The notes below the pieces were generated by a model, which was given only the letters and a program-made list of their open reading frames with translations, ran no database searches and was not told the origin of the DNA. DNA of 59,155 nt. Origin: Deltaproteobacteria bacterium (GTDB lineage Bacteria > Desulfobacterota > Syntrophia > Syntrophales > UBA2210). A program made the translations under genes and the position numbers. Shown here piece after piece: positions 1 to 59,155 of the stretch; within the stretch, counting starts at the first letter, position 1; each line of letters opens with the position of its first letter. The DNA is taken from contig JAFGTS010000001.1 of the NCBI GenBank assembly GCA_016933965.1, forward strand, positions 1 through 59,155. Reading direction: 5' to 3'.

Positions 1-275
<275 letters not shown>

Positions 276-361
276 CAGCAGAAGCGTCTTGCCGCCATGT
301 CCCAGGAGGATCGCGTCAAGGCAACGCGGGAATAACCGGTGATGAGCCGGATCCTTTGCGC

Positions 362-404
362 AAAAAAGGTGGAATCCCTTTGAGGAGGCGATTCCACCTT
401 TTTT
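362..404. terminator. Bidirectional intrinsic terminator between katG and the leftward gene
   Basis: A perfect 15-bp inverted repeat has arms at 362-376 (AAAAAAGGTGGAATC) and 390-404, with a 13-base loop. A run of T ends the + strand arm and a run of A begins the other arm. It can therefore end transcription of rightward katG and of the leftward gene at 431-997. Confidence 0.9.
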
Positions 405-430
405 AGTCCGTTCTGCGGCAGTGGTGACGG

Positions 431-997
431 TTACATGCCGAGCATTTCCTTCTTCAGGCTTTTCTGGGCTGGTTTGTCGCAGAGCCAGATGCCGAAGAGG
501 GCTTTTTTGAATTCAAGACCGGGTATCGTGGCAATAAGCGTTTCGTTCTTGTAGGCTTCAACTCCTGAGCCGGGCGCGTAGACCAGGTCGTACACATCGT
601 TCACATTGATCTTTTCTTTGAAGACGCTGATGAAATTTTCTATCTCCGTCTGGATGGGAGCCGTGTTTCCATCGGTGGCGTTTTCGAAGCCTTCCCGGGT
701 CGCTTCTTCCATCCGTTCGCTGGTGATCATCGAGGAAATGATGTGCAACCTGATGGCCATCGGCTCATCTGCATTGATGATCACTTCGGCGTCGCTGCTT
801 TTTTCCTGCAGGAACAGACCACCCACGTAAAGATCCATGAAGAATTTGGTCCTTACGCCCGCTCCGTTCAGGAGCAGTGGTGCATTGCCGGCGGTAAGCG
901 TTTCCGGCATGACAATACCGGCGATATCAGCCGCCACGGCCGGTGATGCGATGAGACACAGAGCCAGACATACAACGACACAAACCTTTTTAATCAT
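431..997 (-). CDS. Exported chalcone-isomerase-like protein
   Basis: A 188-residue secreted protein of the chalcone-isomerase-like superfamily. Bacterial members are periplasmic, and their biochemical role is mostly unknown. A signal peptide covers roughly residues 1-22 (hydrophobic stretch then SPAVAA). The mature part has family features: the start IAGIVMPETL, the FFMDLYVGGLFL strand, and a C-terminal FKKALFGIWLC segment where the superfamily fold closes. The start is supported by an AAGGAGG ribosome site about 8 bases upstream. It is a single leftward gene, separated from the SurA-like gene by ~95 bases. Plant-type chalcone isomerase activity is not expected because bacterial homologues usually lack those catalytic residues. 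Confidence 0.82.
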   Translation of the reverse strand: MIKKVCVVVCLALCLIASPAVAADIAGIVMPETLTAGNAPLLLNGAGVRTKFFMDLYVGGLFLQEKSSDAEVIINADEPMAIRLHIISSMITSERMEEATREGFENATDGNTAPIQTEIENFISVFKEKINVNDVYDLVYAPGSGVEAYKNETLIATIPGLEFKKALFGIWLCDKPAQKSLKKEMLGM

Positions 998-1091
998 ACC
1001 TTCCTCCTTCTTGTATATATAATCGGCCCTTCGACGAAAAACCGATCAATTATATGCCCCCGCGGTGAGAATGCCCGCGACGCTGCGTTTT

Positions 1092-2081
1092 CTATTCCAG
1101 GGGTTTCTTCTCTATCTTTGCCGCCGCCTTTAACCGGTCCAGGTAGGCGATAACCTCCGTCTGCAGTTTTTCCTGCTTCAGATGTTCGATGAGGCGGTCC
1201 TTGATATCTTCAAAAGGAACCTGTCCCTCCGGTTTCCGCTCCACCGACTGTATCAGGTGATATCCGAACTCGGTTTCAACGATATCGCTCGTTTTCCCCG
1301 GCTCCAGTGCAAAAGCGGCGTCCTCAAAGGGTTTCACCATCTGACCCCGTCTGAAGAAACCGAGGTCTCCGCCCTTATTGCCGCTCGGGCACTGGGACTC
1401 TTCTTTTGCAAGAGCGGCAAAATCCGCCCCCGCCTTGAGCTTTTTCCGAATCTCCTCGATCTTTTTCCGTGCCGCCGCCTTTTCTTCATCCGGTGCGCTC
1501 TGATCGACCTTGATCAGGATATGGCTGGCCCGCACCTGTTCCGGCTGTTTGAAGGCCTCCGGGTTGGCCTTGTAAAAATCTTCCGCTTCCTTCTCCGTCA
1601 CGCTGATCGTCGCGCTGATATGGTCGTCGACGAGTTTCTGGATTGTCATATCTTTTCCAAGCTGTGATCGCAGCTCTTCAAGTGTGATATTCATCCGGGC
1701 GAGGGCCGCCTCGAATTCTTCCGCGCTGGGAAAACGGTCCCGGAGGGATTGTACCTTTGCGGATACTTCCTGTGCATCGACGACGATGCCCTTCGCGTGG
1801 CTCTCCTGAAAGAGGAGTTCCCGGTTTATAAGGCTGTCCAGGACCTTTTCCTTTATTTCCGCGAGACGTTCGCTGTCGAGGGCCTGGCCGTTCTGCATGA
1901 GCTTTCTTTCGACCTGGCTCATTTCCATATCAAAATCGGAGCGGGGGATTACCGTACCGTTGACAACCGCCACGACGTCACTTGTGGTCCCTTCCTGCGC
2001 TGCCGGAAGCGGACAGGCCATGCAAAGGAGGAGCAGGACCGTTGTAATGAGAAGGACTGTTCTCTTTCTTTGTGTTCGCAT
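1092..2081 (-). CDS. Periplasmic peptidyl-prolyl isomerase / SurA-like chaperone
   Basis: A 329-residue SurA/PrsA-type foldase. The N-terminus has a charged segment MRTQRKR, a hydrophobic core and a cleavage region near PLPAAQ, so it is exported. Next come a SurA-like N-terminal helical domain (about 35-170, starting VVAVVNGTVIPRSDF) and one parvulin domain (about 185-285) with the family marks ASHILIK, GGDLGFF and FGYHLIQ. There is one parvulin domain, where E. coli SurA has two. A 22-residue longer frame exists, but the start at 2081 is preferred because GGAAGG lies just upstream and the signal peptide begins there. Expected role: folding and escort of outer-membrane proteins. Confidence 0.88.
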   Translation of the reverse strand: MRTQRKRTVLLITTVLLLLCMACPLPAAQEGTTSDVVAVVNGTVIPRSDFDMEMSQVERKLMQNGQALDSERLAEIKEKVLDSLINRELLFQESHAKGIVVDAQEVSAKVQSLRDRFPSAEEFEAALARMNITLEELRSQLGKDMTIQKLVDDHISATISVTEKEAEDFYKANPEAFKQPEQVRASHILIKVDQSAPDEEKAAARKKIEEIRKKLKAGADFAALAKEESQCPSGNKGGDLGFFRRGQMVKPFEDAAFALEPGKTSDIVETEFGYHLIQSVERKPEGQVPFEDIKDRLIEHLKQEKLQTEVIAYLDRLKAAAKIEKKPLE

Positions 2082-2251
2082 TATTTCTTCCTTTCCGATT
2101 GAGATACAGGAAAAAGCTCCCGGGGGAGCCCTCATACAAATAGACATTCTCCATTTTTATTGAAGACAAAATCAAGGTATTTTTTGCGATTTTTTTATGA
2201 TCCTTATTTGAACGATACGTTGTCGCGGTACCCGGCCGTATGGCGGATCGG

Positions 2252-2725
2252 TCAGTCCCGCGGAATGCTGAGGTGATCGGCAAGACCCGGGGCATCCGCC
2301 TTCTCGTGAAACGCTGCCCTGCCATGTTTCCCTTTTCCCTGATTCCGGTCATGATCGGGGGAGGAGATATCGCCTTGGCGGGTACCCAGGAAAGGTACAG
2401 CGGCGGCCATGAGCAGGAGAACGGCCGCAATGATCGCAATGGCAATGCGCACGTTCTTCCTGCCGCCCTTTCCACCCTCGATGAGCGCCCGTATCCACGT
2501 CCAGTGGAGCAGCAGGTGAATGCCCATGGTAACGACAAACAGAAGTGCCAGGACAAAGTGGATATCACCCCATTCGTGACGTGTCAGACCCCAGAGTTGT
2601 GCCTGGCCCGCACCGGGCGGGAGAATGTAATATATGAGAAGCCCCGTGGACAGTAGAAAGACGAATTCAACGAACGCAACCGTGTCGATGATAAAGTTTA
2701 CTTTTGCCCCTGTCAGTTTCTTCAT
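2252..2725 (-). CDS. DUF4405-type membrane protein, cytochrome b561-like
   Basis: A 157-residue integral membrane protein. Three hydrophobic segments are visible: about 10-35 (FIIDTVAFVEFVFLLSTGLL), about 55-85 and about 105-125. Histidines in the RHEWGDIHF and GIHLLLHW segments are placed as in DUF4405/cytochrome b561-like proteins, where paired helix histidines bind haem. The C-terminal ~35 residues are charged and His-rich and lie outside the membrane. The ATG at 2725 is chosen because GGGAG sits 8 bases upstream; a GTG 27 bases further upstream has no clear ribosome site. Role unknown; membrane electron transfer is a family-level inference. Confidence 0.7.
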   Translation of the reverse strand: MKKLTGAKVNFIIDTVAFVEFVFLLSTGLLIYYILPPGAGQAQLWGLTRHEWGDIHFVLALLFVVTMGIHLLLHWTWIRALIEGGKGGRKNVRIAIAIIAAVLLLMAAAVPFLGTRQGDISSPDHDRNQGKGKHGRAAFHEKADAPGLADHLSIPRD

Positions 2726-2865
2726 TTGATCGGCTCCCGCGTTCAGTTTCACCCGTACGAACCGGCCCGCACGCGTCTATGAACTGTTACCGTAAGGTAA
2801 TGCGTCTTCCCATGCCTGTCAAGGGTGGGCCTTTGTTCGTTCCTTTCCTGCCGGTCTCGCCCGTT

Positions 2866-3336
2866 TCATGAACGAAGGGTAGCGATAAGCCGCCTTGGAA
2901 AGAGAAGCAGATCGAGGGCTTCCAGGATACCCGGCGTTGAAAGATCGGCGGCCATAAGGGATTCAGCCGCGGTTCCTTCATCCTGGAGCACCGCTATCCC
3001 CAGGGCCGCTCTCTTGAGCATCAGGCGATCATTCCTCCCATTGCCGACGCACACGGTCCGGTCGATTCCCAGTTCAGCCGTGTACGATGCCTTCGCTTCC
3101 GCCTGTTCTTCTCGGGGAATAATGTACAGGCGGCAAGGCAGCATTGAAAGTTCCTTTTTCACGGAGCCGAACGTGTCCGCTGTCAACACATGGATCGCGA
3201 GGTGCCTCGACAAGGTCCTGATTCGGTCCACCACTCCCGGAAGCAACTTCCCGTCCCGTGAAAGGGTGCCGTTGTAATCCAGAACAAGGTGTTCCAGCCT
3301 GAGCGTTCCATAACCGGGAATATCGATTTCTATCAT
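2866..3336 (-). CDS. HAD-superfamily hydrolase (small, P-ATPase-like core)
   Basis: A 156-residue soluble haloacid-dehalogenase-fold protein. Motif I is DYNGT at about residues 20-24 (first Asp the nucleophile, although the usual second Asp is Asn here). Motif II is the Thr in VLTADTFGS. Motif III/IV is the GNGRNDRLML segment. The DxNGT form and short length match stand-alone proteins resembling the phosphorylation domain of P-type ATPases, with no cap domain. Asn in place of the second Asp of motif I makes ordinary phosphatase activity doubtful. The start has AAAGGGG upstream. Physiological substrate unknown. Confidence 0.8.
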   Translation of the reverse strand: MIEIDIPGYGTLRLEHLVLDYNGTLSRDGKLLPGVVDRIRTLSRHLAIHVLTADTFGSVKKELSMLPCRLYIIPREEQAEAKASYTAELGIDRTVCVGNGRNDRLMLKRAALGIAVLQDEGTAAESLMAADLSTPGILEALDLLLFPRRLIATLRS

Positions 3337-3467
3337 TCGGACGTCCCCTTTCGCGCAGATTTCTCTTTATTACTCTTTCATGCGTGTTCCGGTCAATCGA
3401 CTCTTTCCTTTGCAGGTGCTTCGAAATTCCGCCGATGTGTGAAAGATACCTGCATGTTATTATCTTC

Positions 3468-3496
3468 TTGACTCAATAACTCTTATTCAATATTGT
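3468..3496 (+). promoter_or_regulatory. Sigma-70 type promoter for the PAS-LuxR gene
   Basis: TTGACT at 3468-3473 and TATTGT at 3491-3496 are separated by 17 bases. The next gene starts at 3603, giving a leader of about 100 bases. Prediction from sequence only. Confidence 0.55.
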
Positions 3497-3602
3497 AGCC
3501 AACCACGAGCAGTGTGAGTGATCGTGCCACATTTCAATCCCCCTGAAAAAATTCAGCGAGACGGCGTGCGTGCGACAGGTCTCAAGATGAGGAACTGATG
3601 CC

Positions 3603-5285
3603 ATGGCGAAAAAACCGGGTCGACGGAAGCTCTTGAATAACAGTGATATCGGTAGCGCTTTCAGTGTCAATGAAGACAGATACCGTTCGCTTTTTGAGAC
3701 GGTAACGGACATCATCGTTCTGATCGATCCCGAGTATGTCATTACCGACGTGTCCCCCAGCGTGGAACGGGAGGCGGGATATCGACCGGAAGAAGTGATC
3801 GGAATTTCAATTCATGATGTCGATTTTACCACCGGTGAGTTCCGGCGCAGCGTCTTCGAAAACCTTGAAAAAGTGTTTGCCGGCGAGAGGATCTCAGGTG
3901 TTGAGTATCAATTGATCACGCGCCGTGGAGATGTGATGTATGTGGAGATCAATGCCACACCCCTGTACCGGGATTGTATTGTTCATGCCTGTATCTGCGT
4001 GGCCCGCAATGTGACTCAGCGAAAGAGAATGGAAGAGGAGATCAGGGAAAGCGGGGAGAAATACCGTGACCTGGTGGAGAACATGAGAGACATTGTTTAT
4101 ATGACTGACGACAAGGGCATGATCACCTATGTGAGCCCTGTGATCAGAGAGCTTGGCGGGTATGAGCCGTCGGACATCATCGGAAAGCGGTACGTTGATT
4201 TCGTGTTTGATGAGGATCTTCCCGACCGGTGGGAGTATTTCACCCGGGCCCTTCAAGGGGAGAATGAAAACACGGAGTATCGCTATGTCACCCGGGATGG
4301 CCGTGTGAGATGGGTGAGGAACTCTCCCCGGCCGATCGTCAAGGATGGTTGCGTGACCGGTCTGCAGGGTAATCTGTCGGATATCACGGAGCGGAAAGAG
4401 GTGGAGGAATCCCTGCGAAGAAGTCAGGAATGGCTTCGTACCGTACTTGAGAACATGCCGGTTCTTCTCGTGGCCTTCGACGAGCGGGAGGGAATCATCG
4501 TCTGGAACGCCGAATGTGAGCGGGTAACGGGATATACAATGGAGGAGGCCCGGAACCTGGGAAACATCTGGGAAGCGTTGTATCCCGATCCTGAATACCG
4601 CGAGTGGCTGTTGAAAGAAACAAGACACCACCGGAATGAATACTACAATCTCGAAGTACGGATAACGGACCGGAACGGCGATGTCAGGACCCTTTCCTTA
4701 TCCAATATTTCCGCTCAATTCCCTGTTCCCGGCTGGAAATTCTGGGCTGTCGGCGTCGATATGACGGAAATAAAGAAAGCGGAGGAGGTTCTTCGGAACA
4801 TGAACGCTCATCTGGAACATCAGGTACGGCAGCGAACCGAGGAATTGCACATGAAAGCACAAAAGCTCGAAGAAACGAATGCTGCGTTGCGGACCCTGCT
4901 GCAGGCCGCCGAGGAATTCAAGGAAGACATGGAAATGCGGGTTCTCTCGAATGTTTCCCAGGTCACGATCCCCTACCTGGAGCGACTGAAGCGCACCCGG
5001 TTGAGCGAGGACCAGATGACCTACTGCACAATCCTGGACACTCATATCCGGAACATCACGTCCTCCTTCGCGAAACGATTGTCTTCACCCTATCTCGGCT
5101 TCACCCCCCAGGAGGTCAGGATCGCCACCCTCATCAAGGAACATAAATCAACCAAGGATATCGCCGAATTGCTGGCCATTTCCGAGAGTGCCGTTATTTT
5201 CCACCGTCACAACATCAGAAAAAAACTCGGTATCATCGGGAAAAAGGTGAATCTCGAAGCCCACCTGGAACAATTTTCACAGTAG
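3603..5285 (+). CDS. Triple-PAS sensor with C-terminal LuxR-type HTH
   Basis: A 560-residue single-chain sensor-regulator. Three PAS/PAC units are visible at about 25-140, 145-265 and 270-395. Each begins with a stretch like YRSLFETVTD or YRDLVENMRD and ends with a PAC segment such as NVTQRKRMEEE or DITERKEVEES. A coiled coil at about 400-440 links them to a C-terminal helix-turn-helix at about 495-550 (FTPQEVRIATLIKEHKSTKD, then AELLAISESAVIFH). There is no histidine-kinase or receiver domain and no membrane segment, so it probably senses a cytoplasmic signal and binds DNA directly. Many such proteins occur in deltaproteobacteria. Its targets are not evident; the HU gene follows in the same direction. 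Confidence 0.88.
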   Translation: MAKKPGRRKLLNNSDIGSAFSVNEDRYRSLFETVTDIIVLIDPEYVITDVSPSVEREAGYRPEEVIGISIHDVDFTTGEFRRSVFENLEKVFAGERISGVEYQLITRRGDVMYVEINATPLYRDCIVHACICVARNVTQRKRMEEEIRESGEKYRDLVENMRDIVYMTDDKGMITYVSPVIRELGGYEPSDIIGKRYVDFVFDEDLPDRWEYFTRALQGENENTEYRYVTRDGRVRWVRNSPRPIVKDGCVTGLQGNLSDITERKEVEESLRRSQEWLRTVLENMPVLLVAFDEREGIIVWNAECERVTGYTMEEARNLGNIWEALYPDPEYREWLLKETRHHRNEYYNLEVRITDRNGDVRTLSLSNISAQFPVPGWKFWAVGVDMTEIKKAEEVLRNMNAHLEHQVRQRTEELHMKAQKLEETNAALRTLLQAAEEFKEDMEMRVLSNVSQVTIPYLERLKRTRLSEDQMTYCTILDTHIRNITSSFAKRLSSPYLGFTPQEVRIATLIKEHKSTKDIAELLAISESAVIFHRHNIRKKLGIIGKKVNLEAHLEQFSQ

Positions 5286-5340
5286 AAGATCGGACTGGTA
5301 TCATCTAAAAGCCTGGTAATACTTGTGATATTCATACATT

Positions 5341-5407
5341 GTTAGTTTATGCTAACGGTTTGCTGACAGTATTTTGACATACCAGATTCCCGGAAACGTG
5401 CTATAGC
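5341..5407 (+). promoter_or_regulatory. Possible promoter and small palindrome upstream of HU gene
   Basis: The 284-base gap before the HU gene holds a short palindrome at 5341-5356 (GTTAG, six bases, CTAAC) and a TTGACA at 5374-5379 with a TATAGC at 5402-5407. The spacing of 22 bases is longer than ideal, so this is only a candidate. Nothing else was recognised in the gap. Confidence 0.3.
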
Positions 5408-5569
5408 CTATCTCAACTTTTTTTCATTTGATTCATCTTCACTTCATTGACGGAGGACAGAGGCTTAAATCCCGCGATTTCCGGGGGGATGGTCGCGGGA
5501 CGGGGAAGAGGGGAGGAACCGCTCCCCTCTTACCCCCTTGATATATCTTTTCTGAAAGGAGACGGAGGG

Positions 5570-5878
5570 GTGAATAAGAGTGATATTATAAGCAGCGTAA
5601 ACGGGATCTGCAGAAGCAGGAGAGAGGCACACAACCTCGTCAATTTCGTTTTTTCCATGATCAGCGATGCGCTTACGGAGAAGGACACGGTTACCCTGAC
5701 GGGTTTCGGTACGTTCCGGGTCATCCAGCGCAAGGCCCGACGGGGAAGAAATCCGCGAACCGGTGAAAACCTGTGGGTGGAGTCGTCGGATGTTCTACGA
5801 TTCACTCCCTGCAGAACGCTGAAGGAAGCCGTCAAGAAGACAGACGGATATAAAAAAGCAGGACATCAGTCGGCATGA
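5570..5878 (+). CDS. HU/IHF-family DNA-binding protein
   Basis: A 102-residue nucleoid protein. The helical part (KSDIISSVNG) is followed by the beta-arm region with the family signature from GFGTFRVIQRKARRGRNPRT and the closing FTPCRTLKEAV (usually F.pgk.lk..v). It bends DNA as a dimer. The frame is open 41 codons further upstream, but the GTG at 5570 gives the normal HU/IHF length and has AAGGAG 8 bases before it. HU, IHF-alpha and IHF-beta cannot be separated with confidence. The usual Gly in the PGK segment is Cys here, a minor oddity. Confidence 0.88.
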   Translation: MNKSDIISSVNGICRSRREAHNLVNFVFSMISDALTEKDTVTLTGFGTFRVIQRKARRGRNPRTGENLWVESSDVLRFTPCRTLKEAVKKTDGYKKAGHQSA

Positions 5879-5902
5879 CCCGCCGTATCTCCCCCCGGCG
5901 GG
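5879..5902 (+). terminator. GC-rich hairpin after the HU gene
   Basis: CCCGCCG at 5879-5885 pairs with CGGCGGG at 5896-5902, immediately after the HU stop codon and before the convergent glycosyltransferase. The T tract is weak (ATCCTTTA), so termination efficiency is uncertain. Confidence 0.4.
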
Positions 5903-5907
5903 ATCCT

Positions 5908-7125
5908 TTATGGCGGTGAAGCGCCGCCGTTTCCCGCGTACAGGCCCAAGAGATAGGGTTTCTGGCAGAGAAAGGCCATTGCCTGATCACGGACTTCCTT
6001 TTCCGCGAAGGAAACGGCGTATCGGTAGGTCTGATAGTTGAAGGTGATGGTCCGTTCAAAGTATAGGGGTTTCAGGGCATTGATAATGTCCAGGCGTGTT
6101 GCTTCCGGGGCGCCGTCGAAGAGGTAGAAGAGGCTGTACACAATGTGCGACCACAGCATGATATCAAGGTCGTAATAATCCATGGAATACATGTGATTGG
6201 TTTTCTGGTATGCATAGGTATTCAGGTATTGCTTCACCAGGTCTTTGTACTTGTCGTATTCCCTCCTGCAATCATCCTTCAGTCTGACGATATCCTCGAC
6301 GGAAAGCGGTTCTGGTTCCATCATTTTATCGAGACCCTTCAACGCGACGGTGCGGATCACCGTTTGCCGGGCACTGGGAACATTGTTTTGCAACCATTTT
6401 GATTGATGCTTGTGCAGCGTGGTGAAAAGGGTATGAATGACCTCCTCAAACATCTGTCCCAGCTTTGGCGTGCTTGTGTTGTGTATCTTAACACCCAGTC
6501 CCGTCTGGCAGACCTTGAAATCGCCGAAGAGGGCCGAGAGGGACATGAATATATCGATACCGTAGTGACGGATCGTGTCGTTCCATTCCTGGTCAAGCCA
6601 GAACCGGCAGAGTTTCCGGGAAAATGCGAAATCGCCGCCGATGGGCTGTCTGATGTCTATGCCGGCCAGTGAAAAGACGAGTGGATAACAGAGGTGGTTC
6701 GTGATGGTCCCGTCGAATTGATGCCGTGAATAGAGAGGGGTGACGAGATCATGCCCTTCTTCGACGGGCGAGCCGAGGTACCGGATCCATTCGGGTGTTA
6801 TCGAGCGCAGGTCGGCATCAATGACGATCGTTATGCCGGCCTCCACATCCCTGCAGAAGTTGAACAGGTTCCAGAAGTTATTGCCCTTGCCTGTTACACC
6901 TTCCGGCGTCGTGATATATTTTCTTTCAATATTTCGTGGTATTTCAGCTGCCAGAAAGGCTTCCCGCGTTCCATCGGGACTGTTGTTGTCGCAGTTTACT
7001 ATGATGCAGCGCTTTGAGGGGAAATAGGTGGACAATCCCTGTGCCGCCGTCCGTGTGACGAAACCGATCGTTTCTGCTTCCCGGTATGAGGGGATGCCGA
7101 CGACGACATCGTATGTCTGATTCAC
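5908..7125 (-). CDS. Family 2-like glycosyltransferase (GpgS/mannosylglycerate-synthase-like)
   Basis: A 405-residue GT-A fold glycosyltransferase. The nucleotide-sugar site starts at about residue 7 (VVVGIPSYREAETI). The metal-binding DxD is the DAD of TIVIDADLRS (about 100), and an acceptor-side segment contains GGDFAFSRKLC. The overall pattern resembles enzymes that transfer sugars from nucleotide donors to glycerate-type acceptors (GT81/GT78), but this is family-level resemblance only. There is no membrane segment. The start is a GTG with AAGGAG 11 bases upstream. It is an isolated leftward gene between convergent HU and the upstream UbiA operon end. A compatible-solute or glycolipid role is possible. 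Confidence 0.75.
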   Translation of the reverse strand: MNQTYDVVVGIPSYREAETIGFVTRTAAQGLSTYFPSKRCIIVNCDNNSPDGTREAFLAAEIPRNIERKYITTPEGVTGKGNNFWNLFNFCRDVEAGITIVIDADLRSITPEWIRYLGSPVEEGHDLVTPLYSRHQFDGTITNHLCYPLVFSLAGIDIRQPIGGDFAFSRKLCRFWLDQEWNDTIRHYGIDIFMSLSALFGDFKVCQTGLGVKIHNTSTPKLGQMFEEVIHTLFTTLHKHQSKWLQNNVPSARQTVIRTVALKGLDKMMEPEPLSVEDIVRLKDDCRREYDKYKDLVKQYLNTYAYQKTNHMYSMDYYDLDIMLWSHIVYSLFYLFDGAPEATRLDIINALKPLYFERTITFNYQTYRYAVSFAEKEVRDQAMAFLCQKPYLLGLYAGNGGASPP

Positions 7126-7262
7126 CGGTACAATGACTCCTTTTCAGCGTGGTGGGCCTGATCGATCCGTGCCGGACCCCCGCTTGAACGCTTAACCTCC
7201 CCCCTTATATTATTGAATCCGCAATGTCAACACTGATGACCACGAAAAAGTAAATATTACGA

Positions 7263-7292
7263 AATATCCTTATATATCCTTATATATCAATA
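7263..7292. repeat. AT-rich tandem repeat, three 10-bp units
   Basis: Three consecutive units read AATATCCTTA, TATATCCTTA and TATATCAATA. They lie in the 235-base gap upstream of the glycosyltransferase start, one helical turn per unit. A regulatory or bendable DNA role is possible but unproven. Confidence 0.6.
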
Positions 7293-7360
7293 TATTGTGA
7301 CTCATTGAACTACTGAATATAGGGTCACCGTTCACGGTTTTCGCCGGTCGTTCCTGATGG

Positions 7361-8257
7361 TCAGAGGGTGATGAAAAATCCCGCGGCCGTCAGGAGCGGT
7401 GTAATGATGGTGACAACCACGTTCAGCCCCATAAAGGGGGCCAGCTTCGGGATGTCACTGGCATGCCGGAGCAGGCCGAAAAAGGCGGCACCTGCCGCAG
7501 GGATCGACGCGAGGCCGAGCAGGCACCAGGCAGGAAAAAGGCCGGCCGCGACGGAGATAATGATGGAAACATAGGTGGCCGCGAGAAAGGATCCGTAAGT
7601 AATGATCCCCGTGGTTCTGCCGAAGGCGATGATGAGGTGTCGCCTGCCGATGCTTCTGTCCGCGTCGATATCCGGGAACTGGTTCATGAGAAGCAGGTTG
7701 CTGACCAGGAAAAACGGTATCAATGATGCCGCAAAGGCCATCCAGGAATATGACCCCGTTAGGACGAAATCGGTGCCCATCACCATGAGGGGGCCGAATC
7801 CGAGCCCGGGCGCGATGAGACAGAAAAGGGGACTGCGGGTGAGCCAGATGGTGTAGGTGAACACGATGATGAGACCGGCAACCCCCAAGGGTAACAGCAG
7901 AATACCCCGGACGGCGACAAAATAGAGGCCGATCAGGCCTGTCAGAATAAAGGCTGCCATTCCGGTTATCAGGGCCGTGCGGGCCTTGTGCGGCATACGC
8001 GGCAGAGTGCCGCTGCCGCCGCTGAAGGCGGTCCGCTGCGTTCGAAGGTCCAGTCCGCTGGTGAAATCGTAATATTCGTTCAGTGAATTCACGCTGACAT
8101 GGGCCGACAGAGCACCCGCGAGGGTCAGGAAAAGATAGAACACGCTGAAGGTTCCCTGGGTATGAAACGCCGTTCCCAGGCCAAGAATGACGCAGGCTGG
8201 CGGGAGGATCAGAAAGGGCAGCCGCATCGGGCCGAGAATGTGTTCAAACTGCTTCAT
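7361..8257 (-). CDS. UbiA-family prenyltransferase
   Basis: A 298-residue polytopic membrane enzyme of the UbiA/MenA family, which attaches polyprenyl chains to aromatic or quinone-precursor acceptors. The first Asp-rich motif is NEYYDFTSGLD (about 60-70) and the second is NQFPDIDADRSIGRRHL (about 190-206). Both bind Mg2+ and the prenyl diphosphate. Around eight hydrophobic segments follow. The start at 8257 (MKQFEHILGPMRLPF) is preferred; the frame extends 49 codons upstream but that part would overlap the DUF362 gene and is not hydrophobic. It is the last gene of a probable operon with the ThyX-like, M48, FmdB and DUF362 genes. A menaquinone role is plausible, but no other men genes are here. 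Confidence 0.85.
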   Translation of the reverse strand: MKQFEHILGPMRLPFLILPPACVILGLGTAFHTQGTFSVFYLFLTLAGALSAHVSVNSLNEYYDFTSGLDLRTQRTAFSGGSGTLPRMPHKARTALITGMAAFILTGLIGLYFVAVRGILLLPLGVAGLIIVFTYTIWLTRSPLFCLIAPGLGFGPLMVMGTDFVLTGSYSWMAFAASLIPFFLVSNLLLMNQFPDIDADRSIGRRHLIIAFGRTTGIITYGSFLAATYVSIIISVAAGLFPAWCLLGLASIPAAGAAFFGLLRHASDIPKLAPFMGLNVVVTIITPLLTAAGFFITL

Positions 8258-8283
8258 GCGATCGAGCCTGTTGTGCCCCCTCC

Positions 8284-9585
8284 TCAGAAGATCGGCGGTA
8301 TAATGGCCCGGGTTCCCTTCAGTCGGGCAGTGATCAGTGCCGACAGGGAACTGACGGGGTTCACAGCCGCCAGTTTCAGCGGTGCGACTCCCATGTGGCG
8401 GCACAGGGCATGGACGGTCTCAGCCAGGTTGTTGCAACCGGGGCTCATGGTGACCTTCTTTTTGCCGAGGCGCCGGACCAGCTCCATGCCGTGTTCCTGG
8501 ATGGCGCAGCTTCCCGCTATGTGGACGGGACCCTGAATGTTCCGGACCTCCGCGGGATCGATCCCCTTTCCCATGAGAATGGTGAAGCCTCCCTTCCCGT
8601 TGTGATCACAATAGAAGACTTCGACGACCGTCTCGGTGTTTCTCCGGCACCCTTCATTACAGCACCGCTCTTTTCCCCGCAGGATGACGAGTTCGGGAGG
8701 AAACCGGTCGAGCAGTTCGCAGGTCAGGTTCTTTTTGCGTTCTTCGAAGATCTCGCGGTTGATGATCGATATGTTGTCCATGTCGCTTTCACCGATGCCG
8801 GTTTCAGCGGCAAGCCGGAGGTGTTCCACGTCGTCGATGGCGAACCCGAGGAACGCCGCGGCGACAATATCGACAGAGAGGGGGTCGCGTCCTCCGATCA
8901 GGCAGTTCATGGGGACCACGCATTCGGATGTGTTCTTTTCGGCGATATAGTGGCCGTGGTTTGTCGCGATGAGACCGTCTATGACGACGAAGTCAGGCCG
9001 GATAACCCGGTAGATATCGGCAAATTTCCGGTGGAGTCGGAAATTGTGATCGGCGATGCGGCTCTGCTGATGTATCAAACCGAACTGGTTCTTTATTGAA
9101 AGGGTTACCTGTGACATGGAGTGTGTCTTCAGCTTGGGAAGGGAGACGTACAGGTTTCGATGGCCCTCTTCGATGAGCCGTTCGAACACGAAGGATGAAA
9201 TGTCATTGAACGTCTGGAGACCCTCAAGGTAGATGGGAACGACGCCGGTCTCATCGAGATAGACCGGGATGGCGCCCGTTTCCCTGCACACCCGGCTCAT
9301 GCCCGTTCCCGTGAAGACAAGGCGGGTAAAATTACTCTGGGTGCAGTTTTCGATAACGTAGATATCCCGTGCTCCCTGGCGCTGAAAGTACCTGATCACT
9401 TCCCTGACAACTTCGGGATCGGTGAAACTGTAAGGTTTCAGATCGACGGTGTTCACCTTCAGATAGACATCACCGCTTGATTTCAGCAGCGACGCGCCAC
9501 CGCCGAAATGCTCAAAGATGTCGCGGACAGCCACTTCGATCCCCTGCCCGGTATCGGAAAAAACAACCTCGCTTTTCTGTCCCAT
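8284..9585 (-). CDS. DUF362 family protein
   Basis: A 433-residue protein with the DUF362 domain across roughly residues 35-260. Recognisable parts are YLKVNTVDLKPYSFTDPEVV, the LYVSLPKLKTHSMSQVTLSI segment with KTH, and FVVIDGLIATNHGHY with SVDIVAAAFLG further on. The C-terminal part (about 300-430) has Cys residues in ERCCNEGCRR and two more in SCAIQEHG and SPGCNNLAE, which could bind metal, but a regular ferredoxin motif is absent. DUF362 proteins are widespread in anaerobes and mostly uncharacterised. The start has GAGGAG 9 bases upstream. It lies 26 bases upstream of ubiA and is probably co-transcribed. Confidence 0.8.
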   Translation of the reverse strand: MGQKSEVVFSDTGQGIEVAVRDIFEHFGGGASLLKSSGDVYLKVNTVDLKPYSFTDPEVVREVIRYFQRQGARDIYVIENCTQSNFTRLVFTGTGMSRVCRETGAIPVYLDETGVVPIYLEGLQTFNDISSFVFERLIEEGHRNLYVSLPKLKTHSMSQVTLSIKNQFGLIHQQSRIADHNFRLHRKFADIYRVIRPDFVVIDGLIATNHGHYIAEKNTSECVVPMNCLIGGRDPLSVDIVAAAFLGFAIDDVEHLRLAAETGIGESDMDNISIINREIFEERKKNLTCELLDRFPPELVILRGKERCCNEGCRRNTETVVEVFYCDHNGKGGFTILMGKGIDPAEVRNIQGPVHIAGSCAIQEHGMELVRRLGKKKVTMSPGCNNLAETVHALCRHMGVAPLKLAAVNPVSSLSALITARLKGTRAIIPPIF

Positions 9586-9627
9586 TCCCCGGTTCTCCTC
9601 TCATCGGGGAGACTTATCCGCCGGTCA

Positions 9628-10116
9628 TCACAGTTCGTACAGTTTCTCATCCATCGCCGGCCGACGCCGCTTCGATGCCTTCTTTCCCCTGGTTTCAAGG
9701 GTAAAGGGCTCTTCCCCCTCGAACATGTCCCCCATCTCTTCTTCTATTTTTTCAGGGTCCTCTCCTTTTTCAAGACGGCTCAGGGCTTCTTCCATTCCGG
9801 AGCTCAGATTCAATCCCGCCGCCTCCGACAGTTTCCTCATCATCGATGCTGCCTGTCGGGGATCATCCTCGTTGATCCTGCCGGCTTCCCGTGCCAGCAT
9901 CTCCATGGCTTTTTCCATCCGGGATTCATCGATGGGCGGCATATCATCATCTCCCTCGCCTCGCTCTCCCGAAATGGTGGCGAACAGCGACATCTGGCGG
10001 CGCAGCTTCACGGTCTTGCAGCGGGGGCAGCGGGGAACTTTCTCGATGTTAACCGACTTCGAATAAAAATTGAATATCGTATTGCATTTTCTGCAGTAAA
10101 ACTCATAAATCGGCAT
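9628..10116 (-). CDS. FmdB-type zinc-ribbon protein
   Basis: A 162-residue protein starting MPIYEFYCRKC. The N-terminal ~45 residues form the FmdB/regulatory zinc ribbon with Cys8, Cys11, Cys30 and Cys33. The rest is charged and helical, with acidic stretches (EDPEKIEEEMGDMFEGEE) and a basic tail. The exact role of these proteins is not established. The start has an AGAGG site upstream. Encoded between the M48 protease and DUF362 genes with short gaps. Confidence 0.8.
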   Translation of the reverse strand: MPIYEFYCRKCNTIFNFYSKSVNIEKVPRCPRCKTVKLRRQMSLFATISGERGEGDDDMPPIDESRMEKAMEMLAREAGRINEDDPRQAASMMRKLSEAAGLNLSSGMEEALSRLEKGEDPEKIEEEMGDMFEGEEPFTLETRGKKASKRRRPAMDEKLYEL

Positions 10117-10136
10117 GCTTTAACCTCTGGTATTTA

Positions 10137-11438
10137 TTAGGGAGAATCTACAACAACCGGTCCTTGAAAATCAATATCTTCTTTCTTTCGGAACTCCTGG
10201 AGCCGGGCAATGCGGGCCAGGAGCGGCGGGTGCGAATAATAGAACCAGGCATAGATGGGGTGAGGGTATAGGTTTGACAGATTATCACGCGCCAGTCCCC
10301 TCAGGGCGGAAATGAGAGGGGCCGTTCTTCCGGTAAGATGAAATGTAAAATCATCGGCTTCCTGTTCATAGCGCCGGGAGAGTGCCGAGCTCAGGGGTCT
10401 GAAAAAGAAGGCCACCGGTCCCGACAGTGCCGATATGAGAAAGAGCCCGGCGGCGGGGTTGATACGGCTGAAGCCGAAGGTATGGTAAAACTCCGGCCAT
10501 GCCATAATGCGGGATATGATGAAGAAAAGGAAAAGGGACAGGATCTCCATAAGCAAGAGCTGTTTGATGATGTGTCTTTTTTTCCAGTGCCCGATCTCAT
10601 GGGCGAGAACGGCGAGGAGTTCGTCATGGCTGTGGGAGAGCAGGAGCGTGTCGAACAGGACGATTCGCTTCGATCTGCCCAGACCCGTGAAATAGGCGTT
10701 CGTGTGCCTGCTCCTTTTCCCTGCATCGACCTGGAAGATCCCTCGTGCCTTCAGCCCGGCCTTCTCGACCAGTGCGATTATCCTGTCACGCAGTTCTTGA
10801 TCTTTCACCGGTTCATATCGGTTGAAAAGAGGCGCTATGACAACGGGATAGAGCCACATGATGAGGAGCTGAAAACAGGCGAACAATATCCATGCCCAGA
10901 ACCACCATGCCGGTCCTGCGTGAAAGATCAGTACCAGAAGTGACCCGAGAAGGATTCCCGTCAGCACCAGGGACACGGCCAGCCCCTTCAGGAGGTCTGA
11001 GAGCCACAGCTTCCAGCTGATCGTGCTGAAGCCGTATTTTCTCTCTATGACGAACGTTTCGTAGAGTTCGAAGGGAATATCGAGCACGAACCCGACGGCG
11101 GCGGGCCCGGCGAGGAAGAGCAACCCCGCGATGACGGCATTGAATCTCAGGGATTCAACGTACTCGGCATACCAGGGGAGCAGCCCGGAAAGTATAATGA
11201 GGAGCAGGATACCGTCGTTGAAGAGACTGACCAGGGAACCGAAACGGGAAGAGTCGATGGTGTATCCCGTCATGCGGACCAGTGTCTTTTCATCCAGAAC
11301 CTTTTCAAAGCCCGGTGGCACCCGGTTTCCCTTCCGTGTCAGGTGACCGACGTTGATGCGTGTCAGAAGCAGGCGGCAGCAGGAGCGGCCGAGAAACAGT
11401 ACCAGAAATGCCAGAAGAAAACCATTGAACTGAATCAT
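10137..11438 (-). CDS. M48-family (Ste24-like) membrane metalloprotease
   Basis: A 433-residue integral membrane protease. The zinc site is HEIGHWKKRH (HExxH, about residue 285), with the third ligand Glu in RRYEQEADDF about 75 residues on. Several transmembrane segments surround it, and the N-terminal half has the FELYETFVIERKYGFSTISW segment typical of the CAAX protease Ste24 group. Bacterial members act in membrane protein quality control rather than prenyl-protein processing. The start is supported by GAGGATTGT upstream. It lies 30 bases after the ThyX-like gene and 20 bases before fmdB, consistent with one operon. Confidence 0.9.
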   Translation of the reverse strand: MIQFNGFLLAFLVLFLGRSCCRLLLTRINVGHLTRKGNRVPPGFEKVLDEKTLVRMTGYTIDSSRFGSLVSLFNDGILLLIILSGLLPWYAEYVESLRFNAVIAGLLFLAGPAAVGFVLDIPFELYETFVIERKYGFSTISWKLWLSDLLKGLAVSLVLTGILLGSLLVLIFHAGPAWWFWAWILFACFQLLIMWLYPVVIAPLFNRYEPVKDQELRDRIIALVEKAGLKARGIFQVDAGKRSRHTNAYFTGLGRSKRIVLFDTLLLSHSHDELLAVLAHEIGHWKKRHIIKQLLLMEILSLFLFFIISRIMAWPEFYHTFGFSRINPAAGLFLISALSGPVAFFFRPLSSALSRRYEQEADDFTFHLTGRTAPLISALRGLARDNLSNLYPHPIYAWFYYSHPPLLARIARLQEFRKKEDIDFQGPVVVDSP

Positions 11439-11468
11439 ACAATCCTCATCAATGTGCCGGTGACCCGA

Positions 11469-12920
11469 TCAGTCCAGTATGCTTTCGCGAAGGTCGGCAA
11501 AGCTGTCCTTCCCGCAGGCGAAGAGGAGGGAGAGGGGCATGACCTTCCGGGCACGCATTACCATATGGCGAGCCGTCTCACGGATGTCCCACTGGGCGTG
11601 ACGGTCTTCCCTGAGACGGGAAATGTGGTAGAGTTCGCGAACATTTACTTTCATGATAACCCGTTTTCTATGGGCGTTGGTCAGAATATAGGGGGCGGCG
11701 GCGGGAGCGGACCGCGCGATCCGCTCATAGACCTCGTTCGTCCGGGATATCCTTTCCATGAAGGGGCCATTCATGTTGACCGCCTCTATCGACGGGGGAA
11801 CGGTCACCCCCAGTGCCGGGTCGTATTGCTGGGAGGTTATGGTGGCGAGGCGGTGACGCTTGAGCTGGGCGAAGCAGCTTGCGCTGATGGTGAGCTCGTA
11901 GAGAATATCGGCGTTCTCGAATTCCCGCGGCGGGCTGTCGTACGCTTCCATCCGCCGGCAGGCGGTCTTTATGATATCCTTCTTTTCCTCCGTGGTAAGG
12001 CGGGACACTGTCTTCCTGCACTGCTCCATGGATCGATTCGAAAGGGAGTGCAGAAGAGAGGAGAGGATGATATCGTCTGCTCCCGGCGTCGCGTGCAGGA
12101 GTATTACAGGATCGCCGCCGGTCGCGTTTTTCTGTTCGGCCAGTGTTGCCATATGTTCACGCAGTTCGTTTCTGGAATGGAGATCATAGGGCGTTGCTTC
12201 GGTGTACCGGACGAGGGAGGGCGCGATATGACGTGTTGCGTCATACAGCCTGGCGCCGTATTCCCGCATTTCAGCAAGATGATGCGCCGCCGAGCGCCGC
12301 AGCATCAATTCCAGGTTCCGGGCGTTCAGGGTCATGCCGAGCTGTGTTTCCGTCGCCAGGGACACGATGTACCGTGCGTCCTCCTTTGCCCACCCCTCGA
12401 GCGTCATCCTGTGCGAAGGTTTTTCGGCGAGGTCCCGGTGCGTGTCGAAGAAGTACTCCCGCAGGGCCCTGAAAAGGTCATGGTACAGCGCGTTCTGTTC
12501 CTTCACGGTCTCGCGGAAAAGCATGCGCGACTCGTCATCGACCAGTTCGGCGGGTATGACGAAGTCGTCCTCGAGACGTATGTAGCGCTGTGATTTCTCC
12601 GTGAAGGAACAGAGGCGGAATTTCTCTATTTCTTCGACGATGAGCCGGGATACGCCGAGAACATCAATGTTGAAAACCGCGTGTTCCGCGATGGAACTGT
12701 GGCCCATGTCAAAGACGATCGATTCGTTTGATCTCCTGGCTTTTTCGATCTCACGGCGGGAGATCGCCCGCAGTTCGTTCACGGGCAGGGGGTTTCTGCT
12801 GATGCGGGCGTAGGCGGCCGAGATGGTCTCCGGTGTGATGTTGTCCATGCCGGGATGAGATGCCGTGAGGGTCTGCAGTGTTTCGTAATCGACATTGAAT
12901 CCCGCAAGAAGAATGTCCAC
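11469..12920 (-). CDS. Tandem (double-domain) ThyX-like flavoprotein
   Basis: A 483-residue protein made of two ThyX (FAD-dependent thymidylate synthase) folds; ordinary ThyX is ~220-250 residues and has one. Half 1 has MGHSSIAEHAVFNIDVLGVS, then KFRLCSFTEKSQRY at about 100-113 where the signature RHRx7S is expected, then LNARNLELMLR. Half 2 has a true RHR at about 355-357 but RLATITSQQY after it, so the signature Ser is Gln, followed by VNVRELYHISRLREDRHAQW. Catalytic elements are thus split between the halves. Start: GTG at 12920 preceded by a very strong GGGAGGGGGGAG; the frame is open further upstream without such a site. Thymidylate synthase activity should not be assumed. Confidence 0.82.
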   Translation of the reverse strand: MDILLAGFNVDYETLQTLTASHPGMDNITPETISAAYARISRNPLPVNELRAISRREIEKARRSNESIVFDMGHSSIAEHAVFNIDVLGVSRLIVEEIEKFRLCSFTEKSQRYIRLEDDFVIPAELVDDESRMLFRETVKEQNALYHDLFRALREYFFDTHRDLAEKPSHRMTLEGWAKEDARYIVSLATETQLGMTLNARNLELMLRRSAAHHLAEMREYGARLYDATRHIAPSLVRYTEATPYDLHSRNELREHMATLAEQKNATGGDPVILLHATPGADDIILSSLLHSLSNRSMEQCRKTVSRLTTEEKKDIIKTACRRMEAYDSPPREFENADILYELTISASCFAQLKRHRLATITSQQYDPALGVTVPPSIEAVNMNGPFMERISRTNEVYERIARSAPAAAPYILTNAHRKRVIMKVNVRELYHISRLREDRHAQWDIRETARHMVMRARKVMPLSLLFACGKDSFADLRESILD

Positions 12921-13004
12921 GAACTCCCCCCTCCCTGTGAGCGTTATTGCATCCGGCCGGCATCTGAGGGGCTTATAACAGGATTTCACAGAGTGGTCAA
13001 ACAG

Positions 13005-13223
13005 GTTTTCCTTTGCTGGCCCCCGCCTGAAATCCCCATGGCATACAGGGCGTTGCAGTTCTATCGCGACGCAGGAGGACGGAATATCATCTACGTCGGT
13101 GATCCCCGTTCATCGGGGGACGAGGCATTCCATGCCCTGCTCGATGAACTCCCCCTTGTCGAAAGGCGGCGGCTCTGCACATGGCCCGGCGTTGAGGAAT
13201 ATCTCGTCATCCGTTCCTGCTGA
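13005..13223 (+). pseudogene. C-terminal remnant of a methyltransferase-like gene
   Basis: The + frame ending at the TGA at 13223 encodes about 72 protein-like residues: FLCWPPPEIPMAYRALQFY, then GRNIIYVGDPRSSGDEAFHA and a final CTWPGVEEYLVIRS. The pattern WPP..PMA..AL...G...IYVGE...GDE.F is known to me from the C-terminus of SAM-methyltransferase-like hypothetical proteins. The similarity begins upstream of the only ATG (13038), which has no ribosome site, and further upstream the sequence belongs to the ThyX-like start region on the other strand. It is best read as the 3' stump of a gene whose 5' part is gone. Confidence 0.55.
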
Positions 13224-13249
13224 AAGGCGGGTATCCGCCGGGAAACAGC

Positions 13250-13762
13250 TCAGGTTGCAAGGCCGTGAAGGATCCGGTCGACCTGTTCCATTACTTCTTC
13301 CACCGTCGATACGGTGAAGAGCCGGCCCGTCTCGACCGGTTCCATCGTTGGCGCGCCGAGGCCGACCACCGGCGTGCCCGACTTCAAAGCGATGGCGATC
13401 TCCGACAGTGTTCCCGCTCCTCCCGCAAGGGCGATGAGAACATGGGGTGTTTTCGCGTTGATGACGTTTCGCCCGTCGAACATGCCCGTGTAAATGGGAA
13501 TATCGACGAAATCATTGGGATATCCCGCCAGTGGGCACCGGCGGTCGTTGGGCAGGATGCCGACGACCAGGCCGCCCGCCCGGTGCGCTCCCTCTGAAGC
13601 GGCCTTCATGATCCCCGTGCCGCCTCCCGTCAGGAGCACATGACCCCGCCGGGCGATCTCCTCGCCGATACGATACGCGTCGGTCATGGCGGGCGACCGG
13701 TCCGAGTGGCTGCCCACGACACCGATAATGTATGGTTTCTGCCTGACCATGATTTCCGGCAT
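13250..13762 (-). CDS. LOG-like / TIGR00725 nucleotide-binding protein
   Basis: A 170-residue Rossmann-fold protein of the TIGR00725/LOG-related family. The N-terminus has YIIGVVGSH. The phosphate-binding glycine segments are LLTGGGTGIMKAASEGAHRAGG (here read as LLTGGGTGIMKAA plus SEGAHRAGG) and LALAGGAGTLSEIAIAL-like ALAGGAGTLSEIA, which matches the PGGxGTxxE motif of LOG proteins except that Pro is Ala. LOG enzymes release cytokinin-type bases from nucleotides; TIGR00725 members are functionally unassigned. The ATG at 13762 is chosen because AGAAGGG lies about 10 bases upstream. It converges with the methyltransferase fragment. Confidence 0.78.
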   Translation of the reverse strand: MPEIMVRQKPYIIGVVGSHSDRSPAMTDAYRIGEEIARRGHVLLTGGGTGIMKAASEGAHRAGGLVVGILPNDRRCPLAGYPNDFVDIPIYTGMFDGRNVINAKTPHVLIALAGGAGTLSEIAIALKSGTPVVGLGAPTMEPVETGRLFTVSTVEEVMEQVDRILHGLAT

Positions 13763-13892
13763 GATCCGACGGCCCTTCTGCAGGTAATGATAACCGGCGC
13801 CTTCCGCGCGCCGGACTTGAACATACATATAGAAAAAAGAATTACCTGAGGCAACGATAAAATGGAGAGGACTCCCTCCGGCAAAAAATCCC

Positions 13893-13921
13893 TTGATTTC
13901 TTTCAGGATTTTTATTAGCTA
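13893..13921 (+). promoter_or_regulatory. Promoter-like block of the paaK leader
   Basis: TTGATT at 13893-13898 starts a stretch of ~33 bases that closely matches the block upstream of the iorA leader (15408 on): TTGATT, then TTTCA, GATTT and ATTA in the same order and ending ACGG. With a 17-base spacer the -10 would be TAGCTA, a poor match; the neighbouring TATTAG is an alternative. The shared sequence, rather than the -10, supports a promoter. Confidence 0.45.
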
Positions 13922-13944
13922 AACGGCGAACAGAGAGTAGGGAC

Positions 13945-14025
13945 ATGAAACTGAGAGAAGATCTCTATTGCGTGCGCCGGTGGTGCCCGGTTCTCATATC
14001 GGGTGTGTTTACAGCCGCTGGATAA
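13945..14025 (+). CDS. Putative leader peptide of the paaK attenuator
   Basis: A 26-codon ORF (ATG 13945, TAA 14023-14025) beginning MKLREDLYCVRRWCP and ending GVFTAAG. It ends 80 bases before the ligase gene. Its single Trp codon, TGG at 13981-13983 followed by a Cys codon, lies 19 bases before the predicted antiterminator segment. That is nearly the same spacing as the three Trp codons of the iorA leader (22 bases). The upstream ribosome site (GAGAG, 7 bases before ATG) is weak. By analogy it senses charged tRNA-Trp; a Cys or mixed response cannot be excluded because there is only one Trp. Confidence 0.5.
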   Translation: MKLREDLYCVRRWCPVLISGVFTAAG

Positions 14026-14081
14026 CGCGTATCGATGGATGGGACACAGCCGTGAACAGACTCTGCTCACGGCTTTTTTTT
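14003..14081 (+). promoter_or_regulatory. Transcription attenuator upstream of paaK
   Basis: The terminator has arms AGCCGTGA (14048-14055) and TCACGGCT (14067-14074), with a 3-bp CAG/CTG extension inside the loop, and eight T at 14074-14081. A competing segment GTGTGTTTACAGC (14003-14015), overlapping the end of the leader ORF, can pair with 14049-14061 in 11 of 13 positions, including one G-U, which would break the terminator. This is the antiterminator/terminator switch of amino-acid attenuation. Pairing was worked out by eye, with no energy calculation. Confidence 0.6.
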
Positions 14082-14104
14082 GAGGAAGTAAGGGAGTATA
14101 ACTC

Positions 14105-15394
14105 ATGGTGAAATCATTCATGCCCGCCTTTAAAAATGAGGAAGAGCTCAGGTCACTCCAGCTCAAGGGGCTTCAATGGACCGTGGCCCACGCCTACCGG
14201 GGGAGCGATTTCTATCGCCGGCGCTTCGATGAGGCGGGAGTGCGGCCGGATGACATAACAAGTCTCGACGACCTGAAGCGATTGCCCTTTGTCACCGCCC
14301 AGGACCTGCAGGAACAGTACCCCTGGCCGCTCAGGTCGGTCCCCTTCGAGCAGATCGTGCGGCTTCACGCCTCATCAGGTACCACGGGAAAACGGAAAGT
14401 GCTGATCTACACGGCCCGGGATATCGATGACTGGGCCGACATGTTCGCCCGCTGTTATGAAATGGCGGGACTGTCACGGGATGACCGGATCCAGATCTGT
14501 GTCGGTTACGGCGTCTGGACCGCCGGCGCCGGCTTTCAGCTGGGATGCGAGCGATTCGGGGCCCTCGCCGTACCGGCCGGACCCGGGAACCTGGACATGC
14601 AGATGCAGTTCCTCGTGGATTTTCAGCCGACGGTCATCTGCTCCACGGCGTCCATGGGGCTTCTCATGGCGGAGGAGGTGAACAGGCGGGGACTTCGCGA
14701 CGCAGTCAACGTCAAAAAAGTTATCTTCGGTGCGGAACGGTCCAATGATGCCATGAGGAAGACCATTCTTGAACTGCTCGGGGCGGAACAGACCTTTGAT
14801 ATTCCCGGTCTCACTGAACTCTACGGCCCGGGGACGGGCCTTGATTGTGAACATCATACCGGTATCCATTACTGGGCGGACTATTACATCATGGAGCTCC
14901 TTGATCCGGACACCCTCGAGCCCGTGCCGGAAGGGGAGGTTGGTGAAATGGTGTATACAACACTTCGTAAGGAGGGTGCGCCGCTCATCCGCTATCGCTC
15001 CCGGGACCTGACGCGCCTCATTCCCGGAGACTGCCCCTGCGGATCGCCGCTGCCCCGCCATGACCGGATCCTCGGGCGTTCCGATGACATGTTCATCATC
15101 AGGGGAGTGAACATATATCCCGGTCATATCGACGAGATCCTTGCCCGGCAGAAGGGGGTCGGAAGCGAGTACCAGATCCATCTTGAGCGCGGCGACGACG
15201 GGAAGGATTATATGACGATCAGGGTGGAACGGGCCGGGGGAGTATCCCCCGGCGATGACGCAGGAACGGCGCGTGTCATAGAGAGAGAGATACAGAAAGG
15301 CATTCTCGTCAGCGGGACCGTTGAGATAGTTGATCATCACTCCCTGCCGAGGACGGAAAGGAAATCGAAACGGGTTTTCGATAACCGGGAATAA
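14105..15394 (+). CDS. Phenylacetate/aryl-acetate CoA ligase (PaaK-like)
   Basis: A 429-residue AMP-forming CoA ligase, the normal PaaK length. The P-loop is LHASSGTTGKRK (about 90-101), followed by a Zn/structural region and the adenylate motif LTELYGPGTG (about 237). The C-terminal domain has the hinge DRILGRSDDMFIIRGVNIYP (about 320-339) and ends with the LPRTERKSKRV lysine region. It activates phenylacetate, indoleacetate or related acids with ATP and CoA. The start has AAGGGAG 9 bases upstream. Its position behind a Trp-type attenuator and just before iorAB, which uses aryl-acetyl-CoA, suggests indoleacetate or several aryl acetates as substrates; the exact substrate cannot be read from sequence. 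Confidence 0.88.
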   Translation: MVKSFMPAFKNEEELRSLQLKGLQWTVAHAYRGSDFYRRRFDEAGVRPDDITSLDDLKRLPFVTAQDLQEQYPWPLRSVPFEQIVRLHASSGTTGKRKVLIYTARDIDDWADMFARCYEMAGLSRDDRIQICVGYGVWTAGAGFQLGCERFGALAVPAGPGNLDMQMQFLVDFQPTVICSTASMGLLMAEEVNRRGLRDAVNVKKVIFGAERSNDAMRKTILELLGAEQTFDIPGLTELYGPGTGLDCEHHTGIHYWADYYIMELLDPDTLEPVPEGEVGEMVYTTLRKEGAPLIRYRSRDLTRLIPGDCPCGSPLPRHDRILGRSDDMFIIRGVNIYPGHIDEILARQKGVGSEYQIHLERGDDGKDYMTIRVERAGGVSPGDDAGTARVIEREIQKGILVSGTVEIVDHHSLPRTERKSKRVFDNRE

Positions 15395-15407
15395 AGGAAA
15401 ATAATGC

Positions 15408-15436
15408 TTGATTCATTTCAAGATTTGCATTATTTA
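15408..15436 (+). promoter_or_regulatory. Promoter of the iorAB-TRAP leader
   Basis: TTGATT at 15408-15413 and TATTTA at 15431-15436 are 17 bases apart. Surrounding bases match the block at 13893-13925, implying that the two leaders arose by duplication. The predicted transcript starts about 25 bases before the leader ORF. Confidence 0.6.
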
Positions 15437-15468
15437 GTACGGACTTGCATGACACGAAGGGATACCTG

Positions 15469-15555
15469 ATGATACGCGACAGATTCCTGACAGGCTGGTG
15501 GTGGCGGTTTCCACATAGCGGGGAAGGGTCTGTGCACTGTTTGATAACAGGTTGA
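15469..15555 (+). CDS. Tryptophan-rich leader peptide of the iorA attenuator
   Basis: A 28-codon ORF (ATG 15469-15471, TGA 15553-15555) starting MIRDRFLTGWWWRFPH. Three consecutive TGG codons occupy 15496-15504. A good ribosome site, AAGGGA, lies 6 bases before the ATG. Three adjacent Trp codons in a short ORF directly before a terminator hairpin is the classical hallmark of a trp-type leader peptide. Ribosome stalling there would leave the segment at 15527-15537 free to form an antiterminator. Confidence 0.82.
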   Translation: MIRDRFLTGWWWRFPHSGEGSVHCLITG

Positions 15556-15612
15556 AGAGAAAAAGGAACACCGTGAAGGCCGTGGACAGACCAAGTCCAC
15601 GGCCTTTTTTTT
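15527..15612 (+). promoter_or_regulatory. Tryptophan attenuator controlling iorA-iorB-TRAP
   Basis: Terminator: AAGGCCGTGGAC (15576-15587), 7-base loop, GTCCACGGCCTT (15595-15606), T run 15605-15612; a perfect 12-bp stem. Antiterminator: GGTCTGTGCAC (15527-15537) pairs with GTGGACAGACC (15582-15592) at 10 of 11 positions and would take over the left terminator arm. A pause-type pairing is also possible between ACAGATTCC (15479-15487) and the GGAA plus TCTGT parts of 15522-15533, with a three-base bulge. When tRNA-Trp is charged the ribosome runs past the Trp codons and the terminator forms; when Trp is short, transcription continues into iorA. Worked out by eye. Confidence 0.8.
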
Positions 15613-15654
15613 GATGTGAGCGCTGTGTGACGGAAAAATCACGGGGAAATGAAC

Positions 15655-17487
15655 ATGGAACAGAGAATTCTTATGGGAAACGAGGCTATCGGCAGGGGGA
15701 TCATCGAGTCGGGATGCACGCTCGTTTCTTCCTATCCGGGGACCCCGGCGTCGGAGATCCTTGAGTCGGTCGCCGCCTTTGCCGCTGAAGATGCCGTTCC
15801 CCTGCATGTTGAGTGGTCGGTCAATGAAAAGGTCGCTTATGAAGTGGCCCTGGGAAACAGCTACACGGGAAAACGCTCGGCCGTGGCCATGAAGCAGGTG
15901 GGTCTCAACGTGGCCTCCGATCCTTTCATGCGCTCGGCCTACCTGGGGGTCAAGGGAGGTCTCGTGGTCGTGGTCGCCGATGACCCGGGCCCGCACAGTT
16001 CCCAGACGGAACAGGACAGCAGGTTCTTTGCCTGCTTCGCCCGCGTGCCCGTTTTCGATCCTTCGAATCCCACAGAAGCTAAGGATATGGTGGGGAAGGC
16101 CCTGGAGCTTTCCGAAGAATACGAAATACCCGTCATGTTGCGTCCCACGACGCGGGTCTGTCATGCGAGGCAGAACGTGGCGGTCCATGCTCCAAAGAGG
16201 CCCGATCGAAAGGCGCATTTTGAAAAGGACCCCGGGCGGTGGGTGGCGACGCCGCAGTTTCTGACGGGCCTTCACCGGGGCCTGAACGACAAGATCGACG
16301 CGATCGCCGGCCGGCGGGACTTTTTCCCCTCCCTCACCGGCGGCGACGGTTCACGGCCCCGCTCCTGCATCATATCCTCCGGTGTGGCCTATGCCAATGT
16401 GTACGAGCTCCTCAACGACCTGGGCATACTGGGAACGATCGACCTCTACAAGGTTGACGTACCATACCCGCTGAACAGGCATTTCATCGAGGAGATTAAT
16501 ACCCGGTATGAAGAGATCCTGGTGATCGAGGAGACCTACCCGACCATTGAAATGCAGTTGCAGAACGGCGCGGTCCGCGGCCGGCTTTCAAAGACCGTTC
16601 CCGACCAGGGTGAATTGATGCCCGAGGTCATTGAGAAGGTGTTGCGTTCGTTCCTGAACTTACCGGAGGAGAGGGGAGAGGAGAAACCGGCGGTCCGGGG
16701 CGTCAGGCCGACGCTTTGCCCGGGATGCCCGCACCGTGCCGCGTTTTACGCGATCCGGAAAACCTTTCCGAAGGGCATATTCCCCAGCGATATCGGCTGC
16801 TATACCTTGGGAATGAATTTCGGCGCCGTCGACACCTGCCACTGCATGGGGGCTTGCATCAGCCAGGGAGCGGGACTGTACCATGCATATGCGGCGGACG
16901 GGGATGAATATCCCACCATCGTGGTGACCATCGGCGATTCCACCTTCTTTCACGCGGGAATGCCGGCACTGGTGAACGCCGTGTTCACCGGCGCCCGGTT
17001 CATTCTTGTCATCCTCGATAATTCGACGACGGCCATGACGGGGAACCAGCCGACGCCGCAGGTGGGGGTCCTGGCGGACGGCCGCCGAGGGAATCCCGTT
17101 TATATTCCCGACCTCGTGACGGCGAGCGGCGTGCGGTTCCTTCGGGAATGCGATCCCTATGACGTCGAGAAATTCACCGAGCATCTGCGGGAAGCCGATG
17201 AATACTGCCGCGGTGCTCAGGGAAGCGTGGCAGTGATCATCTCCCGGCATCCCTGCATTATGGACCGTGAGGCCTTGAAAAGCCAGCGTCGGTTCCGGGT
17301 TGCCGTTACGGAAGAGTGCACGGGCTGTAAGGTCTGTATAACGCGGTTTGAATGTCCCGCCATCGTTTTTGACGAAGAAGCGGAGCGCGCTCATATCGAT
17401 CAGAACATCTGTATCGGATGCGGTGTCTGCGAGGTTGCCTGCCCTGTGGGTGCCATATCGGTGGAAGAAATGGGGGAAGATCGGTGA
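15655..17487 (+). CDS. iorA: Indolepyruvate:ferredoxin oxidoreductase, alpha subunit
   Basis: A 610-residue TPP- and iron-sulfur-containing subunit. With IorB it interconverts aryl-pyruvates (indole-, phenyl-, hydroxyphenylpyruvate) plus CoA and oxidised ferredoxin with aryl-acetyl-CoA, CO2 and reduced ferredoxin. The N-terminal pyrimidine-binding domain starts ILMGNEAIGRG. The central TPP domain shows TLCPGCPHRAAF (about 360), SDIGCYTLG and the GDS/N cofactor motif GDSTFFHAG with LDNSTTAMTG. The C-terminal ferredoxin part has CTGCKVC with a later C, and CIGCGVCEVACPVG. The ATG at 15655 is preferred over one 6 bases earlier because GGGGA lies 8 bases upstream. Controlled by the preceding Trp attenuator. 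Confidence 0.92.
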   Translation: MEQRILMGNEAIGRGIIESGCTLVSSYPGTPASEILESVAAFAAEDAVPLHVEWSVNEKVAYEVALGNSYTGKRSAVAMKQVGLNVASDPFMRSAYLGVKGGLVVVVADDPGPHSSQTEQDSRFFACFARVPVFDPSNPTEAKDMVGKALELSEEYEIPVMLRPTTRVCHARQNVAVHAPKRPDRKAHFEKDPGRWVATPQFLTGLHRGLNDKIDAIAGRRDFFPSLTGGDGSRPRSCIISSGVAYANVYELLNDLGILGTIDLYKVDVPYPLNRHFIEEINTRYEEILVIEETYPTIEMQLQNGAVRGRLSKTVPDQGELMPEVIEKVLRSFLNLPEERGEEKPAVRGVRPTLCPGCPHRAAFYAIRKTFPKGIFPSDIGCYTLGMNFGAVDTCHCMGACISQGAGLYHAYAADGDEYPTIVVTIGDSTFFHAGMPALVNAVFTGARFILVILDNSTTAMTGNQPTPQVGVLADGRRGNPVYIPDLVTASGVRFLRECDPYDVEKFTEHLREADEYCRGAQGSVAVIISRHPCIMDREALKSQRRFRVAVTEECTGCKVCITRFECPAIVFDEEAERAHIDQNICIGCGVCEVACPVGAISVEEMGEDR

Positions 17488-17984
17488 AACAGCAGATCAT
17501 CATCAGCGGAAAAGGCGGCCAGGGGGTTCTCTTTTTGACGAGGTTGCTCGCGGAAGCGGGGATGGTGGCGGGACTTCCGGTCCTGACGTCGGAGACCCAC
17601 GGCATGGCGATGCGGGGTGGCACGGTTATTTCCCACGTCAAGGTCGGTTCCTTCATGAGCCCGCTGATCCGAAAGGGCGGTGCCGACGCGGGACTGTTCC
17701 TTTCCCATTCGAATATCGCGATCCATGGAGATTATGTGGGACCGGGTGGCCGGTGCGTGGTCAATACCGACCGCGCGGGCGACTTTCTCGGGGTCGATGC
17801 GACGGAATATGCCCGGGAACTCGGCTCGTTGCTCATGACGAACCTGGTCCTGCTGGGGTATGCGATCACAAAGGGCGTCCTCTTCTGCGATGCTTCCCTG
17901 ATGAGGACGGTTATTGAACAAACTTCTCCCCCCCGCAAGCGGGAGCTCAATCTGCGGGGATTTGAGAGGGGATTACATCTGTAA
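17484..17984 (+). CDS. iorB: Indolepyruvate:ferredoxin oxidoreductase, beta subunit
   Basis: A 166-residue gamma-type 2-oxoacid:ferredoxin oxidoreductase domain, the partner of IorA. Recognisable parts are IIISGKGGQGVLFLTRLLAE at the start, TSETHGMAMRGGTVISHVKV, and TNLVLLGYAITKG near the end. It starts at a GTG that overlaps the iorA stop as GTGA, indicating translational coupling; GGGGGAAG is the ribosome site. Length is slightly under the usual ~190 residues but no conserved block seems missing. It is followed 11 bases later by dctP. Confidence 0.92.
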   Translation: MKQQIIISGKGGQGVLFLTRLLAEAGMVAGLPVLTSETHGMAMRGGTVISHVKVGSFMSPLIRKGGADAGLFLSHSNIAIHGDYVGPGGRCVVNTDRAGDFLGVDATEYARELGSLLMTNLVLLGYAITKGVLFCDASLMRTVIEQTSPPRKRELNLRGFERGLHL

Positions 17985-17995
17985 GGAGGGTATCC

Positions 17996-19024
17996 ATGAA
18001 ACAAGGAGGGTTGTTAATCAAGGTTGCCGGAATCGTGGGGGTGATCATCCTGGGGCTGGCGTTCATCGCACCGCCGGCCGTTGCGGGACCCGTCACCCTT
18101 TCCTACGCCAATTTCCCCCCGGCGTCCACCTTTCCCTGTGTCCAGATGGAACGGTGGAAGGAAGAGGTGGAAAAGCGGACGGGTGGGGCCGTGGCGATCA
18201 ACACCTTTCCGGGAGGCACGCTCCTGGGAGCGAAGAACATGCTGGACGGCGTCATCGGCGGCCAGGCCGATATCGGCTGTTTCGCCATGTCCTATCATCC
18301 GGGCCGCTTTCCCATCATCGAGGCGATCGACCTGCCTCTGGGATGGCCGAACGCAACCGTGGCGAGCCTGTCGCTGATGGACCTGTATGAAAAATACCGG
18401 CCCGAATCTTTCGCGAAGGTCAAGGTACTGACCCTGTTCACCTGCCCCCCGGCCAACATCATGTCCATCGAGCCGGTCCGGACCCTTGACGATCTGAAGG
18501 GGATGGAGATCAGGGCCGCCGGAACGGGAGTGAAGGTTCTCGAGCTTCTCGGGGCGAGCCCCATTGGCATGCCGCAGTCGGATGTTCCCGATGCGCTCCA
18601 CAAGAAGGTCATCGAAGGAATGGCCTCCTCCCTGGAAGTGATGAAGGATTTCAACTATGCCGAATACTGCCGCTATATCACCATGACCAATCTCCAGGTG
18701 GTGACCTTCGCGGTGGTCATGAATCTCGATCGCTGGGACTCATTGCCGGCAGATGTGCAGAAGGTTCTCGACGACCTGGCCCGTGAACAGGCGCAGTGGA
18801 CCGGACAATATGTGGACGGGCACGTCAACGAGGCCGTCGCGTGGTCGAAGAAGACCTACAATGTCGAGATGATCGAACTTTCCACCGATGACAGGGCGCG
18901 CATGAAGAAAATGCTTGAGCCGCTGACCGAGGGGTATGTGGGACGAGTGGGAGACCAGGTTCCCGCCAGAACGATCATTGATGACGTGCTTGAGTTCAAG
19001 GAAAAATATTCAAAACTGTATTAG
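17996..19024 (+). CDS. TRAP transporter periplasmic binding protein (DctP family)
   Basis: A 342-residue exported binding protein. A signal peptide ends near PPAVAG (about 30), and the mature domain starts VTLSYANFPPASTFP. The key family element is the Arg in LKGMEIRAAGTG (about residue 172), which binds the substrate carboxylate, followed by LLGASPIGMP. The C-terminal helices end DDVLEFKEKYSKLY. A strong AAGGAGG precedes the ATG. It follows iorB by 11 bases and belongs to the attenuated operon, so its ligand is likely an aryl acid connected to IorAB, such as indoleacetate or indolepyruvate. This is inference from context, as TRAP ligands cannot be read directly from sequence. Confidence 0.9.
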   Translation: MKQGGLLIKVAGIVGVIILGLAFIAPPAVAGPVTLSYANFPPASTFPCVQMERWKEEVEKRTGGAVAINTFPGGTLLGAKNMLDGVIGGQADIGCFAMSYHPGRFPIIEAIDLPLGWPNATVASLSLMDLYEKYRPESFAKVKVLTLFTCPPANIMSIEPVRTLDDLKGMEIRAAGTGVKVLELLGASPIGMPQSDVPDALHKKVIEGMASSLEVMKDFNYAEYCRYITMTNLQVVTFAVVMNLDRWDSLPADVQKVLDDLAREQAQWTGQYVDGHVNEAVAWSKKTYNVEMIELSTDDRARMKKMLEPLTEGYVGRVGDQVPARTIIDDVLEFKEKYSKLY

Positions 19025-19045
19025 ACGGTTGTGCAAAGGGAGATT

Positions 19046-19549
19046 ATGGAACGGCTCATCGCATTACTTGACCGGGTCAGCACGTTGATAAACCGGGTCC
19101 TGACCGCCATCGCCGGCACGGTTCTCGTGCTCATGGTGGTTCTCGGCTCGGCAAATGTCGCGCTTCGCGGATTCGGCCTCCCCATCCAGGGGACCTTTGA
19201 AATGATGGGGTTTTTCGGCGCCATAACGGCGGCCTTCGCGCTCGGAAGGACCCAGATCAAGCGGGAGCATATCGCTGTTGATGTGGTGATACAATTCTTC
19301 CCGTCCCCGGTCCGGCGTTTTCTCAGCGGTGTCAGTTACGTGATCGGCGCCGTGTTCTTCGCCCTGGCGGCGTGGCAGACGGCCCTGTGGGGAACGAATC
19401 TCTGGCGGGTCAATGAATTGTCCGAAACGCTTCGGATCATCTATTTCCCCTTCGTGTACTGTGTATCACTGGGCTGCCTGGTGCTGTCTTTGGTCCTTTT
19501 TATCGACATGCTCAAGGTTCTGAACGGAACCGGGGAGGTTCACTCATGA
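19046..19549 (+). CDS. TRAP transporter small membrane subunit (DctQ)
   Basis: A 167-residue membrane protein with four predicted helices: about 15-37, 50-68, 90-110 and 130-155. The family fingerprint is visible in ANVALRGFGLPIQGTFEMMG and FALGRTQIKREHIAVDVV. It forms the membrane complex with DctM and DctP and uses an ion gradient. The ATG at 19046 is chosen over a GTG at 19031 because AGGGAG lies just before it, although the spacing is short. The gene ends in an ATGA overlap with dctM. Confidence 0.88.
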   Translation: MERLIALLDRVSTLINRVLTAIAGTVLVLMVVLGSANVALRGFGLPIQGTFEMMGFFGAITAAFALGRTQIKREHIAVDVVIQFFPSPVRRFLSGVSYVIGAVFFALAAWQTALWGTNLWRVNELSETLRIIYFPFVYCVSLGCLVLSLVLFIDMLKVLNGTGEVHS

Positions 19550-20850
19550 CGCTTACCGCCATCGGTCTTGTGGGTGTTGCCGTTCTCCTGTTCCTGCTTC
19601 TCTTTCTCGGTATGCCCGTGGGGTTTACCATGGCCGTCGTCGGTTTCGGCGGTATCTGTTACGTGATCTCCTTCAAGGCAGCTCTGGGAATGGTGGGGAC
19701 CGAGCTGTGGAGCACCTTTTCCTCCTACGGTCTGACCATGGTGCCCCTCTTCGTGTTCATGGGACAGATCTGTTTTTACTCGGGGCTTAACCGGCGGTTG
19801 TTCAAGGCGACCCACACGGTCACCGGCCATGTCCGGGGCGGTCTGGCAATGGCCACCGTCTTCGCCTGCGCGGGGTTCGCCGCTATCTGCGGATCCAACA
19901 CGGCCACGGCGGCGACGATGACCACCGTGTCACTTCCCGAGATGAAAAAATACCATTATGACCCCGCGCTTTCCGTGGGGTCCATAGCATGCGGGTCAAC
20001 GCTGGGAGTCGTCATTCCACCCAGCGTGGTCCTTATTCTGGTTGGACTCTACACGGGACAGTCCATCAGCAAGCTTTTTTACGGCGGCATCCTGGCGGGG
20101 ATCGTCCTTGCCATCCTCTTTATGATCACCATTGCCATCCTCTGCTGGATAAACCCGGAATGGAGCCCCCTGGGAAAACGGACGTCGCTGAAGGAAAAGA
20201 TCCGTTCCATGCCCGGCTTTTTTGAGGCCGTGACCCTTTTCGCTCTTGTCATGGGCGGGCTCTATGCCGGTGTTTTCACCCCCACCGAGGCCGGCGCCGT
20301 CGGGACCTTTCTCGCCCTTGCCATGAGCCTTGTCAGAAGGACCCTGACCTGGCAGGGGTTCACCGCCGCCGTCACCGACACGCTGCAGGTGTCCTGCATG
20401 GTCTTCGTGATCATCGCCGGCGCCGTCATGTTCAGCCGTTTTCTCGCCCTGACGCGCATTCCCTTTGAAATGGCGGACTGGGTCGCGGCGCTGCCCTTTG
20501 CGCCGGTGACGATACTGAGCGTCATATTCATCATATATATCATCGGCGGGGCCCTCATGGACGCCCTCGCCCTCCTGCTGATAACGATACCCATCTTTTT
20601 CCCCGTTGCCCTGAAACTGGGGTATGACCCGCTCTGGTTCGGTGTGATGATCACGATCATTACGACCCTGGGCGCCGTTACCCCTCCCGTGGGGGCCACG
20701 ACGTACGTGGTGGCCGGAATGGCGAAAGACGTGGGACTCGGCGGGGTCTTCCGGGGGGTCCTTTATTTTCTGCCGGCCTATATCCTCTGTATCATCCTGC
20801 TCATGGCCGTTCCCCAGATCATCACCTTCCTTCCCGGCCTGATCCGGTAG
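19546..20850 (+). CDS. TRAP transporter large membrane subunit (DctM)
   Basis: A 434-residue permease of the DctM family, with about a dozen hydrophobic segments. Recognisable motifs are LLFLGMPVGFTMAVVG near the N-terminus, CGSNTATAATMTTVSLPEM, STLGVVIPPSVVLILVG, FTPTEAGAVGTFLALAMS, and GAVTPPVGATTYVVAGMAK near the end. It carries the ion-coupled substrate pathway. Its start overlaps the dctQ stop. Together with dctP and dctQ it makes a complete three-gene TRAP system located directly behind iorAB. Confidence 0.93.
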   Translation: MTLTAIGLVGVAVLLFLLLFLGMPVGFTMAVVGFGGICYVISFKAALGMVGTELWSTFSSYGLTMVPLFVFMGQICFYSGLNRRLFKATHTVTGHVRGGLAMATVFACAGFAAICGSNTATAATMTTVSLPEMKKYHYDPALSVGSIACGSTLGVVIPPSVVLILVGLYTGQSISKLFYGGILAGIVLAILFMITIAILCWINPEWSPLGKRTSLKEKIRSMPGFFEAVTLFALVMGGLYAGVFTPTEAGAVGTFLALAMSLVRRTLTWQGFTAAVTDTLQVSCMVFVIIAGAVMFSRFLALTRIPFEMADWVAALPFAPVTILSVIFIIYIIGGALMDALALLLITIPIFFPVALKLGYDPLWFGVMITIITTLGAVTPPVGATTYVVAGMAKDVGLGGVFRGVLYFLPAYILCIILLMAVPQIITFLPGLIR

Positions 20851-20953
20851 TTCAGGCATGCGAAGGCGGGCGGACCGCTCCATGAAACCGGCGCCCCGGC
20901 GCTGCCGTGAAATTACCTTGACAGACGAACGGCGAAGGTCGAATAATGCCGGC

Positions 20954-21784
20954 ATGGCCGTAATTCCTCATATTGACGGGCTACAACGCCGGTCGCCGTT
21001 ACTGCGATTCGCCCTCGGCGCGGTCCTGATGGTCTGCCTCTCGGTCCTGTGTCCCGGAACGGAACTGTGCAGCGCCGGGGATGATATGGTGCTTCTGGGG
21101 TTCGCCGTTGGATCGGCGGAGGAAGGGTCTGCCCTTCCACATGGCTGGGAACACCTTGAATATCTGGGAAAGGCGCGGAACCGCGTTTTTACGGAACGGG
21201 ACGGAGCTAAAGGGGTTGTCCGCATGGAAAGCCTCGGCAGCGTGTCCTCCCTGATAACATTTCCCGATGTCCCTCTTCAGGACTATCCCTGTCTGGTATG
21301 GCGGTGGAAGGTGAACAGGGCCGTCGGCATGGCGATGGAAGACCGGAAGGACAGGAACGATGCCGCCGCCCGGGTCAGGATCATCTTCGGCGGAAAAGGT
21401 GAAGTGTCCGCCGCGGGCAGGGATGGTGTGGTGAAACTGCTTGAGACCATGGGTGTGCAGATCCCGCCGATGGAACCACCGGGATTCAAGGTAGATTACA
21501 TCTGGGGGAACAGGGCACAGGCAGGAGACTTCCTCGCGTACCCCGGTTCCTCTTATCACAAGGTCTTCGTTCTGAGGAGCGGGAATCGCCAAGCCGGGTG
21601 CTGGCGATGGGAAAAGCGCGACATCGTCGAAGATTTCCGGCGATCTTTCGGAACGGAACCCCCCGGTATCACAGCGGTCCTCATCCTCAGCGACACGGAC
21701 CATACCAATGAGGGAGTGACCGCCTGGTTCGGCAGCATCGTCCTCATGTCGGAACAGTCCCGGGGCGGCGGCGAGAAGCAATGA
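20954..21784 (+). CDS. DUF3047 exported protein
   Basis: A ~276-residue protein. A hydrophobic export signal (SPLLRFALGAVLMVCLSVLC) is followed by the DUF3047 domain: WEHLEYLGKARNRVFTERDG, LVWRWKVNRAVGMA, ARVRIIFGGKGE, VDYIWGNR and ILSDTDHTNEGVTAWFGSI near the end. Family function is unknown; members are periplasmic. The start is uncertain: the frame is open to 20858, but the ATG at 20954 gives the best signal peptide, with only a weak ribosome site. It follows dctM with no terminator between and overlaps rsmB as ATGA, so it may be part of the same long transcript. Confidence 0.72.
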   Translation: MAVIPHIDGLQRRSPLLRFALGAVLMVCLSVLCPGTELCSAGDDMVLLGFAVGSAEEGSALPHGWEHLEYLGKARNRVFTERDGAKGVVRMESLGSVSSLITFPDVPLQDYPCLVWRWKVNRAVGMAMEDRKDRNDAAARVRIIFGGKGEVSAAGRDGVVKLLETMGVQIPPMEPPGFKVDYIWGNRAQAGDFLAYPGSSYHKVFVLRSGNRQAGCWRWEKRDIVEDFRRSFGTEPPGITAVLILSDTDHTNEGVTAWFGSIVLMSEQSRGGGEKQ

Positions 21785-23124
21785 AAGCAAGTCCACGCTC
21801 CATGGCGGTCCTCATCCTGAATCGCGTCGAAGAAGAGAGATCCTACGCAGGTCCATTGCTCGATGCCGGGCGGTCCGCCACCGGCATGGACGATATAAAG
21901 GACAGGCGGCTGCTCACTCAGATCGTATACGGGGTTCTCCGGCACCGGGGGCGTCTCGACTGGGTGCTCGCCGCGTTCTACCGGGGCGACTTCTCGTCAA
22001 TGGAGGTGGGGCTGAAAAATATTCTTCGTGTCGGCCTCTACCAGATACTTCTCCTTGACAGGATACCCTCATACGCGGCCGTGAACGAGGCGGTGAAAGC
22101 GGCTCGAAAAATGTTCCCGGGGCGTGACAGGCTGGTAAACGGAATCCTGCGGGGAGCGCTCAGAGGGATGGGTAATATCGCCTATCCGGATCCCCTCGAA
22201 GAGCCCGCCGGATACCTGTCGGTCTTTCATTCACATCCCCAGTGGCTCGTGTCCCGGTGGATAGATGAACTGGGGGTGGAGGAGACACGCCGGCTCTGTG
22301 AATCCAATAATGAAGAGCCTCCGCTGACGCTGCGGGTGAACCGCTTGAAAGCTGACCGCGGGGAGATCCTGTCACTGCTGCGTCGGGAGCAATGCGGGGC
22401 GGTGCCCGCAAGCGTCGCTCCCCAGGGCGTTATTCTTGAACGAACTGACGGCGCGATCACCGACATGGGACTTTTCCGTGACGGGTATATCCAGCCGCAG
22501 GACGAAGCATCCCAGCTCATCGCTCATCTCGTCGAGCCGAAGCCGGGTGAGATGGTGCTGGACCTCTGTTCGGGAAACGGTGTCAAGACGACACATCTTG
22601 CTGAATTGATGAACAATCGGGGGACCATTGTCGCCGTTGATGTCAACGGTGACAAGATCGGGCATCTGAAACGCCTTGCCGCCCGGCTCGGTGTCGATAT
22701 CATCCGGACCCTGGTGCAAGATGCCACACAGGACCTGGGCGCGTCCTTTCACAAGGCCTTTGACCGCATACTGGTTGATGTCCCCTGTTCAGGGCTCGGG
22801 ACATTACGGAGGAATCCGGAGATCAAGTGGCGTATCAGCCCGGAGGATCTGAAGGAACTGGTTCCTCTCCAAAAAAAACTATTGAATCAGGCAGCCGCTT
22901 ATCTTAAAAAGGGGGGCAGTATCGTTTACAGCACCTGCACGATAGACAGAGAAGAGAACGAAGATATGGTGAGGGATTTCCTGGACGATCACCCCGGTTT
23001 CCGCCACAGTCATCCCCCCGTTGCTTTGAGCAATGTGGCGCCTCCCGGTACGTTCTTCAGGTCTTTCCCTCACCACCATGGTATGGACGGTTTTTTCGGG
23101 GCCGTCCTTCAAAGAGGGGAGTGA
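21781..23124 (+). CDS. rsmB: 16S rRNA (cytosine-967 C5)-methyltransferase
   Basis: A 447-residue RsmB/Sun enzyme. A NusB-like RNA-binding domain occupies about 1-140 (VLILNRVEEE, then RLLTQIVYGVLRHRGRLDWV). The SAM-dependent methyltransferase domain has DLCSGNGVKTTHLAELM (about 262), the Asp-containing VDVNGDK, and the two catalytic cysteines in VDVPCSGLGTLRRNPEIKW and YSTCTIDREENEDMV. It modifies the small ribosomal subunit. It overlaps the DUF3047 gene upstream and the HD gene downstream, so translational coupling is likely. Confidence 0.95.
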   Translation: MKASPRSMAVLILNRVEEERSYAGPLLDAGRSATGMDDIKDRRLLTQIVYGVLRHRGRLDWVLAAFYRGDFSSMEVGLKNILRVGLYQILLLDRIPSYAAVNEAVKAARKMFPGRDRLVNGILRGALRGMGNIAYPDPLEEPAGYLSVFHSHPQWLVSRWIDELGVEETRRLCESNNEEPPLTLRVNRLKADRGEILSLLRREQCGAVPASVAPQGVILERTDGAITDMGLFRDGYIQPQDEASQLIAHLVEPKPGEMVLDLCSGNGVKTTHLAELMNNRGTIVAVDVNGDKIGHLKRLAARLGVDIIRTLVQDATQDLGASFHKAFDRILVDVPCSGLGTLRRNPEIKWRISPEDLKELVPLQKKLLNQAAAYLKKGGSIVYSTCTIDREENEDMVRDFLDDHPGFRHSHPPVALSNVAPPGTFFRSFPHHHGMDGFFGAVLQRGE

Positions 23125-23129
23125 TCGTG

Positions 23130-23711
23130 ATGGAGAACGTCGGACCGACGCGCGCAGACGCCCTGGAACTGCTTCACCGCTATAATGAGAGTGACAGCCT
23201 CAGAAAGCACGCCTATGCCGTGGAATCGGTCATGCGCCATATCGCCAGGAAGCGCGGTGAGGACGAGGACAAATGGGGGGTCATCGGACTGATCCATGAT
23301 CTTGACTACGAACGATACCCGGACCAGCACTGCACGATGACGAAAAAGATCCTGGAAGAGGAAGGGTGGCCCGCCGAGTATATCAGGGCCGCCGTTTCCC
23401 ACGGCTGGGGGATCTGCTCCGACGTCAAACCGGAAAGTGTTCTTGAAAAAACACTGTACGCCATCGACGAACTGACGGGGCTGGTGGCGGCCAGCGCTCT
23501 TGTCAGGCCGTCAAAGAGCGTTCTGGACCTGACGGTCAAATCGGTCAGGAAAAAATGGAAGTCCCCGGCCTTTGCCGCCGGTGTCGATCGCTCCATCATT
23601 GAGAAGGGCGCCGGGATGCTGGATCTCGATGTGGCTGAGCTTATCGAGGATACCATCATGGGAATGCGCGATGTCGCGGCGGATATCGGACTCGAGGGTG
23701 AACCGTCCTGA
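23130..23711 (+). CDS. HD-domain hydrolase (HDIG type)
   Basis: A 193-residue HD-superfamily metal-dependent phosphohydrolase. The metal motif is visible: LRKHAYAVESVMRHIA with the first His, GLIHDLDYERYPD with the HD pair, and AAVSHGWGICSD with a later His. TLYAIDELTGLVAASALVRP supplies the final Asp region. Such small stand-alone HDIG proteins often act on nucleotides, but no substrate is evident. The ATG at 23130 is favoured by GGGGAG 8 bases upstream; a GTG at 23121 overlaps the rsmB stop. Confidence 0.83.
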   Translation: MENVGPTRADALELLHRYNESDSLRKHAYAVESVMRHIARKRGEDEDKWGVIGLIHDLDYERYPDQHCTMTKKILEEEGWPAEYIRAAVSHGWGICSDVKPESVLEKTLYAIDELTGLVAASALVRPSKSVLDLTVKSVRKKWKSPAFAAGVDRSIIEKGAGMLDLDVAELIEDTIMGMRDVAADIGLEGEPS

Positions 23712-23803
23712 CATGTTCAAACGGCCTGTTCCCCCGGGCCCCCACCCCTGAAAAGCCTGTGGAACAACCCATAGAGGCACCTCGTAAAAAGGTGCAAAAT
23801 TGA

Positions 23804-23832
23804 TTGACAACCCCCCCCAAAAACGGTATCCA
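23804..23832 (+). promoter_or_regulatory. Sigma-70 type promoter upstream of MBL hydrolase gene
   Basis: TTGACA at 23804-23809 and TATCCA at 23827-23832 are 17 bases apart, the spacer beginning with eight C. The next gene starts at 23991, leaving about 150 bases of leader. Confidence 0.5.
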
Positions 23833-23846
23833 TCACATTTTTACGT

Positions 23847-23925
23847 CCGGGATCGCGAATCGGTTTCCTTGCGAAGCGGGGAAGCTCCGCTATGTTCGTC
23901 TTATACCGCTCGAAGCGGATCCCGG
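23847..23925 (+). promoter_or_regulatory. Structured leader element (multi-hairpin) before the MBL gene
   Basis: CCGGGATCGC (23847-23856) pairs with GCGGATCCCGG (23915-23925, one bulged G), enclosing two smaller hairpins: AGCGG/CCGCT around GGAAGCT, and CCGCT/AGCGG around CGA at about 23906-23918. A further pair, AACGGCC/GGCCGTT, lies at about 23939-23969. The arrangement resembles a structured RNA, but I do not recognise a known riboswitch. Confidence 0.35.
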
Positions 23926-23990
23926 TGTCGTCGATGTGAACGGCCTGCCATATGTCCTGACCGGCCGTTGATGTGAGAGGGATAAAAGGG

Positions 23991-24626
23991 ATGACTGTGT
24001 TCCTGAAACAGATGCAGGTGGGTTTTCTCGCTGTCTGTGCCTATATCGTGGGGGATCGTGATACCGGTGAAGGACTGGTCATCGACCCCGCCGCCTCGAC
24101 GGAAGACATCGCCGCGGAAGCGGAGCGGAACGGCATCACCCTTAAATACATCGTCAATACCCATGGTCATGTCGACCATATCTCGGGAAATGCGGACATG
24201 CAGAAGCTGACAGGTGCCCGGATCGTTATCCATGAGGCCGATGCCCCCCTGTTGACCCAGACGCCGTCCATGATGCTGCGGATGTTCAGAGCGAAGGCGT
24301 CACCGCCGGCGGACATTATCGTCCGCGACGGCGATGTGATCAGCGTCGGCGGGGTGAACCTGAACGTCATCCATACACCGGGGCACACCCCGGGAGGGAT
24401 GTCGCTTTACCTGCCGGGCTATGTGTTCACCGGGGACACTCTCTTTGTGGAAAGCGTGGGCCGGACGGATCTTCCCGGTGCCTCGTGGAATGTAATGTAC
24501 AATTCGATCATGAAAAAACTCATGACGCTTCCCGATGAGACCATTGTTCTGCCCGGTCACAATTATGGAAGAACCCCCACGTCGACCATCGGGAATGAGC
24601 GGCGCAACAATCCTTTCTTGCGATAG
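23991..24626 (+). CDS. Metallo-beta-lactamase-fold hydrolase (glyoxalase II-like)
   Basis: A 211-residue MBL-fold protein. The binuclear metal site is [11 protein letters not shown] (His58, His60, Asp62, His63), with further ligands in [13 protein letters not shown] and [15 protein letters not shown], and the C-terminal [19 protein letters not shown]. This C-terminal block and the length match GloB-like thiolesterases that use thiol adducts; persulfide dioxygenase or another thiolesterase is possible. The ATG at 23991 has AGAGGG 9 bases upstream. purC follows 14 bases later. Confidence 0.85.
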
Positions 24627-24640
24627 GCGGTGAGCCGGTT

Positions 24641-25525
24641 ATGGAAAAACAAGGACTCTTTGAAACCAATCTGGAAACCCTGTTCCTGAAGAGCAGGGGC
24701 AAGGTCCGGGATATCTACGAGGTGGGCGGATACTATCTGATAGTGGCAACGGACAGGATATCCGCCTTTGATGTGATCATGCCGAATCCCATCCCTGACA
24801 AAGGGAAGGTCCTCACCCGGATGTCGGAGTTCTGGTTCCGCAGAACGGAGGGCATCATCGCGAATCATCTTATAACGACCGATGTGAGGGATTTCCCGGA
24901 GGAATGCGTGCCCTACCGTGAAATTCTCGAGGGCCGCAGTATGCTTGTGAAAAAGGCACGGCCGCTGCCGGTGGAGTGTGTCGTCAGGGGATATCTGGGC
25001 GGTTCCGCCTGGAAGGATTACTGTGAAGGAAGGCCCGTTTCGGGTATCGTTCTTCCCGCGGGGTTGAAAGAATCGTCAAAACTGGCCGAGCCGGTCTTTA
25101 CCCCCTCCACCAAAGCGGAACAGGGACAGCATGACCTCCCGATATCACAGGAGGAGGTGGGTCGCCTGATAGGCAAAGACCTGGCCGACCGTGTTGAAAG
25201 AACATCTCTTGAAGTGTTCGTGCAGGCTTCGGAAGCAGCGGACACGGCAGGTATCATTATCGCTGATACCAAAATGGAATTCGGCATCATCGGCGATGAC
25301 CTGGTGCTGATCGATGAACTGCTCACGCCCGATTCATCGCGGTTCTGGCCCAAGGATGAGTATGAAGAGGGAAGGTCCCAGAACAGTTTCGATAAACAGT
25401 TTCTCCGGGATTATCTCCTGTCGATCAAGTGGAACAAGACCCCGCCGGCGCCGCAACTTCCCGATGACATTATAGAAAAGACCGCTGAGAAATATCGGGA
25501 AGCCCTGGAAAGACTTACCACCTGA
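24641..25525 (+). CDS. purC: SAICAR synthase (phosphoribosylaminoimidazole-succinocarboxamide synthase)
   Basis: A 294-residue purine biosynthesis enzyme that joins CAIR and aspartate with ATP. Family motifs are [20 protein letters not shown] at the N-terminus, [39 protein letters not shown], and [20 protein letters not shown] followed by [12 protein letters not shown]. The length matches the longer bacterial/eukaryotic-like form rather than the ~240-residue E. coli form. It lies 14 bases after the MBL gene. purF is 8 kb further on, but no purine operon is clustered here. Confidence 0.95.
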
Positions 25526-25616
25526 TTCCAACGCCTTGACAGATCGCTGAACCGTTACTAACTTAATTTTGTTTATCTGCGTCCGTCGTCCACTGCAAAA
25601 ATGAGCGTTGTCGCCA

Positions 25617-26675
25617 ATGAAAAACGATTACTATAAAATACTCGGTGTTCGCAAAGATGCATCCAAAGATGAGATAAAAAAGGCTTACAGGAAGCTTGCC
25701 TTTCAGTATCATCCCGATCGAAACCCCGGAAACCATGAAGCGGAGGAACTGTTCAAAGAGGCCGCTGAAGCCTATGAGGTCCTCAGTGACGATGAAAAGA
25801 GGGATATTTACAACCGCTTCGGTCACGAAGGTCTCCGGGGGACCGGATATCGGGGCTTTACGGGATTTGAGGACATCTTCTCGAGCTTCGGCGACATATT
25901 TGAAGACATTTTCGGATTCGGGACGCGCAGGACCCGGGGCCGCACCGCTCCGCGCCAGGGAGCCGACCTCCGGTATGACCTGAAGATATCCTTCACTGAG
26001 GCCGCCTTCGGTGTTGAACAGGATATCGAACTGGAGCGATATGAGGGCTGTATCGAATGCGGCGGTTCCGGTGCCGAACAGGGAACGGAACCAGTCGTGT
26101 GCCCCACCTGCCGGGGAATGGGACAGGTAACGAAATCAAGTGGGTTCTTCAGCATCAGTCAGACCTGCCCGCATTGCCGAGGCACCGGGCGTATCATCGA
26201 GCATCCCTGCAGGAACTGCGGAGGCCTGGGAAGATCGGCGGTAAAAAAGACGCTCCATATCAAAATACCTCCCGGTGTGGACAGCGGGTCGAGACTTCGG
26301 CTCAGGGGGGAAGGGGAGGAAGGTAATTTCGGCGGTCCCCGGGGAGACCTCTACGTTTTTATATATGTTCAACCTCACCCCAATTTCGAGCGGGACGGCG
26401 ACGATATCATCTACAGGCTGCAGATCCCCATGGCCGTTGCCGCACTGGGTGGAACCGTGGAAGTACCCACCCTGAACGGTAATGAAAAAATAAAGATACA
26501 GAAGGGAACGCAGCACGGAAGACTCTTCCGGATCAAGGGACAGGGTATCCCCCATTTGCGGGGGTTCGGACGGGGCGATCAGGTCGTTCAGGCATTTATA
26601 CAGGTTCCCACCGATCTGGGGCGAAAAGAAGAAAAGCTGCTGAAGGAATTTGCCAAGCTTCGCGGCGAATTATAG
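25617..26675 (+). CDS. dnaJ: DnaJ-type co-chaperone
   Basis: A 352-residue type I J-protein that stimulates DnaK ATPase and binds unfolded clients. The J domain is about 1-70 with HPD at 32-34. A Gly/Phe-rich region follows ([18 protein letters not shown]). The zinc-binding region has four CxxCxGxG repeats: [24 protein letters not shown] and CRNCGGLG. The C-terminal substrate-binding domains run from about 215. The start at 25617 ([11 protein letters not shown]) gives the standard N-terminus; an in-frame ATG three codons earlier is also possible. dnaK and grpE are not adjacent, so this may be an additional DnaJ paralogue. Confidence 0.9.
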
Positions 26676-26735
26676 AAACCGGAAGCGTTCTGGCGTGCCC
26701 CGAAGGGTCCGGCGCTCCGAAAAACCGTCCCGTGG

Positions 26736-27251
26736 TTATGTATCCTTTTCCATTTCCCATTCACTGAGAATGATTTCCGTCGCCATCCGGGCCGCCTCCC
26801 CCACCAGACGTGAACAGTGCCCTATCATTCCCGCCCTCAGCGCCGCCTCGAGCTCGGCCGGGTCGTAGAGGTTGAATGTCCGTCCCATGAGTGACCGCTG
26901 AACATCATAGCATCGGCATGTTCCATAGCGTTCGACGAACCTGTCGTGGAGCTTCTTGACGAGGAGATAGGAACGCATGGGCTTCATCATGTCGGCAATA
27001 TCTTTTTTTTCTCTTCCGAAAAGAAGGCCGATGACCATGGCACCTCCCGTGAGAGCGCCGCAGCTTCCGTCGCCCGTCAATCCGAGACCGTCGGCAAGTC
27101 CGCTGGCACTCCGGAACACATCATCATTCTCGATGTCCAGGGCGTCGAAAATGCCGGCGATACAGGTCTGTGCGCACCCGGTACAGCGCTTTTCATAGTT
27201 CATGGCTGATTCAAAGGCTTTTTCCGCACGGTCTTTCGCTTTCTCCGTCAT
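26736..27251 (-). CDS. C_GCAxxG_C_C family protein (redox-active cysteine protein)
   Basis: A 171-residue protein with the family fingerprint: CTGCAQTCIAGIFDALDIE near the N-terminus (C..GCA..C), SASGLADGLGLTGDGSCGAL, and a later CRCYDVQR. Conserved cysteines suggest iron-sulfur or redox function, but the role of the family is not established. It is common in anaerobes, often near oxidoreductases. It is convergent with dnaJ and alone in its orientation here. The start follows a GAGG-containing stretch (GAGGAGGCAGCC). Confidence 0.82.
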   Translation of the reverse strand: MTEKAKDRAEKAFESAMNYEKRCTGCAQTCIAGIFDALDIENDDVFRSASGLADGLGLTGDGSCGALTGGAMVIGLLFGREKKDIADMMKPMRSYLLVKKLHDRFVERYGTCRCYDVQRSLMGRTFNLYDPAELEAALRAGMIGHCSRLVGEAARMATEIILSEWEMEKDT

Positions 27252-27393
27252 AGGGGCTGCCTCCTCTTTTTATGCAGGTGACCCGGCTCGATAACGGCTT
27301 CATTGCCCGGGTTCTCATGAACGCATCGTTCTTGTACCACATTTCACGGCCGCTTCAAAAGGGATTCGGTAACATTCCCCGCCACATTATGTG

Positions 27394-27422
27394 TTGACAG
27401 GAATCGATTTGAATCGGATAAT
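27394..27422 (+). promoter_or_regulatory. Sigma-70 promoter for the UspA-dodecin genes
   Basis: TTGACA at 27394-27399, a 17-base spacer and GATAAT at 27417-27422. It gives a leader of about 120 bases before the UspA gene. The rest of the 294-base gap back to 27252 shows nothing else recognisable. Confidence 0.65.
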
Positions 27423-27545
27423 GAACATACTTCTCATTCACACCGATCTTCTCCAGAGAACGAAAAGTTTCACCGCCTTCAGCCTGCTTTGCCGCACCCT
27501 TATCCATATTCAGAGTGAAACAAGCCACCAGGACGGTAATAAGTC

Positions 27546-28439
27546 ATGTATCACTTCAACCATCTCATGGTGGGCCTTACCCTCAGTGCCAGGGATAAGG
27601 CGAAGATCCGGTATGCATCCCTTGTCAGCAGCCTCGTGTCGTCCCGGATGATCACCTTTGTTCATGTGGGGAGCACGATCGACAACCCGGCATCATGGTA
27701 TTTCGATCACATGAAGGAGGCCGTCGGCAGTTTTTATCGAGGCCCCTCCGATGTAATGCTTGATTACCATTTGATCGAGGATGGCCCGCGGGTTGAAAAG
27801 GAAATGCTGGAACTGTTCAGCGAAAAAAAGGTGGACCTGATCATTGTGGGAAGAATACGGGGGACCTTTACCGGAAAGGAAACGTTGCCCGTGCGATTGA
27901 CCCGGAAAGCCCAGTGCTCCGTGCTCTTCGTTCCCGAGGAGGCACGACCGTCCCGTACGCGTGCCCGGGACATGAACATACTGGTGCCGATCGATTTTTC
28001 AGAGAATTCGGCCGACGCCATGAAGATGGCGATGGAATTCGCCGCCGCCCATTCAATTTCGCAAGTATTCTGTGTACATGTGTTCCATGTCCCTCTCGGC
28101 TATTACAAGCGTGGGAAGAGTTACGAGGAATTCAGCCGGATCATGCACCGCAACGCCAGGGAAAAGTGCGTCGAATTTCTCGGCCGGTTCGATCAGCATA
28201 CCGTCGCGGTGACCTCGTTGTTCAAAGAAGATACGAAGGCCTACCGGGCGATAGAATCGGTCGTCAGTGAATACACCATAGACCTCATCGTCATCGGCTC
28301 GAGAGGGAGAAGGGGAGCCGCCAGGGTTCTCATGGAAAGCGTGACGGAGCAACTCATCAGGGAGACGACGGTACCCCTGCTTGCCGTCAAGGAAAAGGGC
28401 AAGGGGATGGGTCTTGTGGAAGCCCTGCGGCGTTTGTAG
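27546..28439 (+). CDS. Tandem universal stress protein (two UspA domains)
   Basis: A 297-residue protein with two UspA folds. Domain 1 (about 1-135) is divergent. Domain 2 (about 143-285) begins MNILVPIDFSENSADAMKMA and has the nucleotide-binding segment IDLIVIGSRGRRGAARVLMES, followed by VTEQLIRETTVPLLAVKEK. The G-2x-G-9x-G-S/T pattern is nearly complete in domain 2, so ATP binding is plausible there and doubtful in domain 1. The ATG has AGGACGG upstream. A dodecin gene follows about 120 bases later in the same direction. Confidence 0.87.
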   Translation: MYHFNHLMVGLTLSARDKAKIRYASLVSSLVSSRMITFVHVGSTIDNPASWYFDHMKEAVGSFYRGPSDVMLDYHLIEDGPRVEKEMLELFSEKKVDLIIVGRIRGTFTGKETLPVRLTRKAQCSVLFVPEEARPSRTRARDMNILVPIDFSENSADAMKMAMEFAAAHSISQVFCVHVFHVPLGYYKRGKSYEEFSRIMHRNAREKCVEFLGRFDQHTVAVTSLFKEDTKAYRAIESVVSEYTIDLIVIGSRGRRGAARVLMESVTEQLIRETTVPLLAVKEKGKGMGLVEALRRL

Positions 28440-28563
28440 ACGCTGCAACGGGGGAAGAAAGGAGGTGAACGATCCGGCGGGAACAGGGGCCACCCGGTTC
28501 CCGGAATATAAACAGGCGGCCCGTCATGTGCCGTCAAACCTGTTCTTCAACAAGGAGGGAATC

Positions 28564-28773
28564 ATGCCTGGAAGCACCTATAAAGTGATCGAGCTGGTGG
28601 GAACCAGCGATACGTCATGGGAAGACGCGGCAAAAAAAGCCGTTGAAGTAGCCTCAGAATCTGTTCACGATCTCAGGATCGCGGAAATCACCAAACTTGA
28701 TTTGACAATTGAAAACGGAAAGATCCAGAGCTACCGGGCGAGGATAAGCGTCTCTTTCAAATTTGAAAAGTGA
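28564..28773 (+). CDS. Dodecin (flavin-binding small protein)
   Basis: A 69-residue dodecin, a dodecameric flavin-binding or storage protein. The fold is visible: YKVIELVGTSDTSWEDAAKK, then VHDLRIAEITKLDLTIENGK and YRARISVSFKFEK. The Trp in TSWEDA is the residue that stacks on flavin in bacterial dodecins. The frame is open far upstream, but the ATG at 28564 is fixed by AAGGAGG nine bases before it and by family length. It is probably co-transcribed with the UspA gene. Confidence 0.92.
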   Translation: MPGSTYKVIELVGTSDTSWEDAAKKAVEVASESVHDLRIAEITKLDLTIENGKIQSYRARISVSFKFEK

Positions 28774-28879
28774 CGACTTAGTAAAAAGTCCATATGCGGC
28801 GCCCAGCTTCATCCGTTTCCTTTTAGACAAAGGGACGGGTGTGCCTTATTGCTCATCGTTCCACCGGCTGAACGAACGC

Positions 28880-28909
28880 TTGATTTCTTGATGCCTCTGC
28901 GCATATAGA
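28880..28909 (+). promoter_or_regulatory. Possible promoter of the phosphoesterase gene
   Basis: TTGATT at 28880-28885 and TATAGA at 28904-28909 with an 18-base spacer. The gene starts 31 bases further on. Confidence 0.45.
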
Positions 28910-28940
28910 GAATTCAAAAAGAACGTACACGAGGCTGCTC

Positions 28941-29582
28941 ATGCGCATCTATGCCGTCGCGGATATTCACGGGCGAGCCGAAAGGCTTCGAACGATAGGG
29001 GAGACGCTGAACACTGTCAATGCGGATGTGCTCGTTGTCGCCGGGGACATTACCAATTACACAGAAGCGGACCGTGTTTTCAGTTACCTGAACGGGATGC
29101 CCGTTCCCGTCCTTGCGGTTCGGGGAAACACGGACCTCAGGCGTACGGAGAAACTGTTTTCCAAATATTCCAATCTTACCTCACTTCACTTGCGCGAGGT
29201 GGCGGTGGACGGCGTGCCCATCGTCGGCATCGGAGGAACCGTACCCGTTCCGTTCAGCACCCGACTATGTCTCCGTGAGCAGGGCGTTATCGACGAGATC
29301 ACTTCCCGTCTTTCCCGCGATTCCGTGCTGGTGGTCCACCCGCCGCCGCGGGGCATCCTCGATGAGGTTCTGGGAGTGTTCCATGCCGGGTGCCGGCGCA
29401 TCAGGGACGTGGTCCTGACCTGCAGGCCCCGGCTTCTCATCTGCGGCCATATCCATGAGCGGGCGGGGATCGCGGAACTCGGTGAGACGCTGGTGGTCAA
29501 CTGCAATGTGGGCAGGGGGGGCGCGGGTGCCGTTATCGATATAACGCCGGGCGCCCGGCCAAAGGCGGATCTGCTCGGTTGA
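28941..29582 (+). CDS. Calcineurin-like metallophosphoesterase (YfcE/MJ0936-like)
   Basis: A 213-residue phosphoesterase. Metal-binding blocks are present in order: VADIHGRAERL (D.H), VVAGDITNY (GD), VRGNTDLRR (GNxD, usually GNHD), VVHPPPRGI where the block is usually GH, and LICGHIHERAG (GHTH-like). The arrangement is typical of small stand-alone phosphodiesterases. GNTD in place of GNHD is a known variant in this subgroup. Cytoplasmic, substrate unknown. It stands alone between the dodecin gene and the carB promoter. Confidence 0.85.
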   Translation: MRIYAVADIHGRAERLRTIGETLNTVNADVLVVAGDITNYTEADRVFSYLNGMPVPVLAVRGNTDLRRTEKLFSKYSNLTSLHLREVAVDGVPIVGIGGTVPVPFSTRLCLREQGVIDEITSRLSRDSVLVVHPPPRGILDEVLGVFHAGCRRIRDVVLTCRPRLLICGHIHERAGIAELGETLVVNCNVGRGGAGAVIDITPGARPKADLLG

Positions 29583-29707
29583 TCCCGGTGTGAAGGAGGT
29601 GGGGCGGTAAAAAAAGTAATTCCAATAATATAACGTATTAACAAGTAGATAAGGGCAGTTGATGACACTGTTGCGACCGGTTCCTCCTTTCCTCATAACA
29701 TTACATC
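29583..29707. other. Intergenic stretch before the carB promoter
   Basis: Part of a 359-base gap. It contains AAGGAGGTGGGG just after the phosphoesterase stop, with no start codon following, and an AT-rich tract. I see no gene or structured RNA. Confidence 0.5.
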
Positions 29708-29736
29708 TTGACACAAAAAAGTGACTTCCCTATACT
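29708..29736 (+). promoter_or_regulatory. Near-consensus sigma-70 promoter for carB-purF
   Basis: TTGACA at 29708-29713, a 17-base spacer and TATACT at 29731-29736. This is the best promoter match in the window. It predicts an untranslated leader of about 200 bases. Confidence 0.75.
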
Positions 29737-29742
29737 CCCCTC

Positions 29743-29941
29743 GCTCAGAAAAGACGGTTCTCTTGAAACCCCTTTGAGTGGCTGTTCCGTCGTCAAGACG
29801 TATATTCCATCCTATTCCTTGTCCCGGGATGTACGCTCCTTACTGACTGAGTTTTTCTTTGTTGCCTGTTTTTTCGCACAGATTTTGCGTAAGGTAGTTT
29901 TCGTCCGTCAAAAGAGTCTCTGATGAAGAAGGTAGAGAGAT
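29743..29941 (+). promoter_or_regulatory. Long 5' leader of carB
   Basis: About 200 bases between the predicted start point and the carB ATG. Only short hairpins are visible (for example CGTC/GACG around 29794), and an open frame across it is not protein-like. No PyrR-binding loop, terminator or known riboswitch was recognised. The length alone suggests some post-initiation control. Confidence 0.35.
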
Positions 29942-32900
29942 ATGCCAGCACGTAATGACATAAAAAAGGTAATGATTATCGGTTCCGGTCCCATCGTTAT
30001 CGGCCAGGCATGCGAGTTTGACTATTCCGGCACACAGGCATGCAAGGCATTGAGAAAACTGGGTTATGAGATTGTCCTTGTGAACTCCAATCCCGCAACC
30101 ATCATGACCGATCCTGGTACTGCCGATGTGACATATATTGAGCCCCTGAATGTTGGATCTTTGAAGAAGATCGTTGAAAAAGAGCGTCCCGACGCGATCC
30201 TTCCCAACCTGGGAGGGCAGTCCGGTCTCAACCTGACCCTGGAGTTGTCCCGGGCGGGCGTTCTCGAGGAATTCGGCGTAAAGATCATCGGGGTCAACGC
30301 GGACGCCATAGAACGGGGGGAAGACAGAATCGCCTTCAAGGAAACGATGACCAACCTCGGTATCGACATACCGAGAAGCAAACCGGCCTACACCGTGGAG
30401 GAGGCCGAGGGGATCGCCGAAGAACTGGGATATCCCGTGGTGATCCGGCCCGCTTATACGCTTGGGGGGACGGGAGGCGGCATTGTTTACAATAAGGAAG
30501 AACTGGAAGTCATCGCCAGCCGCGGCATATCGGCAAGCATGATCGGTCAGATCCTGGTGGAGGAATCGGTGCTCGGGTGGGAAGAATTGGAACTTGAGGT
30601 CGTCCGCGATGTCAGGAATCAGATCATAACCGTCTGTTTTATCGAAAATGTTGATCCCATGGGGGTCCATACCGGTGATTCCTTCTGCACGGCGCCCATG
30701 CTCACCATCGCCCCTGAACTTCAGGAAAAACTGCAGGAGTACTCCTACAGGATCGTGCAGGCCATTCAGGTCGTCGGCGGAACGAATATTCAGTTCGCTC
30801 ACGACCCGGAAACGGGGCGTATCGTGGTCATAGAGATCAACCCACGGACTTCACGCTCTTCCGCGCTGGCATCTAAGGCCACCGGATTTCCCATAGCCCT
30901 GGTTTCATCCATGCTCGCCGCCGGCATGACGCTCGACGAGATCCCTTACTGGAGGGAAGGAACGCTGGATAAGTATACGCCCTCGGGGGAGTATGTCGTC
31001 GTGAAATTCGCCCGGTGGGCCTTTGAAAAGTTCCCCGGCGCCGTCGATGTTCTCGGAACGCAGATGCGTGCCGTCGGGGAGGTGATGAGTATCGGTAAAA
31101 CATACAAGGAAGCCTTCCAGAAAGCGATCAGGTCCCTTGAGATCAATCGATACGGACTGGGTTTTGCGAAGGATTTCAACAAGCGGGGGCTTGACGAACT
31201 GATGGGCATGCTCTCGAGGCCCACGAGCGAACGACAGTTCATCATGTATGAAGCGCTCCGGAAAGGAGCAAGCGTCGATGAACTGTATAAAAAGACCCGG
31301 ATCAAACCCTGGTTCATCGAGCAGATGAAGGAACTGGTGGAACTGGAGGAAGAGATCATCGCGTTCAGGGGGAAGATGCTTCCCGACGAACTCCTCACGA
31401 GGGCGAAACGGGACGGTTTCGCGGACAAATATCTCGCGGGGTTGCTGGGTATTTCAGAACGGGAAATACGGGAACAGAGAAAGTCACTTGGTGTGGTTCA
31501 GGGGTGGCACGCCGTCCCCGTGAGCGGAGTCGAGAACGCGGCCTATTATTACTCCACCTACAATGCCCCCGATGCGGTTTCTGTTTCGGACCGGAAAAAG
31601 ATCATCGTCCTCGGCGGCGGGCCGAACCGTATCGGACAGGGGATCGAATTCGACTACTGCTGTGTTCATGCAGCGTTCGCGCTGAAAGATGAAGGCTACG
31701 AGGCCATCATGATAAACTGCAATCCCGAGACGGTTTCAACGGACTATGATACATCGGACCGGCTCTACTTCGAACCGCTCACCCTGGAAGACGTTCTGAG
31801 CATTTACGAGAAGGAGAAACCCGAGGGAGTGATCGTCCAGTTCGGCGGGCAGACGCCGCTCAACATCGCCGGGGAACTGGCCGAATCGGGAGTGCGCATT
31901 ATCGGAACGTCCCCGGAAGCCATCGACCTGGCCGAGGACCGTGATCGTTTCAGAAAGGTGATGGAGAAACTGGGCATACCGGAACCCAAGTCCGGCATGG
32001 CGAGTAATATCGATGAAGCCTTGGAGATCGCGAACCTGATCGGCTACCCGCTGATCGTGAGGCCATCCTATGTGCTGGGCGGGCGGGGAATGGAGGTCGT
32101 CTACGATGAAGAGATGCTCAGGCGCTACCTTGCGGCGGCTGTCGATGCAACCCCGGAACGGCCGATCCTCATCGACCAGTTCCTTGAGAACGCCATTGAA
32201 TGCGAGGCCGACGCGATTGCCGACGGAAGCGATGCCTTCATCCCGGCAATTATGGAACATATCGAGTTCGCCGGTGTTCATTCCGGCGATTCCGCCTGCG
32301 TGATCCCCCCCACGAGCCTTTCCAAGCATCATATCAGCACCATCTACGAATACAACCGTAAGATCGCCCGGGAACTTGACGTGGTGGGCCTGATGAACAT
32401 TCAGTACGCCATTTTCAATGATACGGTCTATATACTGGAAGCCAATCCACGGGCCTCCCGGACGGTACCCCTTGTTTCCAAGGTCTGTGCCATATCCATG
32501 GCCCGCATCGCGACCCAGCTGATGCTGGGTAAAAAGATACGCGACCTGGATCTTCACACGGGGAAGATCCCCCATTACGGCGTGAAGGAAGCGGTGTTTC
32601 CCTTTAACATGTTTCCCGAAGTGGACCCGCTGCTGGGGCCGGAGATGCGCTCCACCGGAGAGGTCCTCGGTATGGCGGAGTCTTTCGGCCCCGCTTTTTA
32701 CAAGGCGGAGGAAGCGGCCCAGCAAACCCTGCCGCAGATGGGGACCGTGCTGATCACCGTGAATGACATGGACAAACGTGCTATTACCGACGTCGCGCGG
32801 GAGTTTTCGCGGCTGGGATTCAAGATCCTGACCACGGCGGGGACCCATGAATTTCTGACGGGACAGGGGGTTTCATCGGAACCGATCCTGAAGATGCACG

Positions 32901-33154
32901 AGGGACGGCCCAATATAGTCGACGGTATAAAGAACAAGGAGATCAATCTCATCATCAACACGCCGAGCGGTCGGATGAGCCAGTATGACGATTCATATAT
33001 CAGGAAGGCGGCGATCAAGTACAAGGTTCCTTACATTACGACAGCGGCGGCGGCAACAGCCGTCGTGAAGGGGATCGGTGCCGTTTCCGGCCGTGCCGTA
33101 TCCGTGAAGTCGCTCCAGGAATATCACAGGGACATTACCTATCAAGAAGGATGA
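29942..33154 (+). CDS. carB: Carbamoyl-phosphate synthase large subunit
   Basis: A 1070-residue enzyme (E. coli 1073) that makes carbamoyl phosphate for arginine and pyrimidine synthesis. Two homologous ATP-grasp halves are clear: IGSGPIVIGQACEFDYSGTQ near residue 12 and LGGGPNRIGQGIEFDYCCVH near 558. Each has a carboxy/carbamoyl phosphate ATP site with RPAYTLGGTGGG and RPSYVLGGRGMEVVYDEE. The C-terminal ~130 residues are the allosteric MGS-like domain (TVLITVNDMDKRAITDVARE). It follows a strong promoter. The small subunit carA is not in the window; purF follows after 4 bases. Confidence 0.97.
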   Translation: MPARNDIKKVMIIGSGPIVIGQACEFDYSGTQACKALRKLGYEIVLVNSNPATIMTDPGTADVTYIEPLNVGSLKKIVEKERPDAILPNLGGQSGLNLTLELSRAGVLEEFGVKIIGVNADAIERGEDRIAFKETMTNLGIDIPRSKPAYTVEEAEGIAEELGYPVVIRPAYTLGGTGGGIVYNKEELEVIASRGISASMIGQILVEESVLGWEELELEVVRDVRNQIITVCFIENVDPMGVHTGDSFCTAPMLTIAPELQEKLQEYSYRIVQAIQVVGGTNIQFAHDPETGRIVVIEINPRTSRSSALASKATGFPIALVSSMLAAGMTLDEIPYWREGTLDKYTPSGEYVVVKFARWAFEKFPGAVDVLGTQMRAVGEVMSIGKTYKEAFQKAIRSLEINRYGLGFAKDFNKRGLDELMGMLSRPTSERQFIMYEALRKGASVDELYKKTRIKPWFIEQMKELVELEEEIIAFRGKMLPDELLTRAKRDGFADKYLAGLLGISEREIREQRKSLGVVQGWHAVPVSGVENAAYYYSTYNAPDAVSVSDRKKIIVLGGGPNRIGQGIEFDYCCVHAAFALKDEGYEAIMINCNPETVSTDYDTSDRLYFEPLTLEDVLSIYEKEKPEGVIVQFGGQTPLNIAGELAESGVRIIGTSPEAIDLAEDRDRFRKVMEKLGIPEPKSGMASNIDEALEIANLIGYPLIVRPSYVLGGRGMEVVYDEEMLRRYLAAAVDATPERPILIDQFLENAIECEADAIADGSDAFIPAIMEHIEFAGVHSGDSACVIPPTSLSKHHISTIYEYNRKIARELDVVGLMNIQYAIFNDTVYILEANPRASRTVPLVSKVCAISMARIATQLMLGKKIRDLDLHTGKIPHYGVKEAVFPFNMFPEVDPLLGPEMRSTGEVLGMAESFGPAFYKAEEAAQQTLPQMGTVLITVNDMDKRAITDVAREFSRLGFKILTTAGTHEFLTGQGVSSEPILKMHEGRPNIVDGIKNKEINLIINTPSGRMSQYDDSYIRKAAIKYKVPYITTAAAATAVVKGIGAVSGRAVSVKSLQEYHRDITYQEG

Positions 33155-33158
33155 CATC

Positions 33159-34601
33159 ATGAAGCCTACCGGTGAAAATTGCGGCGTTTTCGGTATATAT
33201 TCCAAGAACGAGTGTGTCTACGATATATACCAGGGCATCGATTTTCTCCAGCATCGGGGTCAGGAATACTGCGGTATCTCGACCTTCGATCCCGGAAAGA
33301 AGGGGGAGCGGCAGATAGATTTTTTCAAGGGACAGGAAGAAGAGAACGGTGATAATACCGGGGAGTTTATCAACCATGTCACTCACCACGGGAAGGTCAT
33401 CGATACCTTTAACGATGAAGAATTGCGAAGCCTGACGGGCCATTGGGGGATCGGGCACGTGAGCCTCTGGGAACGGCAGCCGATGAAGTGGCAATCCCGT
33501 CTTGGCGAGATAGCCGTGGCCTTCAGCGGGAACGTGATGAACTCCGCGGAACTGATGCAGGAAATGATGGGACGGGGCAAGTCCTTTTACAAAAGTTATG
33601 ACATCGAGACGATCTCAAAGATCATCATAGAGGAATCGGACGTCGTCAGCGGCATCGCCGCCCTTGCCGAAAAGATCAATGGGGCCTATTCCCTGGTGGT
33701 CCTGACGAAGGACGGTATCTACGCGGCGCGGGATATTTACGGATTCCGGCCGCTGATGCTGGGTATGGATTCGGAACGGCATGTCGTTTCCTCGGAATCG
33801 CGGGCGATACAGAACCTGGGAATGCAGGTCTGCCGGGATGTCCGGCCCGGTGAGATCGTGCTGATCAACGGCAGCGGTTTTCATTCCGTCAAACAGGTCG
33901 AATCACCGCGCACCGCTCACTGCGCTTTTGAATGGGCCTACACGGCGAGCGTCGATTCTCTCATCGACGGTGTCTATGTCCAGGAAGCACGAAACAACAT
34001 GGGTGCGCATCTTGCCCAGCGGGACATTGATGAAGGACATCCCGGTGCCGATATCGTAGCTCCCGTCCCGCTCTCGGGGATCGGTCATGCCCTCGGATAC
34101 CACCGCCTTTCAAAGGTGACCTATCAGGAAGTGTTTCTCTACCACCGGTATGCCGATAGAAGCTACATGCAGGCGACGCAGCTCGCGCGGGAGAAAATGG
34201 CGAAACGGAAACTGTCCGTCCTCCCCTATGCCATAAAAGGACAGAAGATCGTACTCTGTGATGATTCCATCGTTCGCGGGACCCAGATCATGCATAAGGT
34301 GTGGGAACTGAAAAAGGCGGGAGCCAGAGAGGTCCACGTACGGGTCGCCTGTCCGCCCCTGATGTATCCTTGCGACTTCGGTATCTCAACCCGCTCCTAT
34401 GACGAGCTCCTAGCCCGGGAATTCATGCCCACGGGGGACATTACTTCCATGGATGAACTGCGCAGGATGGAAGCCTGGGTGGCGCGGAAGATCGGTGCCG
34501 ATTCCGTGAAGTACAACAGTATGGATGATTTTGTGAACGCTCTTCAGATGCCGCGAAAAAACCTCTGTCTGAAATGCTTTGACGGGCATTTCCCCTTCTG
34601 A
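33159..34601 (+). CDS. purF: Amidophosphoribosyltransferase
   Basis: A 480-residue enzyme for the first step of purine synthesis (PRPP plus glutamine to phosphoribosylamine). Residues 1-7 form a short propeptide before the catalytic Cys8 of CGVFGIYSKN. The glutaminase domain reaches about 245, and the PRPP site is VLCDDSIVRGTQ (about 366-377). Cysteines at RTAHCAFEWAY, PPLMYPCDFG and NLCLKCFDG match the four 4Fe-4S ligands of the Bacillus subtilis enzyme, so this is the iron-sulfur type. It starts 4 bases after carB with AAGGATG upstream and is almost certainly co-transcribed with it. Confidence 0.93.
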   Translation: MKPTGENCGVFGIYSKNECVYDIYQGIDFLQHRGQEYCGISTFDPGKKGERQIDFFKGQEEENGDNTGEFINHVTHHGKVIDTFNDEELRSLTGHWGIGHVSLWERQPMKWQSRLGEIAVAFSGNVMNSAELMQEMMGRGKSFYKSYDIETISKIIIEESDVVSGIAALAEKINGAYSLVVLTKDGIYAARDIYGFRPLMLGMDSERHVVSSESRAIQNLGMQVCRDVRPGEIVLINGSGFHSVKQVESPRTAHCAFEWAYTASVDSLIDGVYVQEARNNMGAHLAQRDIDEGHPGADIVAPVPLSGIGHALGYHRLSKVTYQEVFLYHRYADRSYMQATQLAREKMAKRKLSVLPYAIKGQKIVLCDDSIVRGTQIMHKVWELKKAGAREVHVRVACPPLMYPCDFGISTRSYDELLAREFMPTGDITSMDELRRMEAWVARKIGADSVKYNSMDDFVNALQMPRKNLCLKCFDGHFPF

Positions 34602-34634
34602 ATTCAACAGCATTATTTTATCCGAGAGCTCTCG

Positions 34635-36209
34635 TCAGGATTTTTCCGCATCAAATGTGTCGGGAGTGACGCCGAGGGCCTTCAATTCGTTTTTCTTTAT
34701 CCGGAAGGTCTCGGTTCTCGGAAAGTCGTCGATGATCCTGATGTAACGGGGGATCGCGTACGGGGCCAGCTTGTCCCTGAGGAACTCCCTCAGCTCTGCG
34801 GGAGACAGCCGTTCTCCGCTTACAAGGGTCACCGAAGCCATGATCTCGTCTTCGGTCATCTCCGATGGCACGCCGTATACCGCGCACTCCTGAACTTTGG
34901 GATTCTTCAGTATCACCTTTTCCACTTCATAGGCCGATACGTTTTCCCCACGCCTCCTCATGGAATCCGTTTTCCGGCCCACGAAATAGAGAAAGCCTTT
35001 GTCATCCTGATACATGTAGTCCCCGGTATGCTCCCATTCACCTTTTGTTTTTCTCTCCGTTGCCTGAATGTCCTTATAGTATTCCACTGTGCTTTTTTTG
35101 TCCGGGGATACCTTGAACAGGAGCTCTCCCGTTTCTCCGACCGGGACATCTTTGCCCGCTTCATCAACGAGCCTTATCTCCGACAGCATGGGAGATCCCA
35201 CAGAGCCCTTGGGAGCGTTTCCCAGGTTCATGATCGTCCCGGTTCCGTCAATGGCGCCATATGCCTCCCAGAGCGTGACATTGAACCTCTTTTCAAAGGG
35301 TTCCCACATGTCTGCCGGGCATCCTGCCGAAATGACAAGGCTCACCTTGTGATCCTTTTCATGTGGATGTGGAGGTTGCCTCATGAGTATGGGGATCATC
35401 GCCCCGATCGTGTTGAAAACCGTTGCGCCTGATCTCCAGACCTCTTCCCAGAACCGGCTCGCGCTGAACTTCTTGCTGAGCGCAACCGTGGTGCCGGCCA
35501 CCAGCACCTGTGTCGTCGTGACGAAAAGCGCATTGCCGTGAAACAGCGCAAGCGGGGTATAATAGATCGAGTCCGGTTTCATGGCGATCTGGGCAAGGAG
35601 CTTTATCTTATCGACGAGGTTCTTGTTGTATCTGAAGACGACACCCTTGGGGAGGCCCGTGGTGCCTGAGGTATACATGATAAGGAGCAGGGAATCCGGG
35701 CTGAAGGTGACCTCGGGTTTTGCCGTGGACATGCTTTTCCCGTATGCGTCCCGCAGGTCCAGCATCCCTTTCGGGACAGTATAATCAGGTGGGGCCTCGA
35801 GCGTGTTCACGATAACATGCTTGATCTTCGGTATTTCGCTTTCAATGCTTCGTAAGAGATCAACCTTGTCATGGTCAACGACCAGATATTTCGCATCGCT
35901 GTTATCGATAATGAAGGCAAGACCTTCTCCCCGCAGGCTCGTATTAGCGGGATTCACGTACATTCCGATCTTCTGGATGCCGAAGAAAACATCGAGGAAC
36001 TGCTGAGAGTTGCCCATGAGCGTTGCAAGCCCGTCTCCCGTTTGTGCACTGATCGTGAGGAGGTAGTTCGCAAGACGGTTCGCGTTCTGATCCATCTCCT
36101 TATACGTTATGGAGCGGTCCCCGTATACGAGGTACACAAAGGTCTTGTCTCCGATCGCTTCTGACTGTCTTTCCAGTTCGAGGGACCAGTATGATGATTC
36201 CTGTGCCAT
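34635..36209 (-). CDS. Acyl-CoA synthetase (FATP/FadD-like)
   Basis: A 524-residue AMP-forming acyl-CoA ligase. The ATP loop is LLLIMYTSGTTGLPKGVVF (about 180). The adenylate motif is LWEAYGAIDGTGT, and the C-terminal motifs are HTGDYMYQDDKGFLYFVGRK and RRRGENVSAYEVEKV. The final catalytic-Lys region is FPRTETFRIKKNELK. Substrate is probably a medium or long acyl or aryl acid. The ATG has AAAGGGG upstream. It is the last gene of the leftward beta-oxidation cluster controlled by the TetR gene, and converges with purF. Confidence 0.9.
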   Translation of the reverse strand: MAQESSYWSLELERQSEAIGDKTFVYLVYGDRSITYKEMDQNANRLANYLLTISAQTGDGLATLMGNSQQFLDVFFGIQKIGMYVNPANTSLRGEGLAFIIDNSDAKYLVVDHDKVDLLRSIESEIPKIKHVIVNTLEAPPDYTVPKGMLDLRDAYGKSMSTAKPEVTFSPDSLLLIMYTSGTTGLPKGVVFRYNKNLVDKIKLLAQIAMKPDSIYYTPLALFHGNALFVTTTQVLVAGTTVALSKKFSASRFWEEVWRSGATVFNTIGAMIPILMRQPPHPHEKDHKVSLVISAGCPADMWEPFEKRFNVTLWEAYGAIDGTGTIMNLGNAPKGSVGSPMLSEIRLVDEAGKDVPVGETGELLFKVSPDKKSTVEYYKDIQATERKTKGEWEHTGDYMYQDDKGFLYFVGRKTDSMRRRGENVSAYEVEKVILKNPKVQECAVYGVPSEMTEDEIMASVTLVSGERLSPAELREFLRDKLAPYAIPRYIRIIDDFPRTETFRIKKNELKALGVTPDTFDAEKS

Positions 36210-36328
36210 TGGTTTCCCCTTTCTGTGATCATTGCCCGGTTGTTTTCAATATCGTATGAGCACCATTCCTCCGGCGATGGCCGGTCATGAAGGCGCCCGT
36301 TTAGTCGGGAAGCTTCCCCGAACCGTCC

Positions 36329-37384
36329 CTAGAGCCGGGGCGGGCTGTCCTCCCCATGATCGGTCGTCTTGTAAAATCCTTTAAAGCGGAACGGCCTCTT
36401 CATGGTTATCGCTCCCACACTGCAGATCGCAACACAGTCGCCGCAGAAGGCACATGCATTTTCAGAAGCCTGTTTCATCCGCGGTTTCTTGTCCACCATT
36501 TCGATCGCACTTGCTGCGCAGGCCCCCGCACAGAGGCCGCAGCCGGTACACTTTTCCAGATCGATTTCCACGATGCCGAACTCCATCTGTTCGGGGTCAT
36601 CATAGGAGGGTATACGAAATCTGTCTAATAAACCGAATCTTCTCGTCGAGGGATCTTGCCCTGACGTGATCGTTCGCAGGGTACCATTCTCGAACCAGTC
36701 AACAGGGTGTGTCTGACGGGTGACCATTCCATCGGGATTACCCCGGGGCCACCCAATGGCAAGGCTGCTTGCATATTTATACGGGTACGAGATGCCGAGA
36801 CGCTTTTTCCATTTCGGGTTCATATCCAGGGCCAGTTTTGCAAAGCCTACCCAGCATGTTCCCAGACCCATACTGTGGGCGGCAAGCACCATGTTCTGCC
36901 CCGCTATGCCGCAGTCGAGTTCCGGGCTGGACGCACCACGGATGTCTTTCAGTATGATGATGACCGTCGGGGCTCCGTGCCAGAGATCCAGCTTGCCTTC
37001 GGCGACCAGGGGGATCGCCGTGAACGGCATGGGGTGGAGATCGTTATACCTGATCCTGGTTATGAATTTGACCAGCGGCCGCAGCCATCCGCGGCCCTTC
37101 TTCCTGTAGTCGGTCATTGCGCCGACCATCCGGCAGGAAGAGACCACTGTGTCCGTTATGCCTTTGATCACCTCCAGGTCACGCAACACAATAAACTTCC
37201 AGGGCTGGTAGTTACCTGCTGAAGGGGCAAAACGGCCTGCCTCGAGGATCCTTTTCACCATGAATTCAGGCACCTGCTCTTTCTTGAACTGGCGCACGCT
37301 CCTGCGGCTCAGGATAACCTTTTCCGTTTCAGTGAACTCCCTCTTCAGCGTATCCAGGGATTCCACTCCGTTCCTTGCACTCAT
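36329..37384 (-). CDS. Nitroreductase fused to a two-cluster ferredoxin domain
   Basis: A 351-residue fusion. The nitroreductase FMN domain (about 20-235) has RRSVRQFKKEQVP, FAPSAGNYQPWKFIVL, and LDCGIAGQNMVLAAHSMGLG. The C-terminal ferredoxin (about 275-335) has two 4Fe-4S motifs, CTGCGLCAGAC and CAFCGDCVAIC. Fusions usually place the ferredoxin first; here it is at the C-terminus. Expected to pass electrons between ferredoxin and an organic acceptor. The ATG at 37384 is chosen because GGGGGAGGTG lies directly upstream. Located between the acyl-CoA synthetase and thiolase genes, it may reoxidise or reduce carriers for the acyl-CoA dehydrogenases. Confidence 0.85.
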   Translation of the reverse strand: MSARNGVESLDTLKREFTETEKVILSRRSVRQFKKEQVPEFMVKRILEAGRFAPSAGNYQPWKFIVLRDLEVIKGITDTVVSSCRMVGAMTDYRKKGRGWLRPLVKFITRIRYNDLHPMPFTAIPLVAEGKLDLWHGAPTVIIILKDIRGASSPELDCGIAGQNMVLAAHSMGLGTCWVGFAKLALDMNPKWKKRLGISYPYKYASSLAIGWPRGNPDGMVTRQTHPVDWFENGTLRTITSGQDPSTRRFGLLDRFRIPSYDDPEQMEFGIVEIDLEKCTGCGLCAGACAASAIEMVDKKPRMKQASENACAFCGDCVAICSVGAITMKRPFRFKGFYKTTDHGEDSPPRL

Positions 37385-37407
37385 CTCCACCTCCCCCATG
37401 TTCACTT

Positions 37408-38658
37408 TCAAATGCCTTCAAGAATATGAATGGCCATTGCGGCCTCGCCCCGGCCGAGGAAACCCCCACCGTTCTCGGCCATGGCGATCCGCGCCCCCTG
37501 AACCTGCCGGGGGCCTGCGTTGCCCCGGAGCTGCGTGACAAGCTCGAATATCTGCGCAAGCCCCGATGCGCCGACGGGATGGCCCCGGGCGATCAGTCCC
37601 CCGCTCGGATTGACAGGGATTTTCCCTCCGATGGCGGTCGCGCCGCTCTCGGCAAAAGGGCCCCCTTCTCCCAGGGGGCAGAAACCCATCTGTTCCGTCT
37701 GGTACAATTCCCCGAAGGCTGTCGCATCGTGAACCTCGACCACATCGATGTCCCCAGGTCCCAGGCCGGCCATTTCATAGGCGGCCCTGGAAGTCCTTTC
37801 ACATATGTCATTCTCCCCGGTTTTCGTTCCCGACCTGACCACTGATGCCCGGATGCGGATGCTACTGCCCCGTCCCTGTTTTTTCAGGAACCTCTCACTG
37901 CAGACCACCGCTGCGGCGGCACCGTCCCCCACAGGCGCACACATGGCCCTTGTCAGAGGATAGGAAACCTCCCTGTCCGCGAGAACCTCTTCCACGGTCA
38001 TGGGGAAGGTGTACTGGGCAATGGGATTGTGCACCGAGTTGTTATGGGCCTTTGCGGCGATACAGGCAAGCTGGCGCTGTGTGGTGCCATACTGCTGCAT
38101 GTGCATCCTGGCGCCTATGGAGTAAAGGTCCATGAACACCGAATGGCCGCCGGGTTTTTCCTCGGAAAGCTCCAAGCCTTTTTCCTTTGCTTCCTTTTCC
38201 CTGCGCAACCGCTCTTCTTCCTGAAATACGGCAATGAAATCCGTGAATTCTTCAACGTCTGTTCCCGACATGAAGATCATCATGGTCTTGGCGCGGTCCT
38301 TGTCGTACATCTTCTCGGCCCCGATGGCGAGCACGCAATCATAGATGCCTGCCTTGATGGCCGCCCATGCCGAGTGAAGGGCCGTCGATGCGCCTGCGCA
38401 CGCATTTTCTATATTGACGATCTGAATACCTTCGAGCTGATTGGCGGACAGGGCCACCTGCCCGCGGATACTGTGCTGAAAGGAATGATATCCCCAACCT
38501 GAGTTCGAAAACCATGCCGCCTCTATATCCCGTCGCTCAAGCCCGCAGTCCTTCAACACCATCTCGAGGGCCTCCCCGGTCAGCGACTTGATCCCTTTTT
38601 CAAGGTGTTTTCCGAACCTGGTCGCCGCCGTTCCTATGATGTATACATCTTCCGCCAT
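37408..38658 (-). CDS. Thiolase-like protein (SCP2/lipid-transfer type)
   Basis: A 416-residue thiolase-fold protein. The nucleophile Cys is in NIENACAGASTALHSAW (about 90). The His is in EVHDATAFGELYQTEQMGF, and the GHP block is NPSGGLIARGHPVGASGLAQ. The C-terminal motif reads MAENGGGFLGRGEAAMA, so the His-Asn pair usual in SCPx thiolases is Glu-Asn here and the second catalytic role is not conserved in the usual form. No DUF35/OB partner is adjacent. It may cleave a 3-ketoacyl-CoA or act as an aldolase-like enzyme. Part of the beta-oxidation cluster. Confidence 0.82.
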   Translation of the reverse strand: MAEDVYIIGTAATRFGKHLEKGIKSLTGEALEMVLKDCGLERRDIEAAWFSNSGWGYHSFQHSIRGQVALSANQLEGIQIVNIENACAGASTALHSAWAAIKAGIYDCVLAIGAEKMYDKDRAKTMMIFMSGTDVEEFTDFIAVFQEEERLRREKEAKEKGLELSEEKPGGHSVFMDLYSIGARMHMQQYGTTQRQLACIAAKAHNNSVHNPIAQYTFPMTVEEVLADREVSYPLTRAMCAPVGDGAAAAVVCSERFLKKQGRGSSIRIRASVVRSGTKTGENDICERTSRAAYEMAGLGPGDIDVVEVHDATAFGELYQTEQMGFCPLGEGGPFAESGATAIGGKIPVNPSGGLIARGHPVGASGLAQIFELVTQLRGNAGPRQVQGARIAMAENGGGFLGRGEAAMAIHILEGI

Positions 38659-38697
38659 ACGTGAATATCCTCTCCTGATCCCGTTACCATTTTCCGG

Positions 38698-39825
38698 TCA
38701 TAGCCCGGTGTTGATCTGATCGATGAGGTCCATCTTTCGCAGCGGAGCCATGCCGAGAAGCGTCTTTATCTGCGTTGCGTCACGGAACCTCTTTTCCTGG
38801 CCGTAGTCCTTCATGTACCCATATCCCCCGAGGACCTGTATGCCGTCGGTGGTCACATGACAGGCGGTATCCTGGACATGAAGGGCCGCGGTCTTTGAGT
38901 AAATGTCCCACCCGGCGATCTTCCTCTCGATCGCGTTTAAGGCCTCACCCACTGCCATGTCGGCTATCTTCACCCGAATCGCCATATCCGCCAGGATCAT
39001 TTTCATCTCTGACCAGTTGATGATTGGCCATCCCCCCTGTTCCCTCTCATTGCTGTAAGCCAGGGCACGGTCAAAGGATCCCCTCATGATCCCCAGAGAT
39101 ATGGCGGCAGCGGCGGCATACAGTATGTTTACGGTTTCCTCGAAAACGATCAGCCCTTTGCCTTCCTGTCCTATCAGTCCGGCTTCGGCTTCATTAAGTA
39201 CGATGTCGGCGGCCGGACATGCATGTGCCCCGAGACTGAAGACAGGGTCACTTTTTTTCACCTTCGGGGATGACAGGTCCACAAGGAAAAGTGAATACCC
39301 CTCCATACCCGGGATCTTCGCCGGGATCAGGGCATGTGCCGCGATCGGGGCAAGAACAACATAATGAATAGAGCCTGAAAGGGAATATCCACTATCCCTT
39401 TTGGCGGCACGGGGGAGATCCTGATGCTCCTGCGGGTTGCTGTAAGCGGGAAATGCGATGAGGACATCGTTTGGGTTGTTTGATAACGGTATCTCACGGA
39501 GCATATCGGCCGCTCCGGACCGGAGAACAAGTTCCTGCGCAAGCGTATTGGTGAAAATGACCGTGCCCCAGCTTGCATCCGTCCGGCAGATGCATTCCAG
39601 GATCACGCAGAGGGTGCGAATTCCCTGCCCGATGCCGCCCATATCTTCGGGCAGTGTTATGCCGAGGAATCCGAGCTCATGGGCCTTTGCCAGGACTGCA
39701 TCGTCAAAGGGGCCGAAGGGATATCTGTCGCTCGCCTCCCTTCGGTGGTCCAATTCCCTGCTCGCGAAATTGTGAGCAAGATCCTGAAAGGCCTTCATAT
39801 CATCATGCATTAAAGACGTGCTCAT
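38698..39825 (-). CDS. Acyl-CoA dehydrogenase (short)
   Basis: A 375-residue flavoprotein that makes a trans-2-enoyl-CoA. The N-terminal helical domain, the middle beta domain (NPNDVLIAFPAYSNPQE, SGSIHYVVLAP) and the C-terminal helical domain are recognisable. QVLGGYGYMKDYGQEKRFRD near the end is the FAD/dimer-interface segment with the family GGxGy motif. In the segment ahead of it (VTTDGIQVLGGYG), the usual catalytic-base position could not be assigned with certainty by eye. The start at 39825 has AAAGGGGGTGG upstream; the frame extends six codons further. Confidence 0.87.
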   Translation of the reverse strand: MSTSLMHDDMKAFQDLAHNFASRELDHRREASDRYPFGPFDDAVLAKAHELGFLGITLPEDMGGIGQGIRTLCVILECICRTDASWGTVIFTNTLAQELVLRSGAADMLREIPLSNNPNDVLIAFPAYSNPQEHQDLPRAAKRDSGYSLSGSIHYVVLAPIAAHALIPAKIPGMEGYSLFLVDLSSPKVKKSDPVFSLGAHACPAADIVLNEAEAGLIGQEGKGLIVFEETVNILYAAAAAISLGIMRGSFDRALAYSNEREQGGWPIINWSEMKMILADMAIRVKIADMAVGEALNAIERKIAGWDIYSKTAALHVQDTACHVTTDGIQVLGGYGYMKDYGQEKRFRDATQIKTLLGMAPLRKMDLIDQINTGL

Positions 39826-39839
39826 GGTACCACCCCCTT

Positions 39840-41342
39840 TCACTGTTCGAAAACCCGGGTCTGCGGATAGAGTGGGGCAATGAGGCCCTTGAACGAGGTA
39901 ATCCTGTTTATCTGGTTCGAGCCTTCGTAGATCTGTAACAGCTTTGAGTCGCGCAGTCGTTTCTCCATACCCCTGTCATGCCGCAAGCCTGCCTGGCCCA
40001 TGAGGTCCAGGGCAAGCTGGCAGTTCCTGATGCCTATGTCAGTGCCTGAAAACTTGGCGAACGATGACAATCCCGAGGTGCAATCGATATCCTCTTTCCT
40101 CTTCATGTCATAATACATCTTGCTCATCGCCCAGGTGGAGACAGCCATGTTCAGCACGGGATTGATCATTTTGAAATATATCGGGGGCATGAATTTCAGG
40201 TAATAATAGATCGGCTTCATCTGGAGCAGCTCATACACTCCCCGGTGAGAATTCGCATAATTCGCTTCCATATATGCGAGCCTTCCCAGGATAACGTTCT
40301 TGTGCATCTCGGCCAGAATGCACTGTGCCCATTCATGGTTTATCAGAAGTCTGCCCCTGATCTCGGTTTCCGATGCGAATTTCAGCGCATCCTCAAATGC
40401 TCCACGTGCCACTCCTGTGCCGATCGCACAGACCCCTGCCTTCGTTGAGGAACTTATGTAGTCCATGTGTCTCTGCATGACATCACCGGGCGACTTACCG
40501 GTGAATTTCTTCATACTGTATGAATCGATGAGAACCTGATCATCGGGGATGAAACAGTCTTCGAAGATGATCTCGTTGGCCGGGCATACACGCTGTCCCA
40601 TCTTGTCTTCATGCCGCCCGATAGAGAATCCTTTGGTACCTTTCCGGACCACGAGATCGACCCTGGTCTGTGAAGGCTTCTTGAGGTCGGTAAAGGCATA
40701 AAAGAATGTCCATTCAGCGAGCTGGCCCATTGATATGAACACCTTTCGTCCATTGATGATATACCCTCCACTGACCCGTTCGGCCCGGCACATTATCCTT
40801 CCTCTATCTATAAGATCTATTTCCTCCACATCGGTCCCCGCGTCAGGCTCGGTAATGGCAAAGGCTATCAGACAGGGTTTTCCTTTCTTCTCACCTTCGA
40901 CCACCTCTTTGAGTATCCTGTTGGTCACCTTCATGTTGAATGATGTCAACAGGCTTGTGACACCCAGATAATGAACGGCTACGACATTGGCGATGCCGAC
41001 GCAGGCTGTTGATATTTCTTCGATGACATTAGAGCTCGAGGGCAGATTTTTCCCCATGCCTCCAAAAAGCTTCGGGATCCACATGGTATAGAATCCCCAG
41101 TCACTTGCCGTCTGAATAAGATCATGGGGAAGATAATCGGCATCTTCGTGGGTCCTTCTGTCCAGGGGGAGGGCTTTCGGTTTTACCACCTGATCGTTGA
41201 ACTTACGCGCGTATGCAATAAGCTCCTTCGTTTCCCTGATCATACCCCTGGGGACCCTGGGTGCATATTCAAGCCCTATGAACGTATCTTCAAACTTCGG
41301 GAACCTCTTCAGAAATGCTTTTACCTCCGAGCTTGAGATCAT
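39840..41342 (-). CDS. Acyl-CoA dehydrogenase (long, ~500 residues)
   Basis: A 500-residue acyl-CoA dehydrogenase, longer than the usual ~385 and resembling forms with extra terminal segments. The middle domain is visible in PCLIAFAITEPDAGTDVEEI and GRKVFISMGQLAEWTFFYAF. The C-terminal part has DLMGQAGLRHDRGMEKRLRD and SKLLQIYEGSNQINRI, where the Glu of YEGSNQ is the usual catalytic base position. The ATG at 41342 has AGAGGAGGTG upstream. Its C-terminal gene end is 14 bases from the start of the short dehydrogenase gene, indicating coupling. Confidence 0.88.
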   Translation of the reverse strand: MISSSEVKAFLKRFPKFEDTFIGLEYAPRVPRGMIRETKELIAYARKFNDQVVKPKALPLDRRTHEDADYLPHDLIQTASDWGFYTMWIPKLFGGMGKNLPSSSNVIEEISTACVGIANVVAVHYLGVTSLLTSFNMKVTNRILKEVVEGEKKGKPCLIAFAITEPDAGTDVEEIDLIDRGRIMCRAERVSGGYIINGRKVFISMGQLAEWTFFYAFTDLKKPSQTRVDLVVRKGTKGFSIGRHEDKMGQRVCPANEIIFEDCFIPDDQVLIDSYSMKKFTGKSPGDVMQRHMDYISSSTKAGVCAIGTGVARGAFEDALKFASETEIRGRLLINHEWAQCILAEMHKNVILGRLAYMEANYANSHRGVYELLQMKPIYYYLKFMPPIYFKMINPVLNMAVSTWAMSKMYYDMKRKEDIDCTSGLSSFAKFSGTDIGIRNCQLALDLMGQAGLRHDRGMEKRLRDSKLLQIYEGSNQINRITSFKGLIAPLYPQTRVFEQ

Positions 41343-41355
41343 AAACACCTCCTCT

Positions 41356-42003
41356 TTATTGCTGTAATAACCCAAGCTGCTCCTTGCCTTTCTCCGTCAG
41401 GTATGTGGACAGAATGGCCCTGTTGACCTGGATGAGATGTTCTATTGCCTTCTTCCGGGAAAATTTCTTTTCAACGAGATAGCTGTGGGCGACCTGGATG
41501 GTCATGCCCTGAACGATATGCCCGAGAATCAACGGATTGAACCCATCGACAAAACCAAGACGCTTCCATTTCTTGAAATCGCTCGCGAGGTCGGAAACAA
41601 AATAATTGTAATAACGCCAAATATCGTCATCCAATCTTTCATCCACACCGAAACCACCCCTGATGATCAGGAGCATCTGCTGCGGATTTGCTTCCAGAAA
41701 GTCAAAAAAGGTGTTGTATGTTTCCTTCATTTTCCCGAGTCTTTCCACCATGTCGTCGGACACTTTCGTTTCCCTCATTTTCTTCAGGGTCATCCTGAGG
41801 TCGTAAAGGCTCCTCGTCGCGACCTCTTCGAAAAGTTCTTTCTTGTCCTTGAAGTGGGCATAAAAAGTGTTCGCCGACATACCGACAAACCGGATAATAT
41901 CGTTGACCTGGGTATTGTGGTAACCCTTTTTGCTGAAGAGTTCCCTTGCCGCATCGATGATCGCTTCCTTGATATCAGCTCTCCTTTTCAGCTTTTTCCC
42001 CAT
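41356..42003 (-). CDS. TetR-family transcriptional regulator
   Basis: A 215-residue regulator. The N-terminal helix-turn-helix (about 10-60) reads IKEAIIDAARELFSKKGYHN then VNDIIRFVGMSANTFYAHFK. The C-terminal ligand domain has a hydrophobic pocket region typical of fatty-acid or acyl-CoA responsive members. It is transcribed in the same leftward series as the acyl-CoA genes, with an AAGGGAG ribosome site. Likely represses the cluster and senses acyl-CoA; the probable operator is the 30-bp palindrome at 42968-42997. Confidence 0.9.
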   Translation of the reverse strand: MGKKLKRRADIKEAIIDAARELFSKKGYHNTQVNDIIRFVGMSANTFYAHFKDKKELFEEVATRSLYDLRMTLKKMRETKVSDDMVERLGKMKETYNTFFDFLEANPQQMLLIIRGGFGVDERLDDDIWRYYNYFVSDLASDFKKWKRLGFVDGFNPLILGHIVQGMTIQVAHSYLVEKKFSRKKAIEHLIQVNRAILSTYLTEKGKEQLGLLQQ

Positions 42004-42028
42004 GATATGACTCCCTTCGTAAGCATTG

Positions 42029-42880
42029 TCAGCACCCCATCCGCGCCATAAAAAGCATTATTTTCCTCCCCCATCCCACGCGCGTCAGAAATGAGAGGAA
42101 TCCATAGTGTGTAGAGGGCGATATACGTTTGGACATCCACAATATTTTCGCTGCTGTCTGCGGAAGAACATACATCTTGTTCTTTCGTATGGCATTAACC
42201 ACGAGAAGGGCAACCTTCTCAGGTGTCATTCTCGCATTTTCAATGGATATGACCGAGCAATATCGCTGGAATTCATCCGTGAACCTCAGCGTGCTCATCA
42301 GGTTTGTCTTGATGAATGTTGGGCAGAGCACGGTCACGCCGATATTATGAGGGGCGAGTTCGCTTTTGAGTGTTTCCGAGAGAGAGATGACCGCAGCTTT
42401 CGTTACATTGTACGGTGACATTTCCGGAGCCGATACGATGCCGGCAGCGGATGCCACGTTTACGATATGACCCTCTCCCTGTTTTTTCATCCGTGGGATG
42501 AAGGCATGACAACCGTACACAACCCCCCAGAAGTTGATCGAGACGATCCACTCCCAATCCTCGATCGGGATGTCGCCCATGAATCCAGTCGAGACAACAC
42601 CCGCGTTATTGATGAGGATGTCCACCTTTCCCCACGTATCGAAGCAATGGTCTGCCATCTTGACGACATCATCGAGTCTGGACACATCACAGAAAAACAC
42701 GTCCCCCGAACCGCCTGATCGTCTGACCAGCTCTAATGTCCCGCGCAAACCCTCTTCATTGATATCGGCCAGCAGTATGTCGCACCGCTCTTTCGCGAGA
42801 GCGATCGCAAGGGCTCTTCCTATGCCCGAAGCAGCCCCAGTGATAACCGCCTTTTTTCCGCTGAGGTCCTTCCTTTTCAT
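42029..42880 (-). CDS. Short-chain dehydrogenase/reductase
   Basis: A 283-residue SDR. The cofactor loop is ITGAASGIGRALA (about 13-25), followed by the Asp in LLADINE that suggests NAD(H) preference. The NNAG motif, catalytic Ser in NVASAAGIV and YNVTK (Tyr-xxx-Lys) are present. The C-terminal ~45 residues are longer than the core SDR and hydrophobic, a form seen in long-chain acyl or lipid SDRs. The ATG follows AAAGGGTTGC. It is the first gene after the palindromic promoter and probably supplies the 3-hydroxyacyl or alcohol oxidation step. Confidence 0.9.
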   Translation of the reverse strand: MKRKDLSGKKAVITGAASGIGRALAIALAKERCDILLADINEEGLRGTLELVRRSGGSGDVFFCDVSRLDDVVKMADHCFDTWGKVDILINNAGVVSTGFMGDIPIEDWEWIVSINFWGVVYGCHAFIPRMKKQGEGHIVNVASAAGIVSAPEMSPYNVTKAAVISLSETLKSELAPHNIGVTVLCPTFIKTNLMSTLRFTDEFQRYCSVISIENARMTPEKVALLVVNAIRKNKMYVLPQTAAKILWMSKRISPSTHYGFLSFLTRVGWGRKIMLFMARMGC

Positions 42881-42967
42881 GGTGCAACCCTTTCAGGAAA
42901 AACTGACGAAATCGCAAAGCTGATAGTTAATAGTAAGTGTGGGAGCAGCGTAGAGAAGCAAGCCGTT

Positions 42968-43013
42968 TTTAAATAATAATAATTATTATTATTTAAATTC
43001 TGCCTGATGTCAA
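42968..43013 (-). promoter_or_regulatory. Palindromic operator overlapping the SDR/TetR promoter
   Basis: A perfect 30-bp palindrome occupies 42968-42997; it is all A/T, centred between 42982 and 42983. On the minus strand, TTGACA (43013-43008) and AATAAT (42990-42985) form a promoter with a 17-base spacer, and the -10 lies inside the palindrome. The architecture fits repression by the adjacent TetR protein, but AT-only sequence can be palindromic by chance. Confidence 0.6.
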
Positions 43014-43052
43014 GCGAATATTATACATGGAGGGTCATGCACGAAAGAGCTT

Positions 43053-43367
43053 ATGAAGATAAAGGGGACTCTTATCAATCCTGAGATCATGCGTGATGTG
43101 GTAGCCAACACGCCGGGGGTCATTGAATATCAGTTCATCGTCGTGAAGGAAATAGCGGACGATCCCTATTCAATGGACGTGCTCAAGCTCAAGGTCGGGG
43201 CGGACCAGGGATGTGACCTGGAGGAGCTCGAGGCCGAGCTTAAGAACAAGGTGAAAAAGGCCGTCGAACTCACGCCGAAGGTAGAGTTCGTCGAGTGCTC
43301 GGAGATCTTCAATCCCGGCCAGACCCTCAAAGCCACGCGCATAATCGATGAACGGCCGCAGGAGTAA
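43053..43367 (+). CDS. Stand-alone PaaK-type CoA-ligase C-terminal domain
   Basis: A 104-residue protein starting MKIKGTLINPEIMRDVV. It matches only the C-terminal AMP-binding lid domain of phenylacetate-CoA ligases (VKxKGxxixPxx... followed by the EYQFIVVKE strand). The N-terminal catalytic two thirds are absent, and nothing like it is encoded just upstream. No strong ribosome site precedes the ATG. It may be the remnant of a deleted ligase gene, or a small domain working with another protein. Divergent from the SDR gene across the palindrome. Confidence 0.6.
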   Translation: MKIKGTLINPEIMRDVVANTPGVIEYQFIVVKEIADDPYSMDVLKLKVGADQGCDLEELEAELKNKVKKAVELTPKVEFVECSEIFNPGQTLKATRIIDERPQE

Positions 43368-43522
43368 TCCGGTGCATTAGCGGCGCTGTGTGAGTGAGGA
43401 TACAATTCGGTCGGCCTTGTGGCGGGCCTCTTTCATGATTTCTGACGACCTGCCACAATCGTGCCGATATGGCCGCAAACGTTCAGATGGTGGATGAATA
43501 TCGCCATTCACAAAATTTGTGG

Positions 43523-43975
43523 TTATGAAGCTTCCAATACCCCGGCGACGTATAGTCGAATCGCCTTGATGAGCCATCCCCTGGAGGTCCGGACATAATC
43601 ATTATCATAACTTGCAAATGTCAAGGTCAATTTGTCCTCGAAATTCCCTCCAAGCAATAACAGCCACTGCGCCTTTCCGGTGTCCCCGTCAATGTCTATT
43701 ATCGGATTGCTGAAACTGTGCATGAAAAATTCGTTACCGGCGTTCATATCCTTGAACATTTCCTCGATCTCGGCCCGTCCCTGGGCCAGCACGCCCATTA
43801 CGGGGGCCTCCCACGTCGCGTCTTCCGTAAACATGGCCGTTACTTCATGACAGAACATGACTTTATCGTTCCATCCTTTATTCACGTAATGTCCGTAAGT
43901 GGCGTGAAGTTTTTTGATCGCTTCTATATCTTCCAATCTCTGTATTCGTTCTTCCAGCGAAAGATCCGAACTCAT
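43523..43975 (-). CDS. NTF2/SnoaL-like domain protein
   Basis: A 150-residue protein with an NTF2-like fold: SLEERIQRLEDIEAIKKLHA, then FTEDATWEAP, and a beta-rich end. Such proteins bind hydrophobic ligands or act as isomerases, hydratases or dehydrogenase partners. The start at 43975 has AAAGGGGGT 8 bases upstream; the frame extends 18 codons further without such a site. It sits between the PaaK-fragment gene and the alcohol dehydrogenase. Confidence 0.75.
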   Translation of the reverse strand: MSSDLSLEERIQRLEDIEAIKKLHATYGHYVNKGWNDKVMFCHEVTAMFTEDATWEAPVMGVLAQGRAEIEEMFKDMNAGNEFFMHSFSNPIIDIDGDTGKAQWLLLLGGNFEDKLTLTFASYDNDYVRTSRGWLIKAIRLYVAGVLEAS

Positions 43976-44078
43976 TTGATATACCCCCTTTCTCAATGGA
44001 CAGTGTCTCCAATGTTCAGACATCTTCAACGCATGACCGATGTGAGTTCCCCGTCATTTTCAATGCCTCCCGGCATCC

Positions 44079-45287
44079 TCACGCGTTACCTTGTCGGGCT
44101 TTCAAATAGAGGTCATACACATCGTCCTCTTCCAGATAGCGTGGATTGTAAGGCGTCTGGGCGTCTCCCATGGCAAGATCGATCAGCGGTTGAAGGGCTT
44201 CGCGACTTTCAGGAACACCGAAGTCCTTAAGGGTCTTCGTCAGGCCGACGGATCTCTGCAGGTCCTTCAGTGCCTGGACGGCAGCCCCGGCCGCCTGCTC
44301 GGGGGTCATGCCGTCGATCTTGACCCCCATGGCATCGGCGATGAAAACGAAGCGGGTCGGGTTCTCTTCAAGATTGAAGGTCATCACATGGGGCAGCATG
44401 ATGCTGTTGGCCAAACCGTGGGGGATCCCGTAAAGGGCACCCAGGGCATGGGCTGTGGAATGGACGGCGCCGAGCAGGGCGTTGGCCATGGATATGCCTG
44501 CCATACTGCTCGCAATCAGGAGGTATCCCCTGGCCTCGATGTTCTCCGGGTTTTTCATGACCTCCGGAAGATAGGTCATGATGAGCCGGATCGCGTGGAG
44601 GCCCAATCCATCGGAGATGGGGTTCGCGCTGCCGGTGGTAATGGCCTCGATCGCGTGTGTCATGGCATCCATAGCGGTAAAGGCCGTAATTTCCGGGGGA
44701 AGCTTGACCGTTAGCTCCGGATCCAGCATGGCGAGGTCCGGGCTGCAATAGGGGTGAGCACAGGTTATTTTCCCCTGTGTGGCGTCACCAAGGACCACCA
44801 TGCCGTAGCTCACCTCGGCTCCCGTCCCGGCTGTTGTGGGGAACGCGATATGCGGGGGCAGGGGTTCGGCATCATCGAACAATCCAACCTGATCCGCCAG
44901 GGGTGAAAAGTCTTCAAGGCCCTTGCCGATCAGAATATTGATAGCCTTGGCGGTGTCCATTACGCTGCCCCCTCCCACGGAAACCATGCAGTCGGCACCG
45001 CATTCCCGATACAGGGCGGCCCCCTCATTGATCAGGTCAATGCGGGCGTCCTGAACGATCTTGTCGTAGACACCTGCCAACTCCAGGCTTGAAGCCTTAA
45101 TGGTGTCAATGACCATCTCCGCTACGCCGGCCTGAACAAGTCCCTTGTCCGTGTACAGAAAGGCCTTCGTACCCCCGAGTTTTTCCATTTCAAAGTCCAG
45201 CTCTTCCCGCGCACCGGGTTTGTACATGATCTTCGACCGACATCCCCACGTAAAGAACGGTTCAAAGCCAAGAACAGGGTATTTCAT
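44079..45287 (-). CDS. Iron-containing alcohol dehydrogenase
   Basis: A 402-residue Fe-ADH. NAD(P) binding is seen in MVSVGGGSVMDTAKAINILI (about 98). The metal ligands are the Asp of SPDLAMLDPEL, His in MDAMTHAIEAIT, and two His in HSTAHALGALYGIPHG. It interconverts an alcohol and an aldehyde, or acts on a related hydroxyacid. Starts with MKYPVLGFEPFFTW after AAAGGAG. Linked by orientation and context to the acyl-CoA cluster, but separated from it by the NTF2-like gene and the divergent fragment, so it may be independently expressed. Confidence 0.92.
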   Translation of the reverse strand: MKYPVLGFEPFFTWGCRSKIMYKPGAREELDFEMEKLGGTKAFLYTDKGLVQAGVAEMVIDTIKASSLELAGVYDKIVQDARIDLINEGAALYRECGADCMVSVGGGSVMDTAKAINILIGKGLEDFSPLADQVGLFDDAEPLPPHIAFPTTAGTGAEVSYGMVVLGDATQGKITCAHPYCSPDLAMLDPELTVKLPPEITAFTAMDAMTHAIEAITTGSANPISDGLGLHAIRLIMTYLPEVMKNPENIEARGYLLIASSMAGISMANALLGAVHSTAHALGALYGIPHGLANSIMLPHVMTFNLEENPTRFVFIADAMGVKIDGMTPEQAAGAAVQALKDLQRSVGLTKTLKDFGVPESREALQPLIDLAMGDAQTPYNPRYLEEDDVYDLYLKARQGNA

Positions 45288-45557
45288 GGGATAGCTCCTT
45301 TCTCTTTGTTTACTGTCCTGATTATGACATTCGTGACGGCGATTACCGATACAATGCCGATGCCACTCACACGCCCCGTTACTGGTACCCGCGCTCTATG
45401 TTAAGTGAGCGTTGCGCTATTTTCAACCATTACTATGGTGTGGGGGTGACGGCTTCGTGAAGGCTCGCGGGAAGGGCTGTTTCTCAGGAGCGGGGGAACC
45501 GGATAAGCAGCCGTGTACCTTTTTCGATGGAACGGATGTCGCAGCGATTTTTGTGTG

Positions 45558-46448
45558 TCACTCGAAGGTCAGCGCCAGGAGGGATGCCGGGTCCACGTGC
45601 GCTCCCCGCAGTTTGATCCCCCAGTGAAGGTGGGGGCCGGTTGCTCGTCCCGTTGACCCCACATACCCGATGATGTCGCCTTTCGCAACGCGTTCCCCCG
45701 TCGAGACATCCGTCTTGTTCAGATGACAGTAAATGGAGAACAACCCCGCACCATGATCGATGATGACCGTATTCCCCGAGAAATAGAGGTCGTGGGTCAG
45801 GACGATGATTCCTCCGTTCGTCGCCGCCACAGCGGTACCGCGGCGGGCGGCGATGTCGATGCCGCGGTGGCGGGATTCATACCCGTCGTTGTATGTTCGG
45901 CGGTCTCCGAAAGTCCCCGTTATTCTTCCCTTCACGGGTTGCGTGAAATTTCCCCGGCAGAGCCAGTCCGGTGAGGGGTTCTCATAGGCACGGTCGGTCA
46001 GTTCACGTTCCCGCTCTATGCGTTCCTGTACCTCAGGCGGGGGTGATACGTATTCTTTCCGCACCCGGAGCCGCTTTTGAGGAAAGTGCCTGTCAGCGAT
46101 CCGTACCTGGAGGGGGAACCGCTTTCGAGTCCCGTCGTCAAGCTCCACGTCTATGACGAGGTCAGCTGTTCCCGGATCGCTCTCGAGGCCCAGGCCGATG
46201 AGGGTAAAAAGATGGCCGTCGTTCCCGGCGACCGTGAAAGGGAAGCGATCCCCCGCGAAGAGCGCTGTGGCCGCTGCCGGAACAGGCGCCGTGAGCGTTA
46301 TCTTCATAATGCCCCCCGGCGTGAGCGATTCAGGCTCGGAGGCAATCACCAATTGACCGCAGCCAACACTGCTTCGTATCAAAAAGGCATCGGAGGGATG
46401 CGGAAGAAGAAGGAGTATCAGTACTATTATTCGTAGAACGTTTCTCAT
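45558..46448 (-). CDS. Exported M23-family peptidase
   Basis: A 296-residue metallopeptidase, probably acting on peptidoglycan. A signal peptide (MRNVLRIIVLILLLLPHPSD, then AF) opens the protein, followed by a beta-sandwich-like region (about 30-130). The M23 domain (about 175-290) has the zinc motif HRGIDIAARRGTAVAATNGG (HxxxD) and ATGPHLHWGIKLRG (HxH). The start at 46448 is set by GAGGAAG 7 bases upstream and the signal peptide; the frame is open much further upstream without a signal. Divergent from the Lon-like gene. Confidence 0.9.
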   Translation of the reverse strand: MRNVLRIIVLILLLLPHPSDAFLIRSSVGCGQLVIASEPESLTPGGIMKITLTAPVPAAATALFAGDRFPFTVAGNDGHLFTLIGLGLESDPGTADLVIDVELDDGTRKRFPLQVRIADRHFPQKRLRVRKEYVSPPPEVQERIERERELTDRAYENPSPDWLCRGNFTQPVKGRITGTFGDRRTYNDGYESRHRGIDIAARRGTAVAATNGGIIVLTHDLYFSGNTVIIDHGAGLFSIYCHLNKTDVSTGERVAKGDIIGYVGSTGRATGPHLHWGIKLRGAHVDPASLLALTFE

Positions 46449-46631
46449 ATCTTCCTCAGCGGATCGGTTATCGCGGGATCGCTTCCGGAGCGGGAAATCG
46501 GGTGCGGCAACCCCATCAGGACAGCAATCTACCTGAATGGAAGGGCCGTGACAATAAAAATATAGACAATTTATGTCTCTTCCATTAGTATCAAACGCCG
46601 TGCGGACATAATTCAGATAACGGAGAATACC

Positions 46632-49121
46632 ATGAGCGTGAAGCCCTCTTTCAGAACGGTTCCGCCTGAAGGTCTTCGTGCCGGCATCGATCCCGACTCC
46701 CTTGGATTTGAGACGACCGACGACTGTTCCTATTTTCCCGGGATCATCGGGCAGGCTCGTGCCGTCGGGGCGTTGACCATGGGGCTGGAGATAGAAAGCC
46801 CCGGCTATAACATATATGTCGCCGGTCTGACCGGAACAGGCAAGATGTCGACGATCAAGAGCCTTCTTGACCAGCTGGACCTGAAAAAGAAAATTCCCGA
46901 TGATATCTGTTATGTCAACAATTTCGAGGACCCCGACAGGCCCACCGTGATCATGCTGCCCGCCGGCCTCGGCCGTCAGTTCCAGAAAGACATGGATGAC
47001 ATGGTGATCCATCTGGGCAAACAGATCCCCCGTATCTTTGAAAGCGAGGAGTTCAAAAGAGATTCGGAAAAGGTCGTGGAATCACATATGGCCCGCCAAA
47101 AGGAACTGGTGAAGAACTTCAATGAAAAGATACAGCATGAGAAATTCCAGCTGGTCCAGTACCAGGTCGGTCCCTACACCAGGCAGGACGTGGCCTATGT
47201 CGTGGAGGGAAAGCCGCATACCCTGGAGCAGCTTGAGGAACTCAACAGGGAAGGGCGATTCCCCGATGGAGACCTTGAGGCGGTGCGGGAAAAACAGGGA
47301 GAGCTCCGGAATGAACTTGAAATGATCATGCGGGAATCCCGCCAGATCGAAAAGGAAATAAGAAAGGAGATCGGTCTTCTCGAACGCAGAACGGGTCTGC
47401 CCGCCGTGCAGGAGTATATTTCGGACATTCTCACGAAATATACCAAGCACAGCGACAGGATCGAACCCTATCTCAGGAACGTGCAGGAACATGTTCTGTC
47501 CAACCTGAAGACGTTCAGGGAGAAGGACGAGGAACAACCCCCGGCCCCTCTGCCGTTCTTCGTGCAGCCCCCGGAAAAACGGCTTACCGAGTACGGGGTG
47601 AATGTCCTTGTCGATAATTCACAGACAAAAGAGATTCCCGTCATTATTGAAACCATGCCGTCCTACAAGAACCTCTTTGGGACGATTGAGCGCGAGATAG
47701 ACCGTTCGGGTTTCTGGAGGACCGATTTTACCCGCATAAAGGCTGGTTCCCTGCTGCGGGCCAACGGGGGGTATATCGTGTTCAATGCCTATGAGGCGCT
47801 TGTCGTTTACGGCGTGTGGTCTTTTCTGAAACGGACCCTGACGAACAGGCTCCTCACCATGCAACCCTATGATCCCTTTGGAATGTCGGCGACGGCCATA
47901 AAACCGGAACCAATACCGGTGGATCTCAAGATAATCATGGTAGGGGGAAACTTCCTCTATCAGCAACTGTACGAATTTGATGATGATTTCAAGAAGATAT
48001 TCAAAGTGAAGGCCGAATTCGATACGTCAATGCCGATCGGTGAGGATGCGGTCGGCGGATACATACAATTCATGAAGAAGATCATTGACGATGAAGATCT
48101 GCTCCGGTTCGACAAGACCGCCGCCGCCGCGATCATCGAATACGGGGTCCGGATATCGGGGAAACGCAAACGGCTGTCCACGCGTTTCAGCGATGTAGCC
48201 GACATCATGCGGGAAGCCGGTTACTGGGCGAAAAAGGAAGGGAGCGACACGGTGCGTGTCAAGCACGTGGACCGGGCCTATGATGAAAAGGTCGCCCGGG
48301 TACGGCTGATCGAGGACAAGATACAGGAAATGATAGAGGAGGGCACCATACTGATCGACACGGATGGTGCCGCCGTCGGACAGGTCAACGGACTGTCCGT
48401 GTATGATATGGGTGATTATGCCTTTGGAAAACCGGCAAGGATCACGGCACAAACCTCCATGGGTCGGGCCGGGTTCATCAATATCGAGCGGGAGGCGAAG
48501 CTGTCCGGAAAGACCCATGATAAAGGCGTCCTGATCCTCGAGGGCTATTTCAAGGGGAAGTATGCCCAGAAATTCCCCCTTTCGATGGATGCCAGTATCT
48601 GCTTTGAACAATCCTATGCCGGCGTTGACGGTGACAGCGCTTCCCTGGCGGAGGTCTGTGCCATTCTTTCCAGTCTCTCGGAACTGCCCGTAAATCAGAA
48701 TATCGCCATGACCGGGTCGGTGAACCAGAGGGGTGAAATTCAGCCGGTCGGAGGTGTGAACCAGAAGATAGAAGGGTTTTATGATGTATGCCGCTCGCGG
48801 GGATTGACCGGCGGACAGGGCGTGATCATTCCGGCGCTCAATCTGCAGGAACTGATGTTGAGGAAGGACCTGGTCGAGGCGGTTTCGAAAGGAATGTTCC
48901 AGGTCTACCCCGTCTCGACCGTCGACGAGGGTATGAATATTCTGACCGGTGTGGAACCGGGAGAGCGGGACGAACAGGGCCGATACCCGGCGGGAACGGT
49001 GAACTTTCTGGTAAGTGAAAAGCTGCGATCCCTCGCGGAAAATCTGAAAAACTTCGGCAGTGAGAGCAAGGAGAGCGGCTCAACCAAAAAAAGGGTACAG
49101 AATAAAAAAAGCAAGGGGTAA
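46632..49121 (+). CDS. Lon-like AAA+ serine protease (YcbZ/LonC-like)
   Basis: An 829-residue ATP-dependent protease. The Walker A is GLTGTGKMS (about 65-73), and a long helical insertion follows (about 140-300). The S16 domain has catalytic Ser669 in GVDGDSASLAE and Lys712 in VNQKIEGF, 43 residues apart as in Lon. SVNQRGEIQPVGGVNQK is the family block. It lacks the Lon N-terminal domain and resembles YcbZ-type stand-alone forms whose substrates are unknown. The upstream gap holds a short palindrome at 46564-46578 (AGACA/TGTCT) that could be an operator. It is followed by a DUF3568 lipoprotein gene 4 bases later. Confidence 0.9.
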   Translation: MSVKPSFRTVPPEGLRAGIDPDSLGFETTDDCSYFPGIIGQARAVGALTMGLEIESPGYNIYVAGLTGTGKMSTIKSLLDQLDLKKKIPDDICYVNNFEDPDRPTVIMLPAGLGRQFQKDMDDMVIHLGKQIPRIFESEEFKRDSEKVVESHMARQKELVKNFNEKIQHEKFQLVQYQVGPYTRQDVAYVVEGKPHTLEQLEELNREGRFPDGDLEAVREKQGELRNELEMIMRESRQIEKEIRKEIGLLERRTGLPAVQEYISDILTKYTKHSDRIEPYLRNVQEHVLSNLKTFREKDEEQPPAPLPFFVQPPEKRLTEYGVNVLVDNSQTKEIPVIIETMPSYKNLFGTIEREIDRSGFWRTDFTRIKAGSLLRANGGYIVFNAYEALVVYGVWSFLKRTLTNRLLTMQPYDPFGMSATAIKPEPIPVDLKIIMVGGNFLYQQLYEFDDDFKKIFKVKAEFDTSMPIGEDAVGGYIQFMKKIIDDEDLLRFDKTAAAAIIEYGVRISGKRKRLSTRFSDVADIMREAGYWAKKEGSDTVRVKHVDRAYDEKVARVRLIEDKIQEMIEEGTILIDTDGAAVGQVNGLSVYDMGDYAFGKPARITAQTSMGRAGFINIEREAKLSGKTHDKGVLILEGYFKGKYAQKFPLSMDASICFEQSYAGVDGDSASLAEVCAILSSLSELPVNQNIAMTGSVNQRGEIQPVGGVNQKIEGFYDVCRSRGLTGGQGVIIPALNLQELMLRKDLVEAVSKGMFQVYPVSTVDEGMNILTGVEPGERDEQGRYPAGTVNFLVSEKLRSLAENLKNFGSESKESGSTKKRVQNKKSKG

Positions 49122-49125
49122 TGTA

Positions 49126-49530
49126 ATGGGCAGACTACGTGGTATTCTATCGGGTATTATTGTTATTTTTATCGTGTTCCTTTCGGGCTGCGCCCCGCTC
49201 ATCCTCGGCGGCGTGGCGGCGACCACCGGGGTGGGTACGTATATCTATGTCGATGGGAATCTCGCGACGGATTACCATTATTCCTTTGAACTGGTCTGGG
49301 ATGCCTGTGAGGCCGTCGTTGCTTCCATGGGTGGTACCGACGTGATCCGGGAAAAGGACGTGGGAGTAGGGGAATTGAGTGCCGTCATTGACGGTGAAAC
49401 GGTAAAGATATCGGCGAAATACCGGGCGAACGAGCTGACATCCGTCATGGTCAGGGTCGGGTTCCTGGGAGATAAGCTGGCATCACAGCGTATCCACGAT
49501 ATGATCTATGAACATCTGAAAAAAGAGTAG
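49126..49530 (+). CDS. DUF3568 lipoprotein
   Basis: A 134-residue protein with a lipobox at FLSGC (about 19-23) after a hydrophobic segment, so it is lipid-anchored at an envelope membrane. The DUF3568 domain follows: ATTGVGTYIYVDGNLATDYH, FELVWDACEAV, and VGVGELSAVIDGETVKISAK. The ATG at 49126 has AAGGGG 7 bases upstream. Function unknown. The gene begins 4 bases after the Lon-like gene and converges with ntrX. Confidence 0.82.
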   Translation: MGRLRGILSGIIVIFIVFLSGCAPLILGGVAATTGVGTYIYVDGNLATDYHYSFELVWDACEAVVASMGGTDVIREKDVGVGELSAVIDGETVKISAKYRANELTSVMVRVGFLGDKLASQRIHDMIYEHLKKE

Positions 49531-49549
49531 ACGGCGGAGCCGGCCTGTT

Positions 49550-50929
49550 TCAGGAGGACCCCTTTTTGAGAAGGTCCAGCCCGTAATGCTTGATCTTCTT
49601 ATGAAGGTTGCTCCGCTCCAGACCAATGGATTCCGCCGTTTTTGAGATATTCCAGTCGTTTTCCTCAAGCTTCCGGACGATGAATTCCTTCTCGAACTTC
49701 TTCTTTTCAAGCCTGAAGGAGTCGCTGTAGCTCTGTGCGGCGCCCGATGAGAGGTATGCCTCCTCACGGTTTTCAAGCGGCGGGATATCGTCGACGGTTA
49801 TCACATCCGATGAGGTGACGATGACCAGCCGCTCGATGATGTTTTTCAGTTCCCGCACGTTGCCGGGCCAGTCGTGGTTGATGAGGACCTCCAGGGCGTC
49901 TGCCGTTATCTCCTTTTCTTTAATGCCCTCCTTGAAGGAAAATTCCTTGATAAAGAGTTGCGTGAGAAGGGGGATGTCCTTTTTCCTTTCCCTCAGGGGG
50001 GGGACGGTCAGGGGGATGACGTTCAGGCGGTAGAAAAGGTCCTGCCTGAAGCGGCCGTCTTCCATTTCCCGTTCTAGGTCCTTGTTCGTTGCGGCCAGAA
50101 CGCGTACATCGGTGCCGATGATCTTTGTTCCTCCCACCCGTTCGAACTTCTTTTCCTGGAGGATCCGCAGTATTTTTGCCTGCGCCCGCTGGCTCATATC
50201 GGCTACTTCGTCCAGAAATATGGTGCCCCCGTTCGCCAGATCGAATTTGCCCCTCTTCTTGGCGGTGGCTCCCGTAAAGGACCCTTTTTCATGTCCGAAG
50301 AGCTCGCTTTCGATGAGTTCTTCGGGAAGGGCGGCGCAGTTCACCTCGACGAAGGGTTTGTCCGACCTCCTGCTCTGGCGGTGGATCGAACGGGCGACCA
50401 GTTCCTTCCCCGTACCGTTTTCTCCCATGATCAGGATCCAGGCGTTCGTGGGTGCGATGATCCGGATCATCTCCTTGAGCTCGACGATGGGTTTACTGGT
50501 CCCATGCAGTTCGTAATCCTGCCTGAACCGGTCCCTGAGAAGTTTGTTCTCCTCTTCCAGCCGGACGATCTCCAGGGCGTTGGCAACGACGAGCAGGACC
50601 TTTTCAAGGGAAAGGGGTTTTTCAATGAAATCAAAAGCGCCCAGCTTGGTGCACTTCACCGCCGACTCAACGGTTCCATGTCCCGATATCATGACGACCT
50701 GTATCTGGGGGTATTTCGACTTCACCGCCTGCAGCGTTTCTATCCCGTCCATTCCCGGAAGCCAGATGTCCAGAAGGATAAGATCGGGGAGTTCCTCTTC
50801 CTCGAGCATGACCAGGCACTCCTCCCCGCTCTGCACCGTAACGACGTCATAGCCGTCATCGGAGAGTGCGCCCTGCAGCGACGTGCAGATGCTTTCTTCA
50901 TCGTCTACGACAAGGATCCGTTTATGCAT
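49550..50929 (-). CDS. ntrX: NtrX-type sigma-54 response regulator
   Basis: A 459-residue regulator. The receiver domain (about 1-120) has the acidic pair DD at 9-10 and phosphorylation Asp54 in LILLDIWLPG. The AAA+ sigma-54 domain (about 140-375) has Walker A GENGTGKELVA, the sigma-contact loop GSFTGA (usually GAFTGA) and Walker B GGTIFLDEV. A Fis-type HTH ends the protein: WNISKTAESIGLERSNLHKK. It is encoded just after the NtrY sensor kinase, which is its probable partner. It activates sigma-54 promoters; the GSFTGA variant occurs in NtrX proteins. Confidence 0.92.
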   Translation of the reverse strand: MHKRILVVDDEESICTSLQGALSDDGYDVVTVQSGEECLVMLEEEELPDLILLDIWLPGMDGIETLQAVKSKYPQIQVVMISGHGTVESAVKCTKLGAFDFIEKPLSLEKVLLVVANALEIVRLEEENKLLRDRFRQDYELHGTSKPIVELKEMIRIIAPTNAWILIMGENGTGKELVARSIHRQSRRSDKPFVEVNCAALPEELIESELFGHEKGSFTGATAKKRGKFDLANGGTIFLDEVADMSQRAQAKILRILQEKKFERVGGTKIIGTDVRVLAATNKDLEREMEDGRFRQDLFYRLNVIPLTVPPLRERKKDIPLLTQLFIKEFSFKEGIKEKEITADALEVLINHDWPGNVRELKNIIERLVIVTSSDVITVDDIPPLENREEAYLSSGAAQSYSDSFRLEKKKFEKEFIVRKLEENDWNISKTAESIGLERSNLHKKIKHYGLDLLKKGSS

Positions 50930-50938
50930 GTTCTGAGC

Positions 50939-53152
50939 CTACGCGATCGGTATATCAAAAGAGATTATCGTTCCATGGGGAACATTTTCACTGACGGTCA
51001 CGGTACCGTTATGATCCGAAATTATGGAATTCACGATGGCAAGCCCGAGACCGGTGCCGTGTTTTTTTGTCGAAAAATACGGTTCGAACAGCCGGGTACG
51101 ATCCTTTGGGGCGATACCGGGGCCGTTGTCCCTGACGTCAACACGGACACGGTTCTGGACGCTGTCCACATGAGCGGTGATCTCTATGAGACCGCCTTCC
51201 TTTGAATCCGTCGTAATGGCCGCGACGGCGTTGTCGATCAAATTTATCATAACCCGCTTCATTTGTTCCACGTCGATGTTTACCATCGGCAGGTCTTCCT
51301 GCTTCTTGAAGGAGAAGGAGATGTTCCTGGCCGAATCTTCAAAGAGCGTTATGGAATCCTCGATGACCGCACTGATGTCGCCCGCTTCGGGGTGTGCCAT
51401 GGGCATCCGGGCGAACCGGGAGAATTCATTGACCAGGTTCTTCAGGACCTCCACCTGGTCGATGATGGTCTTCGTGCATTCCCTGAAGACCGAACCGTTG
51501 CCGCCGTCTATGGTGTCGCCGTATTTACGCTGCAACCGCTCGGCGCTCAGTTTGACCGGGGTCAGGGGGTTTTTTATTTCATGGGCGATGCGCCGCGCCA
51601 CTTCACGCCAGGCGGCGACGCGCTCGGCCTTCTGGATCTCCGTCAGGTCCTCGAAGACCACGACCATGCCCATGTAGTTCTGCCCGTCGTCACGCAGAAC
51701 CGTCGCGGAAACGAGCACGGTCAGCACCCGGTCCTTGAGGGTCAGCTGGATCTGTTTTTCCAGGGAATCACTGTCAACCTCATCAAGCTCTTTCAGAAAT
51801 TCACGTGCCAGTTCCATGTGCTCCGGCTGCAGTACTTCGGTGTATCGTCTGTACAGAACTTCGTCGGTTCTGATGTTGAGCATCTCTTCCGCTGCGCGGT
51901 TGATGGTGCTGATCACATCGTTCCGGTCGATCGATACCACGCCGGCGGACACATTGCGCAGAACCGTCTCCATGTATGTCCGTCTCTGATCCAGATCGAT
52001 ATTTGCCTGTCGCAGGCTCTCGCTGCTTTTCTTGAGGTCCTGCGTCATCTGGTTGAAGGAATTGACCAGGACCCCGATCTCGTCTTCCGCAAGAACATCG
52101 ATGTGATAATCCAGGTTCCCGCCGGCTATTTCATGGGTCGCTTCGGCAAGGTCCTGAATCGGTACGGTAATTCCCTTGGCGAGGAACAGGCCGAACCAGG
52201 TGGCTGAAAAGGTTATCAAAAGCGTAACGATGAAGAGCATCATGATGTAGCTGAACTTGATGGGATTCTGCAGCAGCTTGAGCTGCCCGTACTCTTCCGA
52301 TGTCTTTGATATGAGAGACATCTTTTCTATCAGGTCTTTGTTGATGAAGGACGTAACGGCCACCATTCCGATCACTTCCCGGGGAGAAAAGTTGGTGTAG
52401 AGCGGAGCGATGCCGCTGATCGCGTCACCGGTCGCCATGGAAGTGACCGTGGAGGCATCCTTTCCCATGTAGATATCTTCGATGATCCGGGGAGAAAGCT
52501 CCGTCGGCGGGATTTCTGTGTGATTCGGGTCCTTCAGGGAAATATTTTCATTCCGGTTGTCGAAAAAGACCTCCACGGCGCCCAGATTGAAGTATTTCTG
52601 ACGTTGTGCCAGGATCGTCTTCAGGTATTGTTCCTGTTCCTGGTCATACAATTTGCCCTGTGTGATCTCGGAGCTGATAAGCCTGGCATAGTACTGGGCG
52701 TCCGTGGCGGCCTGCCCGTAATACGTCTGGGCGATCTCCAGTGACGAGTTCAGCGCGTTGCCCAGCCTCATCTCGAACCAGTTGTCGATGCTGTATGCAA
52801 GGAATTTGATGGATACAAGGAACAGAACGGCCGTAGGTACCAGTGAAAGACAGACAAAGGCGGCCACCAGCTTCGTTCTCAGTTTTGAGCCGAGGATACC
52901 GCGCCGCCGTTCGAATATGAGCTTTACCAGGTTCCTGGTTATGAGGAAGATAAGAAGGATGATGAGGATCAGATTGATATTGATCAGGCCGAATATGAAC
53001 ACCTCGTTGGATATGGGGAGGAGGTTCTCGATGCTGGAAATATGACTCTCGATGTAGGTCAGGACGATAATAACGGCAATGGTGAGCAATATGGCGAACC
53101 GCTCCCGCCGCCGCCGTTTCAGTTCATTGCTGTCCATGTGCTGCTGTTCCAT
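50939..53152 (-). CDS. ntrY: NtrY-type sensor histidine kinase
   Basis: A 737-residue membrane kinase. Two to three transmembrane segments lie at about 20-75 and about 90-115, followed by a long extracytoplasmic region (about 115-300) and another membrane segment near 310. A HAMP domain (GITVPIQDLAEATHEIAGG), PAS domain (NVSAGVVSIDRNDVISTINR), phosphoacceptor His in RRIAHEIKNPLTPVKLSAER, and ATPase motifs (NLIDNAVAAI, DNGPGIAP, GTGLGLAIVNS) follow. It ends 9 bases before ntrX. Start ATG 53152; a second ATG six codons later is also possible. Confidence 0.92.
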   Translation of the reverse strand: MEQQHMDSNELKRRRRERFAILLTIAVIIVLTYIESHISSIENLLPISNEVFIFGLININLILIILLIFLITRNLVKLIFERRRGILGSKLRTKLVAAFVCLSLVPTAVLFLVSIKFLAYSIDNWFEMRLGNALNSSLEIAQTYYGQAATDAQYYARLISSEITQGKLYDQEQEQYLKTILAQRQKYFNLGAVEVFFDNRNENISLKDPNHTEIPPTELSPRIIEDIYMGKDASTVTSMATGDAISGIAPLYTNFSPREVIGMVAVTSFINKDLIEKMSLISKTSEEYGQLKLLQNPIKFSYIMMLFIVTLLITFSATWFGLFLAKGITVPIQDLAEATHEIAGGNLDYHIDVLAEDEIGVLVNSFNQMTQDLKKSSESLRQANIDLDQRRTYMETVLRNVSAGVVSIDRNDVISTINRAAEEMLNIRTDEVLYRRYTEVLQPEHMELAREFLKELDEVDSDSLEKQIQLTLKDRVLTVLVSATVLRDDGQNYMGMVVVFEDLTEIQKAERVAAWREVARRIAHEIKNPLTPVKLSAERLQRKYGDTIDGGNGSVFRECTKTIIDQVEVLKNLVNEFSRFARMPMAHPEAGDISAVIEDSITLFEDSARNISFSFKKQEDLPMVNIDVEQMKRVMINLIDNAVAAITTDSKEGGLIEITAHVDSVQNRVRVDVRDNGPGIAPKDRTRLFEPYFSTKKHGTGLGLAIVNSIISDHNGTVTVSENVPHGTIISFDIPIA

Positions 53153-53164
53153 GGTTCTGTCGCC

Positions 53165-53749
53165 TTAATACACGAATTCCTTGGTGATCCATTCCGTTTC
53201 AAAGTCCCAGAGTGAAACGAAAAAGAACACGTATTCAAGATGAAGGGGCAGTTTGACCGCCTCAAGCTCGGCCTTTGCCCGCAGGTAATATGTGCTTCCC
53301 CTGATCATGTTTCTCAGGGGCATGATGGCGACGCCGTTCACGTCGGACATGGCGGTTTTAGCCTCTGCAAAATCGGTGAACTGCTCGGGTCGTTTGCCAT
53401 CTTCGGTGAAGGCAACGTAAAAGAGCTTCTTCACATTGTCATACTTGATCGTGTGCTTGATCTCGCGGGCGAATTCGAGTTTGTCCCACCAGAAGCCCCG
53501 CTTTCTGTGCAACTCAATGGTGAAGGTGAAGGTGGTCGGTATCCCGGCATGGATGGCCTCTTCCATTTCCTCGGTGAAACAATCGGTCACCCGGAAATAG
53601 ACAAGGACCTGCTCGGTGGTGTTCGTGATCAGGACGTCCCGGATTTCGGCCTCTTCGGCACGGGCGCCGCGTGGATCAAGGGCTGAGACCAGACAGACGA
53701 AAAGCAGCAGGAACGGAAGAAATATCTTGTTATGGGGACCTTTCATCAT
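53165..53749 (-). CDS. DUF4390 protein
   Basis: A ~194-residue exported protein. The signal segment (KIFLPFLLLFVCLVSAL) is followed by the DUF4390 domain: AEIRDVLITNTTEQVLVYFR, FTFTIELHRKRGFWWDKL, REIKHTIKYDNVKKLFYVAF and PLHLEYVFFFVSLWDFETEW. In this bacterial group DUF4390 genes commonly lie just ahead of an ntrY-ntrX pair, as here (12 bases). Function unknown; the linkage suggests an accessory role in the NtrYX system. Start chosen at the double Met near 53749; the frame extends upstream without a signal or ribosome site. Confidence 0.85.
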   Translation of the reverse strand: MMKGPHNKIFLPFLLLFVCLVSALDPRGARAEEAEIRDVLITNTTEQVLVYFRVTDCFTEEMEEAIHAGIPTTFTFTIELHRKRGFWWDKLEFAREIKHTIKYDNVKKLFYVAFTEDGKRPEQFTDFAEAKTAMSDVNGVAIMPLRNMIRGSTYYLRAKAELEAVKLPLHLEYVFFFVSLWDFETEWITKEFVY

Positions 53750-53908
53750 GGCCGGCGGTATACTGTTGTAACTGCACACAAACAAAATCGTGCCGTGCCG
53801 GTTGAAGGTATTCGGCACAGGCACGGTAAGATATAAATTTTGCAAGAGAATTATAGTAGGGAAGGAGGCACCAAAAAGCAAGATTTATTTGCTGCTGACA
53901 GGCAATAC

Positions 53909-54844
53909 TTACAGGGAGGCAGATGCGTGAAGGGGTCCTTCCATATGGAAGCTTTCGATGAAGGAGTCGGGACTTTCCTTCTTTCCGTTCGTCATATCGA
54001 CAACGGTCCAGTGCTCGCCCTTTTTCAGAAGTTCCCTGAGCAGGAGGTTGTTGAGCCGGTGCCCTGACTTTCTGCCGATGAAGTGACCGGTGATGGGCAT
54101 TCCCAGGAGCGAGAGGTCGCCGATGGCGTCAAGGACCTTGTGCCTGACGAATTCATCAGGCACCCTGAGACCTTCCTTATTGATGACCTTTTCTTCATCA
54201 AGGACGATGGCGTTCTTGAGTGAACCGCCCAGGGCCAGTCCCTTTGCCTGCAGGTATTCGACCTGGTGGAGGAAGCCGAACGTCCGAGCCCGGCAGATCT
54301 CCTGCTCGTAAGCGCTCCGGGAGAAGACCATGTGAAAGGCTTGTTTCCCGATGGCCGGGTGCTCGAAGTCGATCTCATAGGTTATCTGAAAATCTTTCGC
54401 CGGGTGAAGCGCCGCAGAGACGTCTCCCTCGGTGACCGACAGCGGCTTCGTAATGACAACCGTTTTTCTGGGTTTTTCCTGCTCCTTGATCCCTGCCTTT
54501 TTCAAAAGGTTGACGAAGGGCAGGGCGCTTCCGTCCATGATGGGAACTTCAAAGGAGTCGACTTCAACGACGGCGTTGTCGATGCCCATGCCGAACAGGG
54601 CGGAAAGCAGGTGCTCCACCGTCGACACGTGGGTGCCGTTCATGCCGAGCGTCGTTGCCAGCGTGGTATCCGAAACATTCGTCAGCTTTGCTTCGATCGT
54701 ATTGTGACCCGACACATCACGCCTTCGGAACCGGATCCCGCTGTCGGTTTCGGAAGGATAAATGGTCATGTTCACCTTCCGTCCCGAATGCAGGCCGACG
54801 CTTCCGCATCGGACCGGCGTGTGAATGGTGTGCTGTTTGTACAT
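53909..54844 (-). CDS. lpxC: UDP-3-O-acyl-N-acetylglucosamine deacetylase
   Basis: A ~311-residue lipid A biosynthesis enzyme and the committed step for LPS. Zinc ligands are seen in STVEHLLSAL (His) and RHKVLDAIGDL (His and Asp), and the catalytic His in GHFIGRKSGHRLNN. The substrate-binding VGLHSGRKVNM is near the start. ATG at 54844 (MYKQHTIHTPV) is preferred because GAGGAT lies 8 bases before it; ATGs at 54850 and 54895 are alternatives. Proof of a lipid A outer membrane, hence Gram-negative. The DUF4390 gene begins 160 bases further along the same strand. Confidence 0.95.
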   Translation of the reverse strand: MYKQHTIHTPVRCGSVGLHSGRKVNMTIYPSETDSGIRFRRRDVSGHNTIEAKLTNVSDTTLATTLGMNGTHVSTVEHLLSALFGMGIDNAVVEVDSFEVPIMDGSALPFVNLLKKAGIKEQEKPRKTVVITKPLSVTEGDVSAALHPAKDFQITYEIDFEHPAIGKQAFHMVFSRSAYEQEICRARTFGFLHQVEYLQAKGLALGGSLKNAIVLDEEKVINKEGLRVPDEFVRHKVLDAIGDLSLLGMPITGHFIGRKSGHRLNNLLLRELLKKGEHWTVVDMTNGKKESPDSFIESFHMEGPLHASASL

Positions 54845-55042
54845 GGACATATCCTCGGTATACGAAAAGAGCAACAACCGTGCCAGGACATTCACGGAAC
54901 GTAGAATGATGCTAAAAGTATGTTATTGTTGATATTTATCAGTACAGTGCGGGTCGTCTTCAAAAAGGTACCTTTATTTTCAGTCGGCGTGGTGTTGCAA
55001 AATCAACACAGCACGGTTTTGGCTGCGGAAAGGGGTCGAGCG
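54845..55042. other. Gap upstream of lpxC
   Basis: Part of a 312-base gap between lpxC and queH. This section is AT-rich near lpxC (a likely leftward promoter, no clear -35/-10 pair seen) and holds no gene. The remaining part contains the repeat element listed next. Confidence 0.5.
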
Positions 55043-55118
55043 TTCAAGGGGCCAAGGTTTCAAGGGTTCTAGGGTTCCAGTGTTCAAGGGGTCGAACCCT
55101 TGAATCCTTGAAACCTGG
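55043..55118. repeat. Nested inverted-repeat element built from TTCAAGG units
   Basis: The unit TTCAAGGG occurs at 55043-55050, 55059-55066 and 55083-55090, and in reverse as CCCTTGAA at 55097-55104 and CCTTGAA at 55106-55112. The inner pair (55083-55090 with 55097-55104) makes an 8-bp hairpin with a 6-base loop. CCAAGGTTTCAAGG (55052-55065) pairs outside it with CCTTGAAACCTGG (55106-55118), with one bulged base. It looks like a small genomic palindromic repeat rather than a terminator. Confidence 0.65.
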
Positions 55119-55156
55119 AAAAGGCAGCAGCTTTTTCGGAGGTGAGCCGAAATAAT

Positions 55157-55696
55157 TCACTTTTCCCCGCCCCGGTAAAAACGCTCTTTTTCACTGTATA
55201 TACACCCGCAGTATTGCTGCCGGTACATGCCTGATTTTCTTGATTCATCGATCCCTTCTTTCCATCCTTCCCTGAAGTCGCGATAGTGGAAGGGGACCCC
55301 GGTTTCCCGGGCGATGCTCTCGCCCAGTTCCTTCATCAATTCATGGTCCTGGAACTTGCTGTAAAGGAGTGTCGAGGTAAATCCGTCGAAATTGCCCCGC
55401 CGGGCGATCTGTGCCGTGTATTTCAGGCGGTCGTAATAGCAGTACCGGCACCGTTCCTGTTCCCTGAAGACGACATTTCGCAGGAACTCTTCCATGGCGT
55501 AGTCTTCGATGGTGATGAGGTGCATATCCACCTCGCCGGCGTAAGTGATCAGCGTGTCGAGACGCCGCTTGTATTCCATATAGGGATGGATGTTCGGGTT
55601 ATAGAACAGGCCGTGCACCTCATGCCCCTCCCGGCGCAGGGTTCGCAGGGGATAGATGGCGCAGGGGGCGCAGCATATGTGAAGAAGGATTTTCAT
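55157..55696 (-). CDS. queH: Epoxyqueuosine reductase QueH
   Basis: A 179-residue QueH (DUF208) enzyme for the last step of queuosine synthesis in tRNA, an alternative to QueG that does not need cobalamin. The metal cysteines are seen in HICCAPCAIYPLRTLRREG (Cys8, Cys9, Cys12), CRYCYYDRL, and QQYCGCIYSEKE. Length and layout match the family. It is the last gene of the yebC-ruvC-ruvA-ruvB group, 18 bases after ruvB, so co-transcription is likely. Confidence 0.93.
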   Translation of the reverse strand: MKILLHICCAPCAIYPLRTLRREGHEVHGLFYNPNIHPYMEYKRRLDTLITYAGEVDMHLITIEDYAMEEFLRNVVFREQERCRYCYYDRLKYTAQIARRGNFDGFTSTLLYSKFQDHELMKELGESIARETGVPFHYRDFREGWKEGIDESRKSGMYRQQYCGCIYSEKERFYRGGEK

Positions 55697-55714
55697 GACA
55701 GGCAGGCCCGGCAG

Positions 55715-56752
55715 TTAGAACAATTCTTTCTGGTCCCGCTCCTCCTTGTTCCAGAGCCGCCCGAAATGTTCATAGGCGGCCTTCGTGGCGATCCTTCCCC
55801 GGGGTGCCCGGTGCAGGAATCCCTCCTGGATCAGAAAGGGTTCATAGACGTCTTCAACGGTATTCTTTTCCTCGCCGATGGCCGATGAAAGGCTGTCGAT
55901 GCCCACGGGACCGCCGTCGAACTTGTCTATCAGGGTGAGGAGTATCTTCCGGTCCATGGAATCGAATCCCTGGTGATCGACCTCCAGCATCTCCAGGGCC
56001 CGGATGGCCGTGTCTCTCGTAACGATGCCGTCTGCCTTGACCTCCGCAAAGTCACGGACCCTCTTGAGAAGCCTGTTGGCGATCCTCGGCGTTCCCCGTG
56101 AGCGCTGTGAGATCGCTTCGGCACCACCGTCGTCGATCTCTATGGAAAGGATCCGTGCCGACCGGATGATGATGGTCTTCAGCTCTTCAGGTTTGTAGAA
56201 ATCAAGACGAAAGCTCATACCGAACCTGTCACGCAGCGGCGAGGTGAGAAGCCCCGCCCTCGTTGTGGCCCCGATAAGCGTAAAGTTGGGGATCTCCAGT
56301 TTCATGGATCGCGCCGACGGCCCCTGGCCGATAAGGATATCGATGTGATAGTCTTCCATAGCGGGGTACAGGATCTCTTCCACGACGTGCGACAGCCGGT
56401 GGATCTCATCGATGAACAGAACGTCATGCTGCCCCAGGTTGGTCAGGATCGCCGCCAGATCTCCCGGCCGCTCCACGACGGGACCGGAGGTTACCTTGAT
56501 ATCAACGCCCATCTCTCTGGCGGTGATATAGGCGAGGGTGGTCTTGCCGAGACCGGGAGGACCGTAAAGCAGCATATGGTCGAGGGCCTCCCTCCGTTTT
56601 CGCGCCGCCTCGATGAAGATCGAGAGATTTTCCTTGACCTTGCTCTGGCCCACGTATTCGTCAAGGCTCACAGGACGAATGGATTGTTCATATCCCAGAT
56701 CATCCTGCAGCTTCTCGGGATTGACGACTGAATCTCTCACGATTTTTTCCAT
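55715..56752 (-). CDS. ruvB: Holliday junction helicase RuvB
   Basis: A 345-residue AAA+ motor of the RuvABC complex that drives branch migration. Motifs: [11 protein letters not shown], Walker [15 protein letters not shown] (about 60-73), Walker [11 protein letters not shown] (about 113-122), sensor [17 protein letters not shown] and the C-terminal winged helix ([20 protein letters not shown]). It follows ruvA after about 50 bases and has AAGGTTCGG upstream. All of ruvC, ruvA and ruvB are present. Confidence 0.97.
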
Positions 56753-56801
56753 GTGTGCCGAACCTTCAGATACTCCCCGTCACCGCCGTGTCCTGCCGGC
56801 A

Positions 56802-57398
56802 TCAGTTTGACAGTATTTTCAATGATTCCGTAAGCAGCTCTTCCAGGGTGGCGGTTCCTCCCGCCCCACGGAGCACGATGTCAAGGGCATCCTCGGCCGC
56901 TTTCTTCCTGTATCCGAGGTTCATCAGGGCCGAGAGAGCGTCTTCCTTCACGGGCTGCTGGCGGCCCGGTTCCCTGTCCGATATCTCAGACATAACCGCG
57001 AACATCTTATCTTTCAATTCAAAAATGATGCGCTCGGCCATCTTTTTCCCCACGCCGGGGATGCCGGTAAGCCGGGCGAAGTCCTGAGCCGAGATGGCGG
57101 AACAGAGCTCATCGGCTGAGATCCCTGAAAGGATGTTGATCGCCAGTCTCGGTCCGATACCGGAGACGCTGATGATGGTCTTGAATATCTCTTTCTCCCG
57201 TGTGGTGAGAAATCCGAAGAGATTGATAAGGTCTTCCTTCACGTGGGTGTAAATGGCGAGGGTGACGGGCTGTCCCGTTTCAGGGAGGTTGTAGAAGGTG
57301 CTCAGCGGGATGTACACGCCGTAGCCGACACCCTGGACGTCCACCACGATGTAGTGAGCCGATTTTTCTGATAATGTTCCTCGTATGCTGGCGATCAT
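56802..57398 (-). CDS. ruvA: Holliday junction binding protein RuvA
   Basis: A 198-residue RuvA. The N-terminal OB domain (MIASIRGTLSEKSAHYIVVD, VQGVGYGVYIP) is followed by helix-hairpin-helix motifs (ISVSGIGPRLAINIL and TGIPGVGKKMAERIIFELKD) and the C-terminal RuvB-binding domain from about 150 (ALMNLGYRKKAAEDALD). It forms a tetramer on the four-way junction. Its start abuts the ruvC stop directly. Confidence 0.97.
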   Translation of the reverse strand: MIASIRGTLSEKSAHYIVVDVQGVGYGVYIPLSTFYNLPETGQPVTLAIYTHVKEDLINLFGFLTTREKEIFKTIISVSGIGPRLAINILSGISADELCSAISAQDFARLTGIPGVGKKMAERIIFELKDKMFAVMSEISDREPGRQQPVKEDALSALMNLGYRKKAAEDALDIVLRGAGGTATLEELLTESLKILSN

Positions 57399-57878
57399 TT
57401 ACAGTGCTTCCGACTTTGAAAAATGTGCATGACAGATTGCGACGGCGAGGGCGTCCGCTGCATCGGCGGGTGGAAGTTCGGTAAGATTGAGGATCGCCCT
57501 GACCATGAACTGAACCTGGCTCTTTTCGGCACGGCCGTAACCGACAACAGCCTTTTTTATTTCCAGCGGTGTGTACTCGTATATGGGGATGCCCCTCATG
57601 GGCGCGATGAGTATCGCGACCCCCCGGGCCTGCCCCTGTTTAATGAGGCTTTTGATGTTCTTCCCGTAGAATATGTCTTCTATCGCTATGGCATCGGGTC
57701 TGACATCATCCACAACCCTGCAGAGCCCGTCATAGATGCCTTGAAGGGACGCCGAGCATGATTCGCCCCTCCCGATCTTTATTTCGCCATAGAGAATACT
57801 GGAAATTCCATCCCTGTTCTTTTCGACCGCCCCGTAGCCCGTTACTTTCGTTCCCGGGTCTATACCCAGAACTTTCAC
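57399..57878 (-). CDS. ruvC: Crossover junction endodeoxyribonuclease RuvC
   Basis: A 159-residue Holliday junction resolvase. Catalytic acids are visible: Asp7 in LGIDPGTKVTGYG, Glu in IAIEDIFYGKN (about 67), and two Asp in PPADAADALAVAICHAH (about 140). The start is a GTG with GGAGAAGA upstream. It is immediately followed by ruvA. Confidence 0.96.
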   Translation of the reverse strand: MKVLGIDPGTKVTGYGAVEKNRDGISSILYGEIKIGRGESCSASLQGIYDGLCRVVDDVRPDAIAIEDIFYGKNIKSLIKQGQARGVAILIAPMRGIPIYEYTPLEIKKAVVGYGRAEKSQVQFMVRAILNLTELPPADAADALAVAICHAHFSKSEAL

Positions 57879-57899
57879 TTTCTCTTCTCCCCGGGTCCT

Positions 57900-58655
57900 T
57901 TATTCCTCACTCAGCTTCTCCATGATTTCATCGGGTATGTCGAAGTTCGCGTAAACATGCTGCACATCGTCGTTGTCTTCCATCTTTTCCATAAGGCGCA
58001 GCATCTGGGCCGCTTTGTGCTCGTCGAGCTTCACCGTTGTCTGGGGCATCATGCCCACTTCTGCCAGAATATAAGGGATGCCGGCTTCGTCGATCTTGTT
58101 CTTCACATCCTCGAACGATGCAGGGTCCGTTCTCACTTCCCACTCGGTTTCCATTTCAACGACGTCCTCCGCCCCCGCCTCAAGAGCCAGTTCCATGACC
58201 CGGTCTTCCGTAACGACGGATTTGTCGAAGACGATATTCCCTTTTTTTTCGAACATCCAGGCGACGCAGCCGTTTTCACCCAGGTTCCCTCCCTGTTTCG
58301 AGAAGATGTGACGGATGTCGGAAACGGTCCTGTTCTTGTTATCCGTCATGACTTCAACAAGGACGGCGACTCCTCCCGGTCCGTATCCTTCATAGGTGAC
58401 TTCTTCGTAAGCGGAACCGCCATCAAGCTCTCCGGCCCCTTTCTTGATCGCCTTTTCTATGTTGTCCTTGGGCATGTTTTCGGCCTTGGCGCTGAGAATT
58501 GCCTGCCGTAGTCGCGGATTTCCTTCCGGGTCGCCGCCGCCGAGACGGGCGGCGAGGGTGATCTCCTTGATGATTTTTGTGAATACCTTGCCTCTTTTGG
58601 CGTCTGCCGCGCCTTTTTTATGTTTGATGGTGCTCCATTTCGAGTGTCCTGACAT
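57900..58655 (-). CDS. yebC: YebC/PmpR-family transcriptional regulator
   Basis: A 251-residue YebC/TACO1-like protein. The family N-terminus is [20 protein letters not shown], followed by [40 protein letters not shown] and [15 protein letters not shown]. Members are proposed to act as transcription regulators or translation factors that help ribosomes at proline-rich stretches. Start at 58655 has GGAGGAGAC upstream; the frame extends to 58736 without a site. Adjacent to ruvC and read from the same strand, as is common in bacteria. Confidence 0.95.
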
Positions 58656-58734
58656 AGGCGGTGTCTCCTCCCATGATGTCACACTGTTCAACAATAGTGC
58701 GATACATAACACAGCCACAATCGCTATGCAAAAC

Positions 58735-58766
58735 AAAAAAACCCTCCAAAAAAGAGGGTTTTTTTT
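58735..58766. terminator. rRNA operon terminator (bidirectional)
   Basis: AAAAAAACCCTC (58735-58746) pairs with GAGGGTTTTTTT (58754-58765) around a 7-base loop. A and T runs on both sides allow termination on either strand. It ends the leftward rRNA transcript just downstream of 5S and insulates the yebC-ruvCAB genes. Confidence 0.88.
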
Positions 58767-58768
58767 AA

Positions 58769-58884
<116 letters not shown>

Positions 58885-58959
58885 ATCGATATTAAAAAGT
58901 TGTGACAACCATATATCTACGTTGTTTCCGCAGGCTGCGCCATATTATGAGAACAAATT

Positions 58960-59155
<196 letters not shown>

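Follow-up and report, generated by a model that had tools for sequence, protein, structure and literature searches.

The locus analysed here lies in a window of 59,155 nucleotides (contig JAFGTS010000001.1; assembly GCA_016933965.1, 97%-complete) from an uncultured anaerobic Deltaproteobacteria bacterium (Syntrophales; UBA2210). On the plus strand of this window, we found the elements leader 1, paaK, leader 2, iorA, iorB, dctP, dctQ and dctM in this order (Table 1). The initial annotation had placed two leaders, a ligase, IorAB and TRAP genes together at this locus, and every part was recovered where it had been reported. The promoter-like stretches of leaders 1 and 2 are alike, with TTGATTYMTTTCARGATTT common to both. 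Neither of them was returned by a sigma-70 consensus scan, and these repeats are therefore given solely as read from the sequence.

Table 1. Predicted features of the paaK-iorAB-dctPQM locus, in positions of the window
Feature	Position	Strand	Remarks
Leader 1 promoter-like stretch	13893..13920	+	TTGATT-16-TTAGCT, read from sequence, putative
Leader ORF 1, MKLREDLYCVRRWCPVLISGVFTAAG*	13945..14025	+	Single Trp codon at 13981-13983
Leader 1 intrinsic terminator	14048..14082	+	z -3.0; possible competing antiterminator helix
paaK, PaaK-type AMP-forming aryl-acetate--CoA ligase, 429 aa	14105..15394	+	TIGR02155, Pfam and PDB matches
Leader 2 promoter-like stretch	15408..15436	+	TTGATT-17-TATTTA, read from sequence, putative
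Leader ORF 2, MIRDRFLTGWWWRFPHSGEGSVHCLITG*	15469..15555	+	WWW codons at 15496-15504
Leader 2 antiterminator segment GGGTCTGTGCAC	15526..15537	+	Pairs with GTGGACAGACC (15582-15592) inside the terminator
Leader 2 intrinsic terminator	15575..15612	+	z -6.6 (terminator alone); 13 pairs plus T run
iorA, indolepyruvate:ferredoxin oxidoreductase-type alpha subunit, 610 aa	15655..17487	+	TIGR03336
iorB, beta subunit, 166 aa	17484..17984	+	PF01558, 85 bits; start overlaps iorA end
dctP, TRAP solute-binding protein	17996..19024	+	Related to Dde_0634
dctQ, TRAP small permease	about 19046..19549	+	Pfam/NCBIfam
dctM, TRAP large permease	19546..20850	+	Pfam/NCBIfam

The product of paaK carries the Pfam domains AMP-binding and AMP-binding_C_2, and its PDB relatives 4r1l and 2y27 are phenylacetate-CoA ligases. 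Since its TIGR02155 score (397 bits) was under the equivalog cut-off of 646 bits, we named it a PaaK-like aryl-acid ligase with a putative substrate. IorA, which contains the domains POR_N, TPP_enzyme_C and Fer4, retained the conserved cysteines and the residues of the TPP region, and together with the POR-type IorB (PF01558) it displayed the domain composition expected of IorAB. The TIGR03336 score of IorA (643.1 bits) was just under the cut-off of 650.9, and IorB, a protein shorter than the models, reached 95.4 bits for TIGR03334 against a cut-off of 205.8, for which reason the pair is labelled 'IOR-type' and not as a certified equivalog. In one study, sequence motifs failed to predict the use of indolepyruvate (PMC13290082) and, according to a passage in another, IORs take phenyl- and hydroxyphenylpyruvate as well (PMC13285125). 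No aminotransferase gene was found within the operon.

As for the transporter, alignments showed DctP to be about 50-54% identical to the solved Desulfovibrio proteins 4n6d and 4pgn/4nap, and a structure comparison with Dde_0634-type structures gave Z values of 41-43. The next structural neighbours included many aromatic-acid binders, and Dde_0634 itself has been reported to bind indole-3-acetate (PMC9543091, PMC9973260). DctP is thus close in both sequence and fold to the Dde_0634 group of TRAP proteins (4nap, 4pgn, 4pgp and the relative 4n6d), and its ligand is most likely indole-3-acetate. In other genomes, relatives of DctP adjoin genes for a molybdenum hydroxylase, a CoA mutase, a family III CoA-transferase and an acyl-CoA dehydrogenase, which we take to be the set for anaerobic indoleacetate degradation.

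The leader preceding iorA combines a run of Trp codons with an intrinsic terminator and an alternative antiterminator helix. Leader 2 stood out clearly from chance: its 145 nt folded at z = -3.7 and its terminator at z = -6.6. The antiterminator duplex of -22.5 kcal/mol was equalled by only 2 of 200 shuffles. In almost every related Syntrophales genome with the module that was checked, iorA was preceded by a WWW or WWWW leader with a terminator. This also answered a question raised by the initial annotation, namely whether the paaK-iorAB-dctPQM linkage occurs in other genomes: it recurs in related ones, with the Trp leader kept. When 700 genes from this and related loci were scanned, a WWW leader with a strong terminator was encountered in 10 cases, nine of which belonged to the module, and the unrelated background amounted to one match in about 690; the scan undercounts iorA leaders, as the mechanically set gene start sometimes lies upstream of the leader. 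Antiterminator pairing was assessed in 19 leaders, 18 from iorA and one from paaK (that of locus L002, picked automatically instead of the iorA leader). In 14 of these 19, it was equalled by at most 7 of 200 dinucleotide shuffles. The antiterminator was placed 17-24 nt past the Trp run, as attenuation needs, and in the relatives its position was kept while its sequence was altered, both pairing strands changing together. No leader family was matched in an Rfam search, and no Phe or Tyr leaders were found near the two other IorA paralogs. The same three elements characterize the leaders of trp operons (mechanism as in PMC1183508), but the attenuators described here precede the putative salvage genes iorAB-dctPQM and TrpB2. 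The iorA leader is apparently a ribosome-mediated attenuator that would respond to Trp.

For leader 1, the predicted antiterminator duplex had an energy of -18.6 kcal/mol, a figure without a shuffle control. Its counterparts in relatives read MIVRYDAYWWW* in L002 (WWW) and MAKIVRYDPYWWRLK... in L003 (WW). In the present genome the Trp response of leader 1 is less certain because it contains one Trp codon only. The initial view that both leaders are Trp-responsive consequently holds up better for leader 2, with its WWW codons, terminator and antiterminator, than for leader 1.

Among 51 TGGTGGTGG sites genome-wide, only two were located in a short open reading frame before a strong terminator, one belonging to iorA and the other to TrpB2. 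TrpB2 passed the cut-offs of both TIGR01415 (666.2 bits; cut-off 518.9) and NF009057 (744 bits; cut-off 366), and it was the only tryptophan-synthase-like gene found in this genome. This type of protein has been described as an indole-scavenging tryptophan synthase beta. Of 20 TrpB2 loci from module genomes, 16 had a WW or WWW leader ahead of the gene. In 6 of 16 TrpB2 leaders the antiterminator was equalled by at most 9 of 200 shuffles. In the genome under study, both the TrpB2 leader and its terminator were present, and the antiterminator pairing was not significant, being equalled by 150 of 200 shuffles. Judged from their sequences, the iorA and TrpB2 units form a two-member WWW-leader regulon.

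The initial annotation had also asked whether the genome has a complete trpEDCFBA set. It does not: TrpA, TrpC, TrpD, TrpE and canonical TrpB were not found in this 97%-complete assembly, while all trp families searched gave positives in 14 control genomes. Chorismate synthase was present. Two sister genomes, G097 and G078, likewise gave no hits for TrpC, TrpD and canonical TrpB, the families tested there. Across 149 genomes of the order, TrpC was missing in 7 of 23 module genomes as compared to 31 of 126 module-free genomes. Accordingly, there was no enrichment, and we rejected the idea that the module is an order-wide substitute for the trp pathway; the module is found in TrpC-bearing genomes as well and so does not strictly replace that pathway. 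G015, which lacks TrpC, was rejected as a trp-less genome, since TrpD is present.

These observations can be combined into a model. When charged tRNA-Trp is scarce, the ribosome would stall at the WWW codons of the leader, leaving a segment free to bind the 5′ half of the terminator, so that the polymerase could enter iorAB-dctPQM. Read-through into paaK could follow the same logic at leader 1. The TRAP transporter would then import an indolic acid, most likely indole-3-acetate, which PaaK would turn into its CoA ester at the expense of ATP. IorAB, operating in the reductive direction, would convert the CoA ester, CO2 and reduced ferredoxin to indole-3-pyruvate, and a general aminotransferase presumably encoded elsewhere would yield Trp. 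From the second leader-controlled unit, TrpB2 would make Trp from scavenged indole and serine. We consider it probable that the locus is a salvage operon induced by tryptophan starvation that would rebuild Trp from imported indoleacetate. That it serves salvage and not catabolism had been suggested at the outset, and the suggestion gained support from the predicted attenuator, the recurring gene linkage, the trp genes missing from the assembly, the TrpB2 leader and the kinship of DctP with a reported indole-3-acetate binder.

The ligase resembles phenylacetate-CoA ligases, and Tyr and Trp codons stand side by side in leader 1 of L002 and L003. Conceivably, therefore, the operon could salvage aryl acetates in general, for Phe, Tyr and Trp alike, and Trp would serve as no more than the regulatory signal. 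We regard this as unlikely, since the WWW leaders are without comparable runs of Phe or Tyr codons, the only other gene with a WWW leader in the genome is the Trp-specific TrpB2, and DctP lies near a reported indole-3-acetate binder. An operon that shuts down at plentiful Trp, as the attenuator predicts, would be even harder to reconcile with a catabolic module, in which aryl acetates or aryl pyruvates are imported, or aromatic amino acids oxidized, for energy. Such modules do have parallels: TRAP, CoA ligase and IorAB are linked to phenylacetate/phenylpyruvate catabolism in Desulfococcus multivorans (PMC5109826), OFORs are catabolic in gut acetogens (PMC13290082), and relatives of dctP and paaK were found in degradation-like clusters. 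However, an AMP-forming ligase consumes ATP for the CoA ester, the operon is without downstream degradation genes, and the other gene behind such a leader is TrpB2, which makes a catabolic role here very improbable. It is also barely plausible that the transporter takes up indolepyruvate or Trp itself and that ligase and IOR handle side products only. Although there are also Dde_0634 structures with indole pyruvate and with D-tryptophan as ligands, this explanation would leave paaK and IorAB without a purpose in a conserved and regulated linkage.

The reductive use of an IOR is itself not a new proposal. In methanogens, an aryl-acetate route with reversed IOR has been put forward for the synthesis of aromatic amino acids; in contrast to that route, the present genes are bacterial, share their locus with an AMP-forming ligase and with a TRAP importer, and stand behind predicted Trp attenuators. 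A likeness is also found in Bacteroides, where IOR is co-located with an AMP-forming arylacetate-CoA ligase and, on the argument that AMP-forming ligases favour CoA-ester formation, a biosynthetic role has been proposed (PMC13285125). The passage concerned names neither a TRAP importer nor a Trp leader, whereas the leaders described here point to Trp shortage. The newness of a complete uptake-to-keto-acid module in a bacterium, as initially proposed, is weakened by the Bacteroides proposal. No description of a Trp-controlled IOR/TRAP operon was found in the literature searched, which covered few subscription journals.

Genomes without trp genes are usually scored as Trp auxotrophs that need the imported amino acid. 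If the module works as proposed, the host would make Trp from indole-3-acetate or indole, and auxotrophy predictions for syntrophic communities would need correction. Indole-3-acetate, the plant hormone auxin, would be a nutrient instead of a signal. A broader scenario, to which we give slightly less than even credence, is that this free-living syntroph gave up de novo Trp synthesis and lives on the indole-3-acetate and indole that its neighbours release, via a Trp-attenuated regulon of two units, one for indole-3-acetate import and reductive carboxylation and the other for TrpB2. In that scenario, Trp supply would add a concealed cross-feeding link to methanogenic communities. Furthermore, the conserved Trp leader makes the old question on the direction of IorAB testable from genomes: its presence suggests synthesis, and its absence leaves catabolism open.

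The ligase, IorAB and the TRAP importer were all found together behind the leaders, as the initial annotation had placed them, in the order leader 1, paaK, leader 2, iorA, iorB, dctP, dctQ and dctM. Family searches identified the paaK product as a PaaK-like AMP-forming ligase, the iorA product as an alpha subunit of the IOR type that carries TPP and ferredoxin domains, the iorB product as an IOR beta subunit, and the dctP, dctQ and dctM products as the three TRAP components. Since IorA scored slightly below the NCBIfam equivalog cut-off, and IorB and PaaK well below, family membership does not give the exact substrates. The nearest named relatives belong to Syntrophales MAGs, such as Smithella, which suggests that the organism belongs to this order. 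IorB is shorter than most NCBIfam beta-subunit models (170-203 positions), though the operon is otherwise conserved. One genome, G107, carries two copies of the module's IorA type, on contigs 78 and 95 (67% and 64% identity).

Coordinates of features in the window and of loci in other genomes
Feature	Location	Strand	Remark
Module, leader 1 to dctM	window 13893-20850	+	
iorB	window 17484-17984	+	166 aa
5S rRNA and 23S rRNA 3' end	window 58769-59155	-	at contig end
livH-iorA-iorB-livM-livG-livF-paaK	L026:9115-16156		
iorA-dctPQM	L242:4890-10161		also iorB
iorA-dctPQM	L244:4512-11569		

The proposed Trp-responsive control is supported by the sequence of leader 2, whose peptide MIRDRFLTGWWWRFPHSGEGSVHCLITG (stop) is followed after ~20 nt by a terminator of 13 pairs and a T run, but leader 1, MKLREDLYCVRRWCPVLISGVFTAAG (stop), contains just a single Trp codon, also with a terminator downstream. 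The arrangement recurs in relatives, where a WWW or WWWW leader and a strong terminator precede iorA in nearly all genomes with upstream sequence. In a mechanical scan of 700 genes, ten had such a leader; eight of these were iorA genes and one was paaK, while the tenth was unrelated. In leaders of the iorA and paaK type, the terminator 5' half and loop pair with a segment beginning 17-24 nt past the Trp run. For 14 of the 19 leaders, no more than 7 of 200 dinucleotide shuffles gave an antiterminator pairing as good, and both sides of the pairing covary between clades (for example GGTCTGTTCAC/GTGAACAGA, GGAAAACTGTCC/GGACAATTTTC and GGTGCGGGTC/GGGCGCACA). The Trp-run leader, competing pairing and terminator thus share the anatomy of ribosome-mediated attenuation, in which amino acid scarcity leads to read-through (PMC1183508).

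The module's own genome has 51 TGGTGGTGG sites, and just two of them fall within a short ORF followed by a strong terminator. One is in the iorA leader, the other in MKRALIHRLYWWWQVI (stop), which precedes a TrpB-like gene on contig 43. This gene encodes TrpB2 (TIGR01415, 666 bits), a type described as indole-scavenging (PMC2700814). Antiterminator pairing in this leader was not significant in the dinucleotide-shuffle test. Among module genomes, 16 of 20 TrpB2 loci have a WW or WWW leader with a terminator (in one, ~1.3 kb upstream), and the four without include one partial gene.

A complete trp pathway was not found in the own genome (2.85 Mb, 96.7% complete): no member of the TrpA, TrpC, TrpD and TrpE families was detected there while control genomes were positive, and TrpB2 was the sole TrpB-like gene, with no canonical TrpB. 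Chorismate synthase was found. One gap in the assembly would be enough to conceal an entire trp operon, but TrpC, TrpD and canonical TrpB were also not found in the closest module-bearing relatives, G097 (95% complete) and G078 (86%). The module's IorA type occurs in 23 of 149 genomes of the order; TrpC is kept in 16 of these and missing in seven, so the module can coexist with trp genes, and a similar share of genomes without it (31 of 126) lack TrpC, so this loss also occurs without the module. No PF00425 member was found in the own genome, hence no PabB either to supply p-aminobenzoate for folate.

Homologous parts work in catabolism in other organisms (PMC5109826, PMC13290082), which speaks against a biosynthetic direction here. 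Synthesis is indicated, however, both by the way the attenuators would act and by the ligase being AMP-forming. The ligase argument has already been applied to the IOR of Bacteroides (PMC13285125). Outside the order, iorAB genes of more distant relatives (L020-L034, for example L020 and L026) can lie with paaK and a branched-chain-type ABC transporter and have no WWW leader, so the same role is not to be assumed there; the arrangement suggests that another importer may serve the same enzymes. Two further genomes from beyond the order (L242, L244) show linkage of dctPQM with an iorA gene (51-52% identity), again without a WW leader.

Salvage of indole-3-acetate (IAA) under Trp starvation is thus supported by several independent sequence lines, with activity, substrate and Trp response being predicted. 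Rumen bacteria convert IAA to tryptophan, according to older literature, and in other organisms such a pathway has been proposed before. The apparent novelty lies in its packaging with a dedicated importer and in TrpB2 being controlled in parallel, under Trp attenuators, where no trp pathway was detected in the genome.

Counted from alignments, DctP shares 53% identity with 4n6d and 50.5% with 4pgn, and its model matched 4n6d (Z 43) and 4nap (Z 41). The latter is Dde_0634, a Desulfovibrio solute-binding protein reported to bind IAA in two papers (PMC9543091, PMC9973260). Among the structural matches that come next, many are binders of aromatic acids such as coumarate, cinnamate, ferulate and 4-hydroxyphenylacetate. 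Elsewhere in the phylum (L247, L248 and L243), relatives of the TRAP system lie in a candidate anaerobic indoleacetate degradation cluster. At L247, and in part at L248, DctP relatives neighbour a molybdenum hydroxylase, a methylmalonyl-CoA-mutase-type protein, a family III CoA-transferase, ETF and an acyl-CoA dehydrogenase, a gene set that matches the degradation pathway reportedly described by Ebenau-Jehle in 2012.
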